Shown here: positions 1 through 64,000 of the stretch, piece after piece
Layout of the letters: each line of letters begins with the position of its first letter
Numbering within the stretch: position 1 is the first letter of the stretch
Source of the DNA: Alphaproteobacteria bacterium 65-37
Lineage (GTDB): Bacteria; Pseudomonadota; Alphaproteobacteria; Reyranellales; Reyranellaceae
Assembly (NCBI GenBank): GCA_001897995.1
Contig: MKRV01000210.1
Coordinates: 1-64,000 of the forward strand
DNA length: 64,000 nucleotides
Direction of reading: 5' to 3'
The notes under the pieces: generated by a model
What the model was told of the DNA's origin: nothing
Seen by the model: only the letters and a program-made list of their open reading frames with translations
Databases searched by the model: none
Made by a program: the position numbers and the translations under genes

Positions 1-3
1 ATG

Positions 4-1104
4 TCATGGATGGCGGTCATTGGAATAGCTTACACGCTCGGCAATGAGTTTGGTCAATACAGGTGCCAGGAACAGCACCGCGAGCAGCCGCACCGTCTGC
101 ATCGCCATCACGAAGGAGACGTCGCAGTTGGTCGACGCGGCGATGATGGCAATGGAATCGACACCGCCCGGGCTGGTCGCGAGATAGGCGGTGAGCGGAT
201 CGACGCCGATGGTGACGACCATCAGCCACGCCACCACGCCGCAGAGCGCGATCAGGATGGCAGCGCAGGCGATGGCTCGCGGCAGCATCCGCGCCACGTA
301 GAGCAGCAAGGGCCGCGTGAACCGGAGGCCGACATTCCAGCCGATGAAGGCAAAGCTCACGGCCAGCGCCCAGGGCGGCAGTTCGACCGTCATCCAGCCG
401 ACATGAGCGAGCACGATGCAGAGGACCAGCGGCACCAGCATGGCGCCCGCCGGGATGCGCAGGACACGGGCGATCAGCGGCCCCACGATCGCGACGACCA
501 AGGTCTCGCCGAACGACAGCCAGTTGGCGTCGGGGAACCAGGCGATGGCGTCGCCACCATGGGGGGCCGTGACGCCGAACACCTTGGCCACCAGGGCGGC
601 GACGCCCGCCACCATGACCACCCGCAGATACTGCATGAAGGCGACCAGGCGGATGTCGGCCCCGTAGGATTCGGACATCACTGTCATGACCGAGGCGGCG
701 CCTGGGCTGATACCCCACAGCGCCGTCGTGCCGGGCATCATCTCCAGGCGCGTCATCGCCCAGCCCAGCAGAAGGCTGGCGCCGATGACGGCCAGCACGC
801 CGACAGTAAAGAGCTGCCAGTGGGCCAGGATGTCACCGACGATCGACAGCGGCACCATGCGGGCGATCATGCAGCCGACGACGCCCTGGGCGAACACGAA
901 AGCCGGCAGCGGCATGCGCGGCTTGCCGCCATTGGACGCGACGACGATGCCGGCGATCAGCGGCCCCAGCATCAACGGCGCCGGTGCATGCAGCCACAGG
1001 AGGACCGCGGCAATGCCGGCCGACAGCGCGATCAGCACCAGCCATTGCAGGGCCGGCGAAAGCCCGCTCAACCCTTTCGGGGATTCTTCGGGCTGCTCGG
1101 TCAT
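4..1104 (-). CDS. AbrB-family integral membrane protein
   Basis: The 366-residue product is almost entirely hydrophobic, with about ten predicted membrane segments and the repeated glycine/proline-rich helices typical of the AbrB family (formerly called putative ammonia monooxygenase). Family members are named for regulation of aidB in E. coli, but their transport or signalling substrate is unknown. The segment around residues 125-150 (PGTTALWGISPGAASVM) and its counterpart near 315 (YLATSPGGVDSIAII) form the internal duplication of the family. The stop lies 4 bases from the window edge, so the gene is complete. It begins 4 bases after the stop of the CinA-like gene upstream and is probably cotranscribed with it. 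Confidence 0.85.
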   Translation of the reverse strand: MTEQPEESPKGLSGLSPALQWLVLIALSAGIAAVLLWLHAPAPLMLGPLIAGIVVASNGGKPRMPLPAFVFAQGVVGCMIARMVPLSIVGDILAHWQLFTVGVLAVIGASLLLGWAMTRLEMMPGTTALWGISPGAASVMTVMSESYGADIRLVAFMQYLRVVMVAGVAALVAKVFGVTAPHGGDAIAWFPDANWLSFGETLVVAIVGPLIARVLRIPAGAMLVPLVLCIVLAHVGWMTVELPPWALAVSFAFIGWNVGLRFTRPLLLYVARMLPRAIACAAILIALCGVVAWLMVVTIGVDPLTAYLATSPGGVDSIAIIAASTNCDVSFVMAMQTVRLLAVLFLAPVLTKLIAERVSYSNDRHP

Positions 1105-1108
1105 CGTA

Positions 1109-1870
1109 CTACTGGACGAACTCCTCCGCCTCGCCGTTCATCTTGCGGATGGTCTCCATCAGCTCCAGCGCGGCGGCGACCAGCCTTGCATCATCCGTGC
1201 CACGCATCACCAGCGAGACGCTCGGCTTGCCGTTGCGGAAGGCCGGGTAGGAGCCGATGTCGATATCCTCGTAGCGCTTCTGCAGCGCCCCCAGCGGCTC
1301 GGCGATGATGCCTTCGGGGAGGTTGGTGCGCACCGTGCGCGACAGGACGGGCGTGCCGCCGACCAGCCGATGCTTCATCGACTGGAACATCGCCTCGGCG
1401 ACCTTGGGGATGCCGGCGAAAGTGAAGACGTTTTCCATCTGGAAGCCCGGCGCCACCGACACCGGATTGTCGACCAGCACGCCGCCATGCGGCACCCGCG
1501 CCATGCGCCGCCGCGCCGGCGTAAATAATGCCGGATCGCCGTAGTGGCGGGTCATGCGCGCCACCGCTTCGGGATGCTCGGAGATCCCCACGCCGAACGC
1601 CTTGGCGATGCAATCGGCGGTGATGTCGTCGTGGGTCGGACCGATGCCACCGGTGGTGAAGACATAATCGAACTTGCGCCGCACCTCGTTCACGGTGGCG
1701 ACGACCGTCTCCTCGATGTCGGGAATGACCCGGCATTCCATCACCCGCACGCCGAGTGCACCGAGCTCGGTGGCGAGATACTGGATGTTGGAATCGCGGG
1801 TTCGCCCGCTCAGGATTTCGTTGCCGATCACGAGGATGCAGGCGGTGACGATCTTGGCCGGCTCGGACAT
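1109..1870 (-). CDS. CinA-like competence/damage-inducible protein (MoaB/Mog-type domain)
   Basis: The 253-residue protein carries only the molybdopterin-binding (MoaB/MogA-like) domain. Near the N-terminus is ILVIGNEILSG, and residues 70-77 read TTGGIGPTHDD, the signature of this fold. It lacks the C-terminal nicotinamide-nucleotide deamidase domain of full CinA, so it belongs to the short COG1058 group, whose role is not firmly known (pyrophosphatase activity has been shown in relatives). I chose the ATG at 1870 because residues upstream in the open frame do not resemble the family. The divergent map gene starts 114 bp away. Confidence 0.85.
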   Translation of the reverse strand: MSEPAKIVTACILVIGNEILSGRTRDSNIQYLATELGALGVRVMECRVIPDIEETVVATVNEVRRKFDYVFTTGGIGPTHDDITADCIAKAFGVGISEHPEAVARMTRHYGDPALFTPARRRMARVPHGGVLVDNPVSVAPGFQMENVFTFAGIPKVAEAMFQSMKHRLVGGTPVLSRTVRTNLPEGIIAEPLGALQKRYEDIDIGSYPAFRNGKPSVSLVMRGTDDARLVAAALELMETIRKMNGEAEEFVQ

Positions 1871-1983
1871 TCTGGACTCGCGCGATTTTCCCCGTGGTTT
1901 CAGTAGATTAGCCGACACATCGGGAGGGGCCAAGCTGCAGCCACGGCCTTGTTACCGCCCGTATCGCATGCCAAATAAGGCGC

Positions 1984-2868
1984 ATGACCAATTCCCGCGA
2001 ATTCGTCGACGACAGCGACGACTATTGGCGGCGCGACGAGCGCACCATCAAGCTGCACGGGCCCGAGGGCTTCGAGGGCATGCGCCTGGCTGGCCGGCTG
2101 GCCGCCGAGACGCTCGACTTCATCACGCCCCATGTGCAGCCCGGCGTCACGACCGGGGAACTCGACAAGCTCTGCCACGACTACATTCTCGACCACAAGG
2201 CGATCCCCGCCCCGCTCAATTATCGCGGCTTTCCGAAGTCGATCTGCACCTCGATCAACCATGTGGTCTGCCACGGCATCCCGTCGGACAAGCGGCTGCA
2301 GAACGGCGACATCATCAACATCGACGTCACCGTGATCCTCGACGGCTGGTACGGCGACACCAGCCGCATGTTCTTTGCGGGCGACGTCAGCGTTAAGGCC
2401 AAGCGCCTGTGCGACGTCACCTACGAGGCGATGATGCGCGGCATCGCGGTGGTCAAGCCCGGCGCCCATGTCGGCGACATCGGCTATGCCATCCAGAGCT
2501 ATGTCGAGGCACAGCGCTTCTCCGTGGTGCGCGATTTCTCGGGCCACGGGCTCGGCCGCATTTTCCACGACGCCCCGAACATCCTGCACTACGGCAAGAA
2601 GGGTACCGGTCCGGTGCTCAAGCCCGGCATGTTCTTCACCGTCGAGCCGATGGTGAATGCCGGCACCTGGCAGGTGAAGATCCTGAGCGACGGCTGGACG
2701 GCGGTGACGCGCGACAAGCAGCTCTCGGCGCAATACGAGCACTCGGTCGGCGTGACCGAGACCGGCGTGGAGTTCTTCACGCTCTCGCCGATGGGTCTCG
2801 CCAAGCCGCCCTATGACCTCACCGGCGCCAAGCCGGCCGAGGAAGCCCGCGCCGCCGCCACCGCCTGA
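1984..2868 (+). CDS. map: Type I methionine aminopeptidase
   Basis: This cytosolic metalloprotease removes the N-terminal methionine from new proteins. The 294 residues contain all five metal ligands at the expected spacing: D114 (INIDVT), D125 (GDTS), H188 (GHGLG), E221 (VEPM) and E252 (QYEHS), with catalytic H93 (INHVVCHG) and H195. It is slightly longer than the 264-residue E. coli enzyme because of about 20 extra N-terminal residues and a short C-terminal tail rich in Ala and Pro. It is a core gene, which argues that the first 5 kb are ancestral chromosome. Confidence 0.96.
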   Translation: MTNSREFVDDSDDYWRRDERTIKLHGPEGFEGMRLAGRLAAETLDFITPHVQPGVTTGELDKLCHDYILDHKAIPAPLNYRGFPKSICTSINHVVCHGIPSDKRLQNGDIINIDVTVILDGWYGDTSRMFFAGDVSVKAKRLCDVTYEAMMRGIAVVKPGAHVGDIGYAIQSYVEAQRFSVVRDFSGHGLGRIFHDAPNILHYGKKGTGPVLKPGMFFTVEPMVNAGTWQVKILSDGWTAVTRDKQLSAQYEHSVGVTETGVEFFTLSPMGLAKPPYDLTGAKPAEEARAAATA

Positions 2869-2883
2869 CGTCCGGGCCTTTCG

Positions 2884-4338
2884 TCAGGCCGTTTCAGCGA
2901 CGGCGACCAGTTCGGCGATCGGTTCGCCCGTCAGCACCAGCTTCTGGATGCCGGGCGATGCGTCCGGCGACAGGGTGATGGTGCCGCGCAGGCGTCCGCG
3001 CAGGCAGGTCATGGTGAAGTGGCCGGCCAGGGCGTGGATCGGCTCGATCCTCTCCAGACGTCCATCGCCCAGACGCCTCTTGAGATCGGCGAGTTCGGCA
3101 TTGCGAAAGCGCACCGGCGTGTCGAGCAGAAGGTTCACCGCCAGGACGGGCTCGGCCGTTTCGATGCGGCCCGCGCCATAGGCGGCAACGACCGCCTCCA
3201 CCGCGCGAACGAGCACCGCCGAAGGCTTGGCCAACGCCGGCCGGTCGGCCGCCGCGTGCAGCATCTCCGCGACGCGCAAGGTGATTCGCGACATCGGCGC
3301 GTAGGTGCCATTGGCGAAGGCGAAGACGCCCCAGCCCCGCTGCGGCAGCATCAGCACGTGCGAGCCGTAGCCCGGCAGGCCGCCGGAATGATGCAGGCGC
3401 ATGCCAAGCAGCCCGTCCGTCGAGTGCATCAGGCCATAGCCATAGGCACTGCCGACTGCGGTGCTGCCAGCGAGTGCCCGCCCCTCGACCGCTTCGGGCA
3501 GAAAGGGCGGCGCCGTCCAGAGTGCCAGCTCGCGGACACTGGAGCGGCGCACCGGGCCGATCTCGGCATCGTCGCGCGCCGGCCAGGCGCCGAGCAGGAA
3601 GGCGACATAGCGGGCATAGTCGGGCACCGTCGTCGCAAGGCCTCCCATGGCGCCCACCTCGCCATCGGGCTCGAGCCGCTCGCGCGACCAGGCCCCATCG
3701 TCCAGGCGATAGCCCCAGGCGAAGTCGTGACGGCTGGCCTCGAGCGCATCGAAGGTCGTGCGCGCCATGCCGAGCGGCTCCAGGAACGTGCGCCGCATGT
3801 AGGCCTGATAGGGCTCGCCACTGACATTGCTCAGGACACGGCCGAGCAGCGCATAGCCGAGATTGCTGTACTCGAAGGCGAGGCCGGGCGGCCGCGCGAA
3901 GAGCTGGCCGGTCGCCATCAGCTGGTCGAGCTCGGCCGGCGTCATGCCCAGCACCCGGTCGCCCCAGGGATCGTCGGTGACGAAGCCTGCGACATGGGTC
4001 AGCAGATCGCGCACGCTGACCGGCCGGCTGTCGAGCGTCGCCGGCCGCACTTTGGCGAACTGCGGCACGTACTCAGCGAGTGGCGCATCGAGCGCCAGGC
4101 GGCCCTGGTCGCGCAGCGACAGGATCGCGAGCGCCGTCATGTTCTTGGTCATCGAGGCGATGCGGAAGGCCGTCTCGCGGCCCACTGCCCGCTCGGCCTC
4201 GCGATCGGCGAGGCCGATGGTCGTCACATGGGCGAGCTGGCCGTCCTGGACGATGCCGGCGGCGAGGCCGGAAAGCTGTTCCTGCTGGGCAAAAGCCGCG
4301 TAGGCGGCGTCTATTTCGGCAAAGATCTTCGCTGACAT
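2884..4338 (-). CDS. Serine hydrolase, class C beta-lactamase/esterase superfamily
   Basis: The 484-residue protein has the penicillin-binding-protein fold catalytic set: S62-M-T-K65 (SxxK), Y157-S-N159 (YxN) and an HSGG box in the last third, which replaces KTG. This arrangement is typical of family VIII esterases and DD-peptidase-like hydrolases rather than true AmpC enzymes. There is no clear signal peptide, so it is likely cytosolic. A long C-terminal extension (about residues 350-484) follows the catalytic domain and may be a lipocalin-like accessory domain. The substrate cannot be told from sequence. It runs convergent to map. Confidence 0.85.
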   Translation of the reverse strand: MSAKIFAEIDAAYAAFAQQEQLSGLAAGIVQDGQLAHVTTIGLADREAERAVGRETAFRIASMTKNMTALAILSLRDQGRLALDAPLAEYVPQFAKVRPATLDSRPVSVRDLLTHVAGFVTDDPWGDRVLGMTPAELDQLMATGQLFARPPGLAFEYSNLGYALLGRVLSNVSGEPYQAYMRRTFLEPLGMARTTFDALEASRHDFAWGYRLDDGAWSRERLEPDGEVGAMGGLATTVPDYARYVAFLLGAWPARDDAEIGPVRRSSVRELALWTAPPFLPEAVEGRALAGSTAVGSAYGYGLMHSTDGLLGMRLHHSGGLPGYGSHVLMLPQRGWGVFAFANGTYAPMSRITLRVAEMLHAAADRPALAKPSAVLVRAVEAVVAAYGAGRIETAEPVLAVNLLLDTPVRFRNAELADLKRRLGDGRLERIEPIHALAGHFTMTCLRGRLRGTITLSPDASPGIQKLVLTGEPIAELVAVAETA

Positions 4339-4421
4339 CGGGGCACCATATCAGGCGCCGCGCCCCGGCTTCAGCCCGTTCTTGCCGCGTTTCCGCCGCG
4401 CTCGCAGTGGACGGTATCGGC

Positions 4422-5252
4422 ATGGGGAAGGCAAAACGCTCGGCCACCGAATTGGGGCGCGAACCGGCGACGGACGACGGGGCCCTGGTCGCACTGCTGG
4501 CGGCTGGCCTTCGCCTTCAGACGTCGGACAATGTCTGGCGGGTCAGCGGCAACACCCTCCCCCATCGGCTTATGCTGCGTGACGCCGGCGGCACCTGGAA
4601 TCGACTGGACCAGTGCTGGGATTTCACCGGCGAGGACCCGACCACCAGGCTGGTCGCCGCGATCGAAGCCGCGCCCACGCCGAGCGGCCACAATAGCGGC
4701 AACGCCGAGGCCCCCAAGCCGCACTATCATGGCCATCGCGGCCGCGTGCGCGAGCGCGTGCTCAAGACCGGCACGGAGCCGCTGGCCGACTACGAACTGC
4801 TGGAGCTGCTGCTCTTCTACTCGATCGAGCGCATCGACACCAAGCCGCTCGCCAAGCGGCTGCTGGAGCGCTTCGGCACGCTCGGCGACGTCTTCGCTGC
4901 CGAGCCGGGGCAACTGCGCGAGTTCGAGATCGACCAGCGAACCCTGGTCCACTTCAAGGCATTGCGCGAGGTCGGACGGCGGCTGGCCGAGCGCAAGGTC
5001 AAGGACATGCCCGTCCTCACCAACTGGCAGCAGCTGATCGACTACTGCCACGCCGCGCTGGCGCACGAGAAGACCGAGCAGTTCCGCATCCTCTTCCTCG
5101 ACACCAAGAACGTGCTGATCGCCGACGAGGTGCAGCAGCGCGGCACCATCGACCACACCCCCGTCTATCCACGCGAGGTGGTGAAGCGGGCGCTGGCGCT
5201 GAATGCCGCCGCGCTGATCCTGGTGCACAACCATCCTACTCAGCCTTTCTAG
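4422..5252 (+). pseudogene. radC: radC, 3' end lost at the edge of an integrated element
   Basis: The first 276 codons match RadC: a helix-hairpin-helix-like N-terminal region, then the JAB/MPN+ domain (residues about 200-272). The frame reads into the zinc motif as LVHNHP (H269, H271), where the family continues with S-G-D and a ligand Asp, but here it changes to TQPF and a stop. The protein therefore lacks the last metal ligand and about 35-40 residues. The tyrosine recombinase gene starts 178 bp downstream in the same direction, so I read the break as an element/chromosome junction rather than random decay. The ATG at 4422 is chosen because upstream codons overlap the divergent hydrolase. 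Confidence 0.88.
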
Positions 5253-5430
5253 ATCACGCTCGATCACGCTTCTAACCGTTGAATCACTTGCATTTTGTGG
5301 CTTGTCTCAGGGTCTAGACGCATGGCAGATTGGGGGCGGTTTTGAGGGGGATCGGTCGCCGTTCTGACCCCAGTTGCCGACCCCAACTACCCGCCTGACG
5401 ACCCCACTCGAGAGCCGATGGGAGAGCCTA
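5225..5430 (+). other. Probable attachment-site region of the integrated element
   Basis: The radC reading changes character at about 5236-5240. From there to the integrase start the sequence is AT-richer than its surroundings. It holds a tandem GATCACGCT repeat (5251-5268), and the GACCCCA motif recurs three times between 5365 and 5410. Such short repeats beside an integrase gene can be recombinase arm sites. The exact core cannot be set without the matching end, which I did not find in this window. Confidence 0.45.
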
Positions 5431-6729
5431 GTGCCAAGTCTTACCGACGGAGAGATACGCCGCGCCCTGAAACAGGTAGAGTGGACTGGCAAACAGGTAA
5501 GCCTCGTCGATGGCGAGGGACACGGCACTGGCCGGCTCGTCTTGGTCATGAAGCCGATGCCCACTCGCGTTACGGCGGACTGGATGGCGCAGCAGTGGCG
5601 AGACCAAAAGCGGCTCAAGAAGAAGCTCGGCTCGTATCCGTCGATGTCGCTCGGCAAGGCTCGTGAAGTCTTCACTCGCGATTTCGCCGACATGATCCAG
5701 AAGGGTCGCAGCATCAAGATCGCCGGCGACACACGGCCCGGCACTGTAGCCGATCTCTTCGAGGCCTACGTCGCTCACCTAAAGGCGTCGGAAAAGTCCT
5801 CCTGGAAGGAAGCTGAGAAAGTCCTTAACAGAGTCGCCGATACGCTCGGCCGCAATCGATCAGCTCGGGACATCGAGCCGGACGAAATCACTGGTGTGAT
5901 TCGGCCGATCTACGATCGCGGCAGGCGTTCGATGGCGGATCACGTCCGGAGCTACATCCGATCCGCGTATAGCTGGGGTCTGAAATCGGAGCACGATTAT
6001 CGTGGAGTGTCGCAGCGGCGCTTCCGTCTTGTTTACAATCCCGCTGCCGGCATTCCCACGGAGCCCAAGAAAGTCGGGACGCGATGGCTTGATGAAGAGG
6101 AGTTCGTCCGCCTCTACCGCTGGCTCGAATGCCCTGACACGCCAGTTCACCCTCCTTACACGCGCGCCGTGCGCATTCTCATGCTCACGGGGCAGCGCGT
6201 CGAGGAGATCGCCCGTCTCCATGTCGACCAATGGGACGCCAAGGAGCGGATCATCGACTGGTCAAAAACCAAGAACGGCAAGCCGCATGCCATTCCGGTC
6301 CCTGAAGTCGCAAGGGAGCTGATCGAGTCCATCAAGCCCAATGCGCATGGCTGGTTTTTCCCTTCCGCGACGAACCCGACCAAGCCCGTCAGCCACGGCA
6401 CGCTTTACGCGTTCATGTGGCGTCAGCGCGAGCGCGAGGTGATCCCCGTCGTGACCAATCGCGATTTGCGCAGAACCTGGAAGACGCTGGCTGGACAGGC
6501 TGGCCTGTCAAAGGAGCTGCGCGATCGGCTGCAGAACCACACGCTCCAGGATGTCAGTTCGAAGAGCTACGATCGCTGGAACTACATGCCGGAAAAGCGG
6601 GCCGCGATGAAGAAGTGGAATGCTTTCGTCCAGATGATGCTGAACAAGAAGTGGTCAAAGCCGGAAAAGGAGAAACGCATGCCGATCATCCGTAGCACCG
6701 CTGAAGAAGCGGCTCAGCGAGTGGACTGA
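5431..6729 (+). CDS. Tyrosine-type site-specific recombinase (phage/island integrase)
   Basis: The protein (432 residues from the GTG at 5431) has the layout of a P4-like integrase: an N-terminal DNA-arm-binding domain (about 1-95), a core-binding domain (about 105-215) and a catalytic domain. Visible catalytic residues are R256 (TGQRVEEI), the DLRRT box with R347, H370 (LQNH) and the nucleophile Y380 (SKSYDRW). The usual His of the HxxR box is an Arg (NRDLRR). GTG 5431 gives the family-like start PSLTD and has GGGAG 7 bases upstream; the longer frame from TTG 5374 has neither. It sits directly after the broken radC and is the best candidate for the enzyme that inserted the element. Confidence 0.9.
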   Translation: MPSLTDGEIRRALKQVEWTGKQVSLVDGEGHGTGRLVLVMKPMPTRVTADWMAQQWRDQKRLKKKLGSYPSMSLGKAREVFTRDFADMIQKGRSIKIAGDTRPGTVADLFEAYVAHLKASEKSSWKEAEKVLNRVADTLGRNRSARDIEPDEITGVIRPIYDRGRRSMADHVRSYIRSAYSWGLKSEHDYRGVSQRRFRLVYNPAAGIPTEPKKVGTRWLDEEEFVRLYRWLECPDTPVHPPYTRAVRILMLTGQRVEEIARLHVDQWDAKERIIDWSKTKNGKPHAIPVPEVARELIESIKPNAHGWFFPSATNPTKPVSHGTLYAFMWRQREREVIPVVTNRDLRRTWKTLAGQAGLSKELRDRLQNHTLQDVSSKSYDRWNYMPEKRAAMKKWNAFVQMMLNKKWSKPEKEKRMPIIRSTAEEAAQRVD

Positions 6730-6933
6730 CAGTGATCAGCAGACGTCCCTGAGATGGCCGGGCAAAGAACGCTAATGCCCGCGGCCGCGGAGAACGGCAA
6801 GCGATGCTCCCGCTAGGGAGGCGCGGGTGTCGTCTCCAATCTGCAGGCCGAACCGAGAGGCAAGTCCCCGCATGTTCTCGGCCGCGTCGTAGGTTCAAAT
6901 CGGGAGGGCGCAGCGATCAGAACTTGCGGACGC

Positions 6934-6959
6934 AAAAAAGCCGCCCGGTTAGGGCGGCT
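6934..6959 (-). terminator. Rho-independent terminator, minus strand
   Basis: Read on the minus strand, AGCCGCCC and GGGCGGCT form a perfect 8-bp stem with a 5-base loop, followed by six T. It would end minus-strand transcripts coming from the recombinase remnants. The plus-strand side lacks a T run. Confidence 0.75.
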
Positions 6960-7103
6960 GTTCTGTCCAACTTGGCTTCGCAAGTTGAGATGGTTGCGGG
7001 GGCATGCAAGCGCGTTTGTTATAACTTCTGGCCTAGGAGACCTCCGACGGCCAGCGGCAAGATCGAGAATGGCCATAAGTTCGCCGCGTAGGATGGCGTG
7101 GCT

Positions 7104-7325
7104 CACCACGTCGTAGCCATAGCAGAGCCCACCGCCCGCCTTGCCCTTCTCCACCCGTCCGCGCAAACCTCGGTGGGTCTTGGCGGCAAGGTCTTTCAGG
7201 AACAAAGCGTTCATCGTGCCTTTGAGACCGACATGAAGTTCGGAGATTTCCCCTTCGGCCAGGGTGACGATTTGCACGCCGGCGAAACGGAGATGCTTGA
7301 ACAGCGTCGCTACGTCGGCCTGAGC
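7104..7325 (-). pseudogene. Serine recombinase (resolvase/invertase family) internal fragment
   Basis: About 74 codons match the middle of large serine recombinases of the Pin/Tn3-resolvase superfamily: the catalytic-domain end (IVTLAEGEISELHVGLKG), the long E helix (MNALFLKDLAAKTHRGLRG) and the start of the recombinase domain (GGGLCYGYDVV). The N-terminal catalytic serine region and the whole C-terminal DNA-binding part are missing; beyond residue VV the frame reads unrelated sequence. The upper edge runs into an IS110 remnant. It is a dead relic of a second recombination system. Confidence 0.8.
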
Positions 7326-7432
7326 GAATGACGGATGCTGTTTTCGATGTCGAGGAACTTGCGCTTGAGGTTGCGGCGCTGAATCAATAGCGTCTGCGCC
7401 AACGATACGTCCAGTCCCGCAAAAAATTCCAT
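7320..7432 (-). pseudogene. IS110-family transposase remnant
   Basis: The minus strand from ATG 7432 reads MEFFAGLDVSLAQT, the start of IS110-family (DEDD) transposases including the first acidic residue, then jumps to LLIQRRNLKRKFLDIEN, which belongs about 100 residues further on. An internal deletion thus joined two parts before the frame runs into the serine-recombinase fragment. About 35 codons remain. Confidence 0.6.
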
Positions 7433-7862
7433 TTTTCGTCTCCCGCGTTGCTTCTTCAACGCAGGCATATTCGCGCTATCGCCGTCCACAGGCGAGCCGC
7501 CAATAATAGCTGCCTCAACCGCCCCAGACCCTCCAAGCCCGATTACCGCGGCATTCCAATTCGAGCGTTCAAAGTCTATCCCGCGCTACGATATTTCTCT
7601 CCTCCGAAACCGTGCTGCGCCCGACAGCGGACCTGCAATTCCTCCGCACGCCGATTATTCAACACTGGTCAGTCAACGGCCGCCGAACCGTCGTGCGCCC
7701 GTTGCAAAACGTGCGCTCAGCCAGCGAGGCGGATGACAATCGGACGGCATTTTGTATGCCGCCCACCGCACGATTTACTGATTTGGGGATGTCGGTTTCA
7801 CTTCCGCTCCTCACCCAATAGCGTCATTCTGACGGACATCTCGGCACCTCGCATTTGTGTCA
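7433..7862. other. 430 bp without a recognisable gene
   Basis: Short frames exist on both strands but none resembles a protein family that I recognise. No repeat, terminator or RNA structure stood out. It lies between an IS110 relic and a truncated regulator and may be scrambled leftover sequence. Confidence 0.5.
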
Positions 7863-8320
7863 TCAACTGACTATCCGGCCGAGTATGCGAGCGGCGCGGT
7901 CGATCTCCTTTTCATTCCACGCTGCGAAGCCGAGAAACAATCCCTGCTCTTTTGATTTGTGAAAGAACAGGCTCGATAAGGGACGGGCCACAACACCTGC
8001 ATCAAGAAGCAGTGCCGATAGCTGATGGTCGTTCGACAAGGCACGGCATCGAGCCAAGAGTTGCATTCCGCCAGCCGGGACATCATTGGTAAGTCGACCG
8101 CCAGCTTCCGATTCAAGTGCCTGCAGCATTCTATCGCGCCGTCCTTTGTAGAGGCGAGTCATCCTGCGGACGTGGGCAAGGTAAGCCCCAGATAGTATGA
8201 ACTCGGCCAGCGCATCCTGGATGGTGACGACCGCCAACAACCCCATATGGCGCTGAGCTAACTCGAAGGTCTCAACGAGATCTTTCGGGACAACGATGTA
8301 GCCGATCCGAATATGCTTCT
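7863..8320 (-). pseudogene. MocR/PdxR-type GntR regulator, C-terminal aminotransferase-like fragment
   Basis: About 150 codons match the end of MocR-family regulators, whose large domain is a fold-type I aminotransferase relative. Recognisable pieces are RIGYIVVPKDLVETF, then HVRRMTRLYKGRRD and the C-terminal AAWNEKEIDRAARILG. The GntR DNA-binding domain and most of the aminotransferase domain, including the PLP lysine, are absent. The frame stays open to 8708 but codes for nothing recognisable there and overlaps a plus-strand dehydrogenase fragment. The break lies at about 8316-8320, where the fragment meets that dehydrogenase piece. Confidence 0.75.
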
Positions 8321-9115
8321 CGCCGTCGCTTCTCCTGAACAGCGAGAGAAGTATCTGCGGCCCTATGCCAATGGTGAGGTGGTATCGGCAATGGCCATTT
8401 CGGAGCCAGGTGCGGGCGCCGACCCTCGGAGAATGTCCACCCGTGCCAACTGGGATGGCAGGAACTGGGTACTCAACGGACGGAAGATCTGGATCAGCAA
8501 GGCGGCTGAAGCGGAATTCACAATTGCAATGGCTGTGGCAAGCCGCGATGGCGCCAACGGCGGAATCACAGCCTTCTTGGTCGACAAGGGGACTCCGGGC
8601 TTCAATATTCTTCGTCGTATCCCGATGATTGGCGGTCAGTTCACGTACGAAATCGCCTTCGAGGATTGCAAGCTTCCGCCCGAAGCCGTGCTCGGCGGCG
8701 AAGGTCAAGGCTTTGCTCCGATGCAGAAGCGCCTGTCAGTCCGCCGCTTGCAGATGGGTTCTTGGTGCGTTGGGATCGCGCAGCGCGCACTCGATATCCT
8801 GATCGAGCATGCAAGCCAGCGAACGACGTTCGGCTCGCTGCTGGCACAGCGTCAGACAATTCAATGGTGGGCAGCTGATGCCGCCACAAAGATCCATGCC
8901 ACGCGTCTCATGGTCTACGATGCCGCTCGCAAGGTTGACCAGGGGCGTGAAGCGCGCGCCGAGCTGTCGATGATCAAAGTCTATGCAAGTGAGATGGCGA
9001 CCGAAGTGATCGACAAAGCAATGCAGACCCTGGGCGCGATGGGTATGACCAAGGAGATTCCCCTCTATCTCATGGCGGAGAAGATCCGCTGGATTCGAGT
9101 TGGCGAACCAAGTGG
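8313..9115 (+). pseudogene. Acyl-CoA dehydrogenase fragment, truncated at both ends
   Basis: About 265 codons cover the middle and C-terminal domains of an acyl-CoA dehydrogenase. The match enters at QREKYLRPYANGEVVSAMAI, continues through the FAD-binding SEPGAGAD and WISKAAEAEFTIAM strands, and reaches the last helix at EKIRWIRVGEPS. The N-terminal helical domain (about 100 residues) and the final 15-20 residues are missing. At about 9110 the frame runs into non-homologous codons and stops at 9179. No plausible start or ribosome site precedes it. It is a relic wedged between two other gene fragments. Confidence 0.8.
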
Positions 9116-9124
9116 CCTGACTTG

Positions 9125-9460
9125 GCTGTTGGCTTGCATCTGCACGACACAAGAGGCACGGGGCTGCCATCTGCCTTAGCGGGCCTTCAGCTTGGCGTGA
9201 CTGAGTTCGATGCTTCCATAGCCGGTCTCGGAGGCTGCCCGTTCGCGGCAACCGATGGAGCAGCAGGCAACATATGCACCGAGGACTTCGCTTTCATGTG
9301 TGAAGAAATGGGCATCTCCACTGGCCTCGACATTGAAAAGCTCATCGAAGCAGCCTGGATTGCCGAGGAAGTTGTTGGGCGCCCCCTGCCGGGCCATGTG
9401 ATGCGCGGCGGGACATTGACGGCATCCCGATCGAGAAGCTCGGGGTATCGAGCAGCTTAA
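9125..9460 (+). pseudogene. Hydroxymethylglutaryl-CoA lyase, C-terminal fragment
   Basis: About 105 codons match the end of HMG-CoA lyases (HMGL-like TIM barrel): LHLHDTRGTG with the two metal-binding histidines, VTEFDASIAGLGGCPFA, including the active-site cysteine region, and the ending EEVVGRPLPGHVMRGG. The first two thirds of the gene are gone. It follows the dehydrogenase fragment with at most a few bases between them. HMG-CoA lyase and acyl-CoA dehydrogenase occur together in leucine/isovalerate operons, so both pieces may come from one lost operon. Confidence 0.8.
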
Positions 9461-9591
9461 CACTTCAAACGTACGATTCCTTGATATCGTTAGCATATCC
9501 GCATTGCTCCAGCCATGTCTGTCCTCGCAGCGAATTGATCCTTGTCGAACAACTGCGTTGATCCATACCAGTCCACTCGGGAGACCATGCC

Positions 9592-10439
9592 ATGTTCAGG
9601 GGCGGCCTTCTCGCCGGTAAGCGCATTCTGGTGACCGGTGGCGGGTCCGGCCTCGGTGCGGCAATGGTGCGGCGCTTCATGGAACTCGGCGCGGAACTCT
9701 TCATCTGCGGCCGGCGTCGCGACACGCTTCACTCCGCCGCCGAGTCTATGGCGAAGGATACGGGAGGCAAGGTCACACCCGTGCTCTGCGACATCCGGGT
9801 TAGCGCCGCTGTCGACGAGATGATGAGTACGATCTGGGAAAGTGGCCCTTGTCCGTCCTCGTCAATAACGCGGCCGGCAACTTCATTGCCCAGACGCATC
9901 AGTTGTCTTTTGGGGCTGCCGACACGATCTTGGCCACGACTTTGCATGGTGCGCTGTACTGCACGTTAGCCGCGGGTCGACGTTGGATTGAGAACGCAGA
10001 CAAAGGCGTGGTGCTGAGCATACTCTCGACATCGACGCGCACAGGCCGTGCTTTCACGGTCCCTTCGGCGATGTCAAAGTCGGCAGTACTCGCCATGACG
10101 CGTATTCTTGCGGTCGAGTGGGGACCACGCGGGGTACGAAGCGTCGCACTCGCCCCCGGTCCCTTTCCCATTCCCGGTGCTTGGGAACGTCTCTACCCCG
10201 CTGAGCGTGAGAGTGCTGCCAGTATTACAATGAAGAACCCGCTTTGTCGGGTTGGCAATCCAGAGGAACTTACCAACTTGGCCGCTTATCTGGTTTCGGA
10301 CCAAGCCGGATATATCAACGGCGAGATGATCGCTATCGACGGTGGCCAGCATCTACGCACCTCCGGCGTCGAAGACCTCCTCACCTGGAGCGATCAGCAG
10401 TGGGCGGAGACTCGGGCGAACCGCGCGAAGCGCTCGTAG
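9592..10439 (+). pseudogene. Short-chain dehydrogenase (2,4-dienoyl-CoA reductase-like), frameshifted
   Basis: Two overlapping frames together encode one SDR of about 282 residues. The first has the cofactor motif TGGGSGLG; the second resumes at VLVNNAAGNF and continues to GQHL near the C-terminus. The switch needs one extra base at about 9845-9848, within a CCC run. The usual catalytic YxxxK is not seen: the aligned stretch reads VPSAMSKSAV, with Ser for Tyr, as happens in the 2,4-dienoyl-CoA reductase branch, which suggests a role in unsaturated acyl-CoA degradation. A good ribosome site (GGGAG, 9579-9583) precedes ATG 9592. The gene looks otherwise intact, so a sequencing error is possible. 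Confidence 0.75.
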
Positions 10440-10588
10440 CTTCTCTCGAGCATCGCCTCGCTTGAGCAGGTGAAGCGGCACCCGCAGCCTGATGACACAG
10501 GAGCTCGAGTTTTCAGTAGGTCTACAAGACTGAGCATGATCGACAAAACAGGCGCGCCAATTATAGCGATGTCAGTGCATTGATAATT

Positions 10589-10606
10589 GATAGGTAGCTT
10601 GCTATC
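10589..10606 (+). promoter_or_regulatory. Palindrome upstream of marR, probable MarR operator
   Basis: GATAGGTAGCTTGCTATC is an 18-bp inverted repeat (outer arms GATAG/CTATC, centre AGCT; four mismatched positions) ending 9 bases before the regulator start. MarR proteins commonly bind such sites and repress their own operon. Confidence 0.5.
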
Positions 10607-10614
10607 CATTATCC

Positions 10615-11079
10615 ATGGAGAAGGGCAGGAAGATCGCCGCGCTGGATTTCGGATTCCGCGCGACGCGCATTTCACGGCGGCTGAGGCAACTCGTGGACAG
10701 TGAGCTTGCCGCTTACGGATTGACCGAGGCGACATGGCGGCCGCTTGCCTATGTCGGCCGGCTGGGCGCCGGCGTGCGGCAGAGCGAGCTTGCCGCGGCG
10801 CTCGGCCTCGAAGGCCCCTCGCTCGTGCGGCTGCTCGACAATCTCGAACGGCGGGGCCTGATCGAGCGGCGCGAGCACAAGAGCGACCGTCGCGTCCGCG
10901 GCATCTACCTCACCCCATCGGGGCGCGAGCTACAGCGCCGCGTGACCAGCATCAGCGACGGTGTCCAGCAGCGGCTGCTCGCCGCCGCGTCCCCGGCCGA
11001 CCTCGCCGCCTGTGGGCGGCTGTTCAGCCTCATCGAAAAGGCGCTCGAACAGCCGTCGCGCGCCGCGAAGGTGGCCTGA
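10615..11079 (+). CDS. MarR-family transcriptional regulator
   Basis: The 154-residue protein has the MarR winged helix: a dimerisation helix, then GVRQSELAAALGLEGPSLVRLLDNLERRG as helix-turn-helix (residues about 58-84) and the wing KSDRRVRGIYLTPSG. It is the first gene of a three-gene unit; the next start follows its stop by one base. A palindrome just upstream suggests autorepression. Together with an alpha/beta hydrolase and an MFS exporter this looks like an inducible detoxification unit. Confidence 0.9.
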   Translation: MEKGRKIAALDFGFRATRISRRLRQLVDSELAAYGLTEATWRPLAYVGRLGAGVRQSELAAALGLEGPSLVRLLDNLERRGLIERREHKSDRRVRGIYLTPSGRELQRRVTSISDGVQQRLLAAASPADLAACGRLFSLIEKALEQPSRAAKVA

Positions 11080-11080
11080 C

Positions 11081-11983
11081 ATGGAGATCGCTTCGTCCGC
11101 TACCACTCCCTCCTCTTCCTCTCTCGCCTCGACGCCCTTGCGTTTCGCCATGGCGGACGGCGTGCAGATTGCCGCCGATGCCTGGGGCCGCCCGGACGAT
11201 CCGCCGGCGCTGCTATTGCATGGCGGCGGACAGACCCGGCACGCGTGGAAGGGCACGGCGGCGGTGCTTGCCGGTCACGGCTATTACGCCGTTGCGGCCG
11301 ATCTTCGCGGCCATGGCGAGAGTGGCTGGTCGCCCGATGGGCGCTATCCGATCGAGCGCTTCGCTGAGGATGTGCGGACGCTGGCCGCCGGCTTTGCGCG
11401 CAAGCCCGTGCTGATCGGCGCGTCGCTCGGCGGCATCGCCAGCCTGGTCGCCGCCGGCGAGGCGGCGCAGCCGATCGCCCGCGCGCTGGTTCTGGTCGAC
11501 GTCACGCCGCGGGTCGATCCCGCCGGCGTCGATCGTATCCGCGGCTTCATGGCGGCGCGCATCGACGACGGCTTCGGGACGCTGGAAGAGGCCGCCGACG
11601 CCATCGCGCAATATCTGCCCCACCGGCCGCGGCCCAAGCGCCTCGACGGCCTGCGCAAGAACCTGCGGCTGGGCGACGACGGCCGTTTCCGCTGGCATTG
11701 GGATCCCGCCTTCGTGCGCGACGTCTCGCGGCGCACCGACAGCGACCGCGAGGTGCGGATGACCCGGGCGGCGCAGCGGCTGAACGCGCCGCTGCTGCTG
11801 GTGCGCGGTGGTTCGAGCGAGCTGGTGTCGGAAGAGATCGCGCGCGAGTTCGTGGCCAAGGTCCCGAACGCCCGCTACGTCGACGTGCATGGCGCCTCTC
11901 ACATGGTGGCGGGCGACGTCAACGATCCCTTTACCGACCAGGTCGTGGCCTTTCTCGACAGCCTGCCGCAGCCCGGCCCATGA
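11081..11983 (+). CDS. Alpha/beta hydrolase
   Basis: The 300-residue protein has the alpha/beta hydrolase layout: oxyanion-hole box HGGG (residues 47-50), DLRGHGES, nucleophile elbow GAS115LGG, and a C-terminal GASHM that supplies the catalytic histidine. It resembles peroxidase-like and C-C bond hydrolases of the epoxide hydrolase-related group, but the substrate is not predictable. I chose ATG 11081, one base after the marR stop. Its last codons overlap the MFS gene by ATGA, indicating translational coupling. Confidence 0.88.
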   Translation: MEIASSATTPSSSSLASTPLRFAMADGVQIAADAWGRPDDPPALLLHGGGQTRHAWKGTAAVLAGHGYYAVAADLRGHGESGWSPDGRYPIERFAEDVRTLAAGFARKPVLIGASLGGIASLVAAGEAAQPIARALVLVDVTPRVDPAGVDRIRGFMAARIDDGFGTLEEAADAIAQYLPHRPRPKRLDGLRKNLRLGDDGRFRWHWDPAFVRDVSRRTDSDREVRMTRAAQRLNAPLLLVRGGSSELVSEEIAREFVAKVPNARYVDVHGASHMVAGDVNDPFTDQVVAFLDSLPQPGP

Positions 11984-13164
11984 CCGCCCAGGCCGCGCCG
12001 CGGCCGCGCGGCGTCGTACTGGCAGCCATCGCCTGCAGCGGCACGATGGCAATGCATATCTTCGTGCCGGCTCTGCCGGCCGTGGCGCGCGACTTCGGAA
12101 CCAGCGCGGCGGCGGCGCAGCTCACCCTCACCGTCTATCTGGTCGGCATCGCCGGCGGCCAGCTCGTCTACGGGCCGCTGTCGGACCGCTTCGGCCGCCG
12201 CCCCGTGCTTCTCTTCTCGCTGGCGCGGTTCCTGGTGGCGAGCCTCGTGGGCGCGCTCGCGCCGGCGATCGATTGGCTGATCGCCGCCCGCGTGGTGCAG
12301 GCGCTGGGGGCGTGCGGCGGCCTGGTGCTGGGCCGCGCCATGGCGCGCGACGGCGCGAGCCCCGAACAGGCCGCGCGCCAACTCGCGCTGCTGGTCATGG
12401 TCATGACGGTGTCACCCGCCGTGGCGCCGCTGCTGGGCGGGCTGGTCGCCGAAGCGGTGGGTTGGCGCGGCATCTTCATGTTGCTCAGCCTCGCTGCGGC
12501 GGCGTTGCTCGCGCTCACCGTCGTCGCGGTCCCCGAAACCAACTACCAGCGCTCGCCCCTGCCCGGCATCCGCGCGCTGCTCGCGGTCTACGGCCAGCTT
12601 GCGGCGCGCGCGGACTTTCGCGGCTACGCCATCGGTGGCGCCTGCATGTCGACCAGCCTCTACGCCTTCCTGTCGGCCTCGCCGTTCCTTTTCATGGACC
12701 TGCTGCACCGGCCGGCGGGAGAGATCGGCTTCTACTACATGGGTGTCGTGGCCGGCATCACGGCGGGGAGCTGGCTGGCCAGCCGCCTCACCCGGCGTGT
12801 CGGCATCAACGGCCTGCTGCGCCTGGGCGCCAGCCTCGGCATGGCAGGCGCGGCCGGCCTGCTGGCGCTGCATCTCACGCACGCGTTGAGCGTCCCGGCC
12901 CTCCTCGCCACCATGCTGCTGTTCGCGCTCGGCGCCGGCATCACCAGCCCGACCGCGACCGCCCGCACGCTCAGCGTCGATCCGCAGCGCATCGGCGCCA
13001 CTTCCGGCCTCTACGGCTGCATGCAGATGGCCTACGGCGCGCTCTGCACACTGCTGGTCGGGCTTTGGCATGACGGGACGGCGCTGCCTGTCGCCCTCAT
13101 CCTACTGGCCTCCGCCACGATCTCGCAGGTCTCGTTCTTCATCGTGCGGAAGAGCGCATTCTAA
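11980..13164 (+). CDS. MFS drug-resistance transporter, Bcr/CflA family
   Basis: The 394-residue protein has 12 predicted membrane helices. The MFS loop signature GPLSDRFGRRP lies between helices 2 and 3, and the Bcr/CflA-type motif is present in helices 4-5 (GRAMARDGA, SPAVAPLLGG). It starts inside the hydrolase stop (ATGA). By family it is a proton-driven exporter for drugs or small metabolites. Its last 26 bases overlap the end of the convergent LysR-derived frame. Confidence 0.9.
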   Translation: MTAQAAPRPRGVVLAAIACSGTMAMHIFVPALPAVARDFGTSAAAAQLTLTVYLVGIAGGQLVYGPLSDRFGRRPVLLFSLARFLVASLVGALAPAIDWLIAARVVQALGACGGLVLGRAMARDGASPEQAARQLALLVMVMTVSPAVAPLLGGLVAEAVGWRGIFMLLSLAAAALLALTVVAVPETNYQRSPLPGIRALLAVYGQLAARADFRGYAIGGACMSTSLYAFLSASPFLFMDLLHRPAGEIGFYYMGVVAGITAGSWLASRLTRRVGINGLLRLGASLGMAGAAGLLALHLTHALSVPALLATMLLFALGAGITSPTATARTLSVDPQRIGATSGLYGCMQMAYGALCTLLVGLWHDGTALPVALILLASATISQVSFFIVRKSAF

Positions 13165-13416
13165 GCGCTTGCGGGCAGTCAGGACGTGCTCCTGCACGTC
13201 TTGCCCATGCCAGTAGCCTACGGGTTTGTCGGTATGACACAGCACGGCCAGCTGTGGTCTCCGCCTTAGCGCGCGAGGGATCGTTATCGGATGGCGAAGA
13301 CGCCCCTCTTTCGGCTCCAACCGAGAGGCGGCTTCGTGAGGCCGCTCGCAAGGCGGCCGAATAGAGCCCGGTCCGGCTATCCGGACGCGCCTGAGAGTTA
13401 CTAGCCGACAACAGTT

Positions 13417-13987
13417 TGATGACCCTAACCACTGCGCATTCCTCGATCGTTAGCGACTCGAACTTGAATTCAGGGTGATGCCCGTCGAGCACCATGATCG
13501 CCATATCGGCTGTTCCATCGGTGAGTTCTGCCAGTGCTGGGCCGGCAGGCAGATCGTGCAACTTGACCTCGGTCTGACCGTGCGACTGCATATAGCGTCT
13601 AATGATGGGCAGCAGGACAACAGCAGATAGCATTGGGGGCGCCGCAATGGTCACTCTGCGCTTCTTTATCTCCGCCTCACCACGAAATGTATCCAGCAAG
13701 ATCCGTAGGTCGCGCAGGGTTGCGTTGCCTGTCGTCTGCAGGCGTTCACCGGCGTCAGTTAGAGCGATGCGTCGTGTGGTGCGCGAGAACAGCGCCATCC
13801 CCAACATATCTTCGAGTCGCTGCACGCGGCTCGTAATAGACGGCTGGGATAGTCCGAGCATTTCGGCAGCACGACTAAAACTGCCAGACTCCGCAACGGC
13901 AAGGAAGGTTTCAAGCTCTTCGAGCTTGAACTTCAGCCGGGGCAGCGCCTTGCCGGGCGTTACGACCGTAAGCGTCTTGTCTCGCAT
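13417..13987 (-). pseudogene. LysR-family regulator, effector domain truncated
   Basis: Codons 1-190 are a normal LysR start: the helix-turn-helix (LEELETFLAVAESGSFSRAAEMLGLSQPSITSRVQRLE, residues 22-59) and the first half of the effector domain up to IEECAVVRV. After that the frame stays open to 13139 but reads an Arg/Ser-rich tail unlike any LysR, so the second effector lobe is lost. A different frame nearby (about 13180-13300) reads like real coding sequence (AVLCHTDKPVGYWHGQDVQ) that I do not recognise and may be the piece that replaced it. The DNA-binding part could still be made. Confidence 0.75.
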
Positions 13988-14584
13988 AGCGTTTCCTTGA
14001 GATCCTTCTCCAGGACGTCCTTCGAACTGCGCAGCCTCGGTTTCACGGACAATCAGCCGAGCCTTACCGGCGTATACTGTTTGGCCTTAAATGCACAATC
14101 CAATGACGCTACCGCACTGCAGAGCCTCGATGGGGTCGAGTAGGCGTGTCCGTCGGATGCGACCTGCAGATCAGTCGCTTCGACGGACGGCCGCCGCAGC
14201 GGCATGATGGCGATGTCCGCAGCGCGGCATGATCATCTCACGCTTGCGGCTCATACGCTCAATTCATGCTGCGAGGCCGCGCAACTTCAGCAATCCGCTT
14301 CATTGCCCCCGTACGATTTTCGAGCCATTCCAATAGGGTCGAGAGACCGCGGGATTTGAGGAGCAGCTTGCGCCGCGTCATCAAGTGCTAAAGCGTCACG
14401 AGCGTTTCGTGGGCTCCGCTACATATGGACCAGACCGCGATGACCTAGGATACTTTCTTCTTCCCCCGCTCCCTCTGTCGACGCGACCTCGGTCGCCCGT
14501 GTTGCCGGTTCGGCTGAACCGGACCTTCCCGATCATTTTGTCAGAGACGAGAGGCCGGCCCGCGAGGCCGGCAGGAGGAGAGTC
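13988..14584. other. 600 bp without a recognisable gene, upstream of cysH
   Basis: One 40-codon frame on the minus strand (14259-14381) is too short to judge. Just before cysH, GCCGGC occurs twice separated by 7 bases (14560-14578) and could form a hairpin in the leader. I see no SAM, cobalamin or other known riboswitch core. The cys operon promoter presumably lies here, but I could not fix it. Confidence 0.5.
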
Positions 14585-15313
14585 ATGTCCGATGCGGACC
14601 GGCCGCCATCCGCCGCCGCCAATGTCGCCGAACTGCAACGGCGATTGGGCTATGCACCGCCAGGTCGACTTCTATGGGCGGCCATTCGCGAGCTGTTTCC
14701 CGCGCGAATCGCGGTCGTCTCGTCGTTCGGCGCCGAATCAGCCGTGTTGCTGCACCTCGTCACCGCGATCGATCCGGCGACGCCGGTCCTGTTCATCGAT
14801 ACCGGCCGCCATTTCATCGAGACGCTGCGATACCGCGATCGCCTCAAGGCTCATCTCGGTCTGCGGGACGTGCGCAGCGTCGGGCCGACCGCCGAAGAGA
14901 TCGCCCGTCTCGATCCTGACGGCTCGCGCGCGACGTGGGATCCTGAGGGGTGCTGCGCCTTCCGCAAGACCGCGCCGCTGCAGCGCGCGCTCGGCGGCTT
15001 CGACGCCTGGGTGTCCGGCCGCAAGCGCTTCCAGGCCGCCACACGACTCGATCTCCCGGCGTTCGAGGCCGACGGCGCGCATGTGAAGATCAACCCGCTG
15101 GCGAGCTGGAGCGCATCGGATCTCGCCGCTTATGCCGTCAGGCACGGGCTGCCGCCCCATCCCCTGGTCGCCCAGGGCTTTGCCTCGATCGGCTGTGCGT
15201 CGTGCACCTCGGCTGTGCGGCCCGGCGAGGAGCAGCGCGCCGGGCGCTGGCGCGGCTTCGACAAGACCGAATGCGGAATCCACCTGTCCCTCCAACATCC
15301 TGCCGGAAAGTAG
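14585..15313 (+). CDS. cysH: Adenylyl-sulfate (APS) reductase, assimilatory
   Basis: The enzyme reduces activated sulfate to sulfite with thioredoxin. The 242-residue protein has the PP-loop-like SSFGAES (46-52), the paired cysteines C123-C124 and C204-x2-C207 that hold a 4Fe-4S cluster, and the catalytic C230 in KTECGIH. The four cluster cysteines mark it as the APS-reducing bacterial/plant type rather than the PAPS-specific E. coli type. An AGGAGGAGA ribosome site sits just ahead of ATG 14585. It starts the cysH-cysD-cysNC operon. Confidence 0.94.
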
Positions 15314-15320
15314 AGCCTCC

Positions 15321-16289
15321 ATGCCTGCCCCTGCGACCGCCGCCCGCGCGGCCATCGAAATAGCCGCCGCCGCAGCTGCGGAGCGGTCTCGTCTGTCGCC
15401 GCACCTGCAGCGCCTGGAGGACGAGGCGATCCATATCCTGCGCGAGGTCGTGGCCGAGTTCCGCAGGCCCGCGATGCTCTACTCGGTGGGCAAGGACTCG
15501 AGCGTGATGCTGCATCTTGCGCGCAAGGCTTTCTTTCCGGCGCCACCGCCCTTTCCTTTCCTGCACATCGCCACAGGTTGGGATTTCCGTGCGCTGCTCG
15601 ACCATCGCGACCGGATGGCCGCCGAATACGGCCTCGAGCTCCTCGTGCACAGCAACGAGCAGGCCGGGCGCGCGGGCATCAATCCTTTCGAGACCGAGAT
15701 CGGTGAATATTCCCGTCTCATGCTCACCGAGGCGCTGAAGGAAGCGCTCGATCGATACGGAGTCGACGCCGCCCTGGGCGGCGGCCGGCGCGACGAGGAA
15801 AAGTCGCGCGCCAAGGAACGCATCTTCTCGCGCCGCAATGCCGGCCACGTCTGGGACCCGCGCGACCAGCGGCCGGAACTGTGGCGCCTGTTCAACACGC
15901 GTCTGGCGCCCGGCGACACGATGCGGGTCTTCCCGTTGTCGAACTGGACCGAGCTCGACGTCTGGACCTACATCCAGGCCGAGGCGATCCCCATCGTCCC
16001 GCTCTATCTTGCCGCCGAGCGGTGGGTGGTGGAGCGCGGCGGCGCGCTGATCGCGGTCGACGACGAGCGCATGCGCTTCCTGCCGGGCGAGAAGACGGTC
16101 AGGCGCCAGGTGCGTTTCCGCACGCTGGGCTGCTGGCCGCTCACCGGCGCGGTCCAGTCGAGGGCGGACGACGTGGCCAGCGTCGTCGCCGAGCTCTTCG
16201 ACACGCGCTCGTCCGAACGGCAGGGCCGCCTGGTCGACGCCGCCGTGCAGGCCTCCATGGAGCGCAAGAAACGGGAGGGCTATTTCTGA
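15321..16289 (+). CDS. cysD: Sulfate adenylyltransferase subunit 2
   Basis: This is the ATP-pyrophosphatase-fold subunit that makes APS from ATP and sulfate with CysN. The 322 residues include the PP-loop SVGKDS (55-60), the family segments [12 protein letters not shown] and [15 protein letters not shown], and the C-terminal WPLTGAV region. ATG 15321 follows the cysH stop by 7 bases. The stop overlaps the cysNC start (TGATG). An alanine-rich N-terminal extension of about 22 residues precedes the conserved part. Confidence 0.95.
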
Positions 16290-18169
16290 TGCCCGACACG
16301 CTCGCGCCCCCAGCCAACGACGCGCTGCCGCTCGCCAGCCGCAGCGAGCTGCGTTTCCTCACCTGCGGCTCGGTCGACGACGGCAAGTCGACCTTGATCG
16401 GCCGCCTGATCAACGACGCGTCCGGTCTGTTCGAGGACCAGATCAGGTCGCTGCAGGACGAATCGCGCCGCTTCGGCACGACCGACGACGACATCGACTT
16501 CGCCCTTCTGCTCGACGGGCTGGAAGCCGAGCGCGAGCAGGGCATCACCATCGATGTCGCCTACCGCTTCTTCTCGACGGCGCGGCGTGCCTTCGTGGTG
16601 GCCGACACGCCAGGCCACCAGCAATACACCCGCAACATGGCGACCGGCGCCTCCAATGCCGAGCTCGCCATCCTGCTGGTTGATGCGCGCAAGGGGTTGC
16701 TGGAGCAGACCCGCCGGCACGCCGCCATCGTGTCGCTGCTTGGCATCCGCCATATCGTTCTGGCGGTGAACAAGATCGACCTGGTCAATTTTTCCGAGGC
16801 GCGCTTTCGTGAGATCGCCGCCGCCTTCGCGGCGTTTGCCGGTCCGCTCGGCTTCCATTCGGTGGTGGCGATCCCGCTCTCGGCGCGACTGGGCGACAAT
16901 GTCGCCGAGCGCAGCGGACGCACGCCCTGGTACGAGGGCCCATCGCTGCTGGCGTATCTCGAGTCGGTCGAGACCGACCCCGAGGCAGCCGAGGCGCCGC
17001 TGCGCTTCCCGGTGCAATGGGTGAACCGGCCCGATGCCGATTTCCGCGGCTTCGCCGGCACGGTGGCGAGCGGGCGCGTCCGGGTCGGCGATCCGGTCGT
17101 CGTGGCGGGCTCCGGCCGGACCACTCAGGTCGCGCGCATCGTGGGCTTCGACGGCGACCTGCAGAGCGCGGAGGCCGGTCGCTCGGTGACGCTCACGCTC
17201 TGCGACGAGATCGACATCGTGCGCGGCGACCTGCTGGCCGATCCCAGGCGGCGGCCCGTCGTCACCCAGCGCTTCGCCGCCGACCTCGTCTGGATGGACG
17301 AGTCGGCCGCCCGGCCGGGCAAGCGGTTCCTGTTGAAGATCGGCACCGCCACGGTGCCGGCCAACCTGTCGCGCATTGCCGAGACGCTCGATATCGATTC
17401 GCTGCAGCGCGCGCCGGCGGCGGAGCTCGTGCTGAACGCAATCGGCCGAGTAGAGATCGAAGCCGGCGCGCCGGTCGCGTTCGATCCCTATGCCGACAAT
17501 CGCGGCACCGGTGCCTTCATCCTGATCGACCGCTCGACCTTGCGCACCGCGGCAGCGGGCATGGTGGTCGAAAGCCTGGACGCCGCGCGCGACGTGCATC
17601 GCCATGCCGAGGCGGTGACGCCGGCCCTGCGCGCCGATCTCAAGGCGCAGCAGCCGCTGGTGGTCTGGCTGACCGGCCTGCCGGGATCGGGCAAATCGAC
17701 CATCGCCAACATCGTCGAACGCAAACTGGCGGCGGCCGGGCGCCATACGATGCTGCTCGACGGCGACAATCTCCGCCAGGGCCTGAATGCCGACCTCGGT
17801 TTCGATGCGGCGGCACGCTCGGAAAATGTGCGCCGCGTGGGTGAAGTCGCGAAGCTCTTGGCCGATGCCGGCCTGATCGCGATCGTGGCACTGGTCTCGC
17901 CCTTCCAGGCCGACCGGACGCGCGCCGCGGCGCTGCTGCCCGAAGGCCGGTTCCTCGAAGTCTTCGTCGATACGCCGTTGGCGATTTGCCGCCAGCGCGA
18001 CCCCAAAGGCCTCTATCGGAAGGCGGAGCAAGGCCAGCTCGCTCATCTTACGGGCCGCGACCAGCCCTATGAAGCGCCAGAAGACCCCGCCCTCGTGCTG
18101 AATACGGCCGAGCTCGGCGCCGAAGAGGCGGCCGATCGGGTGATCGAACTGGTGCTCGAGCGCACCTAG
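16289..18169 (+). CDS. cysNC: Bifunctional sulfate adenylyltransferase subunit 1 / APS kinase
   Basis: The 626-residue fusion has an EF-Tu-like GTPase (P-loop GSVDDGKST 27-35, DTPGH 106-110, NKID 161-164) with two beta-barrel domains to about residue 440, then an APS kinase domain with its own P-loop GLPGSGKST (463-471) and DGDNLRQGLN. GTP hydrolysis drives APS synthesis by CysD, and the kinase half makes PAPS. Because the operon encodes an APS-type reductase, the kinase activity probably serves sulfation or a second route rather than reduction. Its start overlaps the cysD stop. Confidence 0.95.
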   Translation: MPDTLAPPANDALPLASRSELRFLTCGSVDDGKSTLIGRLINDASGLFEDQIRSLQDESRRFGTTDDDIDFALLLDGLEAEREQGITIDVAYRFFSTARRAFVVADTPGHQQYTRNMATGASNAELAILLVDARKGLLEQTRRHAAIVSLLGIRHIVLAVNKIDLVNFSEARFREIAAAFAAFAGPLGFHSVVAIPLSARLGDNVAERSGRTPWYEGPSLLAYLESVETDPEAAEAPLRFPVQWVNRPDADFRGFAGTVASGRVRVGDPVVVAGSGRTTQVARIVGFDGDLQSAEAGRSVTLTLCDEIDIVRGDLLADPRRRPVVTQRFAADLVWMDESAARPGKRFLLKIGTATVPANLSRIAETLDIDSLQRAPAAELVLNAIGRVEIEAGAPVAFDPYADNRGTGAFILIDRSTLRTAAAGMVVESLDAARDVHRHAEAVTPALRADLKAQQPLVVWLTGLPGSGKSTIANIVERKLAAAGRHTMLLDGDNLRQGLNADLGFDAAARSENVRRVGEVAKLLADAGLIAIVALVSPFQADRTRAAALLPEGRFLEVFVDTPLAICRQRDPKGLYRKAEQGQLAHLTGRDQPYEAPEDPALVLNTAELGAEEAADRVIELVLERT

Positions 18170-18178
18170 CCCCACAGC

Positions 18179-18955
18179 ATGCCTATCGATCTTCTGTATG
18201 TCGTCTTGAGCGCCTGTGTCGGCCTCATCGTCGGGCTGACGGGCGTTGGCGGCGGGTCGCTGATGACGCCGGCGCTTGTTCTGCTCTTCAACATCCATCC
18301 CGCGACGGCCGTAGGCACCGACCTTCTCTATGCGGCGATGACGAAAAGCGCCGGGACGTTGGTCCATGCCCTCAGAAGCAACGTCGCCTGGCGCGTGGTC
18401 GGCCTGCTCTCGGCGGGCAGTGTGCCCGCCGCCATCGCTACGCTGGTCGCTCTCTCACGTCTTGGGCCTCACAACGGCCTGACGGCAAAGACAATCACGA
18501 TCGTGCTCGGATTCGCGTTGCTGCTCACGTCGCTGCTTCTGGTTTTTCGGCGATGGCTGCTGGATCTGCGCAGCCGAAGATCGGCATTGAGCGCGCCCCG
18601 TGAGGTGCTGCTCACCATTCTCACCGGCGCCGTTATCGGGTTCCTCGTATCCACTTCATCTGTTGGCGCAGGCGCGATCGGCGTGACAGCGCTGCTCCTG
18701 CTCTATCCGACATATTCCACGGTTCGCATTGTCGGTACCGATATCGCGCATGCGGTTCCGTTGACCCTGATGGCCGGCGCGGGCCACTGGCTGACGGGAT
18801 CGGTCGACATGGCGATGCTGCTCTCGCTGCTCGTCGGATCGATCCCGGGAATCGTTGTCGGCAGCTATCTGGCTCCCCGTGCCGGCGAGCGCAGCCTTCG
18901 ATACATCCTCGCCTTGGCGCTTATGGTCGCTGGCGGAAGGCTGGCCGCCTCCTAG
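18179..18955 (+). CDS. TauE/SafE-family permease (probable sulfite/organosulfur transporter)
   Basis: The 258-residue protein has about eight membrane helices and the two family repeats, each with a conserved glycine box: GLTGVGGGSLMTPAL (residues 19-33) and STSSVGAGAIGVTAL (158-172). TauE/SafE proteins are proposed exporters or importers of sulfite, sulfoacetate and related anions. It starts 10 bases after cysNC and is very likely in the same operon, which supports a sulfur-anion substrate. The gene ends 3 bases before the edge of a decayed IS701-type transposase. Confidence 0.88.
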   Translation: MPIDLLYVVLSACVGLIVGLTGVGGGSLMTPALVLLFNIHPATAVGTDLLYAAMTKSAGTLVHALRSNVAWRVVGLLSAGSVPAAIATLVALSRLGPHNGLTAKTITIVLGFALLLTSLLLVFRRWLLDLRSRRSALSAPREVLLTILTGAVIGFLVSTSSVGAGAIGVTALLLLYPTYSTVRIVGTDIAHAVPLTLMAGAGHWLTGSVDMAMLLSLLVGSIPGIVVGSYLAPRAGERSLRYILALALMVAGGRLAAS

Positions 18956-18957
18956 TC

Positions 18958-19893
18958 TTACTGCGTCATAAGCGGGATCGGTTTTTTGGGGGACCGTGCG
19001 CGACAGCATGGACATCGCGGCAAGGAGGACACGAGAGCATCGATCAATCGTCGGCGCATGGTGGCGATCGAGTTCGGGACATGGCGCTCAGGGCGCAGCG
19101 GCGGATCCTCGGGGTCGGTAACCTTAGGGAAGAGCAAGCTGCGCGCGCGGCGGGGCGCGACGGGCTGCTGAGGGGGGAATCGTCTCCTGCTCGGAGATCA
19201 GGAAGCCGTAGGCGGCGATGCAGAGAGTGGCGTGATGATGAAAGCCACGCCAGCCGCGGCCCTCATAGTGGCCGAGCCCGATCTCCTGCTTGAGTTCCTG
19301 ATAGTCGCGTTCGATGCGCCAGCGCAATTTGGCGAGATCGACCAGACGGGCGAAGCCGATGTTCTTGGGCAAAGTCGACAGCCAATACTTTGGCGGCTCC
19401 TTCTCGTCTTTGGGCCATTCGATCAACAGCCATTCCTCCGGGCAAGGCTCGCTGCGATCGAAGTCGCGCCTGGCGATGCGAATACGCAGGCGCGCAAAGC
19501 GCGATGTGAGCGCTCCGTTCGTTGCCTCCCGCCACGTGATCGTCCGCCAGGCTCTGGCCGGAAGGCTGAACGCAAGGTCTTTGATACGGACCGGCCGATG
19601 CTGGGCATCGCGGCGCAGGCGCTTGGTCGGCCGGCCCCGGCCTGGCGTCGAGGCCTTGGGCGGCAAAGGCCCGGTGCCAGGCGGCCATACCGTGGTGTTC
19701 GACAGAACACCGGCAACATAAGGCAGGCCAAGCGCAGTGACCGCCGTGCGCAGATCGCTATGGGGTCCGTAGCCCGCATCCATCAGCACAGGTCCGCGCG
19801 GCAGACCTGCTGCATGGGCGGCACGGATCTGATCGAGCGCGATCTCGATCTTGGTCTGAAAGCCGATCTCCTCAGGCACACCCGCCTCCATCA
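18958..19893 (-). pseudogene. IS701-family transposase, 5'-truncated and frameshifted (left copy)
   Basis: The frame from about 19893 to 19124 codes for the middle of a DDE transposase: KIEIALDQIRAAHAAGLPRG, then VLMDAGYG with a catalytic Asp, and WRIERDYQELKQEIGLGHYEGRGW with the Glu. The C-terminus continues in another frame (LRPERHVPNSIATMRRRL, then LPRCPCC) and ends at 18958, so a frameshift lies near 19130. The N-terminal third is absent; homology stops at about 19890, 20 bp before the marR promoter. Its downstream edge lies 3 bases past the permease stop. Confidence 0.82.
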
Positions 19894-19915
19894 ACCCTAT
19901 GGGCGTGCATTCCTC

Positions 19916-19950
19916 TTGCGGAGAAGCCTCCTGTACTTATAATATATTAT
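19916..19950 (+). promoter_or_regulatory. marR-emrAB promoter with overlapping palindromic operator
   Basis: TTGCGG (19916-19921) and TATAAT (19938-19943) are 16 bp apart, a good sigma-70 promoter. The perfect 12-bp palindrome ATAATATATTAT (19939-19950) covers the -10 box and the expected start point, a natural site for the MarR protein to block transcription. With this promoter the ATG at 19949 would not be on the transcript, favouring ATG 19979 for the regulator. Confidence 0.65.
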
Positions 19951-19978
19951 GCTTACTATTTATGGTGGATGCCGACAT

Positions 19979-20473
19979 ATGCATGACCCCGACCAAAGCG
20001 TCGGCTTTCTTGTGAACGACCTGGCGCGGCTGCTACGACGGAACTTCAACCGCCGGGCACAGGAACTCGGGCTATCTCAAGCTCAATGGCAGGCGCTTGC
20101 CTATTTGTCCCGACAGGAGGGCGTGAATCAGGTCACTTTGGCCGAGAGTCTGGAGGTCCAGCCGATGACGCTAGTCCGCCTGATCGACCGGCTGCAGGAG
20201 GCCGGCTTAGTCGCACGCCGACCCGATCTCGACGACCGCCGGGCTTTCCGTCTCTATCTGACCGCTGCCGGCTTGCTGCGTCTCGAGGGCATGTGGGCTC
20301 TCGCGGCCGAGACCCGTGAAGAAGCTATGGCCGGAATGTGTGACGGCACGAAGCAGGTGCTCATCGATGCCCTGCGCCACATGAAGCGCAACCTCATTGA
20401 GGCCGAAAGCGAAGACGACAGCATTGGCGGGAGACCGGAGAGAGCCTTCTCGAATGCAGCAGGACGCAACTGA
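19979..20473 (+). CDS. MarR-family regulator of the EmrAB pump
   Basis: The protein (164 residues from ATG 19979) has the MarR fold: VNQVTLAESLEVQPMTLVRLIDRLQEAG as helix-turn-helix, and DLDDRRAFRLYLT as wing. It resembles EmrR/MprA-type repressors and stands before emrA and emrB. Its last 20 bases overlap emrA. I preferred ATG 19979 over ATG 19949 because the promoter -10 and operator lie on top of the latter. Confidence 0.9.
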   Translation: MHDPDQSVGFLVNDLARLLRRNFNRRAQELGLSQAQWQALAYLSRQEGVNQVTLAESLEVQPMTLVRLIDRLQEAGLVARRPDLDDRRAFRLYLTAAGLLRLEGMWALAAETREEAMAGMCDGTKQVLIDALRHMKRNLIEAESEDDSIGGRPERAFSNAAGRN

Positions 20474-21656
20474 GCGGCCACGCCGTATCAACGGTTTGGA
20501 CAAAAAGGTTCCCTCAAGCCAGCAGGCCGAGCCGAACTGGCGGCCTCCTCGATTGGCCGCGCCGCGCCGCTGGCTGCGGCGCTTTCTGCTGCTCCTCGGC
20601 CCGCTGGTAGTGGCGATTGTCGGCGGCTACTTTTATGTGACGGGCGGCCGCTACGTTAGCACGGAGAATGCTTACGTGAAGGCAGATAAGGTGATGATCG
20701 CCGCGGAAGTCTCCGGCCTTATCGGTGAGGTCTCGGTGCGCGAGAATCAGCGTGTGGCCATGGGCGATGTGCTATTCCGTATCGACGACCGGCCCTATCA
20801 TATAGCGTTGGCCGAGGCGGAGGCGCGGCTTGCCGGCCTGCGCGACGAGATCGAAAGCCTGAAGGGCAGCTACCGGCAGAAGCAGGAGGAGCTGGCGCTT
20901 GCCCGGACCAACCTGGCTTTCGCCGAGACCGAGTTCGAGCGGCAGTCCAAGCTGGTCGTCAGCGCCGTCATCTCCCGCAGCAAGCACGATGCCGCCCGCC
21001 ACGACTTCGACGTGGCCCGGCAGCGTATTCGGGTCACGGAGCAGGGGCTGGCGCAGATCCAGGCACAGCTTGCCGGGGACCCGGACATCCCGGCGGAGCG
21101 CCACCCGCGATTCCTGGCAGCAAAGGCGGCTGTCGATCGTGCCGCTCTCGACCTCAAACGAACCAGCGTGCGCGCGCCCTTCGCGGGTATCGCGAGCAAC
21201 ACCCCGCAGGTCGGCCAGCAGGTTATCGGAAACGGCCCGATGAGCAGCCCGGTGATGAGCCTCGTCGCCTACACCGGCCTCTGGATCGAGGCGAACTTCA
21301 AGGAAACTGATCTGGCCCATGTCCGCCCCGGCCAGCCGGTGACGATTTACGTGGACACTTATCCCGACCGCGAGTGGCAGGGGATTGTCGAAAGCCTCAG
21401 CCAGGCGACGGGCGCGGAATTTTCCGTCATCCCGCCCCAGAACGCCACCGGCAACTGGGTCAAGGTGGTGCAGCGCATCCCTGTGCGTATCGCCGTCGAG
21501 ACGAGCGGCCGGGATCCGCGGTTGCGCTCCGGCATGAGCACGGCAGTCGAAATCGACACCGGGCATCGCCGGCCGGTCCCCAGCTTCGTGCGGACCGCGC
21601 TCTCTTGGATCGGCGTCTCGCACAACGTCGCTGCCCAGGCGGAACCGAGCCGATGA
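20454..21656 (+). CDS. emrA: EmrA/HlyD-family membrane-fusion protein
   Basis: The 400-residue adaptor links the inner-membrane pump to an outer-membrane channel. It has a cytoplasmic N-terminus of about 40 residues, one membrane helix (FLLLLGPLVVAIVGGYFYV, about 43-61), a biotinyl-lipoyl half (VSTENAYVKADKVMIAAEVSG), a coiled-coil hairpin (about 120-230) and the second lipoyl half with VRAPFAG. ATG 20454 has GGAG upstream; the longer frame from 20397 lies inside marR. Its stop overlaps emrB by ATGA. No outer-membrane TolC-like gene is nearby. Confidence 0.92.
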   Translation: MQQDATERPRRINGLDKKVPSSQQAEPNWRPPRLAAPRRWLRRFLLLLGPLVVAIVGGYFYVTGGRYVSTENAYVKADKVMIAAEVSGLIGEVSVRENQRVAMGDVLFRIDDRPYHIALAEAEARLAGLRDEIESLKGSYRQKQEELALARTNLAFAETEFERQSKLVVSAVISRSKHDAARHDFDVARQRIRVTEQGLAQIQAQLAGDPDIPAERHPRFLAAKAAVDRAALDLKRTSVRAPFAGIASNTPQVGQQVIGNGPMSSPVMSLVAYTGLWIEANFKETDLAHVRPGQPVTIYVDTYPDREWQGIVESLSQATGAEFSVIPPQNATGNWVKVVQRIPVRIAVETSGRDPRLRSGMSTAVEIDTGHRRPVPSFVRTALSWIGVSHNVAAQAEPSR

Positions 21657-23188
21657 AGGAGGCCAGAGCCGCGAGCAGGCCGTTCGAACGCGGCCTGATC
21701 ACTGTCTCCATCATGCTGGCAACGATCATGCAGGCGCTGGACACCACCATCGCAAACGTCGCGCTGCCGCACATGCAGGGCAGCATGTCGGCTACCCAAG
21801 ACCAGATCTCGTGGGTCTTGACCTCCTACATCGTCGCGGCCGCGATCATGACCCCGCCTACCGGCGTGCTGGCCGCTCGCCTGGGACGCAAGCGGCTGTT
21901 TGCGGTCATGGTGACCGGCTTCACCATCGCCTCGATGCTATGCGGTGCGGCTTCGTCGCTCGTCGAGATCGTGCTCTATCGCCTGTTGCAGGGCGCCTTC
22001 GGCGCCGGGCTTGTACCACTCTCGCAGGCCGTCCTGCTCGACACCTACCCGCCCGAGAAGCACGGCTCAGCCATGGCCATGTGGGGCGTCGGAGTAATGG
22101 TGGGCCCCATCCTCGGGCCCACTCTCGGCGGCTACCTTACGGAGACCTACGACTGGCGTTGGGTTTTCTACATCAATCTGCCGTTCGGCATCCTAGCGCT
22201 CATCGGCATCCTCGCCTTTGTACCGGAAACACCCCGTGACCGGCGCCGCGGCTTTGACTTCTTCGGCTTCGCCCTCTTGAGCCTCTCCATCGGCGCGTTG
22301 CAGATGATGCTCGACCGCGGCGAGTCTCAGGACTGGTTCACCTCGACCGAGATCGTGGTCGAGGCGGTGCTCGCGGGTCTCTTCCTCTACATGTTTCTGG
22401 TGCACATGTTCACGGCGCGCGAGCCGTTCCTCGAGCCCGCCCTGTTCCGAGACCGCAACCTCATAGTGGGACTCTTCCTCATTTTCATGGTCGGCGTGAT
22501 CCTGCTCGCCACGCTCGCCTTGCTGCCACCCTTTCTGCAGAACCTGATGGGTTTTCCGGTGCTCACCACCGGCTACGTGCTCGCGCCGCGCGGGGTTGGC
22601 ACCATGATCGCGATGATCATCGTGGGCCGCCTGATCGGCAAGCTGGACACCCGCCTGCTGATCCTGCTCGGCATCGGCCTGACGGCGCTCTCCTTATGGG
22701 AGATGTCGGGCTTCACCACCGAGGTGCCGATTTCGACCATTGTCTGGACCGGCGTCACCCAGGGGCTGGGACTTGGCTTCATCTTCGTGCCGCTCAGCAC
22801 CGTGACCTTTTCGACCCTCGCTGCCCACTATCGAAACGAGGGCACGGCCATGTACAGCCTGATGCGCAACATCGGCAGTAGCGTCGGCATCTCGATCGTC
22901 GTCACGCTGCTCGCCCAGAACACTCAGATCAACCACGCCGCCATTGCGGACGTCATGACTCCGTTCCGCACCATGCTGCAGTCGCCCTGGCTGCCGCAAG
23001 CGTGGAACTGGCACACGATGTCGGGCGTCACGGCCCTCAACGGCGAAGTAACACGCCAGGCGGCGACCATCGCCTATCTCAACGACTTCACTTTTATGAT
23101 GTGGGTGACGCTGCTATCGGCGCCGCTGCTGTTACTGCTCCGGAAATCACGAATGCCCGCGGTCGCGAAGCCTGCCGCGACGGAGTAA
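21653..23188 (+). CDS. emrB: EmrB/QacA-family (DHA2) multidrug efflux transporter
   Basis: The 511-residue protein has 14 predicted membrane helices. DHA2 signatures are present: LDTTIANVALPHMQG in helix 1, GVLAARLGRKRLF between helices 2 and 3, and the motif-C-like GVMVGPILGPTLGGY in helix 5. It exports hydrophobic drugs in exchange for protons together with EmrA. It is translationally coupled to emrA. The whole three-gene unit is flanked by transposase relics, so it may have arrived by transposition. Confidence 0.93.
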   Translation: MKEARAASRPFERGLITVSIMLATIMQALDTTIANVALPHMQGSMSATQDQISWVLTSYIVAAAIMTPPTGVLAARLGRKRLFAVMVTGFTIASMLCGAASSLVEIVLYRLLQGAFGAGLVPLSQAVLLDTYPPEKHGSAMAMWGVGVMVGPILGPTLGGYLTETYDWRWVFYINLPFGILALIGILAFVPETPRDRRRGFDFFGFALLSLSIGALQMMLDRGESQDWFTSTEIVVEAVLAGLFLYMFLVHMFTAREPFLEPALFRDRNLIVGLFLIFMVGVILLATLALLPPFLQNLMGFPVLTTGYVLAPRGVGTMIAMIIVGRLIGKLDTRLLILLGIGLTALSLWEMSGFTTEVPISTIVWTGVTQGLGLGFIFVPLSTVTFSTLAAHYRNEGTAMYSLMRNIGSSVGISIVVTLLAQNTQINHAAIADVMTPFRTMLQSPWLPQAWNWHTMSGVTALNGEVTRQAATIAYLNDFTFMMWVTLLSAPLLLLLRKSRMPAVAKPAATE

Positions 23189-23321
23189 GACCGAAATATA
23201 AGAGCGGAGGAGATTGGCAGCGACGACCGAGGTCGGCTTCTGGGGGCTGACAGCGGTCGAGGTCAGGACCCGCAAGATAACTCAGCCTTCGACCATACAG
23301 GCCGCGGCCTTCTGACTCACT

Positions 23322-23336
23322 TTCCTGACTCAGGAA
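23322..23336. repeat. Perfect palindrome next to the right IS701 relic
   Basis: TTCCTGA-C-TCAGGAA lies 9 bases beyond the transposase stop at 23345. It could be part of the element's terminal inverted repeat or a small transcription stop; no second copy was found. Confidence 0.4.
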
Positions 23337-23344
23337 GACTAGCA

Positions 23345-24618
23345 TTACAGTTGCATGTTTCTTTTGAGGTTCGCGCGCTTGAGGTGAGCGCGGCGCGCGT
23401 CGGCCTGGTGGACGCGGCGCCACAGTGACCACGCGATGATGTGGGCGGGTTGGATGCGCCGTTGAGCAAGCTTCCCGGAGATGCGGCGGATTTCCTGGAT
23501 CGACCAGCGGATCAGGAACGCTTGGTCCGAAGACGCGGCAGCGTTTTTTGAGCGGCACGGCATTGGCGTGATGACGGATGACGGCCATCATGGCGAAGGC
23601 GAGCATGGCGAGCGAGACATGGCGATGCCAGCCATGCCAGGAGCGGGTTTCGTTGTGATCGAGACCGAGTTCGTTCTTGGCGGCTTCGAAGCTGTCTTCG
23701 ATGGCCCAGCGATGACCTTCCACCGAGACCAGCTTTTCCATGGACGCGCCCTTGGAGCACCAGGTGGAGAAGAAAGCGAGCTCGCTGTCGGCGATGCTGC
23801 GGCGGATCAGGAGTCCCCGTGTCCACTTGCCCTTGAGGGCGCTGTTGTATTCGCCGGCATCGAGATCGGCCAGTTCGAGACAGGCCCAGTCGTGCAGGCG
23901 CGGTCCTTTGGTTCCTTCGCCGGACGACAAGCGCCGCTAGGCGTTCTTGGGAAGGGCTTGCGCAATCTTCGCCGCGGTGCCCCGAACAAATTGCTTCTTG
24001 CCCCAAGAGTTGAATACATGGTTGGCGGCAACGCCCAGAACGTAACCCTTGCCCGCCTTGCGGAGCATCGTATCGATGTCGCCCGTGCCATACACGCTGT
24101 CCGCTGCAACGAAGGAGAACGGCACCCTGGCGGCGATGGCGCGTGCAATCATCCGGCGCGCAATCTGCGGCTTGGTCGCAAAGTCCACACCCTCCGGCAC
24201 ATGCGCCGCCTTCAGTCGCTCGGGATCGTCCGTCCATTCTTTCGGCAAATAAAGCGCCCGGTCGATGAAGGCATGGCCGTGGCGCGACACGTAGGAGGCG
24301 AACACGCCGATCTGGCAATTGGTGATCTTGCCCGCCGAGCCCGTGTACTGACGCGCAACTTCGCACGAGGCTTTGCCCTGCTTCAAGCCGGTCTCATCGA
24401 TGACCAAGACCGCTTCCTCGTCGGCCAGCGTTTCCAGCGTGTAATCTCGGACGATGTCGCGCAGCGCATCGGCGTCCCACTGGCCGCGGCCCAGGATCGC
24501 CTGTTGCCGCCACGGGCCGGGATCGCCCGCCGCCTCCGCCCGCATCCAGCCCGTCTTGCGCGGCTCGCTCCCCAACAGCCCGTCCAGAAACTGTCCCGAG
24601 GGCTCGCCAATAGGCCGC
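23345..24618 (-). pseudogene. IS701-family transposase with amber codon and frameshift (right copy)
   Basis: The minus strand encodes a transposase in three readable parts. Part one (24618 to 23940) has the N-terminal AEAAGDPGPW, the catalytic VLVIDETG and AADSVYG. An in-frame TAG at 23937-23939, where the family has Trp (NA-stop-RRLS), interrupts it. Part two continues in the same frame with SSGEGTKGPRLHDWA and WAIEDSFEAAKNELGLDH. Near 23540 a frameshift moves the C-terminal IRWSIQEIRRI / RRIQPAHIIAWSLWRR into another frame, ending at 23345. About 25 N-terminal residues are missing where the frame meets panC. It belongs to a different IS701 subgroup from the left copy. Confidence 0.85.
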
Positions 24619-25467
24619 TCAAACCGCGACGTTGTCGATCAGCCGAGTGCGGCCAAGCCGGGCCGCCGCTGCAATCCGCGCCGGGCCGGCGACACGTTCG
24701 ATCGGCGCGAGGCTTTCAGCATCGACGACATCGAAGTACTCGACCTTGTCGAATCCTGCGGCAAGCAGCGCCTGCGCCGACTCCGCGGCCGCCTTGGCGC
24801 ACGGCGTGCGGCCGTCCCGTACATTGGCCGCGAGCGCCGTGAGCTCGCGATACATCGCAATGGCAATCTTGCGTTCTTGGGGTGAGAGGTAGCGGTTGCG
24901 CGACGAGATGGCGAGCCCATCGGGCTCGCGGATGGTCGGCATGCCTATGATCTCGATGGGCATGGCAAGATCGTGCGCCATGCGCTTCAGCACCTGGAGC
25001 TGCTGATAGTCCTTCTCGCCAAAGTAGCCGCGGTCGGGCATGGCCATTATCAGGAACTTGCACACGACAGTGGCGACGCCCTGGAAGTGGCCAGGCCTGA
25101 AGGGCCCGCACAGCCCGTCGGTCAGGCCAGCCACCGTCACGGTCGTGAGCTGCGGGCCCGGGTACATCTCCTCCACACCAGGCGCATAAGCGATACGGCA
25201 GCCCGCCGCCTCAAGCTTGGCGAAGTCGCCCGCCTCGTCGCGCGGATAGGCGGCGAAATCCTCGTTCGGTCCAAACTGCGTCGGATTGACGAAGATCGAG
25301 GCGACCGGCACGTCGCCGCGATCGAGCGCACCCTGCACCAAGCTCGTATGGCCCTCGTGCAGCGCGCCCATGGTCGGGATCATGCCGATAGTGCGGCCGG
25401 CAGCACGGAACTCGCCGACCGCATGGCGCAGATCGGCAACGGTCCGAACGACTGTGAGATCTTTCAT
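24619..25467 (-). CDS. panC: Pantoate--beta-alanine ligase
   Basis: This enzyme joins pantoate and beta-alanine with ATP to give pantothenate, the precursor of coenzyme A. The 282-residue protein has the HxGH adenylation motif (H37-EGH40 in MGALHEGH), IFVNPTQFGPNEDF, GHFQGVATVV and ISSRNRYLS. ATG 25467 is preferred because GAGG lies 9 bases upstream; ATG 25476 would put it only 1-2 bases away. No panB or panD is in the window. The stop is the exact border of the IS701 relic, and the last residues (RLIDNVAV) look native, so the gene should be functional. Confidence 0.94.
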   Translation of the reverse strand: MKDLTVVRTVADLRHAVGEFRAAGRTIGMIPTMGALHEGHTSLVQGALDRGDVPVASIFVNPTQFGPNEDFAAYPRDEAGDFAKLEAAGCRIAYAPGVEEMYPGPQLTTVTVAGLTDGLCGPFRPGHFQGVATVVCKFLIMAMPDRGYFGEKDYQQLQVLKRMAHDLAMPIEIIGMPTIREPDGLAISSRNRYLSPQERKIAIAMYRELTALAANVRDGRTPCAKAAAESAQALLAAGFDKVEYFDVVDAESLAPIERVAGPARIAAAARLGRTRLIDNVAV

Positions 25468-25542
25468 GCCGTCCATCCTCGTACGCTACGCCCGTAGGGG
25501 CATGCCGTTCGGTCCTGTCGCCTAGCCCGTCCGAGGACGACG

Positions 25543-27222
25543 TTAGCTCACGGCGTTGCCGCCCCTTGCCAGCAGCGCGCCGGACAAGGGTGGCGCCGCG
25601 GAGGTGAGGACGATCCCCTCGTAGCCTTTCTGCGCGACCTCGGTGATGCGAGCCACGTACTTCGGAGAGCCGCCGTTGTAGACGAAGTAGCGGATCCTGC
25701 CGTGCTCGTGGCCGGGGACGTTCGAGTTGTAGCCGGTGAACCAGGACTTGGCCTTCCGCATCAGCATCGTCGCGTACATCTGCGTGACGTGGGCGGTCCA
25801 GCTTTCTTCCGCTTCGCGCGTCGCCTCGGCGCGTATGTAGCCGTGCTCCCACATATGCTCGAGCAGGTCGGTGCACCAGTTGACGCCGGTCTCAATGCCA
25901 CGCGGGTAGTTGGTCGAGGCGGAGCCGCTCTGCGGCCCCGCCGGCATCAGAAGATTCGGGAAGCCGTGGATGAGCATCCCGAGGAACGTCGACGGTCCGT
26001 CCTTCCACTTGTCGCGCAGCGTCTCGCCATCGACACCCCGGATGTCGATGTGATCGAAGGCGCCGGTGATCGCATCGAAGCCCGTGGCGTAGACGACGAT
26101 GTCGAAATCGTAGTCGCGCTCGGTGGTGCGCAGGCCGGTCTCGGTCACTCGCACGATCGGCGTCTCGCTGATGTCCACGAGGTGCACGTTGGGCCGGTTG
26201 TAGGCCTCGAAGTAATGGGTCTCCATCGGGACCCGCTGGACGCCAAAGCCGTGATCCCGGGGAATCAGCTTCTCCGCGACCACGGGGTCCTTCACCCGCC
26301 GGCGGATGCGGTCCGCGATGTATTCGGAGAACTCCGCGTTCGCTTCCTCGTTGGTGAAGATCTCGCGGAAGTTCCGCAGCCAGATCGCGAAGCCGGGTTG
26401 GTCGTAGAGCCGGTCCCAAAGCTTCCGCCGCTGCTCGCGCGAGACCTCGTAGAAGCCGCGCCGGTCCGGCTCGTGCTCGAAGCCGCCCGGCGTGCGTGCG
26501 CAGGTCGCGAAAATCTCGTCATAGCGCGCGCGGATATCGGCCATCTCCGCTTCGGAGATCGGCCCGTTGTTCAGCGGGGCGCTCCAGTTGGGCCGTCGCT
26601 GGAAGACCGTCAGCTCGCCGACCTTGTCGGCGATTTCGGCGATCATCTGAATGCCCGTTGCGCCGGTGCCAATGACGGCAACGTTCTTGCCCGCCAGCTC
26701 GACCGGTTCGTGCGGCCAGTAGAAGGTATGGAACGAGCGGCCCTTGAAGCTATCCATGCCCTCGAATCGCGGCAGGGTTGGAATCGACAGCAGGCCCAGC
26801 GCCATGATCACGAACCGGCAGGTGAGTTCACGGCCATCCGCGATTTTCAGCCGCCAGAGATGGTGCGCCTCGTCGTAGTGCGCCGCCTCCACCTTCGCGT
26901 TGAACTGCATGTATTTGCGCAGGTCGAACTTTTCCGCGACATGGTTCAGGTAGCGCAGATTCTCCGGCTGGCCCGAGAACCGCTCCTTCCAGTGCCACTC
27001 GTTCAGCAATTCCTTCGAGAACGAGTAGCCATAGGTGTAGCTCTCCGAGTCGAACCGGGCACCGGGATACCGGTTCCAGTACCACGTCCCGCCGAGATCG
27101 GGCGCGGCCTCGAGCAGCATGGCGCGCACCCCAAGGTCGGCCAGCCGCTTGATCTGATAGATCCCGGCCACGCCGCCACCGATGATGATGACCTCATAGT
27201 CCGGTTCGTTCCTGTCCCTCAT
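25543..27222 (-). CDS. Baeyer-Villiger monooxygenase (class B flavoprotein), first
   Basis: The 559-residue protein inserts one oxygen atom next to a ketone using FAD and NADPH. It has the FAD Rossmann motif GGGVAG (15-20), the Baeyer-Villiger fingerprint from F159 to P170 (FKGRSFHTFYWP) and the NADPH motif GTGATG (185-190). Near residue 385 ATGFDAITGAF completes the family pattern. It is most like cyclohexanone/steroid/phenylacetone-type enzymes, but the ketone cannot be named. Its ATG overlaps the stop of the second BVMO (ATGA), so the two are translated together. Confidence 0.93.
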   Translation of the reverse strand: MRDRNEPDYEVIIIGGGVAGIYQIKRLADLGVRAMLLEAAPDLGGTWYWNRYPGARFDSESYTYGYSFSKELLNEWHWKERFSGQPENLRYLNHVAEKFDLRKYMQFNAKVEAAHYDEAHHLWRLKIADGRELTCRFVIMALGLLSIPTLPRFEGMDSFKGRSFHTFYWPHEPVELAGKNVAVIGTGATGIQMIAEIADKVGELTVFQRRPNWSAPLNNGPISEAEMADIRARYDEIFATCARTPGGFEHEPDRRGFYEVSREQRRKLWDRLYDQPGFAIWLRNFREIFTNEEANAEFSEYIADRIRRRVKDPVVAEKLIPRDHGFGVQRVPMETHYFEAYNRPNVHLVDISETPIVRVTETGLRTTERDYDFDIVVYATGFDAITGAFDHIDIRGVDGETLRDKWKDGPSTFLGMLIHGFPNLLMPAGPQSGSASTNYPRGIETGVNWCTDLLEHMWEHGYIRAEATREAEESWTAHVTQMYATMLMRKAKSWFTGYNSNVPGHEHGRIRYFVYNGGSPKYVARITEVAQKGYEGIVLTSAAPPLSGALLARGGNAVS

Positions 27223-28928
27223 TCTCCGCTCCTGTGCCGCCGCATTGACAAAGCCGGTGCCGCTGCTTCGGCTTCACGCACCGGCACCCTTTGCCGGGTC
27301 AACCTGAAGCCTTCGTACCCGCCCGCGGCGACGGCGTCGCAGCGCCGCTTGTAGGCGTCGAAGCCGCCGACATAGGGCATGAACACCCGCGGCTTGCCCG
27401 GGATGTTGGCACCGAGATACCAGGAGTTGGCGCGCGGATAGAGCGTACCGTCGGCCACGGCATTGACGTGCCGCACCCAGGCGGCTTCGGCCTCGACCGT
27501 CGGTTCGATGCGATCGAGGCCATGTCGGCGCATGTGATCGAGGCAGCCGGCGATCCAGTCGGTGTGCTGCTCGATCGAGGCGATCATCTGCGTCTTCACG
27601 CCAGGGCTGCCCGGGCCGGTGACGATGAACATATTGGGGAAGCCGGCAACCATCAGCCCGAGATAGGTCACCGGGCCACCAGCCCATCTGTCCGCGAGCG
27701 TGGCGCCGCCGGTGGTGCGGATGTCGATCTCGCGCAGCGCGCCCGTCATGGCATCGAAGCCGGTAGCGAAGACGATGGCGTCCAGTTCGTACGCCACGCC
27801 GCCGGCGGTACGCAGGCCGTTCGGTGTGATCTCCAGGATTGGATCGCTACGCACGTCGACGAGCGTGACGTTGTCGCCATTGTAGGTCTCGTAGTAACCG
27901 GTATCGAGGCACAGCCGCTTGGTTCCGATCGGATGGTCCTTCGGCGACAGCAGTTCAGCCGTCCTGGGGTCCTTAACGATGCTGCGGATCTTCTCGCGCA
28001 CGAACTCCGACGCGGTGTCGTTGGCTTCCTTGTTCACCAGCAGGTCGGTGTAGGTGTAGAGGAAACTGATGCTACCGCCTTCCTGCCACTTGGCTTCGTA
28101 GGCGGCGCGGCGCTCCTCGGGTGTCGCTTGCAGCGCCGACTTGGTCGGCTTCGGATAGCCGGCGATGGCGAATGGTGTGTCGTAGGCGGCGCGGCGGCGG
28201 CCCGGATACTCGGCCTTGTGCCGGCGCTCGCGCTCCGGATCCATCGGCGCGTTGCGCGCCGGCAGGCTGAAGTTCGCCGTGCGCTGGAAGACATGCAGGT
28301 GACTCGCCTGCCGGGCGATGATCGGGATCATCTGGATGCCCGACGAGCCGGTGCCGATGACCCCGACTCGCTGGCCGCCGAAATCGACGCCCTCATGCGG
28401 CCAGAGCCCGGAGTGGTACCACTTGCCCCGGAAGTCGCGTAGGCCCCTGAATTCGGGCACGCGCGGCGTCGACAGGTTGCCGGCGGCCATGATGCAGAAA
28501 TGCGCCCGCACGACATCAGCGCTATCCGTCGTCAAAGTCCACTCGTTGGCTTCGCTGTCGAACAGCGCCGACGTCACGCGGGTGTTCAGCTGCACATCAC
28601 GGCGCAGATCGAAGCGATCGGCGACGTGATTGATGTAGCGCAGGATTTCTGGCTGGGTGCCGTAGCGTTCCGGCCATTTCCAGGCCTGCTGCAGGTCGTC
28701 AGAGAAAGAATAGGAGTACTCGAGGCTTTCGACGTCGCAGCGCGCGCCGGGATAGCGGTTCCAGAACCAGGTGCCGCCAATGTCGGAGCCGGCCTCGAAA
28801 GCGCGCACGCGCAGGCCCATGCCGCGCAGGCGGTGGATGGCGTACAGCCCGGCCAGTCCGCCCCCGACGATGGCGACGTCTAGTCGGGTCAAGGTACGCC
28901 CCTCAGGAAGGGTTGACGCGTCGGGCAT
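27219..28928 (-). CDS. Baeyer-Villiger monooxygenase, second
   Basis: The 569-residue protein has GGGLAG (22-27), the fingerprint from F166 to P177 (FRGKWYHSGLWP), GTGSSG (192-197) and a late ATGFDAMTGAL box. It is clearly diverged from its downstream partner, so this is an old pair rather than a recent duplication. ATG 28928 has GGAGG about 7 bases upstream; the frame extends to 29003 without support. It is the first gene of the pair, and a TetR-type palindrome lies 60 bp upstream. Confidence 0.93.
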   Translation of the reverse strand: MPDASTLPEGRTLTRLDVAIVGGGLAGLYAIHRLRGMGLRVRAFEAGSDIGGTWFWNRYPGARCDVESLEYSYSFSDDLQQAWKWPERYGTQPEILRYINHVADRFDLRRDVQLNTRVTSALFDSEANEWTLTTDSADVVRAHFCIMAAGNLSTPRVPEFRGLRDFRGKWYHSGLWPHEGVDFGGQRVGVIGTGSSGIQMIPIIARQASHLHVFQRTANFSLPARNAPMDPERERRHKAEYPGRRRAAYDTPFAIAGYPKPTKSALQATPEERRAAYEAKWQEGGSISFLYTYTDLLVNKEANDTASEFVREKIRSIVKDPRTAELLSPKDHPIGTKRLCLDTGYYETYNGDNVTLVDVRSDPILEITPNGLRTAGGVAYELDAIVFATGFDAMTGALREIDIRTTGGATLADRWAGGPVTYLGLMVAGFPNMFIVTGPGSPGVKTQMIASIEQHTDWIAGCLDHMRRHGLDRIEPTVEAEAAWVRHVNAVADGTLYPRANSWYLGANIPGKPRVFMPYVGGFDAYKRRCDAVAAGGYEGFRLTRQRVPVREAEAAAPALSMRRHRSGE

Positions 28929-28987
28929 ACCGGATCCTCCGAGGGTTACATCCCGCGCATCACTGCGTTCGCGGGACCTTGTACCAT

Positions 28988-29003
28988 ATGAACGATCATT
29001 CAT
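28988..29003 (-). promoter_or_regulatory. Palindromic operator upstream of the BVMO pair
   Basis: ATGAACGATCATTCAT is a 16-bp palindrome with one mismatched pair, in an AT-rich patch 60 bp before the first BVMO start. The form (TGAAnGATCnTTCA) is typical of TetR-family operators. No tetR gene is adjacent. Confidence 0.6.
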
Positions 29004-29024
29004 TAGAATTTATATTAGCGCCCG

Positions 29025-29722
29025 CAGCGAGGTGGCGCTACTCGACTGACGCATGGCAGCACAGCGCTATGTTGCAGGGCGCCACGACACGTTCCGGATC
29101 GGCCGGCCGCGTCACCCGCCCCAGCTCCATTGAAGGTGCGACACGCGGCGCCAATCCCGAGGCGGCGCAGCAGTTCCTCCAAGAAGCCTCCCTCGATCGA
29201 TCGGCACCACCGAGACATACCGCCCGTCGATGCGTTCGTAGCAGTCGTAATCGGGAGCGCAGCCGCCATAGTCGCCGATCAGGTTAGACGGCGGCAAAGG
29301 CGGTGGGCCTTGCGTCCGATATGATGCAGCGCACCGGTCAGCGCGATGTAGTTGAGATCATGCCCGGCGGGCATGAACGACCCTCCTGCCCCCAACCCGT
29401 CATGCGCCCGTAGGCAAGTCGCGGATTGCGCGCGAGGCAGTCCGCAGGCCCGAGGCCGAACCGCTCAGCGACACCAGGACGGAAAGCTTCGGTGAGCGCA
29501 TCGGCCTCGGCCACGGGCGGCAGCGCGAGTCTGCGTGCGGGCGGTTGCTTAAGGTCAAGCGCGAGGGTCCGCCGCCCGCACAGGGTGAGGTTGTACTGAG
29601 CGGCCGGCCAGTCGAACACGCAGCACGGTGGCGCCCGTGTCGGCCAGCAGCGTAGCCGCCATAGGCCGCGGGCCGATGCCCGCAAGTTCAATCACCTTCA
29701 AACTAGCCAGTGGACCGATGAT
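29025..29722 (-). pseudogene. Family III CoA-transferase / alpha-methylacyl-CoA racemase, decayed
   Basis: Pieces in three frames align in order with the CaiB/BaiF group: GPLASLKVIELAGIGPRPMAA at the start, then DALTEAFRPGVAERFGLGPADCLARNPRL and YGRMTGWGQ, then NLIGDYGG and RYVSVVPI, then FLEELLRRLGI. At least two frameshifts, a large internal deletion and loss of the C-terminal third have destroyed it. A good ribosome site (AGGAGGAAA) precedes ATC rather than ATG at about 29722, so the start codon may also be mutated. Its nearest relative in the window is the intact gene at 43955. Confidence 0.75.
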
Positions 29723-29926
29723 TTCCTCCTGTGCTTGGCAGAGCTCCCCCCGCCCACCGCCGATGGGCGAGTTTCGAGGCGACGTTCAGCAGGAATCCAC
29801 CGAGCGGGCTTCTTGCCGTGAAGTCGGGGCCTTTGACAGCGGCCGCACGTCGCGTTCAGCATGCCGAACAAGATGCGAGATACGGCATACCCCGCAGCGG
29901 CCAGTCACAACGAGGAGGAAACGGGC

Positions 29927-31078
29927 GTGTCCTTTACCCTGACCGAGGAGCAACTGCAGGTCCGAGACCTGGTGCGTCGCGTCGCGCGCGAACGCGTGGC
30001 GCCGCGCGCCGCCGCCATCGACGCCAGCGGCGAATACCCGCAGGACATGTTCGACCTGCTGCGCGAGCTCGGCCTGTTCACCCTGCCCTTCCCACCCGAA
30101 TATGGTGGCTTGGGCAGCACGCTCGCGGGCTGCCTCGCGGTCGAGGAGCTGGGCCGGGTCTGCTACAATACTGGGTATCTGCTGGTTGTGCAGTGGGTGC
30201 CGCTTGGCACCATCCTCGCCGGCGGGACGCCCGAGCAGAAGGCGCGGTTGCTCCCCCGCCTCGCCTCTGGCACGCTGCGCGCCGCCTTCTCGCTGACCGA
30301 ACCGCAATCCGGCTCCGATGTCGCCGGCATCCGCACCCGCGCGCGATCCGACGGCGACGGCTTCGTGCTGAACGGCGGCAAGATCTGGTGCACCAACGCC
30401 GCGGTGTCGGACTTCGTTCTGGTCGGCGCGCGGCTCGAGCGCGACGACGGCCCAGGTGAGGTCAATTTTTTCATCGTCGAGCGTGACCGCCCGGGCTTCC
30501 GCGTCGGCCGCAAGGAGGAGAAGATGGGCGCCCGCGGCGTCCCTTCCTCGGCGCTGTTCTTCGACGACGTGCGGCTGCCGAAGGAGAACCTGCTCGGCGG
30601 CGGCGCAGGCGGTTTCCGCTCGGTGATGGAGGCGCTGAACAAGTCCCGTCCCATCGTCGCCGCCCGCGCGGTCGGGCTGGCGCAGGGCGCGATGGACCAC
30701 GCGATCGAGTTCGCCCGCGGCCGCCGCGCCTTCGGCGAGACCGTCTCAAACTACCAGGGCATCCGCTGGATGATCGCCGACATGGCGATCCAGATCGAGG
30801 CGGCGCGGCAGCTCACCTACGCCGCGGCGGCGGCGGTGGATGCCGGCAAGACGGGTCCCGAGATGGCGAGCCTCGCCGCCTCGGCTAAGTGCTTCGCCAG
30901 TGACGTAGCGATGAAGGTAGCGACCGACGCGGTGCAGATATTCGGTGCTTCCGGCATCTCGAACGAGTTCCCGATCAACCGCTATTTTCGAGATGCGAAG
31001 GTGGTGCAGATCATCGAGGGAACCAACCAGATTCAGCGCAATATCGTGGCGCGCAACCTCATCGGCAAGGCGGAGTGA
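29927..31078 (+). CDS. Acyl-CoA dehydrogenase
   Basis: The 383-residue flavoenzyme makes the alpha,beta double bond in acyl-CoA esters. Visible are the N-terminal helical domain (FTLTEEQLQVRDLVRRVARE), the FAD/substrate strands (SLTEPQSGSDVAG, WCTNAAVSDF) and the C-terminal IIEGTNQIQRNIVAR, whose Glu is at the catalytic position of the short/medium-chain enzymes. GTG 29927 is preferred because GAGGAGGAA lies 7-15 bases ahead; the frame from ATG 29861 has no ribosome site. It is followed by a MaoC relic and a CoA-transferase in the same direction. Confidence 0.92.
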   Translation: MSFTLTEEQLQVRDLVRRVARERVAPRAAAIDASGEYPQDMFDLLRELGLFTLPFPPEYGGLGSTLAGCLAVEELGRVCYNTGYLLVVQWVPLGTILAGGTPEQKARLLPRLASGTLRAAFSLTEPQSGSDVAGIRTRARSDGDGFVLNGGKIWCTNAAVSDFVLVGARLERDDGPGEVNFFIVERDRPGFRVGRKEEKMGARGVPSSALFFDDVRLPKENLLGGGAGGFRSVMEALNKSRPIVAARAVGLAQGAMDHAIEFARGRRAFGETVSNYQGIRWMIADMAIQIEAARQLTYAAAAAVDAGKTGPEMASLAASAKCFASDVAMKVATDAVQIFGASGISNEFPINRYFRDAKVVQIIEGTNQIQRNIVARNLIGKAE

Positions 31079-31083
31079 CGGGC

Positions 31084-31397
31084 ATGGCGAAGGACGCGGG
31101 CCAGCGGGTCGCCCCCGGCGCGCTCGGTTACACCTTCGCCGAGGGACTGCCGATGCAGGCCACCATGCCGCACACTGGCTTCGCCTTCCTCGGCTTGGAC
31201 CTGAAGATCGAGCACCCGCTCTTCGCCAGCGACACCATCCATGTCGAGCTCGAGGTGATTGGGGCGCGGCTGTCGCAGAGTTGCCCCGGCGCGGCCTCGT
31301 GCGCACGCGCAACCGCGTCGTCAAGCAGTACAGCACCGTGGTTTTCACCCACACGCCGTTGCGCACGGTCAAGTGTCGTGGCGCCGGCGGGGCCTGA
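31084..31397 (+). pseudogene. MaoC-like enoyl-CoA hydratase, N-terminally truncated and frameshifted
   Basis: The frame from ATG 31084 reads GALGYTFAEGLPMQ and FLGLDLKIEHPLFASDTIHVE, the second half of a MaoC hot-dog hydratase. Near 31285 the match moves to the next frame as RRGLVRTRNRVVKQYSTVV and TPLRTVKC. The first 60 or so residues, which carry the catalytic Asp-His pair, are missing. It lies 6 bases after the dehydrogenase and 4 before the CoA-transferase, so it was once the middle gene of that operon. Confidence 0.75.
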
Positions 31398-31400
31398 GGC

Positions 31401-32609
31401 GTGAGCGAGGCGGGCGGCGGGCCGCTGGCCGGCGTCAGGGTGATCGACCTGACGAGCGCCGTGCTCGGCCCGGTGGCGACGCAAATCCTCGGCGACATGG
31501 GCGCTGAGGTGGTGAAGGTAGAGCCGCCGCAGGGCGACACCATGCGCCAGGTCGGCCCGACGCGCGGGAGCGACATGGCGGTGATGTTCCTCAACATCAA
31601 CCGCAACAAGCGCAGCGTCGTGCTCGACCTGAAGCGGGAACAGGCGCGTCGCGCGCTGCTGCGGCTTATCGACGGCGCCGACGTGCTCGTGCACAACATG
31701 CGGGTCGGCGCCGCCGAGCGGCTCGGCCTCTCCTATGCCGCGCTGGCGCGGCGCAACCCGCGGCTCATCCACGCCAGCGCCACCGGCTTCCGTAAGGATG
31801 GGCGGCATCGAGACCGCCCGGCCTTCGACGACGTGATCCAGGGTATGAGCGGCCTCGCCGCGCTGAACGCCATGCGCGACGGTGGCGAGCCTCGCTACGT
31901 GCCGAGCGCCATTGCTGACAAGTTCTGCGGCCATGTCCTCGCCTCCGCCGTCGCCATGGCGCTCTACCGGCGCGAGCGCACCGGCCGCGGGCAGGAGGTG
32001 CATGTGCCGATGCTCGAGACCATGATCTCCTTCAACCTCGCCGAGCATCTCTGGGGCGGGGTGCTGGACGACCCCTCCCTCGGCCTCGGCTACGGGCGCA
32101 TGTTCACACCCTATCGGCGGCCCTTCCCGACCAGCGACGGCCATTTGTGCCTGATGGCCAATTCCGACGACCAGTGGCAACGGCTGCTGGCCGCGCTCGG
32201 GCGGCCGGACCTCGCGGAGGATCCGCGTTTCGCCCGCCTCGCGCAGCGCGCGGTCAACATCGGCGCCCTCTATGCCATCGTCGAGGAGGTGATGCGCACC
32301 CGCAGTACCGCCGAGTGGCAGGCACGCCTCGATGCCGCCGACGTGCCAAACGGGCCGGTTCATAGCCTCGCCGACCTGCTGGAGGACGACTACCTCGCCG
32401 AGACCGGCTTTTTCCGGCGCGTCGAACACCCTTCAGAAGGCCGGATGCTGGTGACGGCAGTGCCCTTGGATTTCTCCGAGTCGCCCGGCGCGGTGCGCCT
32501 GCTGCCGCCGCGCCTCGGCGAGCACACGGGGGAGGTGCTGCGCGAGGCGGGACTGTCGGAGGCGGAAATCTGCGATCTCATCGGACGGGAAACCACCGGC
32601 GGCCAATGA
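31401..32609 (+). CDS. Family III CoA-transferase (CaiB/BaiF)
   Basis: The 402-residue protein should move coenzyme A between carboxylic acids. It has the N-terminal GVRVIDLTSAVLGPVATQILGDMGAEVVKVEPP, the conserved Asp region AFDDVIQGMSG for the covalent aspartyl-CoA intermediate, and the small-domain ending RLGEHTGEVLREAG. GTG 31401 fits the family start. It follows an acyl-CoA dehydrogenase and a dead MaoC gene and probably activates the acid that feeds the dehydrogenase. Confidence 0.9.
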   Translation: MSEAGGGPLAGVRVIDLTSAVLGPVATQILGDMGAEVVKVEPPQGDTMRQVGPTRGSDMAVMFLNINRNKRSVVLDLKREQARRALLRLIDGADVLVHNMRVGAAERLGLSYAALARRNPRLIHASATGFRKDGRHRDRPAFDDVIQGMSGLAALNAMRDGGEPRYVPSAIADKFCGHVLASAVAMALYRRERTGRGQEVHVPMLETMISFNLAEHLWGGVLDDPSLGLGYGRMFTPYRRPFPTSDGHLCLMANSDDQWQRLLAALGRPDLAEDPRFARLAQRAVNIGALYAIVEEVMRTRSTAEWQARLDAADVPNGPVHSLADLLEDDYLAETGFFRRVEHPSEGRMLVTAVPLDFSESPGAVRLLPPRLGEHTGEVLREAGLSEAEICDLIGRETTGGQ

Positions 32610-32651
32610 CACGCGGCCGCCGCCGGCAGGCCGGACAGAGACGGAAGTCAC

Positions 32652-32880
32652 ATGTATCGAAGCGGCCCGATGGGCATGGGACTCTCGCTGACGGGAGCCA
32701 TGGCTGGCGCAAGCGCCCCGGAGCGCCTCCTGCGCCTGGCGGGGGTTCGTCCCGGGCGGCCCGACCGACATGTCGGCCGCCGCTTCGCCGAGAAGCTTGG
32801 GGCCCAGTTCGGCCAGCCGGCGGTGGTGGTGGAAAACCGCACCGGCGCGAGCAGCTCGGTCGGCGGGTGTCAGCCGGCCT
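32652..32880 (+). pseudogene. TctC/Bug-family solute receptor fragment
   Basis: About 65 codons match the N-terminus of tripartite tricarboxylate transporter receptors: LLRLAGVRPGRPDRHVGRRFAEKLGAQ, with the family PGGPTD visible one frame away, then GQPAVVVENRTGASSSVG. A frameshift divides it and nothing follows. It ends against the DUF35 gene of the opposite strand. Confidence 0.6.
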
Positions 32881-33298
32881 TATCGGGGACCAGGTAGGGC
32901 AGCGTCAAGCCTTCCTTCACCGTCTCGAACGCGACGCGTACAGGCAGGCCGATGCGCAGATCCTCGGACCGAGCCAGACGCAGCTGCGCGTTCATGCGCA
33001 CGCCTTCCGCCAGGTCCACGGTGGCGAGGGTGTAGGGCAAATCATCGAGGAAGCCGGCATGGAAAGGGTGGTGTGTGATCGTCCAGCTATGCACTGCGCC
33101 GCGACCGGACGCTTCGATCCACCCCACCTCCATGGAATGGCAGCCAGGACACATCGGCTGCGGGTAGTGCCGGATCCTGCCGCAGCTGCGGCACTTCTGC
33201 AGCAGCAGCTTGCGCGCGTTCAGCCCTTCCCAGTACGGGGCGCTGTGCGGCGTGGGCTCGGGTACAAGCTTGTTGTATGTCTCGGTCGCGCGCATCAT
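32870..33298 (-). CDS. DUF35 protein (zinc ribbon plus OB fold), thiolase partner
   Basis: The 142-residue protein has a rubredoxin-like zinc ribbon (CRSCGRIRHYPQPMCPGC, residues about 36-53) followed by an OB-fold with VHSWTITHHPFHAGF and TLATVDLAEG. DUF35 proteins bind thiolase-like enzymes; in actinobacterial steroid breakdown the DUF35 domain of ChsH2 forms the retro-aldolase with Ltp2. Here its ATG overlaps the thiolase stop (ATGA), which implies equimolar production and a complex. It is the last gene of the ten-gene operon. Confidence 0.88.
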   Translation of the reverse strand: MMRATETYNKLVPEPTPHSAPYWEGLNARKLLLQKCRSCGRIRHYPQPMCPGCHSMEVGWIEASGRGAVHSWTITHHPFHAGFLDDLPYTLATVDLAEGVRMNAQLRLARSEDLRIGLPVRVAFETVKEGLTLPYLVPDKAG

Positions 33299-34443
33299 CC
33301 CCTCCGCATGATGGCGACGGAACCGTCGCCCATGTCGCCATAGCCGGTGACGAGACCGACCTCGGCTCCGGCCACCTGTGCCTTCCCGGCCTCGCCGCGA
33401 AGCTGGCGCACCAGCTCCGTGATGTGGTTCATCCCGACCATATGCGCCTGTGAGAGCAGACCACCATGCGTGTTCACCGGGAGCTTTCCGCCGAGGCATA
33501 TGGCGCCGCTTTCGACGAAGGGACCGCCTTCCCCCTTCTTGCAGAATCCGAGATCCTCCAATTGGCAGAGCACGATGTAGGTGAAGCAATCGTAAATCTC
33601 AGCGACGTCGATGTCGTCGTGGGTCACTCCAGCCATGTCGAAAGCACGCGGCGCCGCCTTGGCGAGGCCGAGGCGCGTCATATCCGGACGCTGAGTGATC
33701 ACGCTCGGCGAGTCGGGATGCCCTTCGGCGATGCCCATCACCATGACCGGTGTCCTGCGCAGACCGCGGGCGCGCTCGATGCCGCTGACGACGATGGCGC
33801 AGGCACCGTCGCTCTCCAGGCTGCAATCCAGCAGCCGGAGCGGATCGGAGATCATGCGCGAGGCTTGGTGATCTTCGATGGAAATTGGTTTCGTCATGAT
33901 CGCGTTGCCATTGAGGACGGCGTTGGCGCGCGTCGACACGGCGATCTCGCCGAGCTGGCGGCTGGTCGTGCCGTAGAGCTCCATGTGCCGCCGCGCCATC
34001 GGCGCATAGAGCTGCGCCGGCGCGATAGCGCCGAGCGGCATCTCGAACTCCCCGACCAGCCGGAACTGCGGCATCTGCTGCACCCGGGCACCGATGCGAC
34101 CCTGGGAGGCGCCATTCCGACCCACCGGGATCAGCACATGATTGCAGATCCCGGCTGCAATGGCGGCCGTGGCACACTGGACCGCGGCGACACAGCTTGC
34201 GCCGCCAAGCGGCGTGGTGGCGGAGAAGCGGAGATCGCCGATGCCGAAATTGGTGACGAACTCCTCGGCAACGACAGCACTCCCGTAAGGGATCACTCCG
34301 TCGATGTCGGAGGGACGGAGCCCCGCGTCCTCGATCGCCCGGAGCGAGGCTTCGAGCTGCAACGATACGACGCTGCGACCCGACTCGCGGGAATAGACGG
34401 TCTCGCCTATCCCGGTGATCGCCGCTTTCTCCCGCATTGACAT
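33295..34443 (-). CDS. SCP-x/Ltp-type thiolase or acyl-CoA aldolase
   Basis: The 382-residue protein belongs to the thiolase-fold, lipid-transfer-protein group. A cysteine is kept near the thiolase nucleophile position (GGASC84VAAVQC). Near the C-terminus the box reads NTHGGLLSQAHMVGMNH (324-340) instead of the classical GHPxGxTG, as in Ltp2/DitF-like members that cleave by retro-aldol reaction or act on bulky substrates. Together with the coupled DUF35 gene it likely performs the carbon-carbon cleavage step of side-chain removal. Start at ATG 34443, with AGGGGAAG upstream. Confidence 0.88.
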   Translation of the reverse strand: MSMREKAAITGIGETVYSRESGRSVVSLQLEASLRAIEDAGLRPSDIDGVIPYGSAVVAEEFVTNFGIGDLRFSATTPLGGASCVAAVQCATAAIAAGICNHVLIPVGRNGASQGRIGARVQQMPQFRLVGEFEMPLGAIAPAQLYAPMARRHMELYGTTSRQLGEIAVSTRANAVLNGNAIMTKPISIEDHQASRMISDPLRLLDCSLESDGACAIVVSGIERARGLRRTPVMVMGIAEGHPDSPSVITQRPDMTRLGLAKAAPRAFDMAGVTHDDIDVAEIYDCFTYIVLCQLEDLGFCKKGEGGPFVESGAICLGGKLPVNTHGGLLSQAHMVGMNHITELVRQLRGEAGKAQVAGAEVGLVTGYGDMGDGSVAIMRRG

Positions 34444-34474
34444 GAGATCTTCCCCTCCTGTTCCTCTGTCGCGC

Positions 34475-35572
34475 TCAGGCTCCGATCCAGCCCTGCGCCA
34501 TGGCCGCGTCGTGCCGGCACCGCTCGGGAGTGCCCAGCACCTGCCGGTCGAAGGTGATGCGCTTGAACTGGAAATGCAGGCCGAGCAGGTCGGTGAAGCC
34601 CATGCCGCCGTGAACCTCGGTGGCCAGCCGGGCGACCTCGCGCGTGACCTCGGCCAGATGCGCCTTGGCATGGTTGGCCGCAATCGCGGCCTCCTCCGGG
34701 ATCGCATCCTGTGCATAGGCCGCGTACCAGACCATGGCGCGGCACGGTTCGAGCATGGTCGCCATGTCCGCGCACATGTATTTCACTCCCTGAAAGCTGC
34801 CAATGACCCGGCCGAACTGTACGCGCTCCTTGGCATAGGCGACGGCGCGGTCGAGCATGGCCTGCGCCGCCCCCAGCATGTCGGCCGCCAGCATCACCCG
34901 GCCCGCGTGGCGGACGCGCGCCGCTACCTGGAGCGGAGCATTGGACGCCTCCAGCACCTCGACGGCCGGCGTCTCCGCAAGGTCGAGGTCCACAAGCGGC
35001 CGTGTCCGATCGACGCTGCGACGCAGGGTGGCAGTGATGCCCGTTGCGTCAGCGTCGAGCAGCGCGGCGCGGCCATCCGCCAGGTAAACGAGGAAGTGGG
35101 TGGCGGCGCCGCCATCCAACAGCCCATCCACCGCGCCGGAAAGCCGCCCGCCCTGGAGCCTGAGCGCAGTTCGACCGGTTTGCCCCGACATTCCGCCGAG
35201 GCCAACGCCAATCCGAATCTCGCCAGCGGCGATCCGGGGAATCCAGATCCGTCGCTGCACATCATCAGCGGCCGCCTGGAGCGCCCGGACTGCCATCACC
35301 TGGGAGGCCGCGAAGGGCGTCGGAGCGGCGTGGAAACCCAACGCCTCGGCAACCAGCGCCGCGTCGAGAAGGCCGAGCCCGGCACCGCCATATTCCTCTG
35401 GCACCAGCATCGCCTGCAGGCCGAGCTCGCCGAGCCCTTTCCACAGCTCCGCATCGAATCCGTTGCCAGGCTCGGCCAGCCGGCGCAGGACGTCGAGGGG
35501 CAGCCGCGCTGACAGGAAGCCCCTGAGAGAATGGTCGAAGAGCTTCTGATCTTCGGTCAGTCCGAAACGCAT
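34475..35572 (-). CDS. Acyl-CoA dehydrogenase, short FadE-type subunit
   Basis: The 365-residue protein is an acyl-CoA dehydrogenase of the divergent FadE type: N-terminal FGLTEDQKLFDHSLRGFL and C-terminal VQFGRVIGSFQGVKYMCADM and ATEVHGGMGFTDLLGLHFQFKR. It lacks the usual EGTxxIQ box. It starts 2 bases after the stop of another dehydrogenase (35575). In steroid degraders two such adjacent genes encode the halves of one alpha2beta2 enzyme (ChsE1-ChsE2), each needed for FAD and substrate binding; I infer the same here. Confidence 0.9.
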   Translation of the reverse strand: MRFGLTEDQKLFDHSLRGFLSARLPLDVLRRLAEPGNGFDAELWKGLGELGLQAMLVPEEYGGAGLGLLDAALVAEALGFHAAPTPFAASQVMAVRALQAAADDVQRRIWIPRIAAGEIRIGVGLGGMSGQTGRTALRLQGGRLSGAVDGLLDGGAATHFLVYLADGRAALLDADATGITATLRRSVDRTRPLVDLDLAETPAVEVLEASNAPLQVAARVRHAGRVMLAADMLGAAQAMLDRAVAYAKERVQFGRVIGSFQGVKYMCADMATMLEPCRAMVWYAAYAQDAIPEEAAIAANHAKAHLAEVTREVARLATEVHGGMGFTDLLGLHFQFKRITFDRQVLGTPERCRHDAAMAQGWIGA

Positions 35573-35574
35573 GT

Positions 35575-36780
35575 TCAGGCTCCCCCTGCTTTCGGTTCGC
35601 GCGGCAAACCAAGCCCACGCTCTCCGATGATGTTCTTCTGGATGTTCGAGGAACCGCCACCGATGATCAATCCGATGTCATACATGTAGTCGATGTGCCA
35701 AGTGGTGGCCGGATCGTCCTCCGCCGCCTCACCTTGAGGCTCGTAGGCGAGCCCGGCGGAACCCAGCACGTCGACCGCCAGGGAGGTCAGGCGGTGAGCG
35801 AGCATCGTGCCGTGATACTTCACGATCAGGCGTGCAAGGCTTGAATCGACTCCCTCCGCCTGATCGGTCAACAGACGCAGATTGTGGTAGCGGGCCGCCA
35901 TCACCTCGCCTTGCAGCCGCAGCAACCTGTCGCGCCATTCCGCGCAATCCAGAAGGCGGGAGCCGTCCGGTCGCGGCTCCTGCATCATCCGGCGAATGGC
36001 TTCGAGACGGTGCTGCAGCTTGTTGGCATCACCGAGAAGCAGCCGTTCGTATTTCAAGGTGATGTTGGCAACCTGCCAACCATCGCCGCGCCCCATCACG
36101 ATCTGGTCCACGGGCACGCGAACGTCGGTGAAGAAGGTCTCGTTGAACTCCGCCCGTCCTGTCATGGTGCGCAGCGGACGAACCTCGATCCCCGGCGTGT
36201 TCATCGGAACCAGAAGGTAGGACAGACCGGCGTGCTTCGGCTTGTCAGGCTCTGTCCGGCAGAGCAGGAACATCATGTCGGCATAGTGGGCCGAGCTTGT
36301 CCAGATTTTCTGGCCGTTGATGACGAAGAATCCGTCCTCCACCGCCGCGCGCGTGTGCGCGGCGGCGAGATCCGAACCGGACCCGGGCTCCGAGTAGCCC
36401 TGGCACCAGATCACCTCGCCCCGAATGGTAGGGCCGATCCAACACCGCTTTTGCTCTTCCGTGCCGACCTCCAGCAGTGTCGGCACCAGCATGCTGATGC
36501 CCTGGTTGTGGATGCCCGGCGAAACGCCGCTCCGGCTGAACGCGTCGGCGATGATCGCCATCTCGGTGACATCATGAGGGGCGCCGAAGCCGCCATACTC
36601 ACGTGGTATGTTTCGAGCAAAGTAACCGCACTCGAGCAGCAGCGCCTGCCACTCCAGAACCTTCCTGTCGGGCCGCTTGCGCCCGCCGCCAAGCCGGGGC
36701 GCGCGGTCGCGGTGTCGGGCGATGAAGGCATTCACTTCATCGCGTAGTGCCCGATGCTTTTCGGTCAGTGTCAGATCCAT
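35575..36780 (-). CDS. Acyl-CoA dehydrogenase, long FadE-type subunit
   Basis: The 401-residue protein has NIPREYGGFG, the flavin strands GYSEPGSGSDLA and WTSSAHYADM, and ends with GGGSSNIQKNIIGERGLGLPRE. The canonical glutamate of EGTxxIQ is Gly here, as in FadE29-like proteins, whose catalytic acid lies elsewhere. It is followed after 2 bases by the shorter partner and is probably translated with it. The distance to the Nudix gene upstream is 147 bp, the largest gap in the operon, so a secondary promoter there is possible. Confidence 0.9.
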   Translation of the reverse strand: MDLTLTEKHRALRDEVNAFIARHRDRAPRLGGGRKRPDRKVLEWQALLLECGYFARNIPREYGGFGAPHDVTEMAIIADAFSRSGVSPGIHNQGISMLVPTLLEVGTEEQKRCWIGPTIRGEVIWCQGYSEPGSGSDLAAAHTRAAVEDGFFVINGQKIWTSSAHYADMMFLLCRTEPDKPKHAGLSYLLVPMNTPGIEVRPLRTMTGRAEFNETFFTDVRVPVDQIVMGRGDGWQVANITLKYERLLLGDANKLQHRLEAIRRMMQEPRPDGSRLLDCAEWRDRLLRLQGEVMAARYHNLRLLTDQAEGVDSSLARLIVKYHGTMLAHRLTSLAVDVLGSAGLAYEPQGEAAEDDPATTWHIDYMYDIGLIIGGGSSNIQKNIIGERGLGLPREPKAGGA

Positions 36781-36927
36781 GGACGTCCTCGCTGTGCGAG
36801 CCTCTCGCCGGCCCGCCTTGAACGAATACTCTTCCGCGCTCTGTCGCGAGGAATCTGGTTCCGGAACCCCACCCTGCCCGGACCTGAGCCCCGAGCACGC
36901 GCAGGCCCGCCAGGGCGTTTTCGGGCG

Positions 36928-37773
36928 CTACGAGCTTCGCGTGCCAGCATCGAGCTTGTGTATCCGCGCATTCTTGCCGGAGCCGCTCGACACGAGAAAC
37001 TCTCCGGCGCCATACCCCGCTTCGATGGGAATACGGAGGAGCCGCCCACCCTCCGCCGTACTGGCTTCCGGCCGGACGGTGACGATCCGGGATGCCCGAG
37101 CGGCGCCGAGTGCTTCGGCCACGGTTCGGTGTTGTCCGACCTTTTCCAGGTTCAACCGCGTTGGAAACAGAACCGTGTGGCGGCCCGCATCGGCGTCCTC
37201 GCACGCCTGGCGTGGTGTCACCCAGACGGAGTCGACCGATTCTCTACCGTCGTGACGCAGTAGGTGATCGAGCGGTGCCTCGGCGAGGAAGAAGTGGGTA
37301 TCGAACCGCTTGGGCATGTGCGGCGGCGTTATCCAGTGGGCGAAATGCACGAGCCGGTCGAAGGCCGCAACCAGACTTTCCAGCTCGATCATATCGGCGA
37401 AGCTGAGACTGCCCGCCTCGATTGCCTGCCGGTAGGTAGCTCCCAACGCCTCCGCCCGGGCGCCGTCCAGCAGCGGCCCACGAGTGGCCGTTCGGGCGAA
37501 CAGCACGCCGCATTCCTCGAAGGCTTCCCGCGCCGCGGCCGCCATCACGCTCAGCATCTCGTCGCTGATTTGGTCAGCACCGTCCGCCAAGCGGCGCCAT
37601 CGGGGATCGGCGTCTCCGGCGCTCGCGGAGCCGCCGGGGAACACCAGGGCTCCTGACGCGAACTCAATCTCGTGATGGCGAACCACCATGAAAACTTCCA
37701 GCCCATCCGCGCCGTCACGCGCAAGCATCAGCGTCGCGGCGGTGCGCGGCGTCACAGGTTCGGTCACGAGCAC
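36928..37773 (-). CDS. Nudix hydrolase (NUDT19/CoA-diphosphatase-like)
   Basis: The 281-residue protein contains the Nudix box with the diagnostic REAFEECGV (about residues 82-90). The spacing before it is longer than usual, a feature of the NUDT7/NUDT19 branch that cleaves coenzyme A and acyl-CoA esters. Within a CoA-dependent catabolic operon, a role in removing stalled CoA esters or adjusting the CoA pool is reasonable, but this is inference. It sits between the nitronate monooxygenase and dehydrogenase genes. Confidence 0.85.
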   Translation of the reverse strand: MLVTEPVTPRTAATLMLARDGADGLEVFMVVRHHEIEFASGALVFPGGSASAGDADPRWRRLADGADQISDEMLSVMAAAAREAFEECGVLFARTATRGPLLDGARAEALGATYRQAIEAGSLSFADMIELESLVAAFDRLVHFAHWITPPHMPKRFDTHFFLAEAPLDHLLRHDGRESVDSVWVTPRQACEDADAGRHTVLFPTRLNLEKVGQHRTVAEALGAARASRIVTVRPEASTAEGGRLLRIPIEAGYGAGEFLVSSGSGKNARIHKLDAGTRSS

Positions 37774-37806
37774 ACCTCGGAGTCGGAAGGATTGGGTCTG
37801 ATCAGG

Positions 37807-38973
37807 TCAGCCATGGTGAGCCACGGCCGGGGCCTGATCGGCGAGGGTGGCGGATAGTCTTTCAACCGCCTCGGCGTAGTCCTTCATGAAGTCATACACG
37901 ACCGACCTGACGGACTGTTCCGTGTTCATCAGGCCCACGCACTGCCCGACAAAGTAGGCAGCGATCTCCTTGGCGCCTTCGTGACCCGCCTCTGCGAGCT
38001 TGTCCACCTTGGCCATCGCCGGGCGCGTAAGAATTCCTTGCAAAGGCATCGGCAGGGGATCGGGCGCCCCCTTGGCGCCCCATGCGTCCGACCAGGCGGA
38101 CTGCAACTGCCGGGTCGGCTTGCCGGTCCTGCTGCGGGAACGCACCGTTTTGGCGGAGGACGCTTCCAGCATCTTCTCCTTGACGGTCGGCGTCGTCTCT
38201 GCCTCCGTCGTCGTGAGCCACACCGACCCGCACCAAACGCCGGCTGCCCCCATCGCCATGCACGCGGCCATCTGGCGGCCGGTAGCAATGCCGCCCGCCG
38301 CCAGCACGTCGATGTTGTCGTAGTCCTGCACCGCCTGGATCACTTCGGGGACCAGCACCATCGTCGAGATCTCGCCGCAATGGCCGCCCGCTTCACCGCC
38401 CGCGGCGACCAGGACATCGACGCCCGCCTGTGCATGCTTGACGGCATGGCGCCTGGATCCGGTCAAGGCGCCGACGAGGATGCCCCGCGAATGCGCCTCC
38501 GAAATGATGGACGCGGGGGGCACGCCAAGCGCATTGACGAACATCTTGATCGGATACTTGAACGCGATCTCCAGCATCTTGGCGGCGCCGCTCTCGCGCA
38601 TGAAGGACGAGTCACGATCGTCGTATTTGCCGGTCCAGACGTCGGAACTATCGATGCCGTGCCGTTCAAGCAGGTCCGCAACGAATTTGCGATGCTCCTC
38701 CGGGACATTCCCCTGAAGCTCCGCGTCGTCCGAGTCCGAATCCTTGCCTACCATGTTCTGGGGGATCAGCAGGTCGATGCCGAACGGCTTTCCGTTGACG
38801 CGCTCGTTGATCCAGGTCAGCTCGACATCCAGCTTCTCCGGATTCAGGCCGACCGCGCCGAGCACGCCGAATCCCCCAGCATTCGTCACCTCGGCGACGA
38901 CATCCCGGCAATGCGAAAAGGCGAAAAGGGGAAATTCGATCCCAAGTTTCCCGCAGAGCCTCGAGTTCAACAT
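37807..38973 (-). CDS. Nitronate monooxygenase-like flavoprotein (NPD family)
   Basis: The 388-residue TIM-barrel flavoprotein has the FMN-binding pattern AAGGEAGGHCGEIST and later VLAAGGIATGRQMAACMAMGA. Family members oxidise alkyl nitronates or act as enoyl reductases on unsaturated compounds; in terpene and steroid clusters they are common, with undefined roles. ATG 38973 has AAGGAA upstream, while the frame extension to 39105 reads into the BVMO end. It lies 43 bases after the BVMO stop. Confidence 0.88.
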   Translation of the reverse strand: MLNSRLCGKLGIEFPLFAFSHCRDVVAEVTNAGGFGVLGAVGLNPEKLDVELTWINERVNGKPFGIDLLIPQNMVGKDSDSDDAELQGNVPEEHRKFVADLLERHGIDSSDVWTGKYDDRDSSFMRESGAAKMLEIAFKYPIKMFVNALGVPPASIISEAHSRGILVGALTGSRRHAVKHAQAGVDVLVAAGGEAGGHCGEISTMVLVPEVIQAVQDYDNIDVLAAGGIATGRQMAACMAMGAAGVWCGSVWLTTTEAETTPTVKEKMLEASSAKTVRSRSRTGKPTRQLQSAWSDAWGAKGAPDPLPMPLQGILTRPAMAKVDKLAEAGHEGAKEIAAYFVGQCVGLMNTEQSVRSVVYDFMKDYAEAVERLSATLADQAPAVAHHG

Positions 38974-39016
38974 TTCCTTACCCCGTCTGATTTCGTGAAA
39001 TTGGCCGGCGGCCGTC

Positions 39017-40663
39017 TCAGCACATCTCCAGTTGCCGGTATCCATCCGTTGCCACGGCATTGGCCCTCGCGCGAAAGGCGGGCGCGCTTCCGCTGTAGCG
39101 TGCAATGATCCGCGTCTGCTTGCCTTCGACGTTCTGGTTGATCCCGGTCATCCAACTATCGACGTCGTTCGAAAGCAGGCCTTCCCCCGCCTTGAGCACG
39201 AAGCTGGTCCAGCCCTCGACCGCCTCAGGCCGTGGTACGACGTACGTGTAGTGATGCTGACGCATGTACTGGATCAGGTTGGTGATCCAGAGGACATTGT
39301 ACTCGGCCGATCGCGGTATGTTGCCGAGAGCCGTGTGCGGACCGATGCACATGAACATGTTCGGGAAGTCCGCGATCTGGATCCCCAGGAATGTTTCGAG
39401 CGCGGCCCGCCATTTCTCCTTGAGCTTTGCTCCGCTCACGCCGCGGATGTCGATGCGATCGAAGCTTCCGGTGATGGCGTCGAAGCCGGTGGCGTAAACG
39501 ATCATGTCGAAGGCGAAGCCGCGGTCCGCGAGCTCCAGGCCGGTCGGCGTGATACGCCGGATCGGATTCTCGAGAATGCTGACTAGTTCGACATTCGGCT
39601 GGTTGAACACCTCGTAGTAGCCGGATTCCTGGGGAACCCGCCGTGTGCCGAACCCGTGATCCTTCGGGATCAGCAGATCGGCGACCTTCGGATCATGCAC
39701 CCGTTTGCGAATCTTGCGAGCGACGAATTTCGATACCTCGTCGTTGGCGGCACGATCCGTCATCATGTCCTTGAAGCCACCGACCCACATTGAGAAGCCG
39801 GGGGTCTGGTATTGTTTTTCCCAGAATGCCTCCCGCTCTTCCGGCGGTAGATCGAAGGTCCGGCGACCATCGGGGGTGTGCAGGAATCCAGCCGAGGTCT
39901 GTTCGCAGAGCTGGAACATCTCAGGGTACCACGCGCGCAGCCGCTTCATTTCGTTCCTGGGAATTGGCCGGTTGTGCAACGGCTTGCACCAGTTCGGGCG
40001 GCGCTGGAACACCGTGAGGGATTTCGCCGTCTTGGCGATCTCCGTTATGACCTGGACGCCACTCGCTCCGGTACCGATCACGGCGACCCGCTTGTCCTCG
40101 AAAGTCACCGGATGTTTCGGCCACAAACCGGTATGATAAGCCTCGCCCGCGAAGCTTTCCCGTCCAGGGACTTTCGGAAAGGTCGGCGCGGAAAGCGGGC
40201 CGACCGCCGTTACGAGGAAGCGGCATGTGTGCCACGAACCGTCCTCCAACCGGACAGCCCAGGAGCGGGGGTCATCGTGGTAATGGCACGCGGTCACTTT
40301 GCTCGCGAAGCTGATGCTGCGGCGGAGGTCGAACTTATCGGCGACGTGGTTCAGATATCGCTCGGTCTCCGGCTGTCCCGCGAAGTGCTCGCTCCAATCC
40401 CATTCGTCCAGCAGTTCCTGGCTGAAGGAATATGCGTACGAGTAGCTTTCGCTGTCGAAACGCGCCCCCGGATAGCGGTTCCAGTACCATGTCCCGCCGA
40501 CGCCGGTGCCCATCTCGAACAGCCGGACATTCATGCCGAGGCGGTCGCGCAGGCAATGCAGCTGAAAAAGGCCGGATATGCCGGCGCCGATAATGATTGC
40601 GTCCCATTCCGGTATGGGCGCCGGATCTGCGCGACGCAACGTTTCAGATGTGTGGGTTTGCAT
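39017..40663 (-). CDS. Baeyer-Villiger monooxygenase of the ten-gene operon
   Basis: The 548-residue protein has GAGISG (26-31), the fingerprint F171 to P182 (FAGEAYHTGLWP), GTGASG (197-202) and ATGFDAITGSF. It is the likely first committed step of the pathway in this operon: conversion of a ketone to an ester or lactone, which the divergent esterase at 42652 could then open. It is the third intact BVMO of the window and not a close duplicate of the pair at 25.5-28.9 kb. Confidence 0.92.
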   Translation of the reverse strand: MQTHTSETLRRADPAPIPEWDAIIIGAGISGLFQLHCLRDRLGMNVRLFEMGTGVGGTWYWNRYPGARFDSESYSYAYSFSQELLDEWDWSEHFAGQPETERYLNHVADKFDLRRSISFASKVTACHYHDDPRSWAVRLEDGSWHTCRFLVTAVGPLSAPTFPKVPGRESFAGEAYHTGLWPKHPVTFEDKRVAVIGTGASGVQVITEIAKTAKSLTVFQRRPNWCKPLHNRPIPRNEMKRLRAWYPEMFQLCEQTSAGFLHTPDGRRTFDLPPEEREAFWEKQYQTPGFSMWVGGFKDMMTDRAANDEVSKFVARKIRKRVHDPKVADLLIPKDHGFGTRRVPQESGYYEVFNQPNVELVSILENPIRRITPTGLELADRGFAFDMIVYATGFDAITGSFDRIDIRGVSGAKLKEKWRAALETFLGIQIADFPNMFMCIGPHTALGNIPRSAEYNVLWITNLIQYMRQHHYTYVVPRPEAVEGWTSFVLKAGEGLLSNDVDSWMTGINQNVEGKQTRIIARYSGSAPAFRARANAVATDGYRQLEMC

Positions 40664-40710
40664 TGATGCCGCTCCGGGGTCCGCGAGGTTGCGTTTGACG
40701 TGCGAATGGC

Positions 40711-41124
40711 CTAGCGGCGGGACCTGATCGTGGCCCGTCCGGGCGTCATGATCTCGCCGGCCTCCGACTTGACGAACACCGAGATCTCCGCCTCGAGGTC
40801 GGCAGGCCTGACCGCCTCTATCCTTCCTCCGGAGATCAGCGTTTCGCCGAGGTAGCTTGCCCGCCGGTTCGAATACTCGAACTCGATGAGGTCGCCGTCA
40901 TCACCCAGCCAGTTGATAACGGCTTGCGTGAGCCAGTCGCCTTGCAGCGGACCGTCGACCACGATCGCGGGATGCTTCTCCACCTCGGTGGTATAGCCGG
41001 CATCATAGTGGATGCGATGCGCGTTCCAGATCGCGGCATTATAGAGAAACAGGGATACGTTGGTCGGTGCATGACGACGCTCGGGCAGGCAATCGCCGAC
41101 TTGGATGTCCTTGATACTTCGCAT
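40711..41124 (-). CDS. MaoC-like hydratase subunit, C-terminal hot-dog type
   Basis: The 137-residue single hot-dog protein has the hydratase segment LYNAAIWNAHRIHYDAGYTTEVE, with the Asn and His that form the active site of the MaoC/HTD2 group, and HPAIVVDGPLQGDWL. It directly follows another MaoC-like gene (11-base gap). Such pairs form heteromeric enoyl-CoA hydratases for bulky substrates, as ChsH1-ChsH2 does. This subunit carries the catalytic residues. Confidence 0.86.
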   Translation of the reverse strand: MRSIKDIQVGDCLPERRHAPTNVSLFLYNAAIWNAHRIHYDAGYTTEVEKHPAIVVDGPLQGDWLTQAVINWLGDDGDLIEFEYSNRRASYLGETLISGGRIEAVRPADLEAEISVFVKSEAGEIMTPGRATIRSRR

Positions 41125-41135
41125 GATAAGGTTCC

Positions 41136-41660
41136 TCAGCGAACAATGCGCGTTTGCACTTCTTCGGCCACCCGTTCTCCAGTTTCGGTTCGCACGTCAA
41201 TTGTATAAACGAGGAAAATCAGGTCGCCCTTCGAGCCACGCTTTTCATAGATATCCGAGAGGGTGCGAACGGCCACGAGGACGTCGCCGGGCTTTATCCG
41301 GCAGAAATAGCGGGTCTTCGTGCCACCGGCCATGACACGCTTCAGCGGCAGGTCAGGCAAGAGCGAGGTCGTGGCGATGCCGTCCGGCCCCAGTTCGTTC
41401 ACCGGCACGAGCGGACGAAGCGCGCCGAACAGAAACATCGGCGGAGCCTCATCCCCGTCGAGGAATTTCTTCAGCCGCTGCTCCGTGGCGATCGAATACT
41501 TGATGATCTCGCGGCGACTAACCTCGACCCGCATCGGCGGATCGGACGCGCCGATCATACCCCGTGCCTTGTCCGGTATCAGACCCATATCGCGATCTCG
41601 CCTACCGCCCGTCTCTCGCCGAAATTCGGGTACGACAGATTTCTGGTTCATCCATGGCAT
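41136..41660 (-). CDS. MaoC-like hydratase subunit, N-terminal (non-catalytic) type
   Basis: The frame encodes up to 174 residues with the FAS1-like dehydratase domain (DUF1696-type hot dog): VEVSRREIIKYSIAT, then RVMAGGTKTRYFCRIKPGDVL and a conserved D-IYEKRGSKG-DL stretch. It lacks the catalytic His/Asp and would support the partner encoded next. Two starts are possible, ATG 41660 (GAGG close by) and ATG 41588, where the conserved part begins. It starts 6 bases after the iclR stop. Confidence 0.82.
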   Translation of the reverse strand: MPWMNQKSVVPEFRRETGGRRDRDMGLIPDKARGMIGASDPPMRVEVSRREIIKYSIATEQRLKKFLDGDEAPPMFLFGALRPLVPVNELGPDGIATTSLLPDLPLKRVMAGGTKTRYFCRIKPGDVLVAVRTLSDIYEKRGSKGDLIFLVYTIDVRTETGERVAEEVQTRIVR

Positions 41661-41666
41661 TAGCCT

Positions 41667-42542
41667 CTATCCTAGCCGCAACAATCTGACGCTTTCGGAA
41701 AGCCGTCCCGCCGCAGACTGCATCGCGCGGCTAAGTGGTCCGAGAGCATCGTCGCCGAGGTCGTGCGAATGCCCTGCCGCCGTCAGGATCAGCAGCAGCT
41801 CCCATGAGGGGGACAGAACAGGTACCGAGACCTGCGTGACGCCTTGGAACATGGTTCCGCGATCCACCGCGAAACCAGATTGCTTCGCTTTCTTCACCCG
41901 CGCTACGAACTCAGGAACGGAAGGCTTGCGGTACCACCTGACCTGCGCCAGCAGGGCCTCGAGTTCCGATTCGGTGCTGTTTCCGAATGCGGCCATGATT
42001 ACGCCCGATGCGCCAGCCGGGCCGGGATATTGGCGCCCAACCATCACGTATAAATCGGTGCGAAACGCGGTGCCGACCCAATCCAGCAAGAGTAGCGAGG
42101 AGCGGCCCAGCACCTTGGACAGGTACACCGAGACGCCATGTGCGTCGGAAAGCGTATCCATTAGCGGGCGCGCCAAGTCCATCAGCCCGCTGCGCTGCAA
42201 CACCCCGTACGCGAATTCGAGAAGGTGCAGGCTTATCGAGTAGCTGCGCGTCGCCTCGTCATAGCCGACAAAGCCCTCAGCTTGCAGCGTGCGCAGGATG
42301 TTGTAGGCAGTGCCGCGATGGAGGCCCGCGGCGCGGGCGACCTCGCTCGCGTTCAAGGGCCGCTCGGAGGCATGCAGCGCGCGGAGAACATTCGCGGCCG
42401 CGACGATCGCGCCGACCGGCTTCCCAGGCGTTGCCGTCGTGCTGCCGGCCGCCGCCGGTCCCCAACGGCTCGCACCGGTCGGCTCGCCTTCGAGGTCCTT
42501 CGCTTGAAGCGTTCTGGGTGAGCTCGCCGGCTCCCGGTCCAT
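41667..42542 (-). CDS. IclR-family transcriptional regulator
   Basis: The 291-residue protein has a 40-residue Pro/Ala-rich N-terminus, the IclR winged helix (RPLNASEVARAAGLHRGTAYNILRTLQAEGF, about 61-90) and a GAF-like effector domain. It is the first gene of the ten-gene operon and stands 110 bp from the divergent esterase, so it probably controls both directions from the shared region. Its ligand would be a pathway acid or CoA ester. Confidence 0.9.
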   Translation of the reverse strand: MDREPASSPRTLQAKDLEGEPTGASRWGPAAAGSTTATPGKPVGAIVAAANVLRALHASERPLNASEVARAAGLHRGTAYNILRTLQAEGFVGYDEATRSYSISLHLLEFAYGVLQRSGLMDLARPLMDTLSDAHGVSVYLSKVLGRSSLLLLDWVGTAFRTDLYVMVGRQYPGPAGASGVIMAAFGNSTESELEALLAQVRWYRKPSVPEFVARVKKAKQSGFAVDRGTMFQGVTQVSVPVLSPSWELLLILTAAGHSHDLGDDALGPLSRAMQSAAGRLSESVRLLRLG

Positions 42543-42651
42543 TCCTCTAACCTATCAAGCGCGTTGCCGCATGCCGGCGATCATGATACGCACGTGCCCG
42601 GTCGGCGCAATACAAATCATCTGTCTTCCATCGAAGACGTCGAGGAACGAT

Positions 42652-43596
42652 ATGCCCGTAGATCCGCAGATCCAGGCATTGCTCGATAAAGGAACGGGTG
42701 TGCCCGCTACGCACACCCTGCCGGTCGACGTGGCGCGCGCGCAGTACGAGGCCCGGATCGCTTCGATGGCGCCGCCGGCTGCGGTCGCCGACGTATGCGA
42801 GCGGACGATCGACGGACCGGGCGGGCCGTTGCGACTGCGCATCTATACGCCACTCGGAACCGGCCCCTTTCCGTTGCTCGTGTTTTTTCACGGCAGCGGC
42901 TTCGTGCTGTGCAGCCTCGACACGCATGACGGCATGTGCCGCAACCTGTGCGTCGGGGCGGCGTGTGTCGTCGTGTCGGTCGATTACCGGCTGGCCCCTG
43001 AGCACAAATTTCCCGCCGGAATCGAGGATTGCCTGTACGCCGTCCGCTGGGCGGCCGCCCACGCCTCCGAACTGGGCGCCGATCCAACGCGCGTCGCCGT
43101 CGCGGGCGACAGCGCCGGCGGCAACATGGCCGCGGTTGCCGCGCTCAGGCTGCGCGACGAAGGCGGGCCGGCCCTGTGCGCCCAGCTGCTGCTCTACCCG
43201 GTGACGGACTACCACACGCCCGGCACGCCCTCATACGAAGAGAACGCCGAGGGCTACGGGCTCACCCGCGACACGATGAAATGGTTCTGGAAGCACTACC
43301 TGAGCGATCCTGCGCAGGGGGCGCACCCGCATGCCTCGCCGCTCCGCGCCCGTGATCTGTCCGGCTTGCCGGCGGCGCTCGTCATCACCGCCGAATACGA
43401 TCCCCTGCGCGACGAAGGCGAATTGTACGCCGACAAGCTGCGCGCAGCCGGCGTGCCGACGGCCATGACGCGCTATGACGGTGTCAACCACGGCTTCATG
43501 TTCTGGGTCGGCGTCGCTGACAAGGCCGGCGCGGCGATGAACGAAGCCTGCGAATGGCTGCGCGGCGCCTTTGCCGGTCCGCACATTCCTGACTGA
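42652..43596 (+). CDS. Alpha/beta hydrolase of the hormone-sensitive-lipase family
   Basis: The 314-residue esterase has the oxyanion box H80-G-S-G83 (a variant of HGGG), DYRLAPEHKFPA, the nucleophile S154 in GDSAGG, D250 (EYDPL) and H280 (NHGF). HSL-family enzymes cut esters and lactones. Its position divergent from a BVMO operon suggests it hydrolyses the BVMO product. ATG 42652 has GAGGA upstream; the frame from 42571 is unsupported. Confidence 0.92.
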   Translation: MPVDPQIQALLDKGTGVPATHTLPVDVARAQYEARIASMAPPAAVADVCERTIDGPGGPLRLRIYTPLGTGPFPLLVFFHGSGFVLCSLDTHDGMCRNLCVGAACVVVSVDYRLAPEHKFPAGIEDCLYAVRWAAAHASELGADPTRVAVAGDSAGGNMAAVAALRLRDEGGPALCAQLLLYPVTDYHTPGTPSYEENAEGYGLTRDTMKWFWKHYLSDPAQGAHPHASPLRARDLSGLPAALVITAEYDPLRDEGELYADKLRAAGVPTAMTRYDGVNHGFMFWVGVADKAGAAMNEACEWLRGAFAGPHIPD

Positions 43597-43617
43597 TCCC
43601 GCCATCCGGAGCGCCAT

Positions 43618-43818
43618 ATGCGTCGCGGCGACGCGCACCTCCAAGCCGCACAATCCTATCAGACCGATAGCCTCGACGCGCTGATCGTCGGCGCCGGGTT
43701 CTCCGGCCTGTACCAGCCGCTCTGCCTGCGCGACCGCCTCGGCGTCTCGGCGCTGGTGCTCGAGGCCACCTGGTACTGGAACCGCTACCCAGGCGCGCGA
43801 TGCAATTCCGAGAATCTT
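43618..43818 (+). pseudogene. Baeyer-Villiger monooxygenase, N-terminal remnant
   Basis: About 67 codons match the BVMO start: ALIVGAGFSGLYQ, CLRDRLGVSALVLEA, then TWYWNRYPGARCNSE, with a small internal deletion at the usual GVGGTW. After that the frame loses all similarity and ends at 43932. It lies 22 bases after the esterase stop, so the esterase may once have been cotranscribed with this fourth BVMO. Confidence 0.8.
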
Positions 43819-43954
43819 GACAGGGTTCTTCGTGCTCTACCGCCTCCAAGCCTCAACTACGACCTCACCTTCACCATCCAGGGTGGCACGGTGCTGCGCG
43901 GCATCATCGCCCGCGGGCTCGGCCTGCGCTGACCGCAAGAGCGAAGGAGATCAC

Positions 43955-45124
43955 ATGACGTCAGCAGAGCAACCCGGCCGTGGCGGTCCGCTCGCCAGCG
44001 TGAAAGTGCTGGAGTTTGCCGGCATCGGGCCGGCGCCGATGGGCGCCATGATGCTGGCTGACATGGGCGCCGAGGTGCTGACGATCGATCGCGTCGAGGC
44101 GGTCGAGCTCGGCAGCCCGCGGACACCGGGCTTCGACCTGCTGCGCCGCAACCGGCTGGTCGCCAAGCTCGACCTCAAGAGCAAGGACGCCCAGGCCTGC
44201 GCGCTCGACCTAGCGGCGCGCGCCGACGTGCTGATCGAGGGCTTCAGGCCGGGCGTCATGGAGCGCCTCGGCCTCGGGCCCGAGCTCTGCCACGCGCGCA
44301 ACCCGCGGCTGGTCTATGCGCGCATGACAGGCTGGGGCCAGAATGGCCCGCTTGCCGGTCAAGCGGGGCACGACCTCAACTACATCGCGCTTTCGGGCGC
44401 GCTGCACGCCATCGGCCGCGACGGCGGGCCGCCGACGCCGCCGCTCAACCTGGTCGGCGACTTCGGCGGCGGCGCCCTCTATCTCGTGGTCGGCGTGCTC
44501 GCCGCCCTGCAGTCGCGCCACACGACCGGCAAGGGTCAGGTCATCGACGTCGCCATGGTCGATGGCGCGCTATCGCTGATGACGGCCTTCTACGGCAACT
44601 ATGCCTCCGGCCGGATGTCGCTCGAGCGCGGCACCAACGTCGTCGACGGCGGCGCGCCCTACTACGACGTCTACCAGTGCGCCGACGGCGAGTACGTCTC
44701 GGTGGCCTCGATCGAGACGCGGTTCCGCCGTGAGCTCTACAAGAGGCTCGGCCTCGATCCCGACAGCCTGATTGGTCAGGACGGTGCGGCGCAGCGCCAC
44801 GCGCTGAAGCCGAAGCTCGCCGCGATCTTCAAGCAACGCACGCGCGCCGAATGGTGCAACGTCTTCGAGGGTAGCGACGCTTGTTTCGCCCCGGTGCTGT
44901 CGATCGCCGAGACGGCGGCGCATCCGCACAATGTCGCGCGCGGCGCGCTGCAGGTGATCGATGGCATCACCCAGCCGGCCCCGGCGCCGCGCTTCCAGGG
45001 CACGCCCTCGCCCGTGCCGCGGCCGCCGCGCCGTTCCGGCACCGACACCGACGACGTACTGCCGCGCTGGGGCGTCGATGCCGACACGATCGGCCGCCTG
45101 CGCGCCGCCAACGTCCTCGCCTGA
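43955..45124 (+). CDS. Alpha-methylacyl-CoA racemase / family III CoA-transferase
   Basis: The 389-residue protein has SVKVLEFAGIGPAPMGAMMLADMGAEV, then RMTGWGQNGPLAGQAGHDLNYIALSGALHAIG with the His/Asp pair, used by alpha-methylacyl-CoA racemases, and NLVGDFGGGALYL. These enzymes interconvert 2R and 2S methyl-acyl-CoA, needed before a stereospecific acyl-CoA dehydrogenase, which fits a branched side chain. ATG 43955 has AAGGAG upstream. A decayed relative occurs at 29.0-29.7 kb. Confidence 0.9.
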   Translation: MTSAEQPGRGGPLASVKVLEFAGIGPAPMGAMMLADMGAEVLTIDRVEAVELGSPRTPGFDLLRRNRLVAKLDLKSKDAQACALDLAARADVLIEGFRPGVMERLGLGPELCHARNPRLVYARMTGWGQNGPLAGQAGHDLNYIALSGALHAIGRDGGPPTPPLNLVGDFGGGALYLVVGVLAALQSRHTTGKGQVIDVAMVDGALSLMTAFYGNYASGRMSLERGTNVVDGGAPYYDVYQCADGEYVSVASIETRFRRELYKRLGLDPDSLIGQDGAAQRHALKPKLAAIFKQRTRAEWCNVFEGSDACFAPVLSIAETAAHPHNVARGALQVIDGITQPAPAPRFQGTPSPVPRPPRRSGTDTDDVLPRWGVDADTIGRLRAANVLA

Positions 45125-45326
45125 GCCAACGGAGCTGCCGTGCAGCCTTACCCCATCCTATGGCGATATCGGCATGTCGCGCGCCGACCGCGCCGGGTGA
45201 CCTGCCGAGCTGGCCGAGTTCCCGCAGGTCGCCAGGGTCCTGGCGCGGCTTGGCCCGCCGATGGCTCGACACCCGCACCGTCGCGAACTGCTCTTGCCCG
45301 CTGGAAACGCCAGAGGGAGCCGCGTC

Positions 45327-45785
45327 ATGACGTTTAGGAATGCCGATAAGGCGGCTGGCATCGCTGAGGGCGATCTCACAGGTCTCGCCGACGCTGTGTT
45401 TCACGATATCCCGGATGCTGTGATTTGTGCTGACTATGAGGGGCTTATCCGGTTCTGGAATGCCGGCGCGGAGCGCATCTTCGGCTTCTCGCGCGATGAG
45501 GCGGTTGGTCAGTCTCTCGAGATCATCATTCCCGAACGCCTCCGGCAGCGCCACTGGGACGCCTACCGCCGCATGATGGAGACCGGGCGATCCCGGCATC
45601 CATCGAACGAACCCCTCTCGGTGCCGGCCCAGACCAAATCCGGACAGACGATCTCCATACAGTTCACGGTTGCGCCGCTGCCCGGTCCGTACGGCGTAGT
45701 GGCGGGTATCGTTGCGGTGCTGCGCTACGCGACCGCGACGTTTCAGGAACTGAGGAGACTGCGTGCGGACAAACGCGGGATGTGA
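45327..45785 (+). CDS. Single PAS-domain protein
   Basis: The 152-residue protein is essentially one PAS domain: DIPDAVICADYEGLIRFWNAGAERIFGFSRDEAVGQSL followed by the PAC-like QTISIQFTVAPL. No kinase, cyclase or DNA-binding part is attached. It might bind haem, flavin or a small ligand and act on a partner elsewhere, or be a remnant of a larger sensor. ATG 45327 marks the start of the similarity. Nearby genes give no clear partner. Confidence 0.75.
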   Translation: MTFRNADKAAGIAEGDLTGLADAVFHDIPDAVICADYEGLIRFWNAGAERIFGFSRDEAVGQSLEIIIPERLRQRHWDAYRRMMETGRSRHPSNEPLSVPAQTKSGQTISIQFTVAPLPGPYGVVAGIVAVLRYATATFQELRRLRADKRGM

Positions 45786-46108
45786 TCCCAATAAACTCAT
45801 GCCGCGCGCCCGACGAGACAATATCCGTCGCGAATGTTGAGCCCGATCAGCGTGCGATTGATAGAGCCTGCGACAAGCTCAATCGCCTACGCCGCGGAAT
45901 ATGGCCCGACTACGCCGCGGACAGTGAGTGCTGAGAAAGAGAGCGCTGCGAGTAACTCGTCAAAGAGAACTTGACGAGTTGCGGCGCCACTCGAGGATTG
46001 GCAGGCTTGATGCGAGACGAGGAATGTCGATGCTTCATGCGACGCCCGGCTGTCGTGTGATGGGGCCGTCGGGTTCCGAGGACCATCGAACCGAGCCAAG
46101 CAGAAGAC
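45786..46108. other. 320 bp without a gene, with a perfect inverted repeat
   Basis: No coding sequence is recognisable. The motif TACGCCGCGGA occurs twice (about 45891 and 45911). A perfect 10-bp inverted repeat, AACTCGTCAA and TTGACGAGTT around a 7-base loop, lies at 45954-45980. It is not followed by T, so it is not a standard terminator. Confidence 0.6.
45954..45980. repeat. Perfect 10-bp inverted repeat
   Basis: AACTCGTCAA-N7-TTGACGAGTT. It may be an operator, a hairpin or the end of a lost insertion sequence; an IS630 relic starts about 130 bp downstream. Confidence 0.6.
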
Positions 46109-46330
46109 GCCGAGCTTGTGACGCTGCTGAGCGGCGCCAAGCATGCAGCTCGCGAGCTGAAGCGGGCGCAGATCCTGCTGGCGGCCGACGCGGGGACCGG
46201 TGAGGAGAAGATCGCCCGCGCGATTGGGGTGGGCGGCTCCACAGTGTACTGGACCATGCGGCGCTTCGTGCCGGCCAACCGAGTGGCGGCGCTGGGCGAG
46301 GAGGCGGTGCCGTGGGCGAGGATGGTGGCG
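46109..46330 (+). pseudogene. IS630-family transposase, N-terminal remnant
   Basis: About 70 codons match the helix-turn-helix part of IS630 transposases: LSGAKHAARELKRAQILLAA, then EEKIARAIGVGGSTVYWTMRRFV. The DDE catalytic domain is absent here. A different IS630 piece, from the catalytic domain, lies at 50.7 kb on the other strand. Confidence 0.75.
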
Positions 46331-46389
46331 GTACGGCTGCGCGAGTCGCCGAGCGAGCTGCACTTCGCCGCGGACTGGTAGGTGCTGGA

Positions 46390-46470
46390 CGCGGTTATAG
46401 CCACGATCATCGGCCCGACTGCAAGCAGATCTGCGTCGCCCTGGTAGAGACCTTCGACAGCTTTCCGTGG
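46390..46470 (+). pseudogene. IS1634-like transposase remnant
   Basis: About 26 codons read GYSHDHRPDCKQICVALV, a conserved block of IS1634/IS4-group transposases just before a catalytic acidic residue. Nothing before or after it remains. It abuts the IS630 remnant. Confidence 0.6.
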
Positions 46471-46536
46471 TCTGCTGGTATTCCCCGGTGCCTTGATTGA
46501 CAGTAAGATGGCCGAGTTCTAACCTTTCTGCGATCA

Positions 46537-46550
46537 ACCAAACGATTGGT
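46537..46550. promoter_or_regulatory. TetR-type operator ACCAAACGATTGGT
   Basis: The 14-bp palindrome has ACCAA/TTGGT arms around ACGA and sits about 60 bp before the amidohydrolase remnant. The same sequence with the right arm altered recurs at 52370, upstream of the hydratase fragment. Confidence 0.6.
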
Positions 46551-46604
46551 CAAATATCGCTCGCTCGGTCAAAGCTGCCGTCCACGATCTTGAGAAGATA
46601 AGAT

Positions 46605-47010
46605 GCTCGGCCTTCGCGGAATGATGATGCCCGGCAATCCTGCCGTCGCGGACTGCCACGACCCGATGTATGACCCGCTATGGGCGGCGTCGATCTCGGG
46701 TTGCCCTTGAGCTTCCCTATCCTCACGAGCCAGCAGGACACGTTCAAAGTACGCGGTCGGAAGATTAATGGCTTTGTGTCGACCATCCGGGGCTGTCTGG
46801 GCATCATAGGTACATTCTTCTTCGGCAGCATGTTCGAGTGCCATCCGAAACTCGAGCTGGCTTGTGCCGCAGCCGATGTGGGCTCGGTGCCACATTTCAT
46901 GTACCGTATGGACCACGCTTGGGAGCGCACCGTTGCTACGCCGCATTCCAGGATGGCTGGATGGCCTTCAAGAAGAACGAGTTCTGCACCGTCCGTCGGC
47001 TGATGTGCGC
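46605..47010 (+). pseudogene. Amidohydrolase-2 family protein, internal remnant with frameshifts
   Basis: Segments in different frames match metal-dependent hydrolases of the aminocarboxymuconate-semialdehyde decarboxylase group: PAVADCHDPMYDPLWAA, then SFPILTSQQDTFKVRGR, FVSTIRGCLGIIGTFFFGSMFECHP and VGSVPHFMYRMDHAWER. At least two frameshifts separate them, and both ends are missing. An intact TIM-barrel amidohydrolase of another type follows at 47115. Confidence 0.7.
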
Positions 47011-47114
47011 GAACGACTTCCCTTACGCTCCACCTGATCGAAAGCGCAGGTCGTTTTTGGTAAGGCAAACCGGGACCGGCACCTGGATCCAGCAAGCTTC
47101 GAGGAGGACTCGCC

Positions 47115-48824
47115 ATGTATGAGCTGGTGATTCGTGGAGGCGAGGTCGTGGACGGCTCGGGACTGCCTTCCTATCGCGCCGACATCGGCATTCGTGGTGG
47201 CCGCATCTCTCGTATCGGGCGTATCAAGGAGCGAGGCCGAGAGGAGCTAGATGCACGCGGGCTCGTGGTGGCGCCGGGCTTCATTGACGGACACACCCAT
47301 ATGGATGCGCAAGTCGCGTGGGATCCGCTCGGCACTTGCTCATGCTGGCATGGTGTGACCACGGCTATCATGGGCAATTGCGGCTTCACGCTTGCGCCGT
47401 GCCGCCCGGACGAGAAGCATCTCGTGCTCCGCAATCTCGAGCGCGCTGAAGACATCCCCGCTGAGGCCATGGCAGCCGGGATCGATTGGACATGGGAGAC
47501 GTACGCCCAGTATCTCGATGCGCTGGAGGGCTGGCGCAAGGGGATCAACTACGCGGGGTACGTCGGACATTCAGCACTGCGCACCTATGCCATGGGCGAG
47601 CGCGCGTTCTCAGAACCAGCGACCGCCGACGATCTCGTGACCATGAAGCGTGAGCTGTCGAACGCGTTACACGCGGGGGCGATCGGCTTCACCACGTCGC
47701 GTACGCGAAACCACGCGACGCCCGATGGCAGTCCCGTGGCGAGCCGGGTCGCGGCGTGGAGCGAGGTCCGCGAGCTGGTAGGCGTGATGAGCGAGCTTGG
47801 AGCAGGCGTCTTCGAAATCGCGAGTGAGGACACAGGCCGCGATCCTGAGCGGATCCGCGACTACCTCAACCGTCTCCGCGATCTCGCTGTGGAGACGGGG
47901 GTGCCCGTGACCTGGGGGATGTTCAGCTCGCGGGCGGTACCAGACCACTGGCGGCAGTTCTTCGCGTTGCTGGACGAAACCGCGCGAGCGGGCGGGCGGA
48001 TGTTCGCGCAGGTGCACAGCCGCGCCATCAGCGTGCTGCTATCCTTCGAGACAAGCCTGCCTTTCGATGGCCTGCCAGAGTGGGGACCGCTGCGTGCCCT
48101 TCCGCTCGCCGAACAGCGTGCTGCGTTACGCGACCAAACCCTGCGGACGAGACTCATCGCGGCCGCGAACCGGATGGATTCGGCCCGAGCGGTGGGCGCC
48201 GAGGCGCGCCGCCCGGACTACGAATGGCTCTTTCTCATGGAACAGGCGGTTGGGCCGCACCGCTCCATCGCCAGCATCGCACGCGAGCGCGACGTCGATC
48301 CGGTCGAGGCGATGATCCAGCTTGCGCTTGAGCGCGACCTTCGCTGCTTCTTCGTCCAACCGCTGTCGAACGGACAGGACGACATCGTGCTCGAAATGAT
48401 GCGCCATCCCCGGTCCGTGGTGACGTTCTCGGACTCCGGCGCGCACGTCTCACAGATCATGGATTCCTCGCTTCAGACGCACGTGCTCGCGTATTGGGTG
48501 CGGGAGCGGAAGGCGCTGACGTTGGAGGAAGGCGTTCGCCTGCTGACCCTTGAGCCGGCATCCGCCTGGGGACTTCATGATCGGGGCCTGCTGCGCGAGG
48601 GATTGGCCGCCGACCTCGTTGTGTTCGATCCCGACCGAGTGGCGCCGCTCATGCCCGAGGTCGTCGACGACCTGCCGGCGGGGGCGCGGCGGCTGCGCCA
48701 GAAGGCGACGGGCTTTGCGGCATCCATCGTCAACGGCGGCGTCGTGCTGCGCGACGGCGAGCATACCGGCGCACATCCCGGCCGCGTGCTCCGCGGCCCT
48801 CTCGCCGCGGCAGCGCTCCGCTAG
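47115..48824 (+). CDS. N-acyl-D-amino-acid deacylase-like amidohydrolase
   Basis: The 569-residue zinc hydrolase has the amidohydrolase entry GFIDGHTHMD (H60, H62), GNCGFTLAPC with C96 at the metal-binding cysteine position of D-aminoacylases, and the active-site FSDSGAHVS. The ending ADLVVFDPDRV followed by a small beta-sandwich is typical. Many catabolic clusters contain such proteins, although D-amino acids are not their substrates; amide or carbamate cleavage is the safest guess. AGGAGGA precedes ATG 47115. Confidence 0.88.
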   Translation: MYELVIRGGEVVDGSGLPSYRADIGIRGGRISRIGRIKERGREELDARGLVVAPGFIDGHTHMDAQVAWDPLGTCSCWHGVTTAIMGNCGFTLAPCRPDEKHLVLRNLERAEDIPAEAMAAGIDWTWETYAQYLDALEGWRKGINYAGYVGHSALRTYAMGERAFSEPATADDLVTMKRELSNALHAGAIGFTTSRTRNHATPDGSPVASRVAAWSEVRELVGVMSELGAGVFEIASEDTGRDPERIRDYLNRLRDLAVETGVPVTWGMFSSRAVPDHWRQFFALLDETARAGGRMFAQVHSRAISVLLSFETSLPFDGLPEWGPLRALPLAEQRAALRDQTLRTRLIAAANRMDSARAVGAEARRPDYEWLFLMEQAVGPHRSIASIARERDVDPVEAMIQLALERDLRCFFVQPLSNGQDDIVLEMMRHPRSVVTFSDSGAHVSQIMDSSLQTHVLAYWVRERKALTLEEGVRLLTLEPASAWGLHDRGLLREGLAADLVVFDPDRVAPLMPEVVDDLPAGARRLRQKATGFAASIVNGGVVLRDGEHTGAHPGRVLRGPLAAAALR

Positions 48825-48857
48825 CGGCGAAGCGGGAGATACAATGCGAGGCAGCAG

Positions 48858-50075
48858 ATGATCTCCCATCCGCTGGCCGGCGTGCTGGTCGTGGATTTCA
48901 CGCAGTACGTTGCCGGTCCGGTCTGCACCCGGGCAATGGCCGAGCTGGGCGCCGAGGTGATCAAGATAGAACTGGCACCGCAGGGCGACTTAGCCCGGGC
49001 CATGCCAGTCAAGCGCAACGGGCGCAGCGCCTATTTCATCCAGCAGAACCTCGGCAAGCGCAGCCTGTGCGTCGACCTGCGCGACAAGCGTGGGCTCGAT
49101 CTGGTCAAGCGGCTGATCGCCAAGGCCGAGGTGATGGTGGAGAACTTCTCTCCCAGCACGATTACGCGTTTGGGTCTCGGCTGGGAAGTCGTGCACGCCT
49201 TGAACCCTGAGCTGATCCTGTGCTCGGTTTCAGCCTTCGGCCAGTCCGGTCCGCTTTCCCAGCAGCCCGGTTTCGATTTCATTGCCCAGGCCTACACCGG
49301 CGTGACGGCAATGATCGGCGACAAGGACGGCATCCCGCCGATGGCCGGCGTCGCCATCGGCGATGTTGGCGCCGGCGTCACGGCGCTGGCGATGATCCAT
49401 GCCGCGCTCTATGGGCGACTGAAGCACGGCGACGGTGGGCGCTGGCTTGACGTCGCGCTGATCGACTTCTACTTCCACAGCCACGGCTTGGCAGTGGAAC
49501 TGGCCAGCGCGTCGGGCGGCACCATCAAGCCGACTCGCAACGGTAGCCGGCACTTCTCGGTGGTGCCAGCCGGCATCTACAAGAGCCGCGAAGGCCATAT
49601 CGTGCTGGTGCCGGTAGGCGAGGACATGTGGCGTCGCCTGGCCCGCGCCGTGGATCGTGCCGATCTTTTAGATGATCCTCGCTTTGCCGACAGTGCCGGG
49701 AGGGCACGTCATGTCGAGGTGCTGGAGCAGATCATCACCGACTGGCTCCAAGCGCAGCCCTCCGATGCTGTGGCACTCGGCGTGCTGCAGCAGCATCGCG
49801 TGCCTTGCGCCCCGGTGCTCTCGGTCGAGGATGCCATGCGTCACCCGCACCTGGTCGAGCGCTACACCGTGCGCGACGTCGAGGACGCTGCGCTAGGCCT
49901 GTTTCAGGTGCCCGGCCCGCTCCTGCACCTGGTCGGCCAGCCGCCAGTCAACACACCGACCGCACCCTCGCTGGGCGAGCACAACGCGGATGTGCTGTCG
50001 CGCCATTTGGGATTGGCCGCAGCCGAGATTGCAGTGTTGGAAGGTGACGGTGTGCTGAGGCGCGACGTCGGCTAG
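48858..50075 (+). CDS. Family III CoA-transferase (CaiB/BaiF)
   Basis: The 405-residue protein starts AGVLVVDFTQYVAGPVCTRAMAELGAEVIKIE and has the conserved Asp region PGFDFIAQAYTGV and the ending APSLGEHNADVLSRHLG. It follows the deacylase by 33 bp in the same direction and is probably cotranscribed. It would activate an acid with CoA from succinyl-CoA or a similar donor; substrate unknown. Confidence 0.9.
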   Translation: MISHPLAGVLVVDFTQYVAGPVCTRAMAELGAEVIKIELAPQGDLARAMPVKRNGRSAYFIQQNLGKRSLCVDLRDKRGLDLVKRLIAKAEVMVENFSPSTITRLGLGWEVVHALNPELILCSVSAFGQSGPLSQQPGFDFIAQAYTGVTAMIGDKDGIPPMAGVAIGDVGAGVTALAMIHAALYGRLKHGDGGRWLDVALIDFYFHSHGLAVELASASGGTIKPTRNGSRHFSVVPAGIYKSREGHIVLVPVGEDMWRRLARAVDRADLLDDPRFADSAGRARHVEVLEQIITDWLQAQPSDAVALGVLQQHRVPCAPVLSVEDAMRHPHLVERYTVRDVEDAALGLFQVPGPLLHLVGQPPVNTPTAPSLGEHNADVLSRHLGLAAAEIAVLEGDGVLRRDVG

Positions 50076-50119
50076 ACTAAGACTAGTCGCGGACGCGCTC
50101 GCTGCTACAATGGCTATCC

Positions 50120-50690
50120 ATGGCAAACATTGAGGAGATCATTGCGGCAGCGGCGAGGGTGTTTCAGCGGAAGGGCTATCACGCCGCCACCGTCCAGGAC
50201 ATCGCGGATGCTGTCGGGATCCTCAAGGGTAGCCTTTACCATCATTTCAAGAGCAAGGACGATCTGCTTTACCTCATCGTCAAGGAACCGATCTTCCGGA
50301 TGTACAGCAGGATGGGCGAGATTGCTGCCAGCGATCTGCCGGCGAGCGAGAAGCTCCGACGCGCCATTCTGGCTCACCTCGATGGCTTCGACCAGCACTA
50401 CCCCACCTGTTCGTCTATCTCCGCGAGCGGGAGGAGATGAAGCGCCTGTTCCGCCAGCAGCTCAATCTCTCGCCGAAGCAGTATGAAGGCTATTGGCAAC
50501 GGATCTTACGTGAGGGCGTAAAGGCCGGCGAGTTTCGAGCGGATCTGGACGTGCCGGTGGTCACGTACGGTCTGCTCGGGATGCTGAATTGGGCATACAA
50601 ATGGTACAAGCCTCGCGGACGGCTCGGTGTGCGCGAGGTCGCCGAACAGTTCTCGACGCTCGCACTCGCCGGTCTTTCTGTTGCGTCGCC
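50120..50690 (+). pseudogene. TetR-family regulator (KstR2-like), frameshifted
   Basis: Codons from ATG 50120 give a normal TetR start (EEIIAAAARVFQRKGYHAATVQDIADAVGILKGSLYHHFKSKDDLL) up to DGFDQHYP. There the ligand domain continues one frame over as LFVYLREREEMKRLFRQQ and FSTLALAGL. The switch lies at about 50402-50408, within TACCCCACC, and needs one base. The second frame then runs into IS630 debris without stopping, so the natural end is unclear. If the base is a sequencing error the regulator is intact and could bind the operators at 46537 and 52370. Confidence 0.75.
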
Positions 50691-50706
50691 GAAGACGAGG
50701 CCCTCC

Positions 50707-50817
50707 CGCAAGCGTCGTCATGTCGCCTGGCATAAGGGTTGGCACGAGAACCTTCTGGACATAGAGCAAGAAGCCTTGGCCATTGATCGGGCCTTCAAGA
50801 TCGTAGTCTTCCAACGT
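50707..50817 (-). pseudogene. IS630-family transposase, catalytic-domain remnant
   Basis: About 37 codons on the minus strand read LEGPINGQGFLLYVQKVLVPTLMPGD, the block between the second and third acidic residues of IS630 transposases. The expected VxDNLGSHK does not follow. Confidence 0.65.
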
Positions 50818-50942
50818 CGATGTCGCTCCCTGGCCTTCAGGCGCTGGCCGCGAGGCACCCAGCCAGCTGCGAAGGATCGATGCGGTTCTAGGCGGCCGAA
50901 CTGCCACTTCGATGTACCGATATTGCGGGAAATGCACGTCCG

Positions 50943-51884
50943 TCATTGCGCAGTTCTCGCAGCAAGTTCCGCCAGTATTTCCGGCCCATCGCTCCCTAGG
51001 GTCCCCATGGGTCGATGGATCATGGGCGGGGTGCCCTGCAAGCGCAGGGGGCTTGCCAAGAGTGGCCAGACTTGGCCCGTGGCATCCCGTGCGTGGATCA
51101 CAAGGCGGCGCGCGCAGGTCTGCTGCGCCTGCAGCATCTCTGCGGCCGAGAGGATGGGCGCAGTGCGGCAGCCGGCCTCAGAGAGAGCGGCGGCAAGCGC
51201 CGCCCGCGTCATGCCCCGGGCGCGTTCGCGAGTTAAGCCTGCTGGCAGCATGTCCTTGTCCGCCATGCCGTCCGCCTCGACCAGCACGAATCCGTCCCTT
51301 GCGGGAACGGCGATGGACATCGGTGCTGCTTGCTCGCCGTTCCATAGAATTGCCGAGAGCCAGGCGCAGACGTCCTGCATGGAAAGGTCGATGAACTGGC
51401 CGAGCCCGGTCCGGTCACGTGCCTCCAGAGCGGCAAGAATCGAGACTACTGCAATCTCGGCCCCCATCACGTCGGCGATGGAGATGCCAGCTTTCACCGG
51501 CACGTCGCCGGCTCGTGTCAGATCCATGAAGCCCGACATGGCCTGAATGACAGTGTCGAAGGCCGGCCGCCCGGGATAGATCGTGTCCGCGCCGAAGCCT
51601 GAAACGGCACAGTAGATGAGGCGCGGATTGATGCGTGCCAGCTGCTCGCTGGAGCAACCCCGCTTGGCGAGGGCGCCCGGCTTCAGGTTCTCGATCAGCA
51701 CGTCGGATCGCCCGACGAGATTCTTCAGGGTCTCGACGTCGGGCGGACGCTCGAGATCCAGGACAAGGCTGCGTTTGCCGACGTTGGTGTACGTGAAGAA
51801 ATAGCCGGTGCCATCCTTGATCGGCGGCCAACCTCGGACTGGCTCGCCCTCACGCGGCTCGATCTTGATCACGTCGGCGCCGAT
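50943..51884 (-). pseudogene. Family III CoA-transferase, 5'-truncated
   Basis: The frame matches CaiB/BaiF proteins from GADVIKIEPREGEPVRGWPP through PAFDTVIQAMSGF (catalytic Asp region) to the end, but the first 30 or so residues (the normal LDLTRVLAGP start) are missing. In their place, frame-open but unrelated codons lead to 51977. The remaining C-terminal domain is also short for the family. Immediately upstream on the same strand stands an enoyl-CoA hydratase cut off at its 3' side, so one deletion probably removed both ends. Confidence 0.8.
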
Positions 51885-51966
51885 CGACGTCTGCCTGTTC
51901 GGGCCGATACGCTTCCTTGGACGCAGGAACTGATCGAGTGGGCGGGCCGCTTCGTGGGCAGCGGCT

Positions 51967-52263
51967 CGGTTTGGCAAGACGCTCGACCGCGTTGTTCAGC
52001 GTCTCCCAATGCGTCATATAGGGGACGCCATCCGCAGTGGACTTGATTGCCATGGCTTCGTTGAGGTCCGCCCCCGCGGAGAAATATCGCGGACCTCCGG
52101 TGACAATCACGCCGCGCACCGACGGATTCTCGTCCGCGCTGGCACAAGCCGTCGCGATCTCCTGCATCATCCTGACGCTGAAGGCGTTGCGTCGGTCCGG
52201 CCGGTTCAGCGTGATGACAAAGGACGCGCCGTCCTGGCTTGTGAGGATGGTTTCGAACGCCAT
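51967..52263 (-). pseudogene. Enoyl-CoA hydratase, N-terminal fragment
   Basis: About 99 codons from ATG 52263 match crotonase-family proteins: VITLNRPDRRNAFS, then RYFSAGADLNEA (the oxyanion loop) and LNNAVERLAKP. The family continues with a second oxyanion loop and the catalytic Glu region, which are lost. The frame runs on into unrelated codons to 51850. Confidence 0.8.
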
Positions 52264-52369
52264 TTGCGACAACCTTCCGATGGTTCGCAGTTGACAAATG
52301 CGGGGATCGGGCATGCTGGCACAAGCAGAGGCGCCTGGTCGCCCGCTTGAACCGCGCCCCAACCTCACA

Positions 52370-52389
52370 TCAACCAAACGCAGGGTCAA
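52370..52389. promoter_or_regulatory. Degenerate copy of the 46.5-kb operator
   Basis: TCAACCAAACGCAGGGTCAA matches the site at 46534-46553 except for three bases in the right arm. It lies 107 bp upstream of the hydratase fragment start, a normal place for a TetR site. Confidence 0.5.
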
Positions 52390-52853
52390 GTCTCCGTGCC
52401 ATCTGTGTCGGCTGAAGCGTTCGCCCGACGCTGCTCTTGGTCACCACGGTCCTACCAATTGGCCGTGCCCCAGCATTTATGCATCTGCCATCTGTGGCCA
52501 GTCCCGCTGTTGGCGATGCTCGGCGATGCGCAGCCGCGCAAAAGTTACGGTTTTCGCAATTCTTCATCGAGCAAGGCCCTGTTGATTCCAGATAGCGCAC
52601 TTAGGCATACTGTACTTGGGAAGGGGGTGCCGCTTTTTCGGTCGTGGGGACCGTCCACAGCGGAGCCGGGCGCGGTATCGGCCAGCTGACCGATACCGCT
52701 CTTCCCCAGCCCAGCAGGGAAACCCGCCGTCGCTGGTTCGGGCCATTCATGTGAAATCTGAAAGCCCTTCTTCGCGATATCGGCGTGGCCCTCTATGGGT
52801 GGCTGCGAGCGACTGCAAGCGCGCTTGCGCGCGAAGCCATCAGGATGGCGCGA
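52390..52853. other. 460 bp without a recognisable gene
   Basis: No frame on either strand resembles a known protein. The only structure seen is a perfect 10-bp inverted repeat, GCGGTATCGG and CCGATACCGC with an 8-base loop, at 52672-52699. It lies about 155 bases downstream of the minus-strand esterase and lacks a T run. Confidence 0.55.
52672..52699. repeat. Perfect 10-bp inverted repeat downstream of the esterase
   Basis: GCGGTATCGG-N8-CCGATACCGC. A hairpin in the transcript or a protein-binding palindrome; the sequence does not decide. Confidence 0.5.
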
Positions 52854-53765
52854 CTAACCGAGTCCCAGCTTGGGACGCACCCAGGAGGCCAGCTTTCCGA
52901 TGGCGTCGTCGGCCTCCGGCGCGACGCCCGCCAGGAAGTGGAAGACGTGCTGCATGTCGGGATAGACGTCGACGGTGACATCGACCCCCGCCTTGCGCGC
53001 CCTCTCGGCGAACCGTTGGCTGTCGTCGAGCAGCGTCTCGTCGCCGCCGACCTGGATGTAGACCGGTGGCAAGCCCTTCAAGTCGGCATAGAGCGGACTG
53101 GCCAACGGGTCCTTCGGGTTCCCGCCCTCGCCCAGGAACGTGCCGGCCATCACCTTGATGATGTCGCGCGACACCAGCACGTCCTTCTCGGCATTGCTGT
53201 CAAAGCTCTTGCCGGTCGCCTCCATGTCGACCCACGGCGACAACGGCATGGTTGCAACCGGCATCGGCAAGCCGCGCTCGCGCGCCCGCAGCAGCGTCGT
53301 GATCGCAAGCCCACCACCGGCCGAATCGCCGGTGAGCGCAATGTGCTGCGGCTTGACGCCCTGATCGAGCAGCCAGCGATAGCTGGTCACCACGTCGTCG
53401 ACTGGCCCCGGATGCACGTGCTCCGGGGCGCGGCCGTAATGTACAATCAGCGCGCGGCAGCCGATCACCTTGGCGAAATTCCCGTACACCTTGCGATGCG
53501 TGTACATCGAGCCGGTGACGTAGCCGCCGCCGTGAGTGCAGAGCAGCACGCGGTCTTGCACGCAGCCCTTCGGCGTCGCCCACAGCGCGGGCACGCCGCC
53601 GGCCGTCACCTCGACATAGTCAACGCCGCCAGGCTCGGCAGTGACGTCGCCCCAGTGCTCGAACATGCGGCGCATCTGGTCGAGCTCCATGGACGGGTTG
53701 GCGGCGAGCGCGGCCACCCAGCCCTTGTAGAGCGTCTTGAGCTCCTCCGACTGTACGCTCGGCAT
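52854..53765 (-). CDS. Alpha/beta hydrolase of the hormone-sensitive-lipase family, second
   Basis: The 303-residue esterase has HGGG (78-81), a GRAPEH box in place of RLAPEH, nucleophile S148 in GDSAGG, and DMQHVFH with the catalytic His. It starts 11 bases after the luciferase-like monooxygenase stop, with GAGGGCGAG as ribosome site. The pair repeats the monooxygenase-plus-esterase theme of the BVMO operon: the flavin enzyme could form an ester or lactone and this enzyme cut it. Expression should depend on the sigma-54 promoter upstream. Confidence 0.92.
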   Translation of the reverse strand: MPSVQSEELKTLYKGWVAALAANPSMELDQMRRMFEHWGDVTAEPGGVDYVEVTAGGVPALWATPKGCVQDRVLLCTHGGGYVTGSMYTHRKVYGNFAKVIGCRALIVHYGRAPEHVHPGPVDDVVTSYRWLLDQGVKPQHIALTGDSAGGGLAITTLLRARERGLPMPVATMPLSPWVDMEATGKSFDSNAEKDVLVSRDIIKVMAGTFLGEGGNPKDPLASPLYADLKGLPPVYIQVGGDETLLDDSQRFAERARKAGVDVTVDVYPDMQHVFHFLAGVAPEADDAIGKLASWVRPKLGLG

Positions 53766-53776
53766 CTCGCCCTCCC

Positions 53777-55177
53777 TCACTCGGCCGCCGCGCGCTGCGC
53801 CGCCGGCGCGCCGACATAGTCGATGCCGACGCTCGGCAGCTCCACCTTGCCGCCGCACTCGCGGGCGATGACCGGCATCACTTCCTCGGCAAAGAGCTGC
53901 ATCTGGTCCTCGATCTCACGGCCCTCGAAGCCGCCGAGCTCGAACCATGCGAGGAACGAGAAGTCCTCGTAACCGCACTCGGTCTTCATCTTCATGATCT
54001 TGTCGATCACGAACTGCTTGGAGCCCTGGATCGCAATCTCGCGCTCGCGCAGCATGTCGGCCGTGACGCGCTTGTTGAGGTCGAACATCGGCTCGTTGAG
54101 CCGCGCCACCACGGCGCCGAAGCCGAACGGGCCGTAGTAGTCGAATTGCAGCTCCATGGCGCGCGCCGCTCGCTCGAGCGCCTGCTTCTCCTTGCCCGGG
54201 GTGGTGATGTGGATGTAGCGGCTGGTCATGATGCCACGCCGCTTGGCAGCGTCCCAACCGTACTTGAAGCGGCCGCGCCCGTGCATGTCCGGCCAGCCGG
54301 CCTTCTCGGCCGCCTCATAGTAGATATCGATGTTCTTGCGCAGACGGTCGTTGGGCTCGACGATCATCACGCCGTTCAGTCCCTTCTCAGCCGCCCACTT
54401 GATCGAGCGCGAACTGGTCACCGGCTCCCAGAGCTGCGGATGCGGCTTCTGAACCGGTTGCGGAAAGACCTGCAGCTCCTTCAAGGTCGTGGTCGTTGCC
54501 TGCACGGGATTGCCTGCGGAGTACATGTCGGGCTCGCCGATCGCCACGACGTCCTCGAGTGCGCGACCGGCCTTCTCCATGCCGAAATAGGCCAGGGTCT
54601 GCTTGTGGTTCCACTTGGTGTAGGTCGGCGGCACCGAGAAGTTCTCGCCATGATGGGAGAAGGAGTCCTCCGTCCAGCACTTCTTCATCACCGCGATGAC
54701 TTCCTCGAAGGCCTTGCGGTTGCGTTCCTGGTCCTGGATGGTCGAGCCGTAGGGGCGTCCCAGCGTCTCGTTCTCACGCGGCTGATAGCCGCGACCGACA
54801 CCGCACTCGACCCGACCGCCGCTGATCACGTCCAGGAGTGCGACCTGCTCGGCGAGCCGCACCGGATGATGCCAGACCACGATGTTGGCGCACTGGCCGA
54901 GGCGGATCTTCTTGGTGTGCGTGGCGATCGCCATCTGCGTCATCAGCGGATTGGGACTCATCTCCGCGCCTTCGGGCTGGAAGTGATGCTCGGTCAGCCA
55001 GAAGGACTGGAAGCCCAGCCGCTCGGCAAGAATGCCCTGGCGCACTTGATTCACAAGCGTCTCCTGGGCTGCCCGATGGACTTCCTTGAGCGAGCCGTCG
55101 TTCACCGCCACGCCGTCCTTGGTCAAGGTCACCGGCAGGGTCGAAGCACCGTTGTGGAAGACTCCGATCTCCAGCAT
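53777..55177 (-). CDS. Luciferase-like (LLM) flavin-dependent monooxygenase
   Basis: The 466-residue protein has the bacterial-luciferase TIM-barrel pattern: ERLGFQSFWLTEHHFQP, RLGQCANIVVWHHPVRLAEQVALLDVISGGRVECGVGRGY. It is about 100 residues longer than typical members, with a C-terminal extension. Some LLM enzymes are type II Baeyer-Villiger monooxygenases that use reduced flavin from a separate reductase; no reductase is adjacent. It is the first gene behind the sigma-54 promoter and is followed by an esterase. Confidence 0.9.
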   Translation of the reverse strand: MLEIGVFHNGASTLPVTLTKDGVAVNDGSLKEVHRAAQETLVNQVRQGILAERLGFQSFWLTEHHFQPEGAEMSPNPLMTQMAIATHTKKIRLGQCANIVVWHHPVRLAEQVALLDVISGGRVECGVGRGYQPRENETLGRPYGSTIQDQERNRKAFEEVIAVMKKCWTEDSFSHHGENFSVPPTYTKWNHKQTLAYFGMEKAGRALEDVVAIGEPDMYSAGNPVQATTTTLKELQVFPQPVQKPHPQLWEPVTSSRSIKWAAEKGLNGVMIVEPNDRLRKNIDIYYEAAEKAGWPDMHGRGRFKYGWDAAKRRGIMTSRYIHITTPGKEKQALERAARAMELQFDYYGPFGFGAVVARLNEPMFDLNKRVTADMLREREIAIQGSKQFVIDKIMKMKTECGYEDFSFLAWFELGGFEGREIEDQMQLFAEEVMPVIARECGGKVELPSVGIDYVGAPAAQRAAAE

Positions 55178-55236
55178 GTCCTAATCTCCTGTTTGCGTTT
55201 CCTTCCATGCCGCACGCGGCATGACCGCTGGAGCGC

Positions 55237-55251
55237 AACTAGCGTGCCAGA
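55237..55251 (-). promoter_or_regulatory. Sigma-54 promoter of the LLM-esterase operon
   Basis: On the minus strand TGGCACG-CTAG-TTGC matches the -24/-12 consensus exactly (GG and GC with correct spacing). Transcription would start about 12 bases further, near 55225, leaving a leader of about 48 bases before the ATG at 55177. The divergent gene encodes a sigma-54 activator. Confidence 0.85.
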
Positions 55252-55301
55252 AGGAAAATCACGGCACGGCAAGGACTTGCCGGATGGCATGCATGGCAGC
55301 T

Positions 55302-55318
55302 TGATGCGCAGCGCTACA
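55302..55318. promoter_or_regulatory. Activator binding site 1 (UAS)
   Basis: TGATGCG-CAG-CGCTACA, an imperfect inverted repeat, about 50 bp upstream of the -24 box. It differs from site 2 at one arm position and in the 3-base spacer. Confidence 0.7.
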
Positions 55319-55334
55319 CATCCTGCGCGGCGAC

Positions 55335-55351
55335 TGTTGCGAAACGCTACA
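55335..55351. promoter_or_regulatory. Activator binding site 2 (UAS)
   Basis: TGTTGCG-AAA-CGCTACA, exactly 33 bp (three helical turns) from site 1, so both dimers face the same side of the DNA. This is the usual arrangement for AcoR/NtrC-type activators. Confidence 0.7.
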
Positions 55352-55502
55352 GCGCACTCGATTTACAGGGTCGCAATCGGGCGCCTATCCTTTCGGCAAG
55401 CAAGCTGCCTCCTCGATCGTCGATCCCCGCGTCGAGCATCTCGTCACGAAGAGCCGAAGCGGTGCGCCGCGATCGGCGGCAGCCCTTGGGAGGAGCTTGG
55501 TG

Positions 55503-57440
55503 ATGAAAGATATCCCGCTCGCTCAGCTGTGCTCCAAGGACTACATCCGGACCGTCCGCAGGGTCTGGGAAAGGTTCGTCACCGACCGCCCGGTCGACGA
55601 CGATGCCGTGCGCGATGTCGTCATCGAGTCGTGGCGCCGCTGCCGGCAGAACGGCGTCAATCCGGCGACCAAATCGGCGCCACTGCGGGTCAACGGTCCT
55701 GACGTCGACCGCTTCCAGCGGCGCAACGCGCCGTTCTACGACGCGGTGCGCGCGTGCGTGCCGCCGATCGTTCCCTATCTCATGGGTTCGCGCACCATCC
55801 TGATCACCAGCGATCCCGACGGCACCCTGCTGTCGGTCGACGGCGATCCGCATCTCACCGACCGGCTCGCCGCTGACCACATCGTTCCGGGCGCCGCGTG
55901 GCACGAGTGCAGCAGCGGCACCAATGCGGTGGGCACGGCGCTGGCGCTGGGGAAGGCGCTGCACATCCATGCCGAGGAGCACTTCTGTGAAGTCGCCAAG
56001 CCCTGGAGCTGCACCGCCGCGGTGATCCGCGATCCACTAGACCGTCGCATCGTCGGCGTGGTCGATATCACCGGGCCGCCCGACACGGTCAACGCGCAGA
56101 CCTGGCCGTTCGTCATGTCGCTGGTCGGCCAGCTGCAGGGCCACTTGCAGAAGCACGCGCTGGCCAAGCGGGCGCGGCTGATTGAGCTGTTTGAAGCCGC
56201 AATTGGCGGGCGTGAGACCGCTGCCGTCCTGCTCGACGCGCAGGGCCGCGTGATCGCGCGCACGGTGCAGGCCTCCTCGGCATTGCGCGAGCACGGCCTC
56301 AGCCGGACGCAAGCGATGGGCGAACTTGTCGCGGCACCGCGCGGAGAGGTCGCGCCGAAATGGCTGGCATCGCTGGCGCCGGGAATCCGGCCGGAATGGC
56401 TGTCCCCGCTCAGGGAGAATGGGCATTGCATCGGCGCCATCCTACATTTGCCTACGACCGGTCGCGGACAGCGCACGAGGTCGCACCGCACGGAGGCAGA
56501 GGAGCCGCTGGCGCCAGCTTTCCAAGCGCTGCTCCAGACATCACCATCGCTCGAGAGCCTTCTGCGGCAGGCCGAGCGTTTCGCCGCAGCGAGCACACCG
56601 TTGCTGCTCGAGGGGGAGACCGGCACCGGCAAGGATGTGCTGGCGCGTGCCGTGCACGCGGCGGGTCCTTTCCAGTCGGGTCCTTTCGTGCCTGTCAATT
56701 GCGCTGCCTTGCCGCGCGATATCCTGGCAAGCGAGCTGTTCGGCCACGCCGAAGGAGCTTTTACCGGCGCGCGCCGTGGCGGCTCCCGCGGCCGTTTCGA
56801 GCAGGCCCATGGCGGCGTGCTGTTCCTCGACGAGATCGGCGATATGCCCTGCGACCTGCAGCCCTATCTGCTGCGCGCCCTGGAGGAAGGCGCTGTGTGG
56901 CGGCTCGGCGAGGCGGCGCCGCGCAGGATCGCGATGCGAGTCATTGCCGCCACCAATCGTCCTCTTGCCAAGGACATGGCGGCCGGGCGCTTCCGCGCCG
57001 ACCTCTATCATCGTCTCAACGTCACTTGCCTGAGCTTGCCGCCACTGCGCGAACGGACAGGCGACATTCCGCATCTTGTCGGGCATATGCTGCGCGACAT
57101 CGCTGGTGCGGCGTCTGCGACACGGATCGCACCGGAGGTCATGGATGTCTTCCTGCGCTACCGTTGGCCTGGTAACGTACGCGAGTTGCGCAATTGTTTG
57201 CAGCGCATGGTTCTGCTGGCGACGGACCCTATACTCAGCCTCGATCTTCTGCCGACGGCAATTCTGGAGGATGAGTCGCCGTGCGGCTTACCCCTCGCCT
57301 CGACGATCCGCGGCGCCGAGCGACAGATGGTGCTAGCCGCCATTCGGCGCGAGGGCGGGAACCTCAGCCGCGCCGCTCGATCGCTAGGTATCGCTCGAAC
57401 GACGCTCTATCGGCACATCCGTCGCTGCAGTACCGATTGA
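55503..57440 (+). CDS. Sigma-54-dependent activator, AcoR-like (GAF-AAA-Fis)
   Basis: The 645-residue protein has an N-terminal sensory region with a GAF domain (about 75-225; WHECSSGTNAVGTAL is typical of AcoR/MimR relatives), a sigma-54 interaction AAA domain with Walker A GETGTGKD (371-378), the sigma-54-contacting GAFTGA (418-423) and Walker B FLDE (441-444), and a Fis-type HTH at 617-640. The effector is probably a small ketone, alcohol or acid. ATG 55503 has GGGAGGAG upstream. It should activate the divergent LLM-esterase operon and may repress its own gene, since the sites lie between them. Confidence 0.93.
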   Translation: MKDIPLAQLCSKDYIRTVRRVWERFVTDRPVDDDAVRDVVIESWRRCRQNGVNPATKSAPLRVNGPDVDRFQRRNAPFYDAVRACVPPIVPYLMGSRTILITSDPDGTLLSVDGDPHLTDRLAADHIVPGAAWHECSSGTNAVGTALALGKALHIHAEEHFCEVAKPWSCTAAVIRDPLDRRIVGVVDITGPPDTVNAQTWPFVMSLVGQLQGHLQKHALAKRARLIELFEAAIGGRETAAVLLDAQGRVIARTVQASSALREHGLSRTQAMGELVAAPRGEVAPKWLASLAPGIRPEWLSPLRENGHCIGAILHLPTTGRGQRTRSHRTEAEEPLAPAFQALLQTSPSLESLLRQAERFAAASTPLLLEGETGTGKDVLARAVHAAGPFQSGPFVPVNCAALPRDILASELFGHAEGAFTGARRGGSRGRFEQAHGGVLFLDEIGDMPCDLQPYLLRALEEGAVWRLGEAAPRRIAMRVIAATNRPLAKDMAAGRFRADLYHRLNVTCLSLPPLRERTGDIPHLVGHMLRDIAGAASATRIAPEVMDVFLRYRWPGNVRELRNCLQRMVLLATDPILSLDLLPTAILEDESPCGLPLASTIRGAERQMVLAAIRREGGNLSRAARSLGIARTTLYRHIRRCSTD

Positions 57441-58012
57441 AGTCATTGTCGAGGGTGTTCGATTTCGCTTGAGCCGTACGCGGTACGGGCGCCGTTCCCA
57501 TTTTCCAGATCAGGCCCTGCGGCGGGGAGGAGTCATGCTTGAAACGTGGCTCTACGGCCCGGTCAAAAGCCTTCTCCAAACCGCCAATGCGCGCACCGGC
57601 AATCAAGATCGGTTTGCTTCGCACCACGTGGTCCTTCACGTCCGGATAAATCCCCCTGCGCAGGTTGGCTTTCTCTCGCTTCAAAGACAGTCGGGTGCTG
57701 GCGAGCTATGTTCTCTCGATTCTCGGAATAATGTCTCTCGACTGAAGTGCATTGTTTCGCTCGTCTGCCAGGCTATGTCGGAAAGGTGCTGATGCACTCG
57801 CGACCTGCACTCGGATCAAGGAATGCACCATGATTCCCAGCAGCCGAATGCTGCTGCTTTCACGGCGGGGTGGCGGGCCCGACCAAAAAGCCGTGCTGGC
57901 CGATCCGCGGTGAGGCAATGGATTGGGCCGGTAATGTCGCGGAAGGGTCGGAAGGGGGCCGGCTCGCGCCGTCTTTCCTTTCGAATGCCTCCTTCGGAAG
58001 CGTCGGCGCCGG
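57441..58012. other. 570 bp without an intact gene
   Basis: No convincing gene. On the minus strand about 57565-57640 reads SKPILIAGARIGGLEKA, which resembles the FAD-binding start of salicylate-hydroxylase-like monooxygenases (GxGxxG with Arg in one position), but nothing after it fits. It may be a very short relic. Confidence 0.45.
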
Positions 58013-59656
<1,644 letters not shown>

Positions 59657-59712
59657 GATCTCCTCCCGACGAAAAACTGGCGCAAGCGGTGTCTCGAGTT
59701 AGCTGGAATAGC

Positions 59713-60734
59713 TCATTCGACTGCCTGCTTTTCCTGAACGGCGGCCGGGCTGTCTGTCCCTGTCAAATCCGTCAGCAGCGGCAGAACCTCGGCGGCGACG
59801 CGCTCGATCTGCGCCTGACGCAGCTCATACGGTCCCAGCAAGTCGAGCACGATGTGCCGCACGCCGGCGGCATAGAAGGCACGCATGCACTCGGCAACGT
59901 TGGCCGCCGGGCCGAGGGCACAGTAGCGTTGCGCCGCCTTGCGGAAATCCATGGCGTAGCGAACGCTTAGTGTCTCGGACGCCGCGTCGAGCGCCTTCTC
60001 GTATGTGTCGTCCAGCCGCGTGAACAGCAGATGGCCCGTGCCGAAGCGGGCAAGCTTGCGCCCAGCGGCTGTCGCAGCCATCGCAATCACATCGAGGCTG
60101 CTTCGGTACATCTCCGGTGTTAACACGTACGACATCCAGCCATCGGCCAAGCGGCCCTGCGCTTCAGCGCTCCTTCCGATCGTCCGCCGCACCAGATCGG
60201 CGGGCCTCCCGATTGCCGCGGGGGTGGTTGCATCTGAACTTCGCTGAAGGTGCTGAACCTTCCCTGATGCGTGACCGGCTCGCCAGTCCAGAGCTTGCGC
60301 AGTACCACGATCCCTTCGCTGAGCCGCGCGCCGCGCTCCCGAATTGGTGCGCCGGCCAGAGCGTATTCCTTAGGGAACTCGCCGCCGACACCAACGCCAA
60401 AGATGAGGCGCCCCTCGGTCAGATGGTCGAGGGTCGCAACCTGCTTGGCCACCGGCCCCGCGTGCCGCAGTGGCAGTAGATAGACCGATGTCCCAAACAG
60501 CAGCCGCCGGCTGACGACGGCAGCCTGAGCAAGCTGTAGCAGCGGATCAAGGATGGGGATGGCGAAGGCGATGTGATCGCCAACCCACAGCGAGTCGAAG
60601 CCGCTTCGGTCCACGAGTTGCACCAGCGAGACCAGTTCGTCGATGCGTGGAAGCCATGGGCCAGTCGCAGGTTCGGTGCGACGGTGGATGGTCTGGATGC
60701 CGATTCGTAGGCGAGCATCGAGTGGCAGTGGCAT
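59713..60734 (-). pseudogene. LLM-class flavin-dependent oxidoreductase, frameshifted
   Basis: The frame from ATG 60734 encodes the LLM start (RIGIQTIHRR, FDSLWVGDHIAFAIP, GRLIFGVGVGGEFPKEYALAG) up to IWCGGRSEGALKR. The match then continues one frame over as GRLADGWMSYVLTPEMY to the end at 59713. The shift lies near 60150-60160. Both parts are well conserved, so the gene is either freshly broken or misread; joined, it gives about 340 residues of the F420/FMN-dependent type. Confidence 0.78.
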
Positions 60735-60759
60735 GGACGTCTTCCCCGAGGACCGGAAC

Positions 60760-61803
60760 TCAAGTGGTGGCAAAGCCCTGGAAGGCATGCGGTATCCGGC
60801 GGATGTCGGCGACGAGCTCGCGCACCAGTCCGGGCTCTGTTCCCGGTGCCAAGTTCAGCTCGATAGCGTCAGCCACTCCACCGAAACGGGTTTCGATGGC
60901 AGGCACGATCTCGTCGTAAGTGCCGCAGGCCGCAAAGATGCGCACAACGTCGTCCGAGACAAGTGCCGCCATTTCCTTCCAGCGGCCCTGGACCGAGAGA
61001 TCGTGCAGCTTCATCCCGAGATCCTGGAGCCCATGCAGCTCCAGGATGGGCATATAGGTACGCGTGGAACCGTAGAAGGCGATGCGGAAGCGCACCCAGT
61101 CCATGGCTTTCGCCACCGACGCGGCGTCCGGCCCGGTCGCGACGAAGCCGCCGCCATGCACGTTGAAATGCTCGCGCTTGCGGCCGCTGCGGCGCATGCC
61201 CTCCACCAGGCGCGGCATGCACACTTCCTCAAGATAGCGCCGCGAGCAGATCGGGTGCAGCCGCACACCGTCGGCGACCTCACCGGCCACCCGCAACATT
61301 GCCGGCCCAACCGCTGCAATTGTCACCGGGACCATCGGCAGGCCGGTGGGCTCGGGCGAAAAATCCGGGGTCATCAGCGTGAGCCGATAGTGCTCGCCCT
61401 CGTAACGCAGCTCTTCGCCAGTCTGCCAACAGCGCCAGATCGCGCGCAGCGCTCGAACATAGTCGCGCAGACGCGGTGCCGGCGGGCTCCAAGGAACGCC
61501 GAAGCGGCGTTCATTGTGGCCTTTCACCTGGCTGCCCAGGCCGAGCACGAAGCGGCCTGTTGAATTGGCGTGCAGGTCCCAAGCCTGCATTGCTGTCACC
61601 GCCGGACTGCGCGGAAAGGCGACTGCGACAGACGTCGTAAGCGCGAGCCGTTTGGTCGCAAGCGCCGCGACGGCGAGCGGCAAGAATGGGTCATGCTTCG
61701 CCTCCACCGTCATGAGCGCGTCGAACCCAGCCGTCTCCGCCGCTCGCGCTGCCGATCCGGTCTGATTCCAGTCGTTCACCGGCAGCATCGTAAACACCTG
61801 CAT
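60760..61803 (-). CDS. LLM-class flavin-dependent oxidoreductase
   Basis: The 347-residue TIM-barrel protein has FDALMTVEAKHDPFLPL, RLALTTSVAVAFPRSPAVTAMQAWDLHANSTGRFVLGLGSQVKGH and RLHPICS near the flavin pocket. It is like the F420-dependent group common in mycobacteria and some Proteobacteria; which flavin it uses cannot be told. ATG 61803 starts the conserved part. It stands 36 bases after the NPD gene and 26 before the frameshifted LLM gene. Confidence 0.88.
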   Translation of the reverse strand: MQVFTMLPVNDWNQTGSAARAAETAGFDALMTVEAKHDPFLPLAVAALATKRLALTTSVAVAFPRSPAVTAMQAWDLHANSTGRFVLGLGSQVKGHNERRFGVPWSPPAPRLRDYVRALRAIWRCWQTGEELRYEGEHYRLTLMTPDFSPEPTGLPMVPVTIAAVGPAMLRVAGEVADGVRLHPICSRRYLEEVCMPRLVEGMRRSGRKREHFNVHGGGFVATGPDAASVAKAMDWVRFRIAFYGSTRTYMPILELHGLQDLGMKLHDLSVQGRWKEMAALVSDDVVRIFAACGTYDEIVPAIETRFGGVADAIELNLAPGTEPGLVRELVADIRRIPHAFQGFATT

Positions 61804-61839
61804 CGCGCCCAACCCCTCACGTGGTCCGCTCGTCGGCAA

Positions 61840-62871
61840 TCAGGTTGCGATCCGCCGGCACAGTCGGTCGAGCGCGGCGTCCGCCTCTCGGACGATTTGC
61901 TGGACGACCTCAGCAGCCGGCACAACCGACCCGACCAGACCGCAGCTTTGGCCTGCGGGCAAAACGCCGTTCTCCACATCACCCTCCAGCCGGCCGCGCT
62001 CCGAAGCCGGGTGACCCACGTGCACGGCCTGCAAGGGATAGGGTTCGATCTCGTGCTCGCGCCCAACCCAGGAGTCGGTGAAACGGTTGCGAATCAGACG
62101 GCAAGGCTTGCCGCTGTGGGCCCGGGTCACGACGGTCCCAGCGGTGCTGGTTGCCACGATCTTCTTCTTGTAGTTTTCGTGCGCCCGCGCCTCATAGGTG
62201 GCGATGAAGCGCGTGCCCATCCAGATCCCTTGTGCGCCGAACGCCAATGCCGCAGCGAGCCCGCGGCCGTCTGCAAGGCCGCCGCCAGCCAGGACTGGCA
62301 CCTCCACGGCGTCTACGACCGCTGGCACCAGCACCGCAGTTCCGATCTGGCCAACATGGCCGCCGCCGTCACAACCCGTGGCAATAACTGCATCAACGCC
62401 ATCTGCAACGGCACGCTCCGCATGCTGCACTGCTCCGACCACCGACATCACGAAAATGCCGCGCGCGTGCGCCTCCGGCACTACGGCGGCGGGGCTGCCG
62501 AGCCCTGATATGAGCACGGGGACTCGCTCATCAAGGACCACCTTCACCATCGCAGAGACAGAGGCCGTATAGCGTTCGACCTCCGCCCCGGCGGCCCGCA
62601 CGGTTGCGAACAAGATGTCGACGCCGAATGGCCTGTCCGTGCGCGCCCGCACAGCACGGATCTCACTACGTAGCTCGTCTGCCGTCATGTTCGATCCGGC
62701 ACCAATCACACCGAGACCACCGGCGGCTGATACCGCCGCGGCAAGTTCTGCGCGCGCGACCCAGCCCATGCCCGCCTGGAATACCGGGTGCTCCAAGCCA
62801 AGTCGCTTGCAGAGCGGTGTCAGTAGGCGGTGCCGGGCCAGTGTGGCCAACGTTTCCCTCGTCGGCGTCAT
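61840..62871 (-). CDS. Nitronate monooxygenase-like flavoprotein (NPD family), second
   Basis: The 343-residue protein has HPVFQAGMGWVARAELAAAVSAAGGLGVIG, the FMN motif ATGCDGGGHVGQIGTAVLVP and VLAGGGLADGRGLAAALAFGA. It is shorter than the NPD protein at 37.8 kb and belongs to the same TIM-barrel family. It is the first gene of the minus-strand set and diverges from the P450 gene across a 331-bp region. Confidence 0.9.
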   Translation of the reverse strand: MTPTRETLATLARHRLLTPLCKRLGLEHPVFQAGMGWVARAELAAAVSAAGGLGVIGAGSNMTADELRSEIRAVRARTDRPFGVDILFATVRAAGAEVERYTASVSAMVKVVLDERVPVLISGLGSPAAVVPEAHARGIFVMSVVGAVQHAERAVADGVDAVIATGCDGGGHVGQIGTAVLVPAVVDAVEVPVLAGGGLADGRGLAAALAFGAQGIWMGTRFIATYEARAHENYKKKIVATSTAGTVVTRAHSGKPCRLIRNRFTDSWVGREHEIEPYPLQAVHVGHPASERGRLEGDVENGVLPAGQSCGLVGSVVPAAEVVQQIVREADAALDRLCRRIAT

Positions 62872-63202
62872 GAAGGTCCTTCCCTGATGCGAACTAGGCG
62901 ATCGCCTTCATCGACATCATTCGCTCCGGTATCGCTACCGCAAAGCGGCTCGTGCTGGCACTCGGGTCGTTCGCTCTAATCGCGTCGCCTCTGGTTCCTT
63001 TACCCGCGTCGTCGCTGGTCTTGTGCGCAAACCAACTCCTGGTCTGCATTGACATACCTTGCACTATAGGTAGGCTATTCGAATTGTCATTCGAAAATTT
63101 GCTGCACTTGCCGGAATTAGCTGGACGGCTCGCCAGCTTCGATTTGACTCGGCTGGCATTTCAAATGAACATTAGATTTCGACTTATATGCGGTGAAGGT
63201 CC
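62872..63202. other. Divergent control region between NPD and P450 genes
   Basis: No gene. The P450-facing half holds TTGACA (63049-63054), a possible -10 TAGGCT 16 bases later (63071-63076) and, overlapping the expected start point, the inverted repeat TTCGAAT-N4-ATTCGAA (63078-63095). The remainder is featureless. Confidence 0.55.
63078..63095. promoter_or_regulatory. Inverted repeat at the P450 promoter
   Basis: TTCGAAT-TGTC-ATTCGAA, a perfect 7-bp inverted repeat directly after the putative -10 box, a classic position for a repressor. No regulator gene is adjacent in the window. Confidence 0.55.
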
Positions 63203-64000
63203 ATGGAAACAGCCCCCGATCTGACGCATCCAGACTTCATCTCTGATCCGCACAACGTGTATCGGCGGCTGCGCGCAGAAGAACCTCTTCACTGGAACCC
63301 ATCCCTTAAGGGATGGGTTATCACGCGCCACGCCGATGCCTCTCTGGTGTTGAAAGACCCCCGCTTCTCGGCTGCAAAGCTGGATCCCTTTCTGAGCCAT
63401 ATCGGACCAGACACGCGAGGCAAGATCGAGCGGCTAACTGCTGTGCTGGCGGATTGGATGGTGTTCAATGATCCACCGCGCCATGAGAAGCTGCGCAAGG
63501 CCCTTGCCAAGTGCTTCCTGCCGCAGGAAATCGCGCGTCTCCAGCCGATGATAACGCAACGCGTTGAAGAACTGCTGGACGGCTTCAGGGGGCGCGGTCG
63601 GGTGGATTTCATCGAGGCGTTCGCCTTTACGCTGCCGGCGCGCGTGATTTCGGACCTGTTCGGTGTTCCCAGGGAGCGGGTCGAGGATCTCAGAAAGTGG
63701 TCCGAAAACCTCAAGGACTTCGTCGCCTTGGCCCGCGCCACGCCGGACAAGTACGACCGGGCAAGCGGGGCTGTAAGTGAGATGGTCACATTCTTTCGCG
63801 AGACGCTCCATGACCACCGCCGCAATCCACGTGACGACTTGACCGGGCGGCTTCTTGAGGCAGGGACCGGACCGGAGGGACTGAGTGAAGACGAGATGGT
63901 TTCGACGCTCACCCTCCTGCTCTTTGCTGGCCACGAAACAACGGCCAGCCTGTTGGCCAACGGGCTCTATTGGCTCCTGCGAAACCCGGCCTCGATTGAG
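63203..64000 (+). CDS. Cytochrome P450, 5' part (runs off the window)
   Basis: From ATG 63203 the frame is open for 266 codons to the edge. It reads as a bacterial class I P450: DPHNVYRRLRAEEPLHW, then NDPPRHEKLRKALAKCF (C helix), DDLTGRLLEA, and the I-helix oxygen-activation motif LLFAGHETT. The ExxR and haem-cysteine regions lie beyond the window. P450s of this form hydroxylate terpenes, steroids or fatty acids. No ferredoxin is visible. The ATG fits the family length (about 60 residues before the B-C region) and has GGTGAAGG ahead of it. Confidence 0.92.
   Translation, partial: METAPDLTHPDFISDPHNVYRRLRAEEPLHWNPSLKGWVITRHADASLVLKDPRFSAAKLDPFLSHIGPDTRGKIERLTAVLADWMVFNDPPRHEKLRKALAKCFLPQEIARLQPMITQRVEELLDGFRGRGRVDFIEAFAFTLPARVISDLFGVPRERVEDLRKWSENLKDFVALARATPDKYDRASGAVSEMVTFFRETLHDHRRNPRDDLTGRLLEAGTGPEGLSEDEMVSTLTLLLFAGHETTASLLANGLYWLLRNPASIE

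Follow-up and report, generated by a model that had tools for sequence, protein, structure and literature searches.

By what switch are the genes for a luciferase-like flavin monooxygenase and an adjoining esterase turned on in a soil bacterium of the Reyranellaceae, and what chemistry might the two enzymes serve? The question is raised by a 64-kb stretch of DNA from Alphaproteobacteria bacterium 65-37 (64,000 nucleotides, hereafter the window), in which the intergenic region 55178-55502 lies between the divergent monooxygenase-esterase operon on the minus strand and the gene for an enhancer-binding protein (EBP) on the plus strand. The first gene of the putatively controlled operon (53777..55177, minus strand) encodes the 466-aa luciferase-like monooxygenase (LLM), here called LLM1, as indicated by its PF00296 score of 145.7 bits, by its orthologues, and by a predicted fold matching FMN-type LLM enzymes. 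The second gene (52854..53765, minus strand) encodes an esterase with a PF07859 score of 186.7 bits and with HGGG and GDSAG motifs in its translation; the Abhydrolase_3 fold with HGGG and GxSAG places it in the hormone-sensitive-lipase type. Its likely start is the ATG at 53765, 11 nt past the LLM1 stop, because, within the longer open reading frame, alignments with homologues start at residue 32. Reading the sequence as a whole, we propose that the operon very probably has a dedicated local sigma-54 switch, a degree of confidence that concerns the regulatory circuit, the chemistry being a separate matter.

The regulator, the promoter box, and the paired palindromes

The EBP gene (55503..57440, plus strand) encodes a protein of 645 aa with a GAF-type sensor region, a sigma-54 AAA+ domain (PF00158, 201.9 bits), and a Fis-type HTH (PF02954, 38.3 bits). 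Its Walker A motif GETGTGKD, its GAFTGA motif, and the motif LFLDEIGD are all invariant across its orthologues, so the divergent activator with intact GAFTGA and Walker motifs described in the first-pass annotation is indeed present. The AAA+ domain with Walker A/B and GAFTGA, together with a Fis-type HTH and conserved predicted enhancer sites nearby, makes the protein a member of the sigma-54 EBPs, and the N-terminal GAF-type sensor region before the AAA+ and HTH parts is the arrangement of the AcoR/DhaR/AcxR type. Residues 35-279 match the sensor region of DhaR by sequence (E=1.2e-11); a GAF domain scores above its cut-off in an orthologue (locus L025) and a paralogue (locus L160), and below it in the window EBP itself. 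Compared with the curated EBP equivalogs, the protein is a member of none, all scores lying far below the cut-offs (281 versus 551 for the NCBIfam DhaR family), and its structure model, with a pLDDT of 55, is too poor for use. The host genome has only four EBPs; outside the AAA+/HTH part, the window EBP alone among them gives a match. Of the four homologues found to be next-nearest, three (L137, L138, and L139; ~37-42% identity) adjoin acetone-carboxylase-like genes, whose identity was judged from sequence and from the known gene arrangement (PMC2864759) rather than by a family scan. The earlier label “AcoR-like” suits the domain architecture (GAF, AAA+, Fis HTH), but the neighbourhoods of these homologues are AcxR-like. 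We rejected the EBP as a regulator of acetone carboxylase (AcxR proper), since no acx genes adjoin it and its predicted target is the LLM-esterase pair.

A sigma-70-like promoter for the EBP gene, TTTACA-N18-TATCCT (55362..55391, plus strand), is the only match of its kind in the region, where 0.1 would be expected after shuffling, and the same hexamers and spacer recur at loci L014, L020, and L027. On the minus strand, the intergenic region yields no match of this sigma-70-like kind. What faces the operon is a -24/-12 sigma-54 box, TGGCACGCTAGTTGCG (55249-55234, minus strand), whose core TGGCACGCTAGTTGC (TGGCACG-N4-TTGC) is matched with 0 mismatches and is the sole exact match in the window. 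The first-pass annotation called this promoter “exact”, which is true of the core and slightly generous for the whole, because the final position is G where the consensus TTGCW has A or T. Transcription is predicted to start near 55223, giving a leader of ~46 nt, and the host genome has a single rpoN gene. Across the genome, TGGCAC-N5-TTGC has 18 matches against 16 for the reversed control; in other words, the -24/-12 pattern shows no genome-wide enrichment and is uninformative by itself. Its weight must therefore come from conservation and context, for which comparative evidence is needed. The GG-N10-GC core with TGGCAC and TTGC, conserved upstream of the operon, places the box among sigma-54 promoters.

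Behind the box are the two near-identical palindromes that had been noticed from the start, and they stand as originally described, with starts 33 bp apart: a promoter-proximal putative activator site at 55302-55318, TGATGCGCAGCGCTACA on the plus strand and TGTAGCGCTGCGCATCA on the minus strand, and a promoter-distal one at 55335-55351, TGTTGCGAAACGCTACA on the plus strand and TGTAGCGTTTCGCAACA on the minus strand. On the operon strand both 17-mers are TGT-N11-(A/T)CA quasi-palindromes, with arms complementary at 6/7 and 5/7 positions. The relaxed motif TGTWGCGNNNCGCWWCA, with at most one mismatch, occurs in the 64-kb window at these two places only (shuffled expectation, 0.16 matches). In the 7.15-Mb genome, the strict motif TGTWGCGNNNCGCWACA has one match with 0 mismatches, the distal site, and occurs with one mismatch at three places, the proximal site being among them. 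Two one-mismatch palindromes were considered as further targets and found unconvincing: that at 92-108 of contig C14 lies near the contig edge and a masked stretch, and that on C272 lies within a reading frame.

Conservation and co-divergence of the regulator and its sites

Reyranella-like genomes, Enhydrobacter, Vineibacter, several Acetobacteraceae, and other Alphaproteobacteria have orthologues of LLM1; Enhydrobacter aerosaccus ATCC 27094 and Vineibacter terrae are carriers of the locus. Where the divergent EBP stands beside LLM1, its identity is 89-99% within the Reyranella/Enhydrobacter group, 66% in Vineibacter (L020), and 48% at L025; ten other LLM1 orthologue loci lack it. LLM1 and a close EBP orthologue (at least 67% identity) occur in the same six of 193 genomes. 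The strict palindrome is present at the LLM1-EBP locus in all six, and anywhere at all in seven of the 187 others; the hypergeometric p for this co-occurrence of palindrome and EBP is 2.6e-8, a nominal value that ignores relatedness, and three of the six EBP-bearing genomes are near-identical at the locus, so that few independent lineages are represented. A separate LLM search in 385 genomes of the class gave no match besides the window's own genome, which says that the gene is rare and nothing more.

A GG-N10-GC box is present at every EBP-bearing locus (L014, L017, L020, L025, and L027, and by context also L160 and L161), and that of L025 is the exact consensus, final T included. The ten EBP-less LLM1 loci, over 450 bp each (347 bp at L018), have no comparable arrangement of box plus sites; what comes closest is a three-mismatch box, unaccompanied by sites, at the actinobacterial locus L029. 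The proximal 17-mer is identical in L014 and L027 and degenerate in L020, whose distal site is better preserved. Thus, when related regions are scanned, as the first-pass annotation had advised, the palindromes and the box are kept where the EBP is present, with letters changed where its recognition helix has changed. The loss of the palindromes from orthologous regions, named there as evidence against the module, is not seen at EBP-bearing loci; it occurs where the EBP, too, is missing. In the Vineibacter locus L020, an apparent inverted-repeat insertion (~7628-7755) lies between the EBP start and the predicted enhancer sites; with its ends GCATTCGCATATG... and ...CATATGCGAATGC, it resembles a miniature transposable element.

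The geometry is also well kept. The centre of the distal site lies 108 bp from the C of the -12 element in the window, L027, and L020, and 106 bp from it in L025; for the proximal site, the distances are 75 bp in the window and L027, 77 bp in L020, and 76 bp in L025, with a spacing between sites of 30-33 bp across these loci. The sites of L025 read CGTGTCA-AAC-TGAGACA and CGTCTCA-GGT-TGAGACG. The recognition helix IARTTLYR goes with TGTAGCG sites, and ISRATLYR (L025, L160, and L161) goes with (T/C)GTCTCA. Loci L160 and L161 are Vineibacter paralogue loci, whose EBPs are 53% identical to that of the window and which have a sigma-54 box in between; their sites are TGTCTCA-N3-TGCAACA (L160) and TGTCTCA-N3-TGCGACA (L161), at a distance of 96 bp from the promoter, about one helical turn shorter. 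A second site follows 33 bp on in L161, and the second site of L160 is poor; this and the degenerate proximal site of L020 are the weak points of the series. It should be mentioned that the L160 and L161 sites were searched for after L025 had suggested the motif, and that the loci are few. The loci thus share a TGT-N11-ACA frame, within which the inner letters vary with the EBP helix. Such co-divergence fits a regulator-site pair, and should not be expected from chance or from an unrelated regulator.

Two other readings of the region bear on this proposal. The box and the palindromes might be chance matches in GC-rich sequence, with the operon read from an ordinary sigma-70 promoter. The near-equality of the box count and its reversed control is what such a reading would predict, but box and sites are conserved at all EBP-bearing loci and absent elsewhere, the minus strand of the region offers no sigma-70-like match, and any such pair of similar palindromes arises in Markov-simulated 325-bp regions with p ~0.001; we therefore regard chance as very improbable. 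It is also improbable, to a lesser degree, that the palindromes are the sites of some other regulator, or serve mainly for autoregulation of the EBP, rather than being enhancers of the LLM operon. The better preservation of the distal site in L020 would agree with this, as would the position of that site, which ends 10 bp before the -35 hexamer of the conserved promoter of the EBP gene; this nearness makes autoregulation possible in addition to operon control. Against it, the distance from site to box is constant within 2 bp across four lineages, loci without the EBP have no such sites, the letters of the sites shift together with the recognition helix of the EBP, and another regulator would need to have the same distribution as the EBP. 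The proposal of a sigma-54 control module with activator sites facing the LLM-esterase operon, made in the first-pass annotation from the window alone, is thus supported by conservation, by co-occurrence with the EBP, and by co-divergence, all of which are observed here, as are the parts themselves.

The LLM-esterase pair and its possible chemistry

The esterase gene lies downstream of LLM1 in all EBP-bearing loci and in most EBP-less loci, so that the enzymes form a wider unit and the EBP switch belongs to some lineages. The structure model of LLM1 (pLDDT 78) has Foldseek matches to luciferases, RslO1, SfnG, and 3,6-diketocamphane monooxygenase, with a target-normalised TM of 0.77-0.80 to the last and equally to luciferases; its identity to enzymes of known chemistry is only ~18-20%. 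F420 dependence was considered and found unlikely (TIGR03619, 108 bits against a cut-off of 166.9; no CofD). The lack of a CofD match in the host genome (91% complete) and the presence there of three flavin reductases make FMN the likelier cofactor.

The neighbourhood of the pair shows several further features. Downstream of the EBP, close relatives differ: the window has one acyl-CoA ligase in the segment 57441-59656, and Enhydrobacter has in the same place (L027:1335-5442) a ligase, an SDR-like gene, and two enoyl-CoA-hydratase-like genes. With 893 bits against 822, the window ligase (58016-59656) passes the NCBIfam cut-off of 3-(methylthio)propionyl-CoA ligase, though it passes the one for a general long-chain ligase subfamily as well. 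A second LLM gene, LLM2 (59713-60788), is broken into two frames, of 222 and 159 aa, by a single-base difference near 60156; because an intact 358-aa frame is present in the near-identical loci L016 and L017, the split is a recent frameshift or an assembly error in the window. On the other side, an enoyl-CoA-hydratase-like frame of 179 aa only (51850-52389) overlaps a CoA-transferase frame and looks truncated or frameshifted.

Related gene sets occur elsewhere. Vineibacter has a second module (L160:3214-7755 and L161:5624-10193), in which an EBP gene is divergent to an esterase gene (74-76% identical), followed by an LLM gene; here the esterase comes first, and the LLM is of another subgroup, with 27% identity to LLM1. 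A plasmid of Rhodococcus sp. USK10 (L165:6001-13161) carries an LLM1 homologue (42%), an esterase (48%), two CoA-transferase genes, and an acyl-CoA ligase.

The chemistry that we prefer, with slightly less than even confidence, is an FMN-dependent oxidation of a ketone to an ester, of the Baeyer-Villiger type, after which the esterase would hydrolyse the ester to an alcohol and an acid; the substrate may be a methyl ketone or some larger ketone that bears an acetyl side chain. Such a possible ketone or alcohol oxidation, as suggested in the first-pass annotation, is consistent with the match to the type II Baeyer-Villiger/luciferase fold, with the tight pairing of LLM and esterase, and with the inducers of this EBP class. 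It is, however, a substantial possibility that the circuit is as proposed and the chemistry another, the LLM being a hydroxylase or a C-S or aldehyde monooxygenase, and the esterase acting first to free its substrate from an ester. Along with Baeyer-Villiger enzymes, RslO1, luciferases, and SfnG are among the best fold matches, the paralogous Vineibacter module has its esterase first and an LLM of a different subgroup, and there is a precedent in SfnR, a sigma-54 EBP that controls an LLM for dimethylsulfone (PMC8234197). On the other hand, no sulfur-metabolism genes were seen beside LLM1, EBP homologues at ~40% identity adjoin acetone carboxylase genes, and carboxylic-acid products fit the CoA-ligase and CoA-transferase genes that lie nearby, both in the window and in Rhodococcus. 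Baeyer-Villiger oxidation followed by ester hydrolysis is plausible and remains our preferred reading. More speculatively, and with rather more doubt, these loci may represent a recurrent, portable catabolic module of a GAF-type EBP, a sigma-54 promoter, a hormone-sensitive-lipase-type esterase, and an exchangeable LLM, in which regulator and sites would have changed specificity together and which would remove acyl side chains from ketones by these two steps.

A proposed switch and its closest known systems

As we picture the switch, the EBP would be made from its own sigma-70-type promoter, and its dimers would bind the two TGT-N11-ACA enhancer sites, identified by their conservation, which lie about three helical turns apart, with centres near -87 and -120 relative to the predicted start. 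A small molecule would then bind the GAF-type sensor region, and the AAA+ domain would oligomerise and use ATP to open the sigma-54 RNA polymerase waiting at the -24/-12 box, a step suggested by the GAFTGA and Walker motifs, the box, and rpoN. Transcription would run through the monooxygenase and esterase genes, the pair being most likely switched on in the presence of its substrate, and LLM1 would receive reduced FMN from a reductase encoded elsewhere. For EBP binding, ligand sensing, oligomerisation, and ATP-driven opening, this picture draws on established knowledge of the activator class.

Several described systems resemble parts of this locus. In the AcxR-acxABC system for acetone carboxylase in Xanthobacter and Cupriavidus, a GAFTGA EBP lies beside its target operon with an intergenic sigma-54 box (PMC2864759). 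The layout here is the same, with the EBP adjoining its target and the box between them, but the target is an LLM monooxygenase with an esterase, and the EBPs share only ~40% identity. AcoR and DhaR (acetoin and dihydroxyacetone) have the same domain order as the window EBP, and its residues 35-279 match the DhaR sensor region; unlike in those systems, there are no acetoin or dihydroxyacetone genes at this locus, and the DhaR score is far under the cut-off. In SfnR-sfnFG (dimethylsulfone, Pseudomonas putida), a sigma-54 EBP controls an FMN-dependent LLM monooxygenase (PMC8234197, refs 16 and 29), which is also the predicted kind of target here. LLM1, however, falls outside SfnG, scoring 58 bits where the cut-off is 383, and its partner is an esterase. 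SfnR is not known to have a sensor domain.

In the pdc cluster of Caenibius tardaugens, the LLM EGO55_13860 acts as a Baeyer-Villiger enzyme of type II and converts progesterone to testosterone acetate; no flavin reductase is assigned beside it, the next step needs an esterase that has not been identified, and the regulators of the cluster are of the TetR and LuxR types (PMC12239570). The present locus resembles that cluster in joining an LLM with an esterase step, and differs from it in having a sigma-54 EBP. As for the sites, EBPs such as NifA, FhlA, and many of the Clostridiales commonly have TGT-N10-12-ACA sites, several per promoter, and one adjacent target, with a usual enhancer-site distance of 100-250 bp in the study concerned (PMC6615313). 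The 17-bp TGT-N11-ACA sites here, two per promoter and upstream of a single adjacent target, follow the same pattern, but their inner letters AGCG...CGCW are specific to the window EBP, and their centres, 75 and 108 bp from the -12 C, lie at or below the lower end of that range.

A search of the open-licence literature found no paper describing control of the LLM-esterase operon. The regulatory logic is of an ordinary, well-known kind, but its target is an unstudied monooxygenase-esterase pair, for which the locus offers a predicted inducible promoter together with its regulator and enhancers. The sites and recognition helices of its relatives vary naturally, and this series could serve to decipher the recognition code of Fis-type HTH activators. 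Should the preferred chemistry prove right, the pair would also supply the kind of esterase step that has been reported as unidentified in progesterone degradation.
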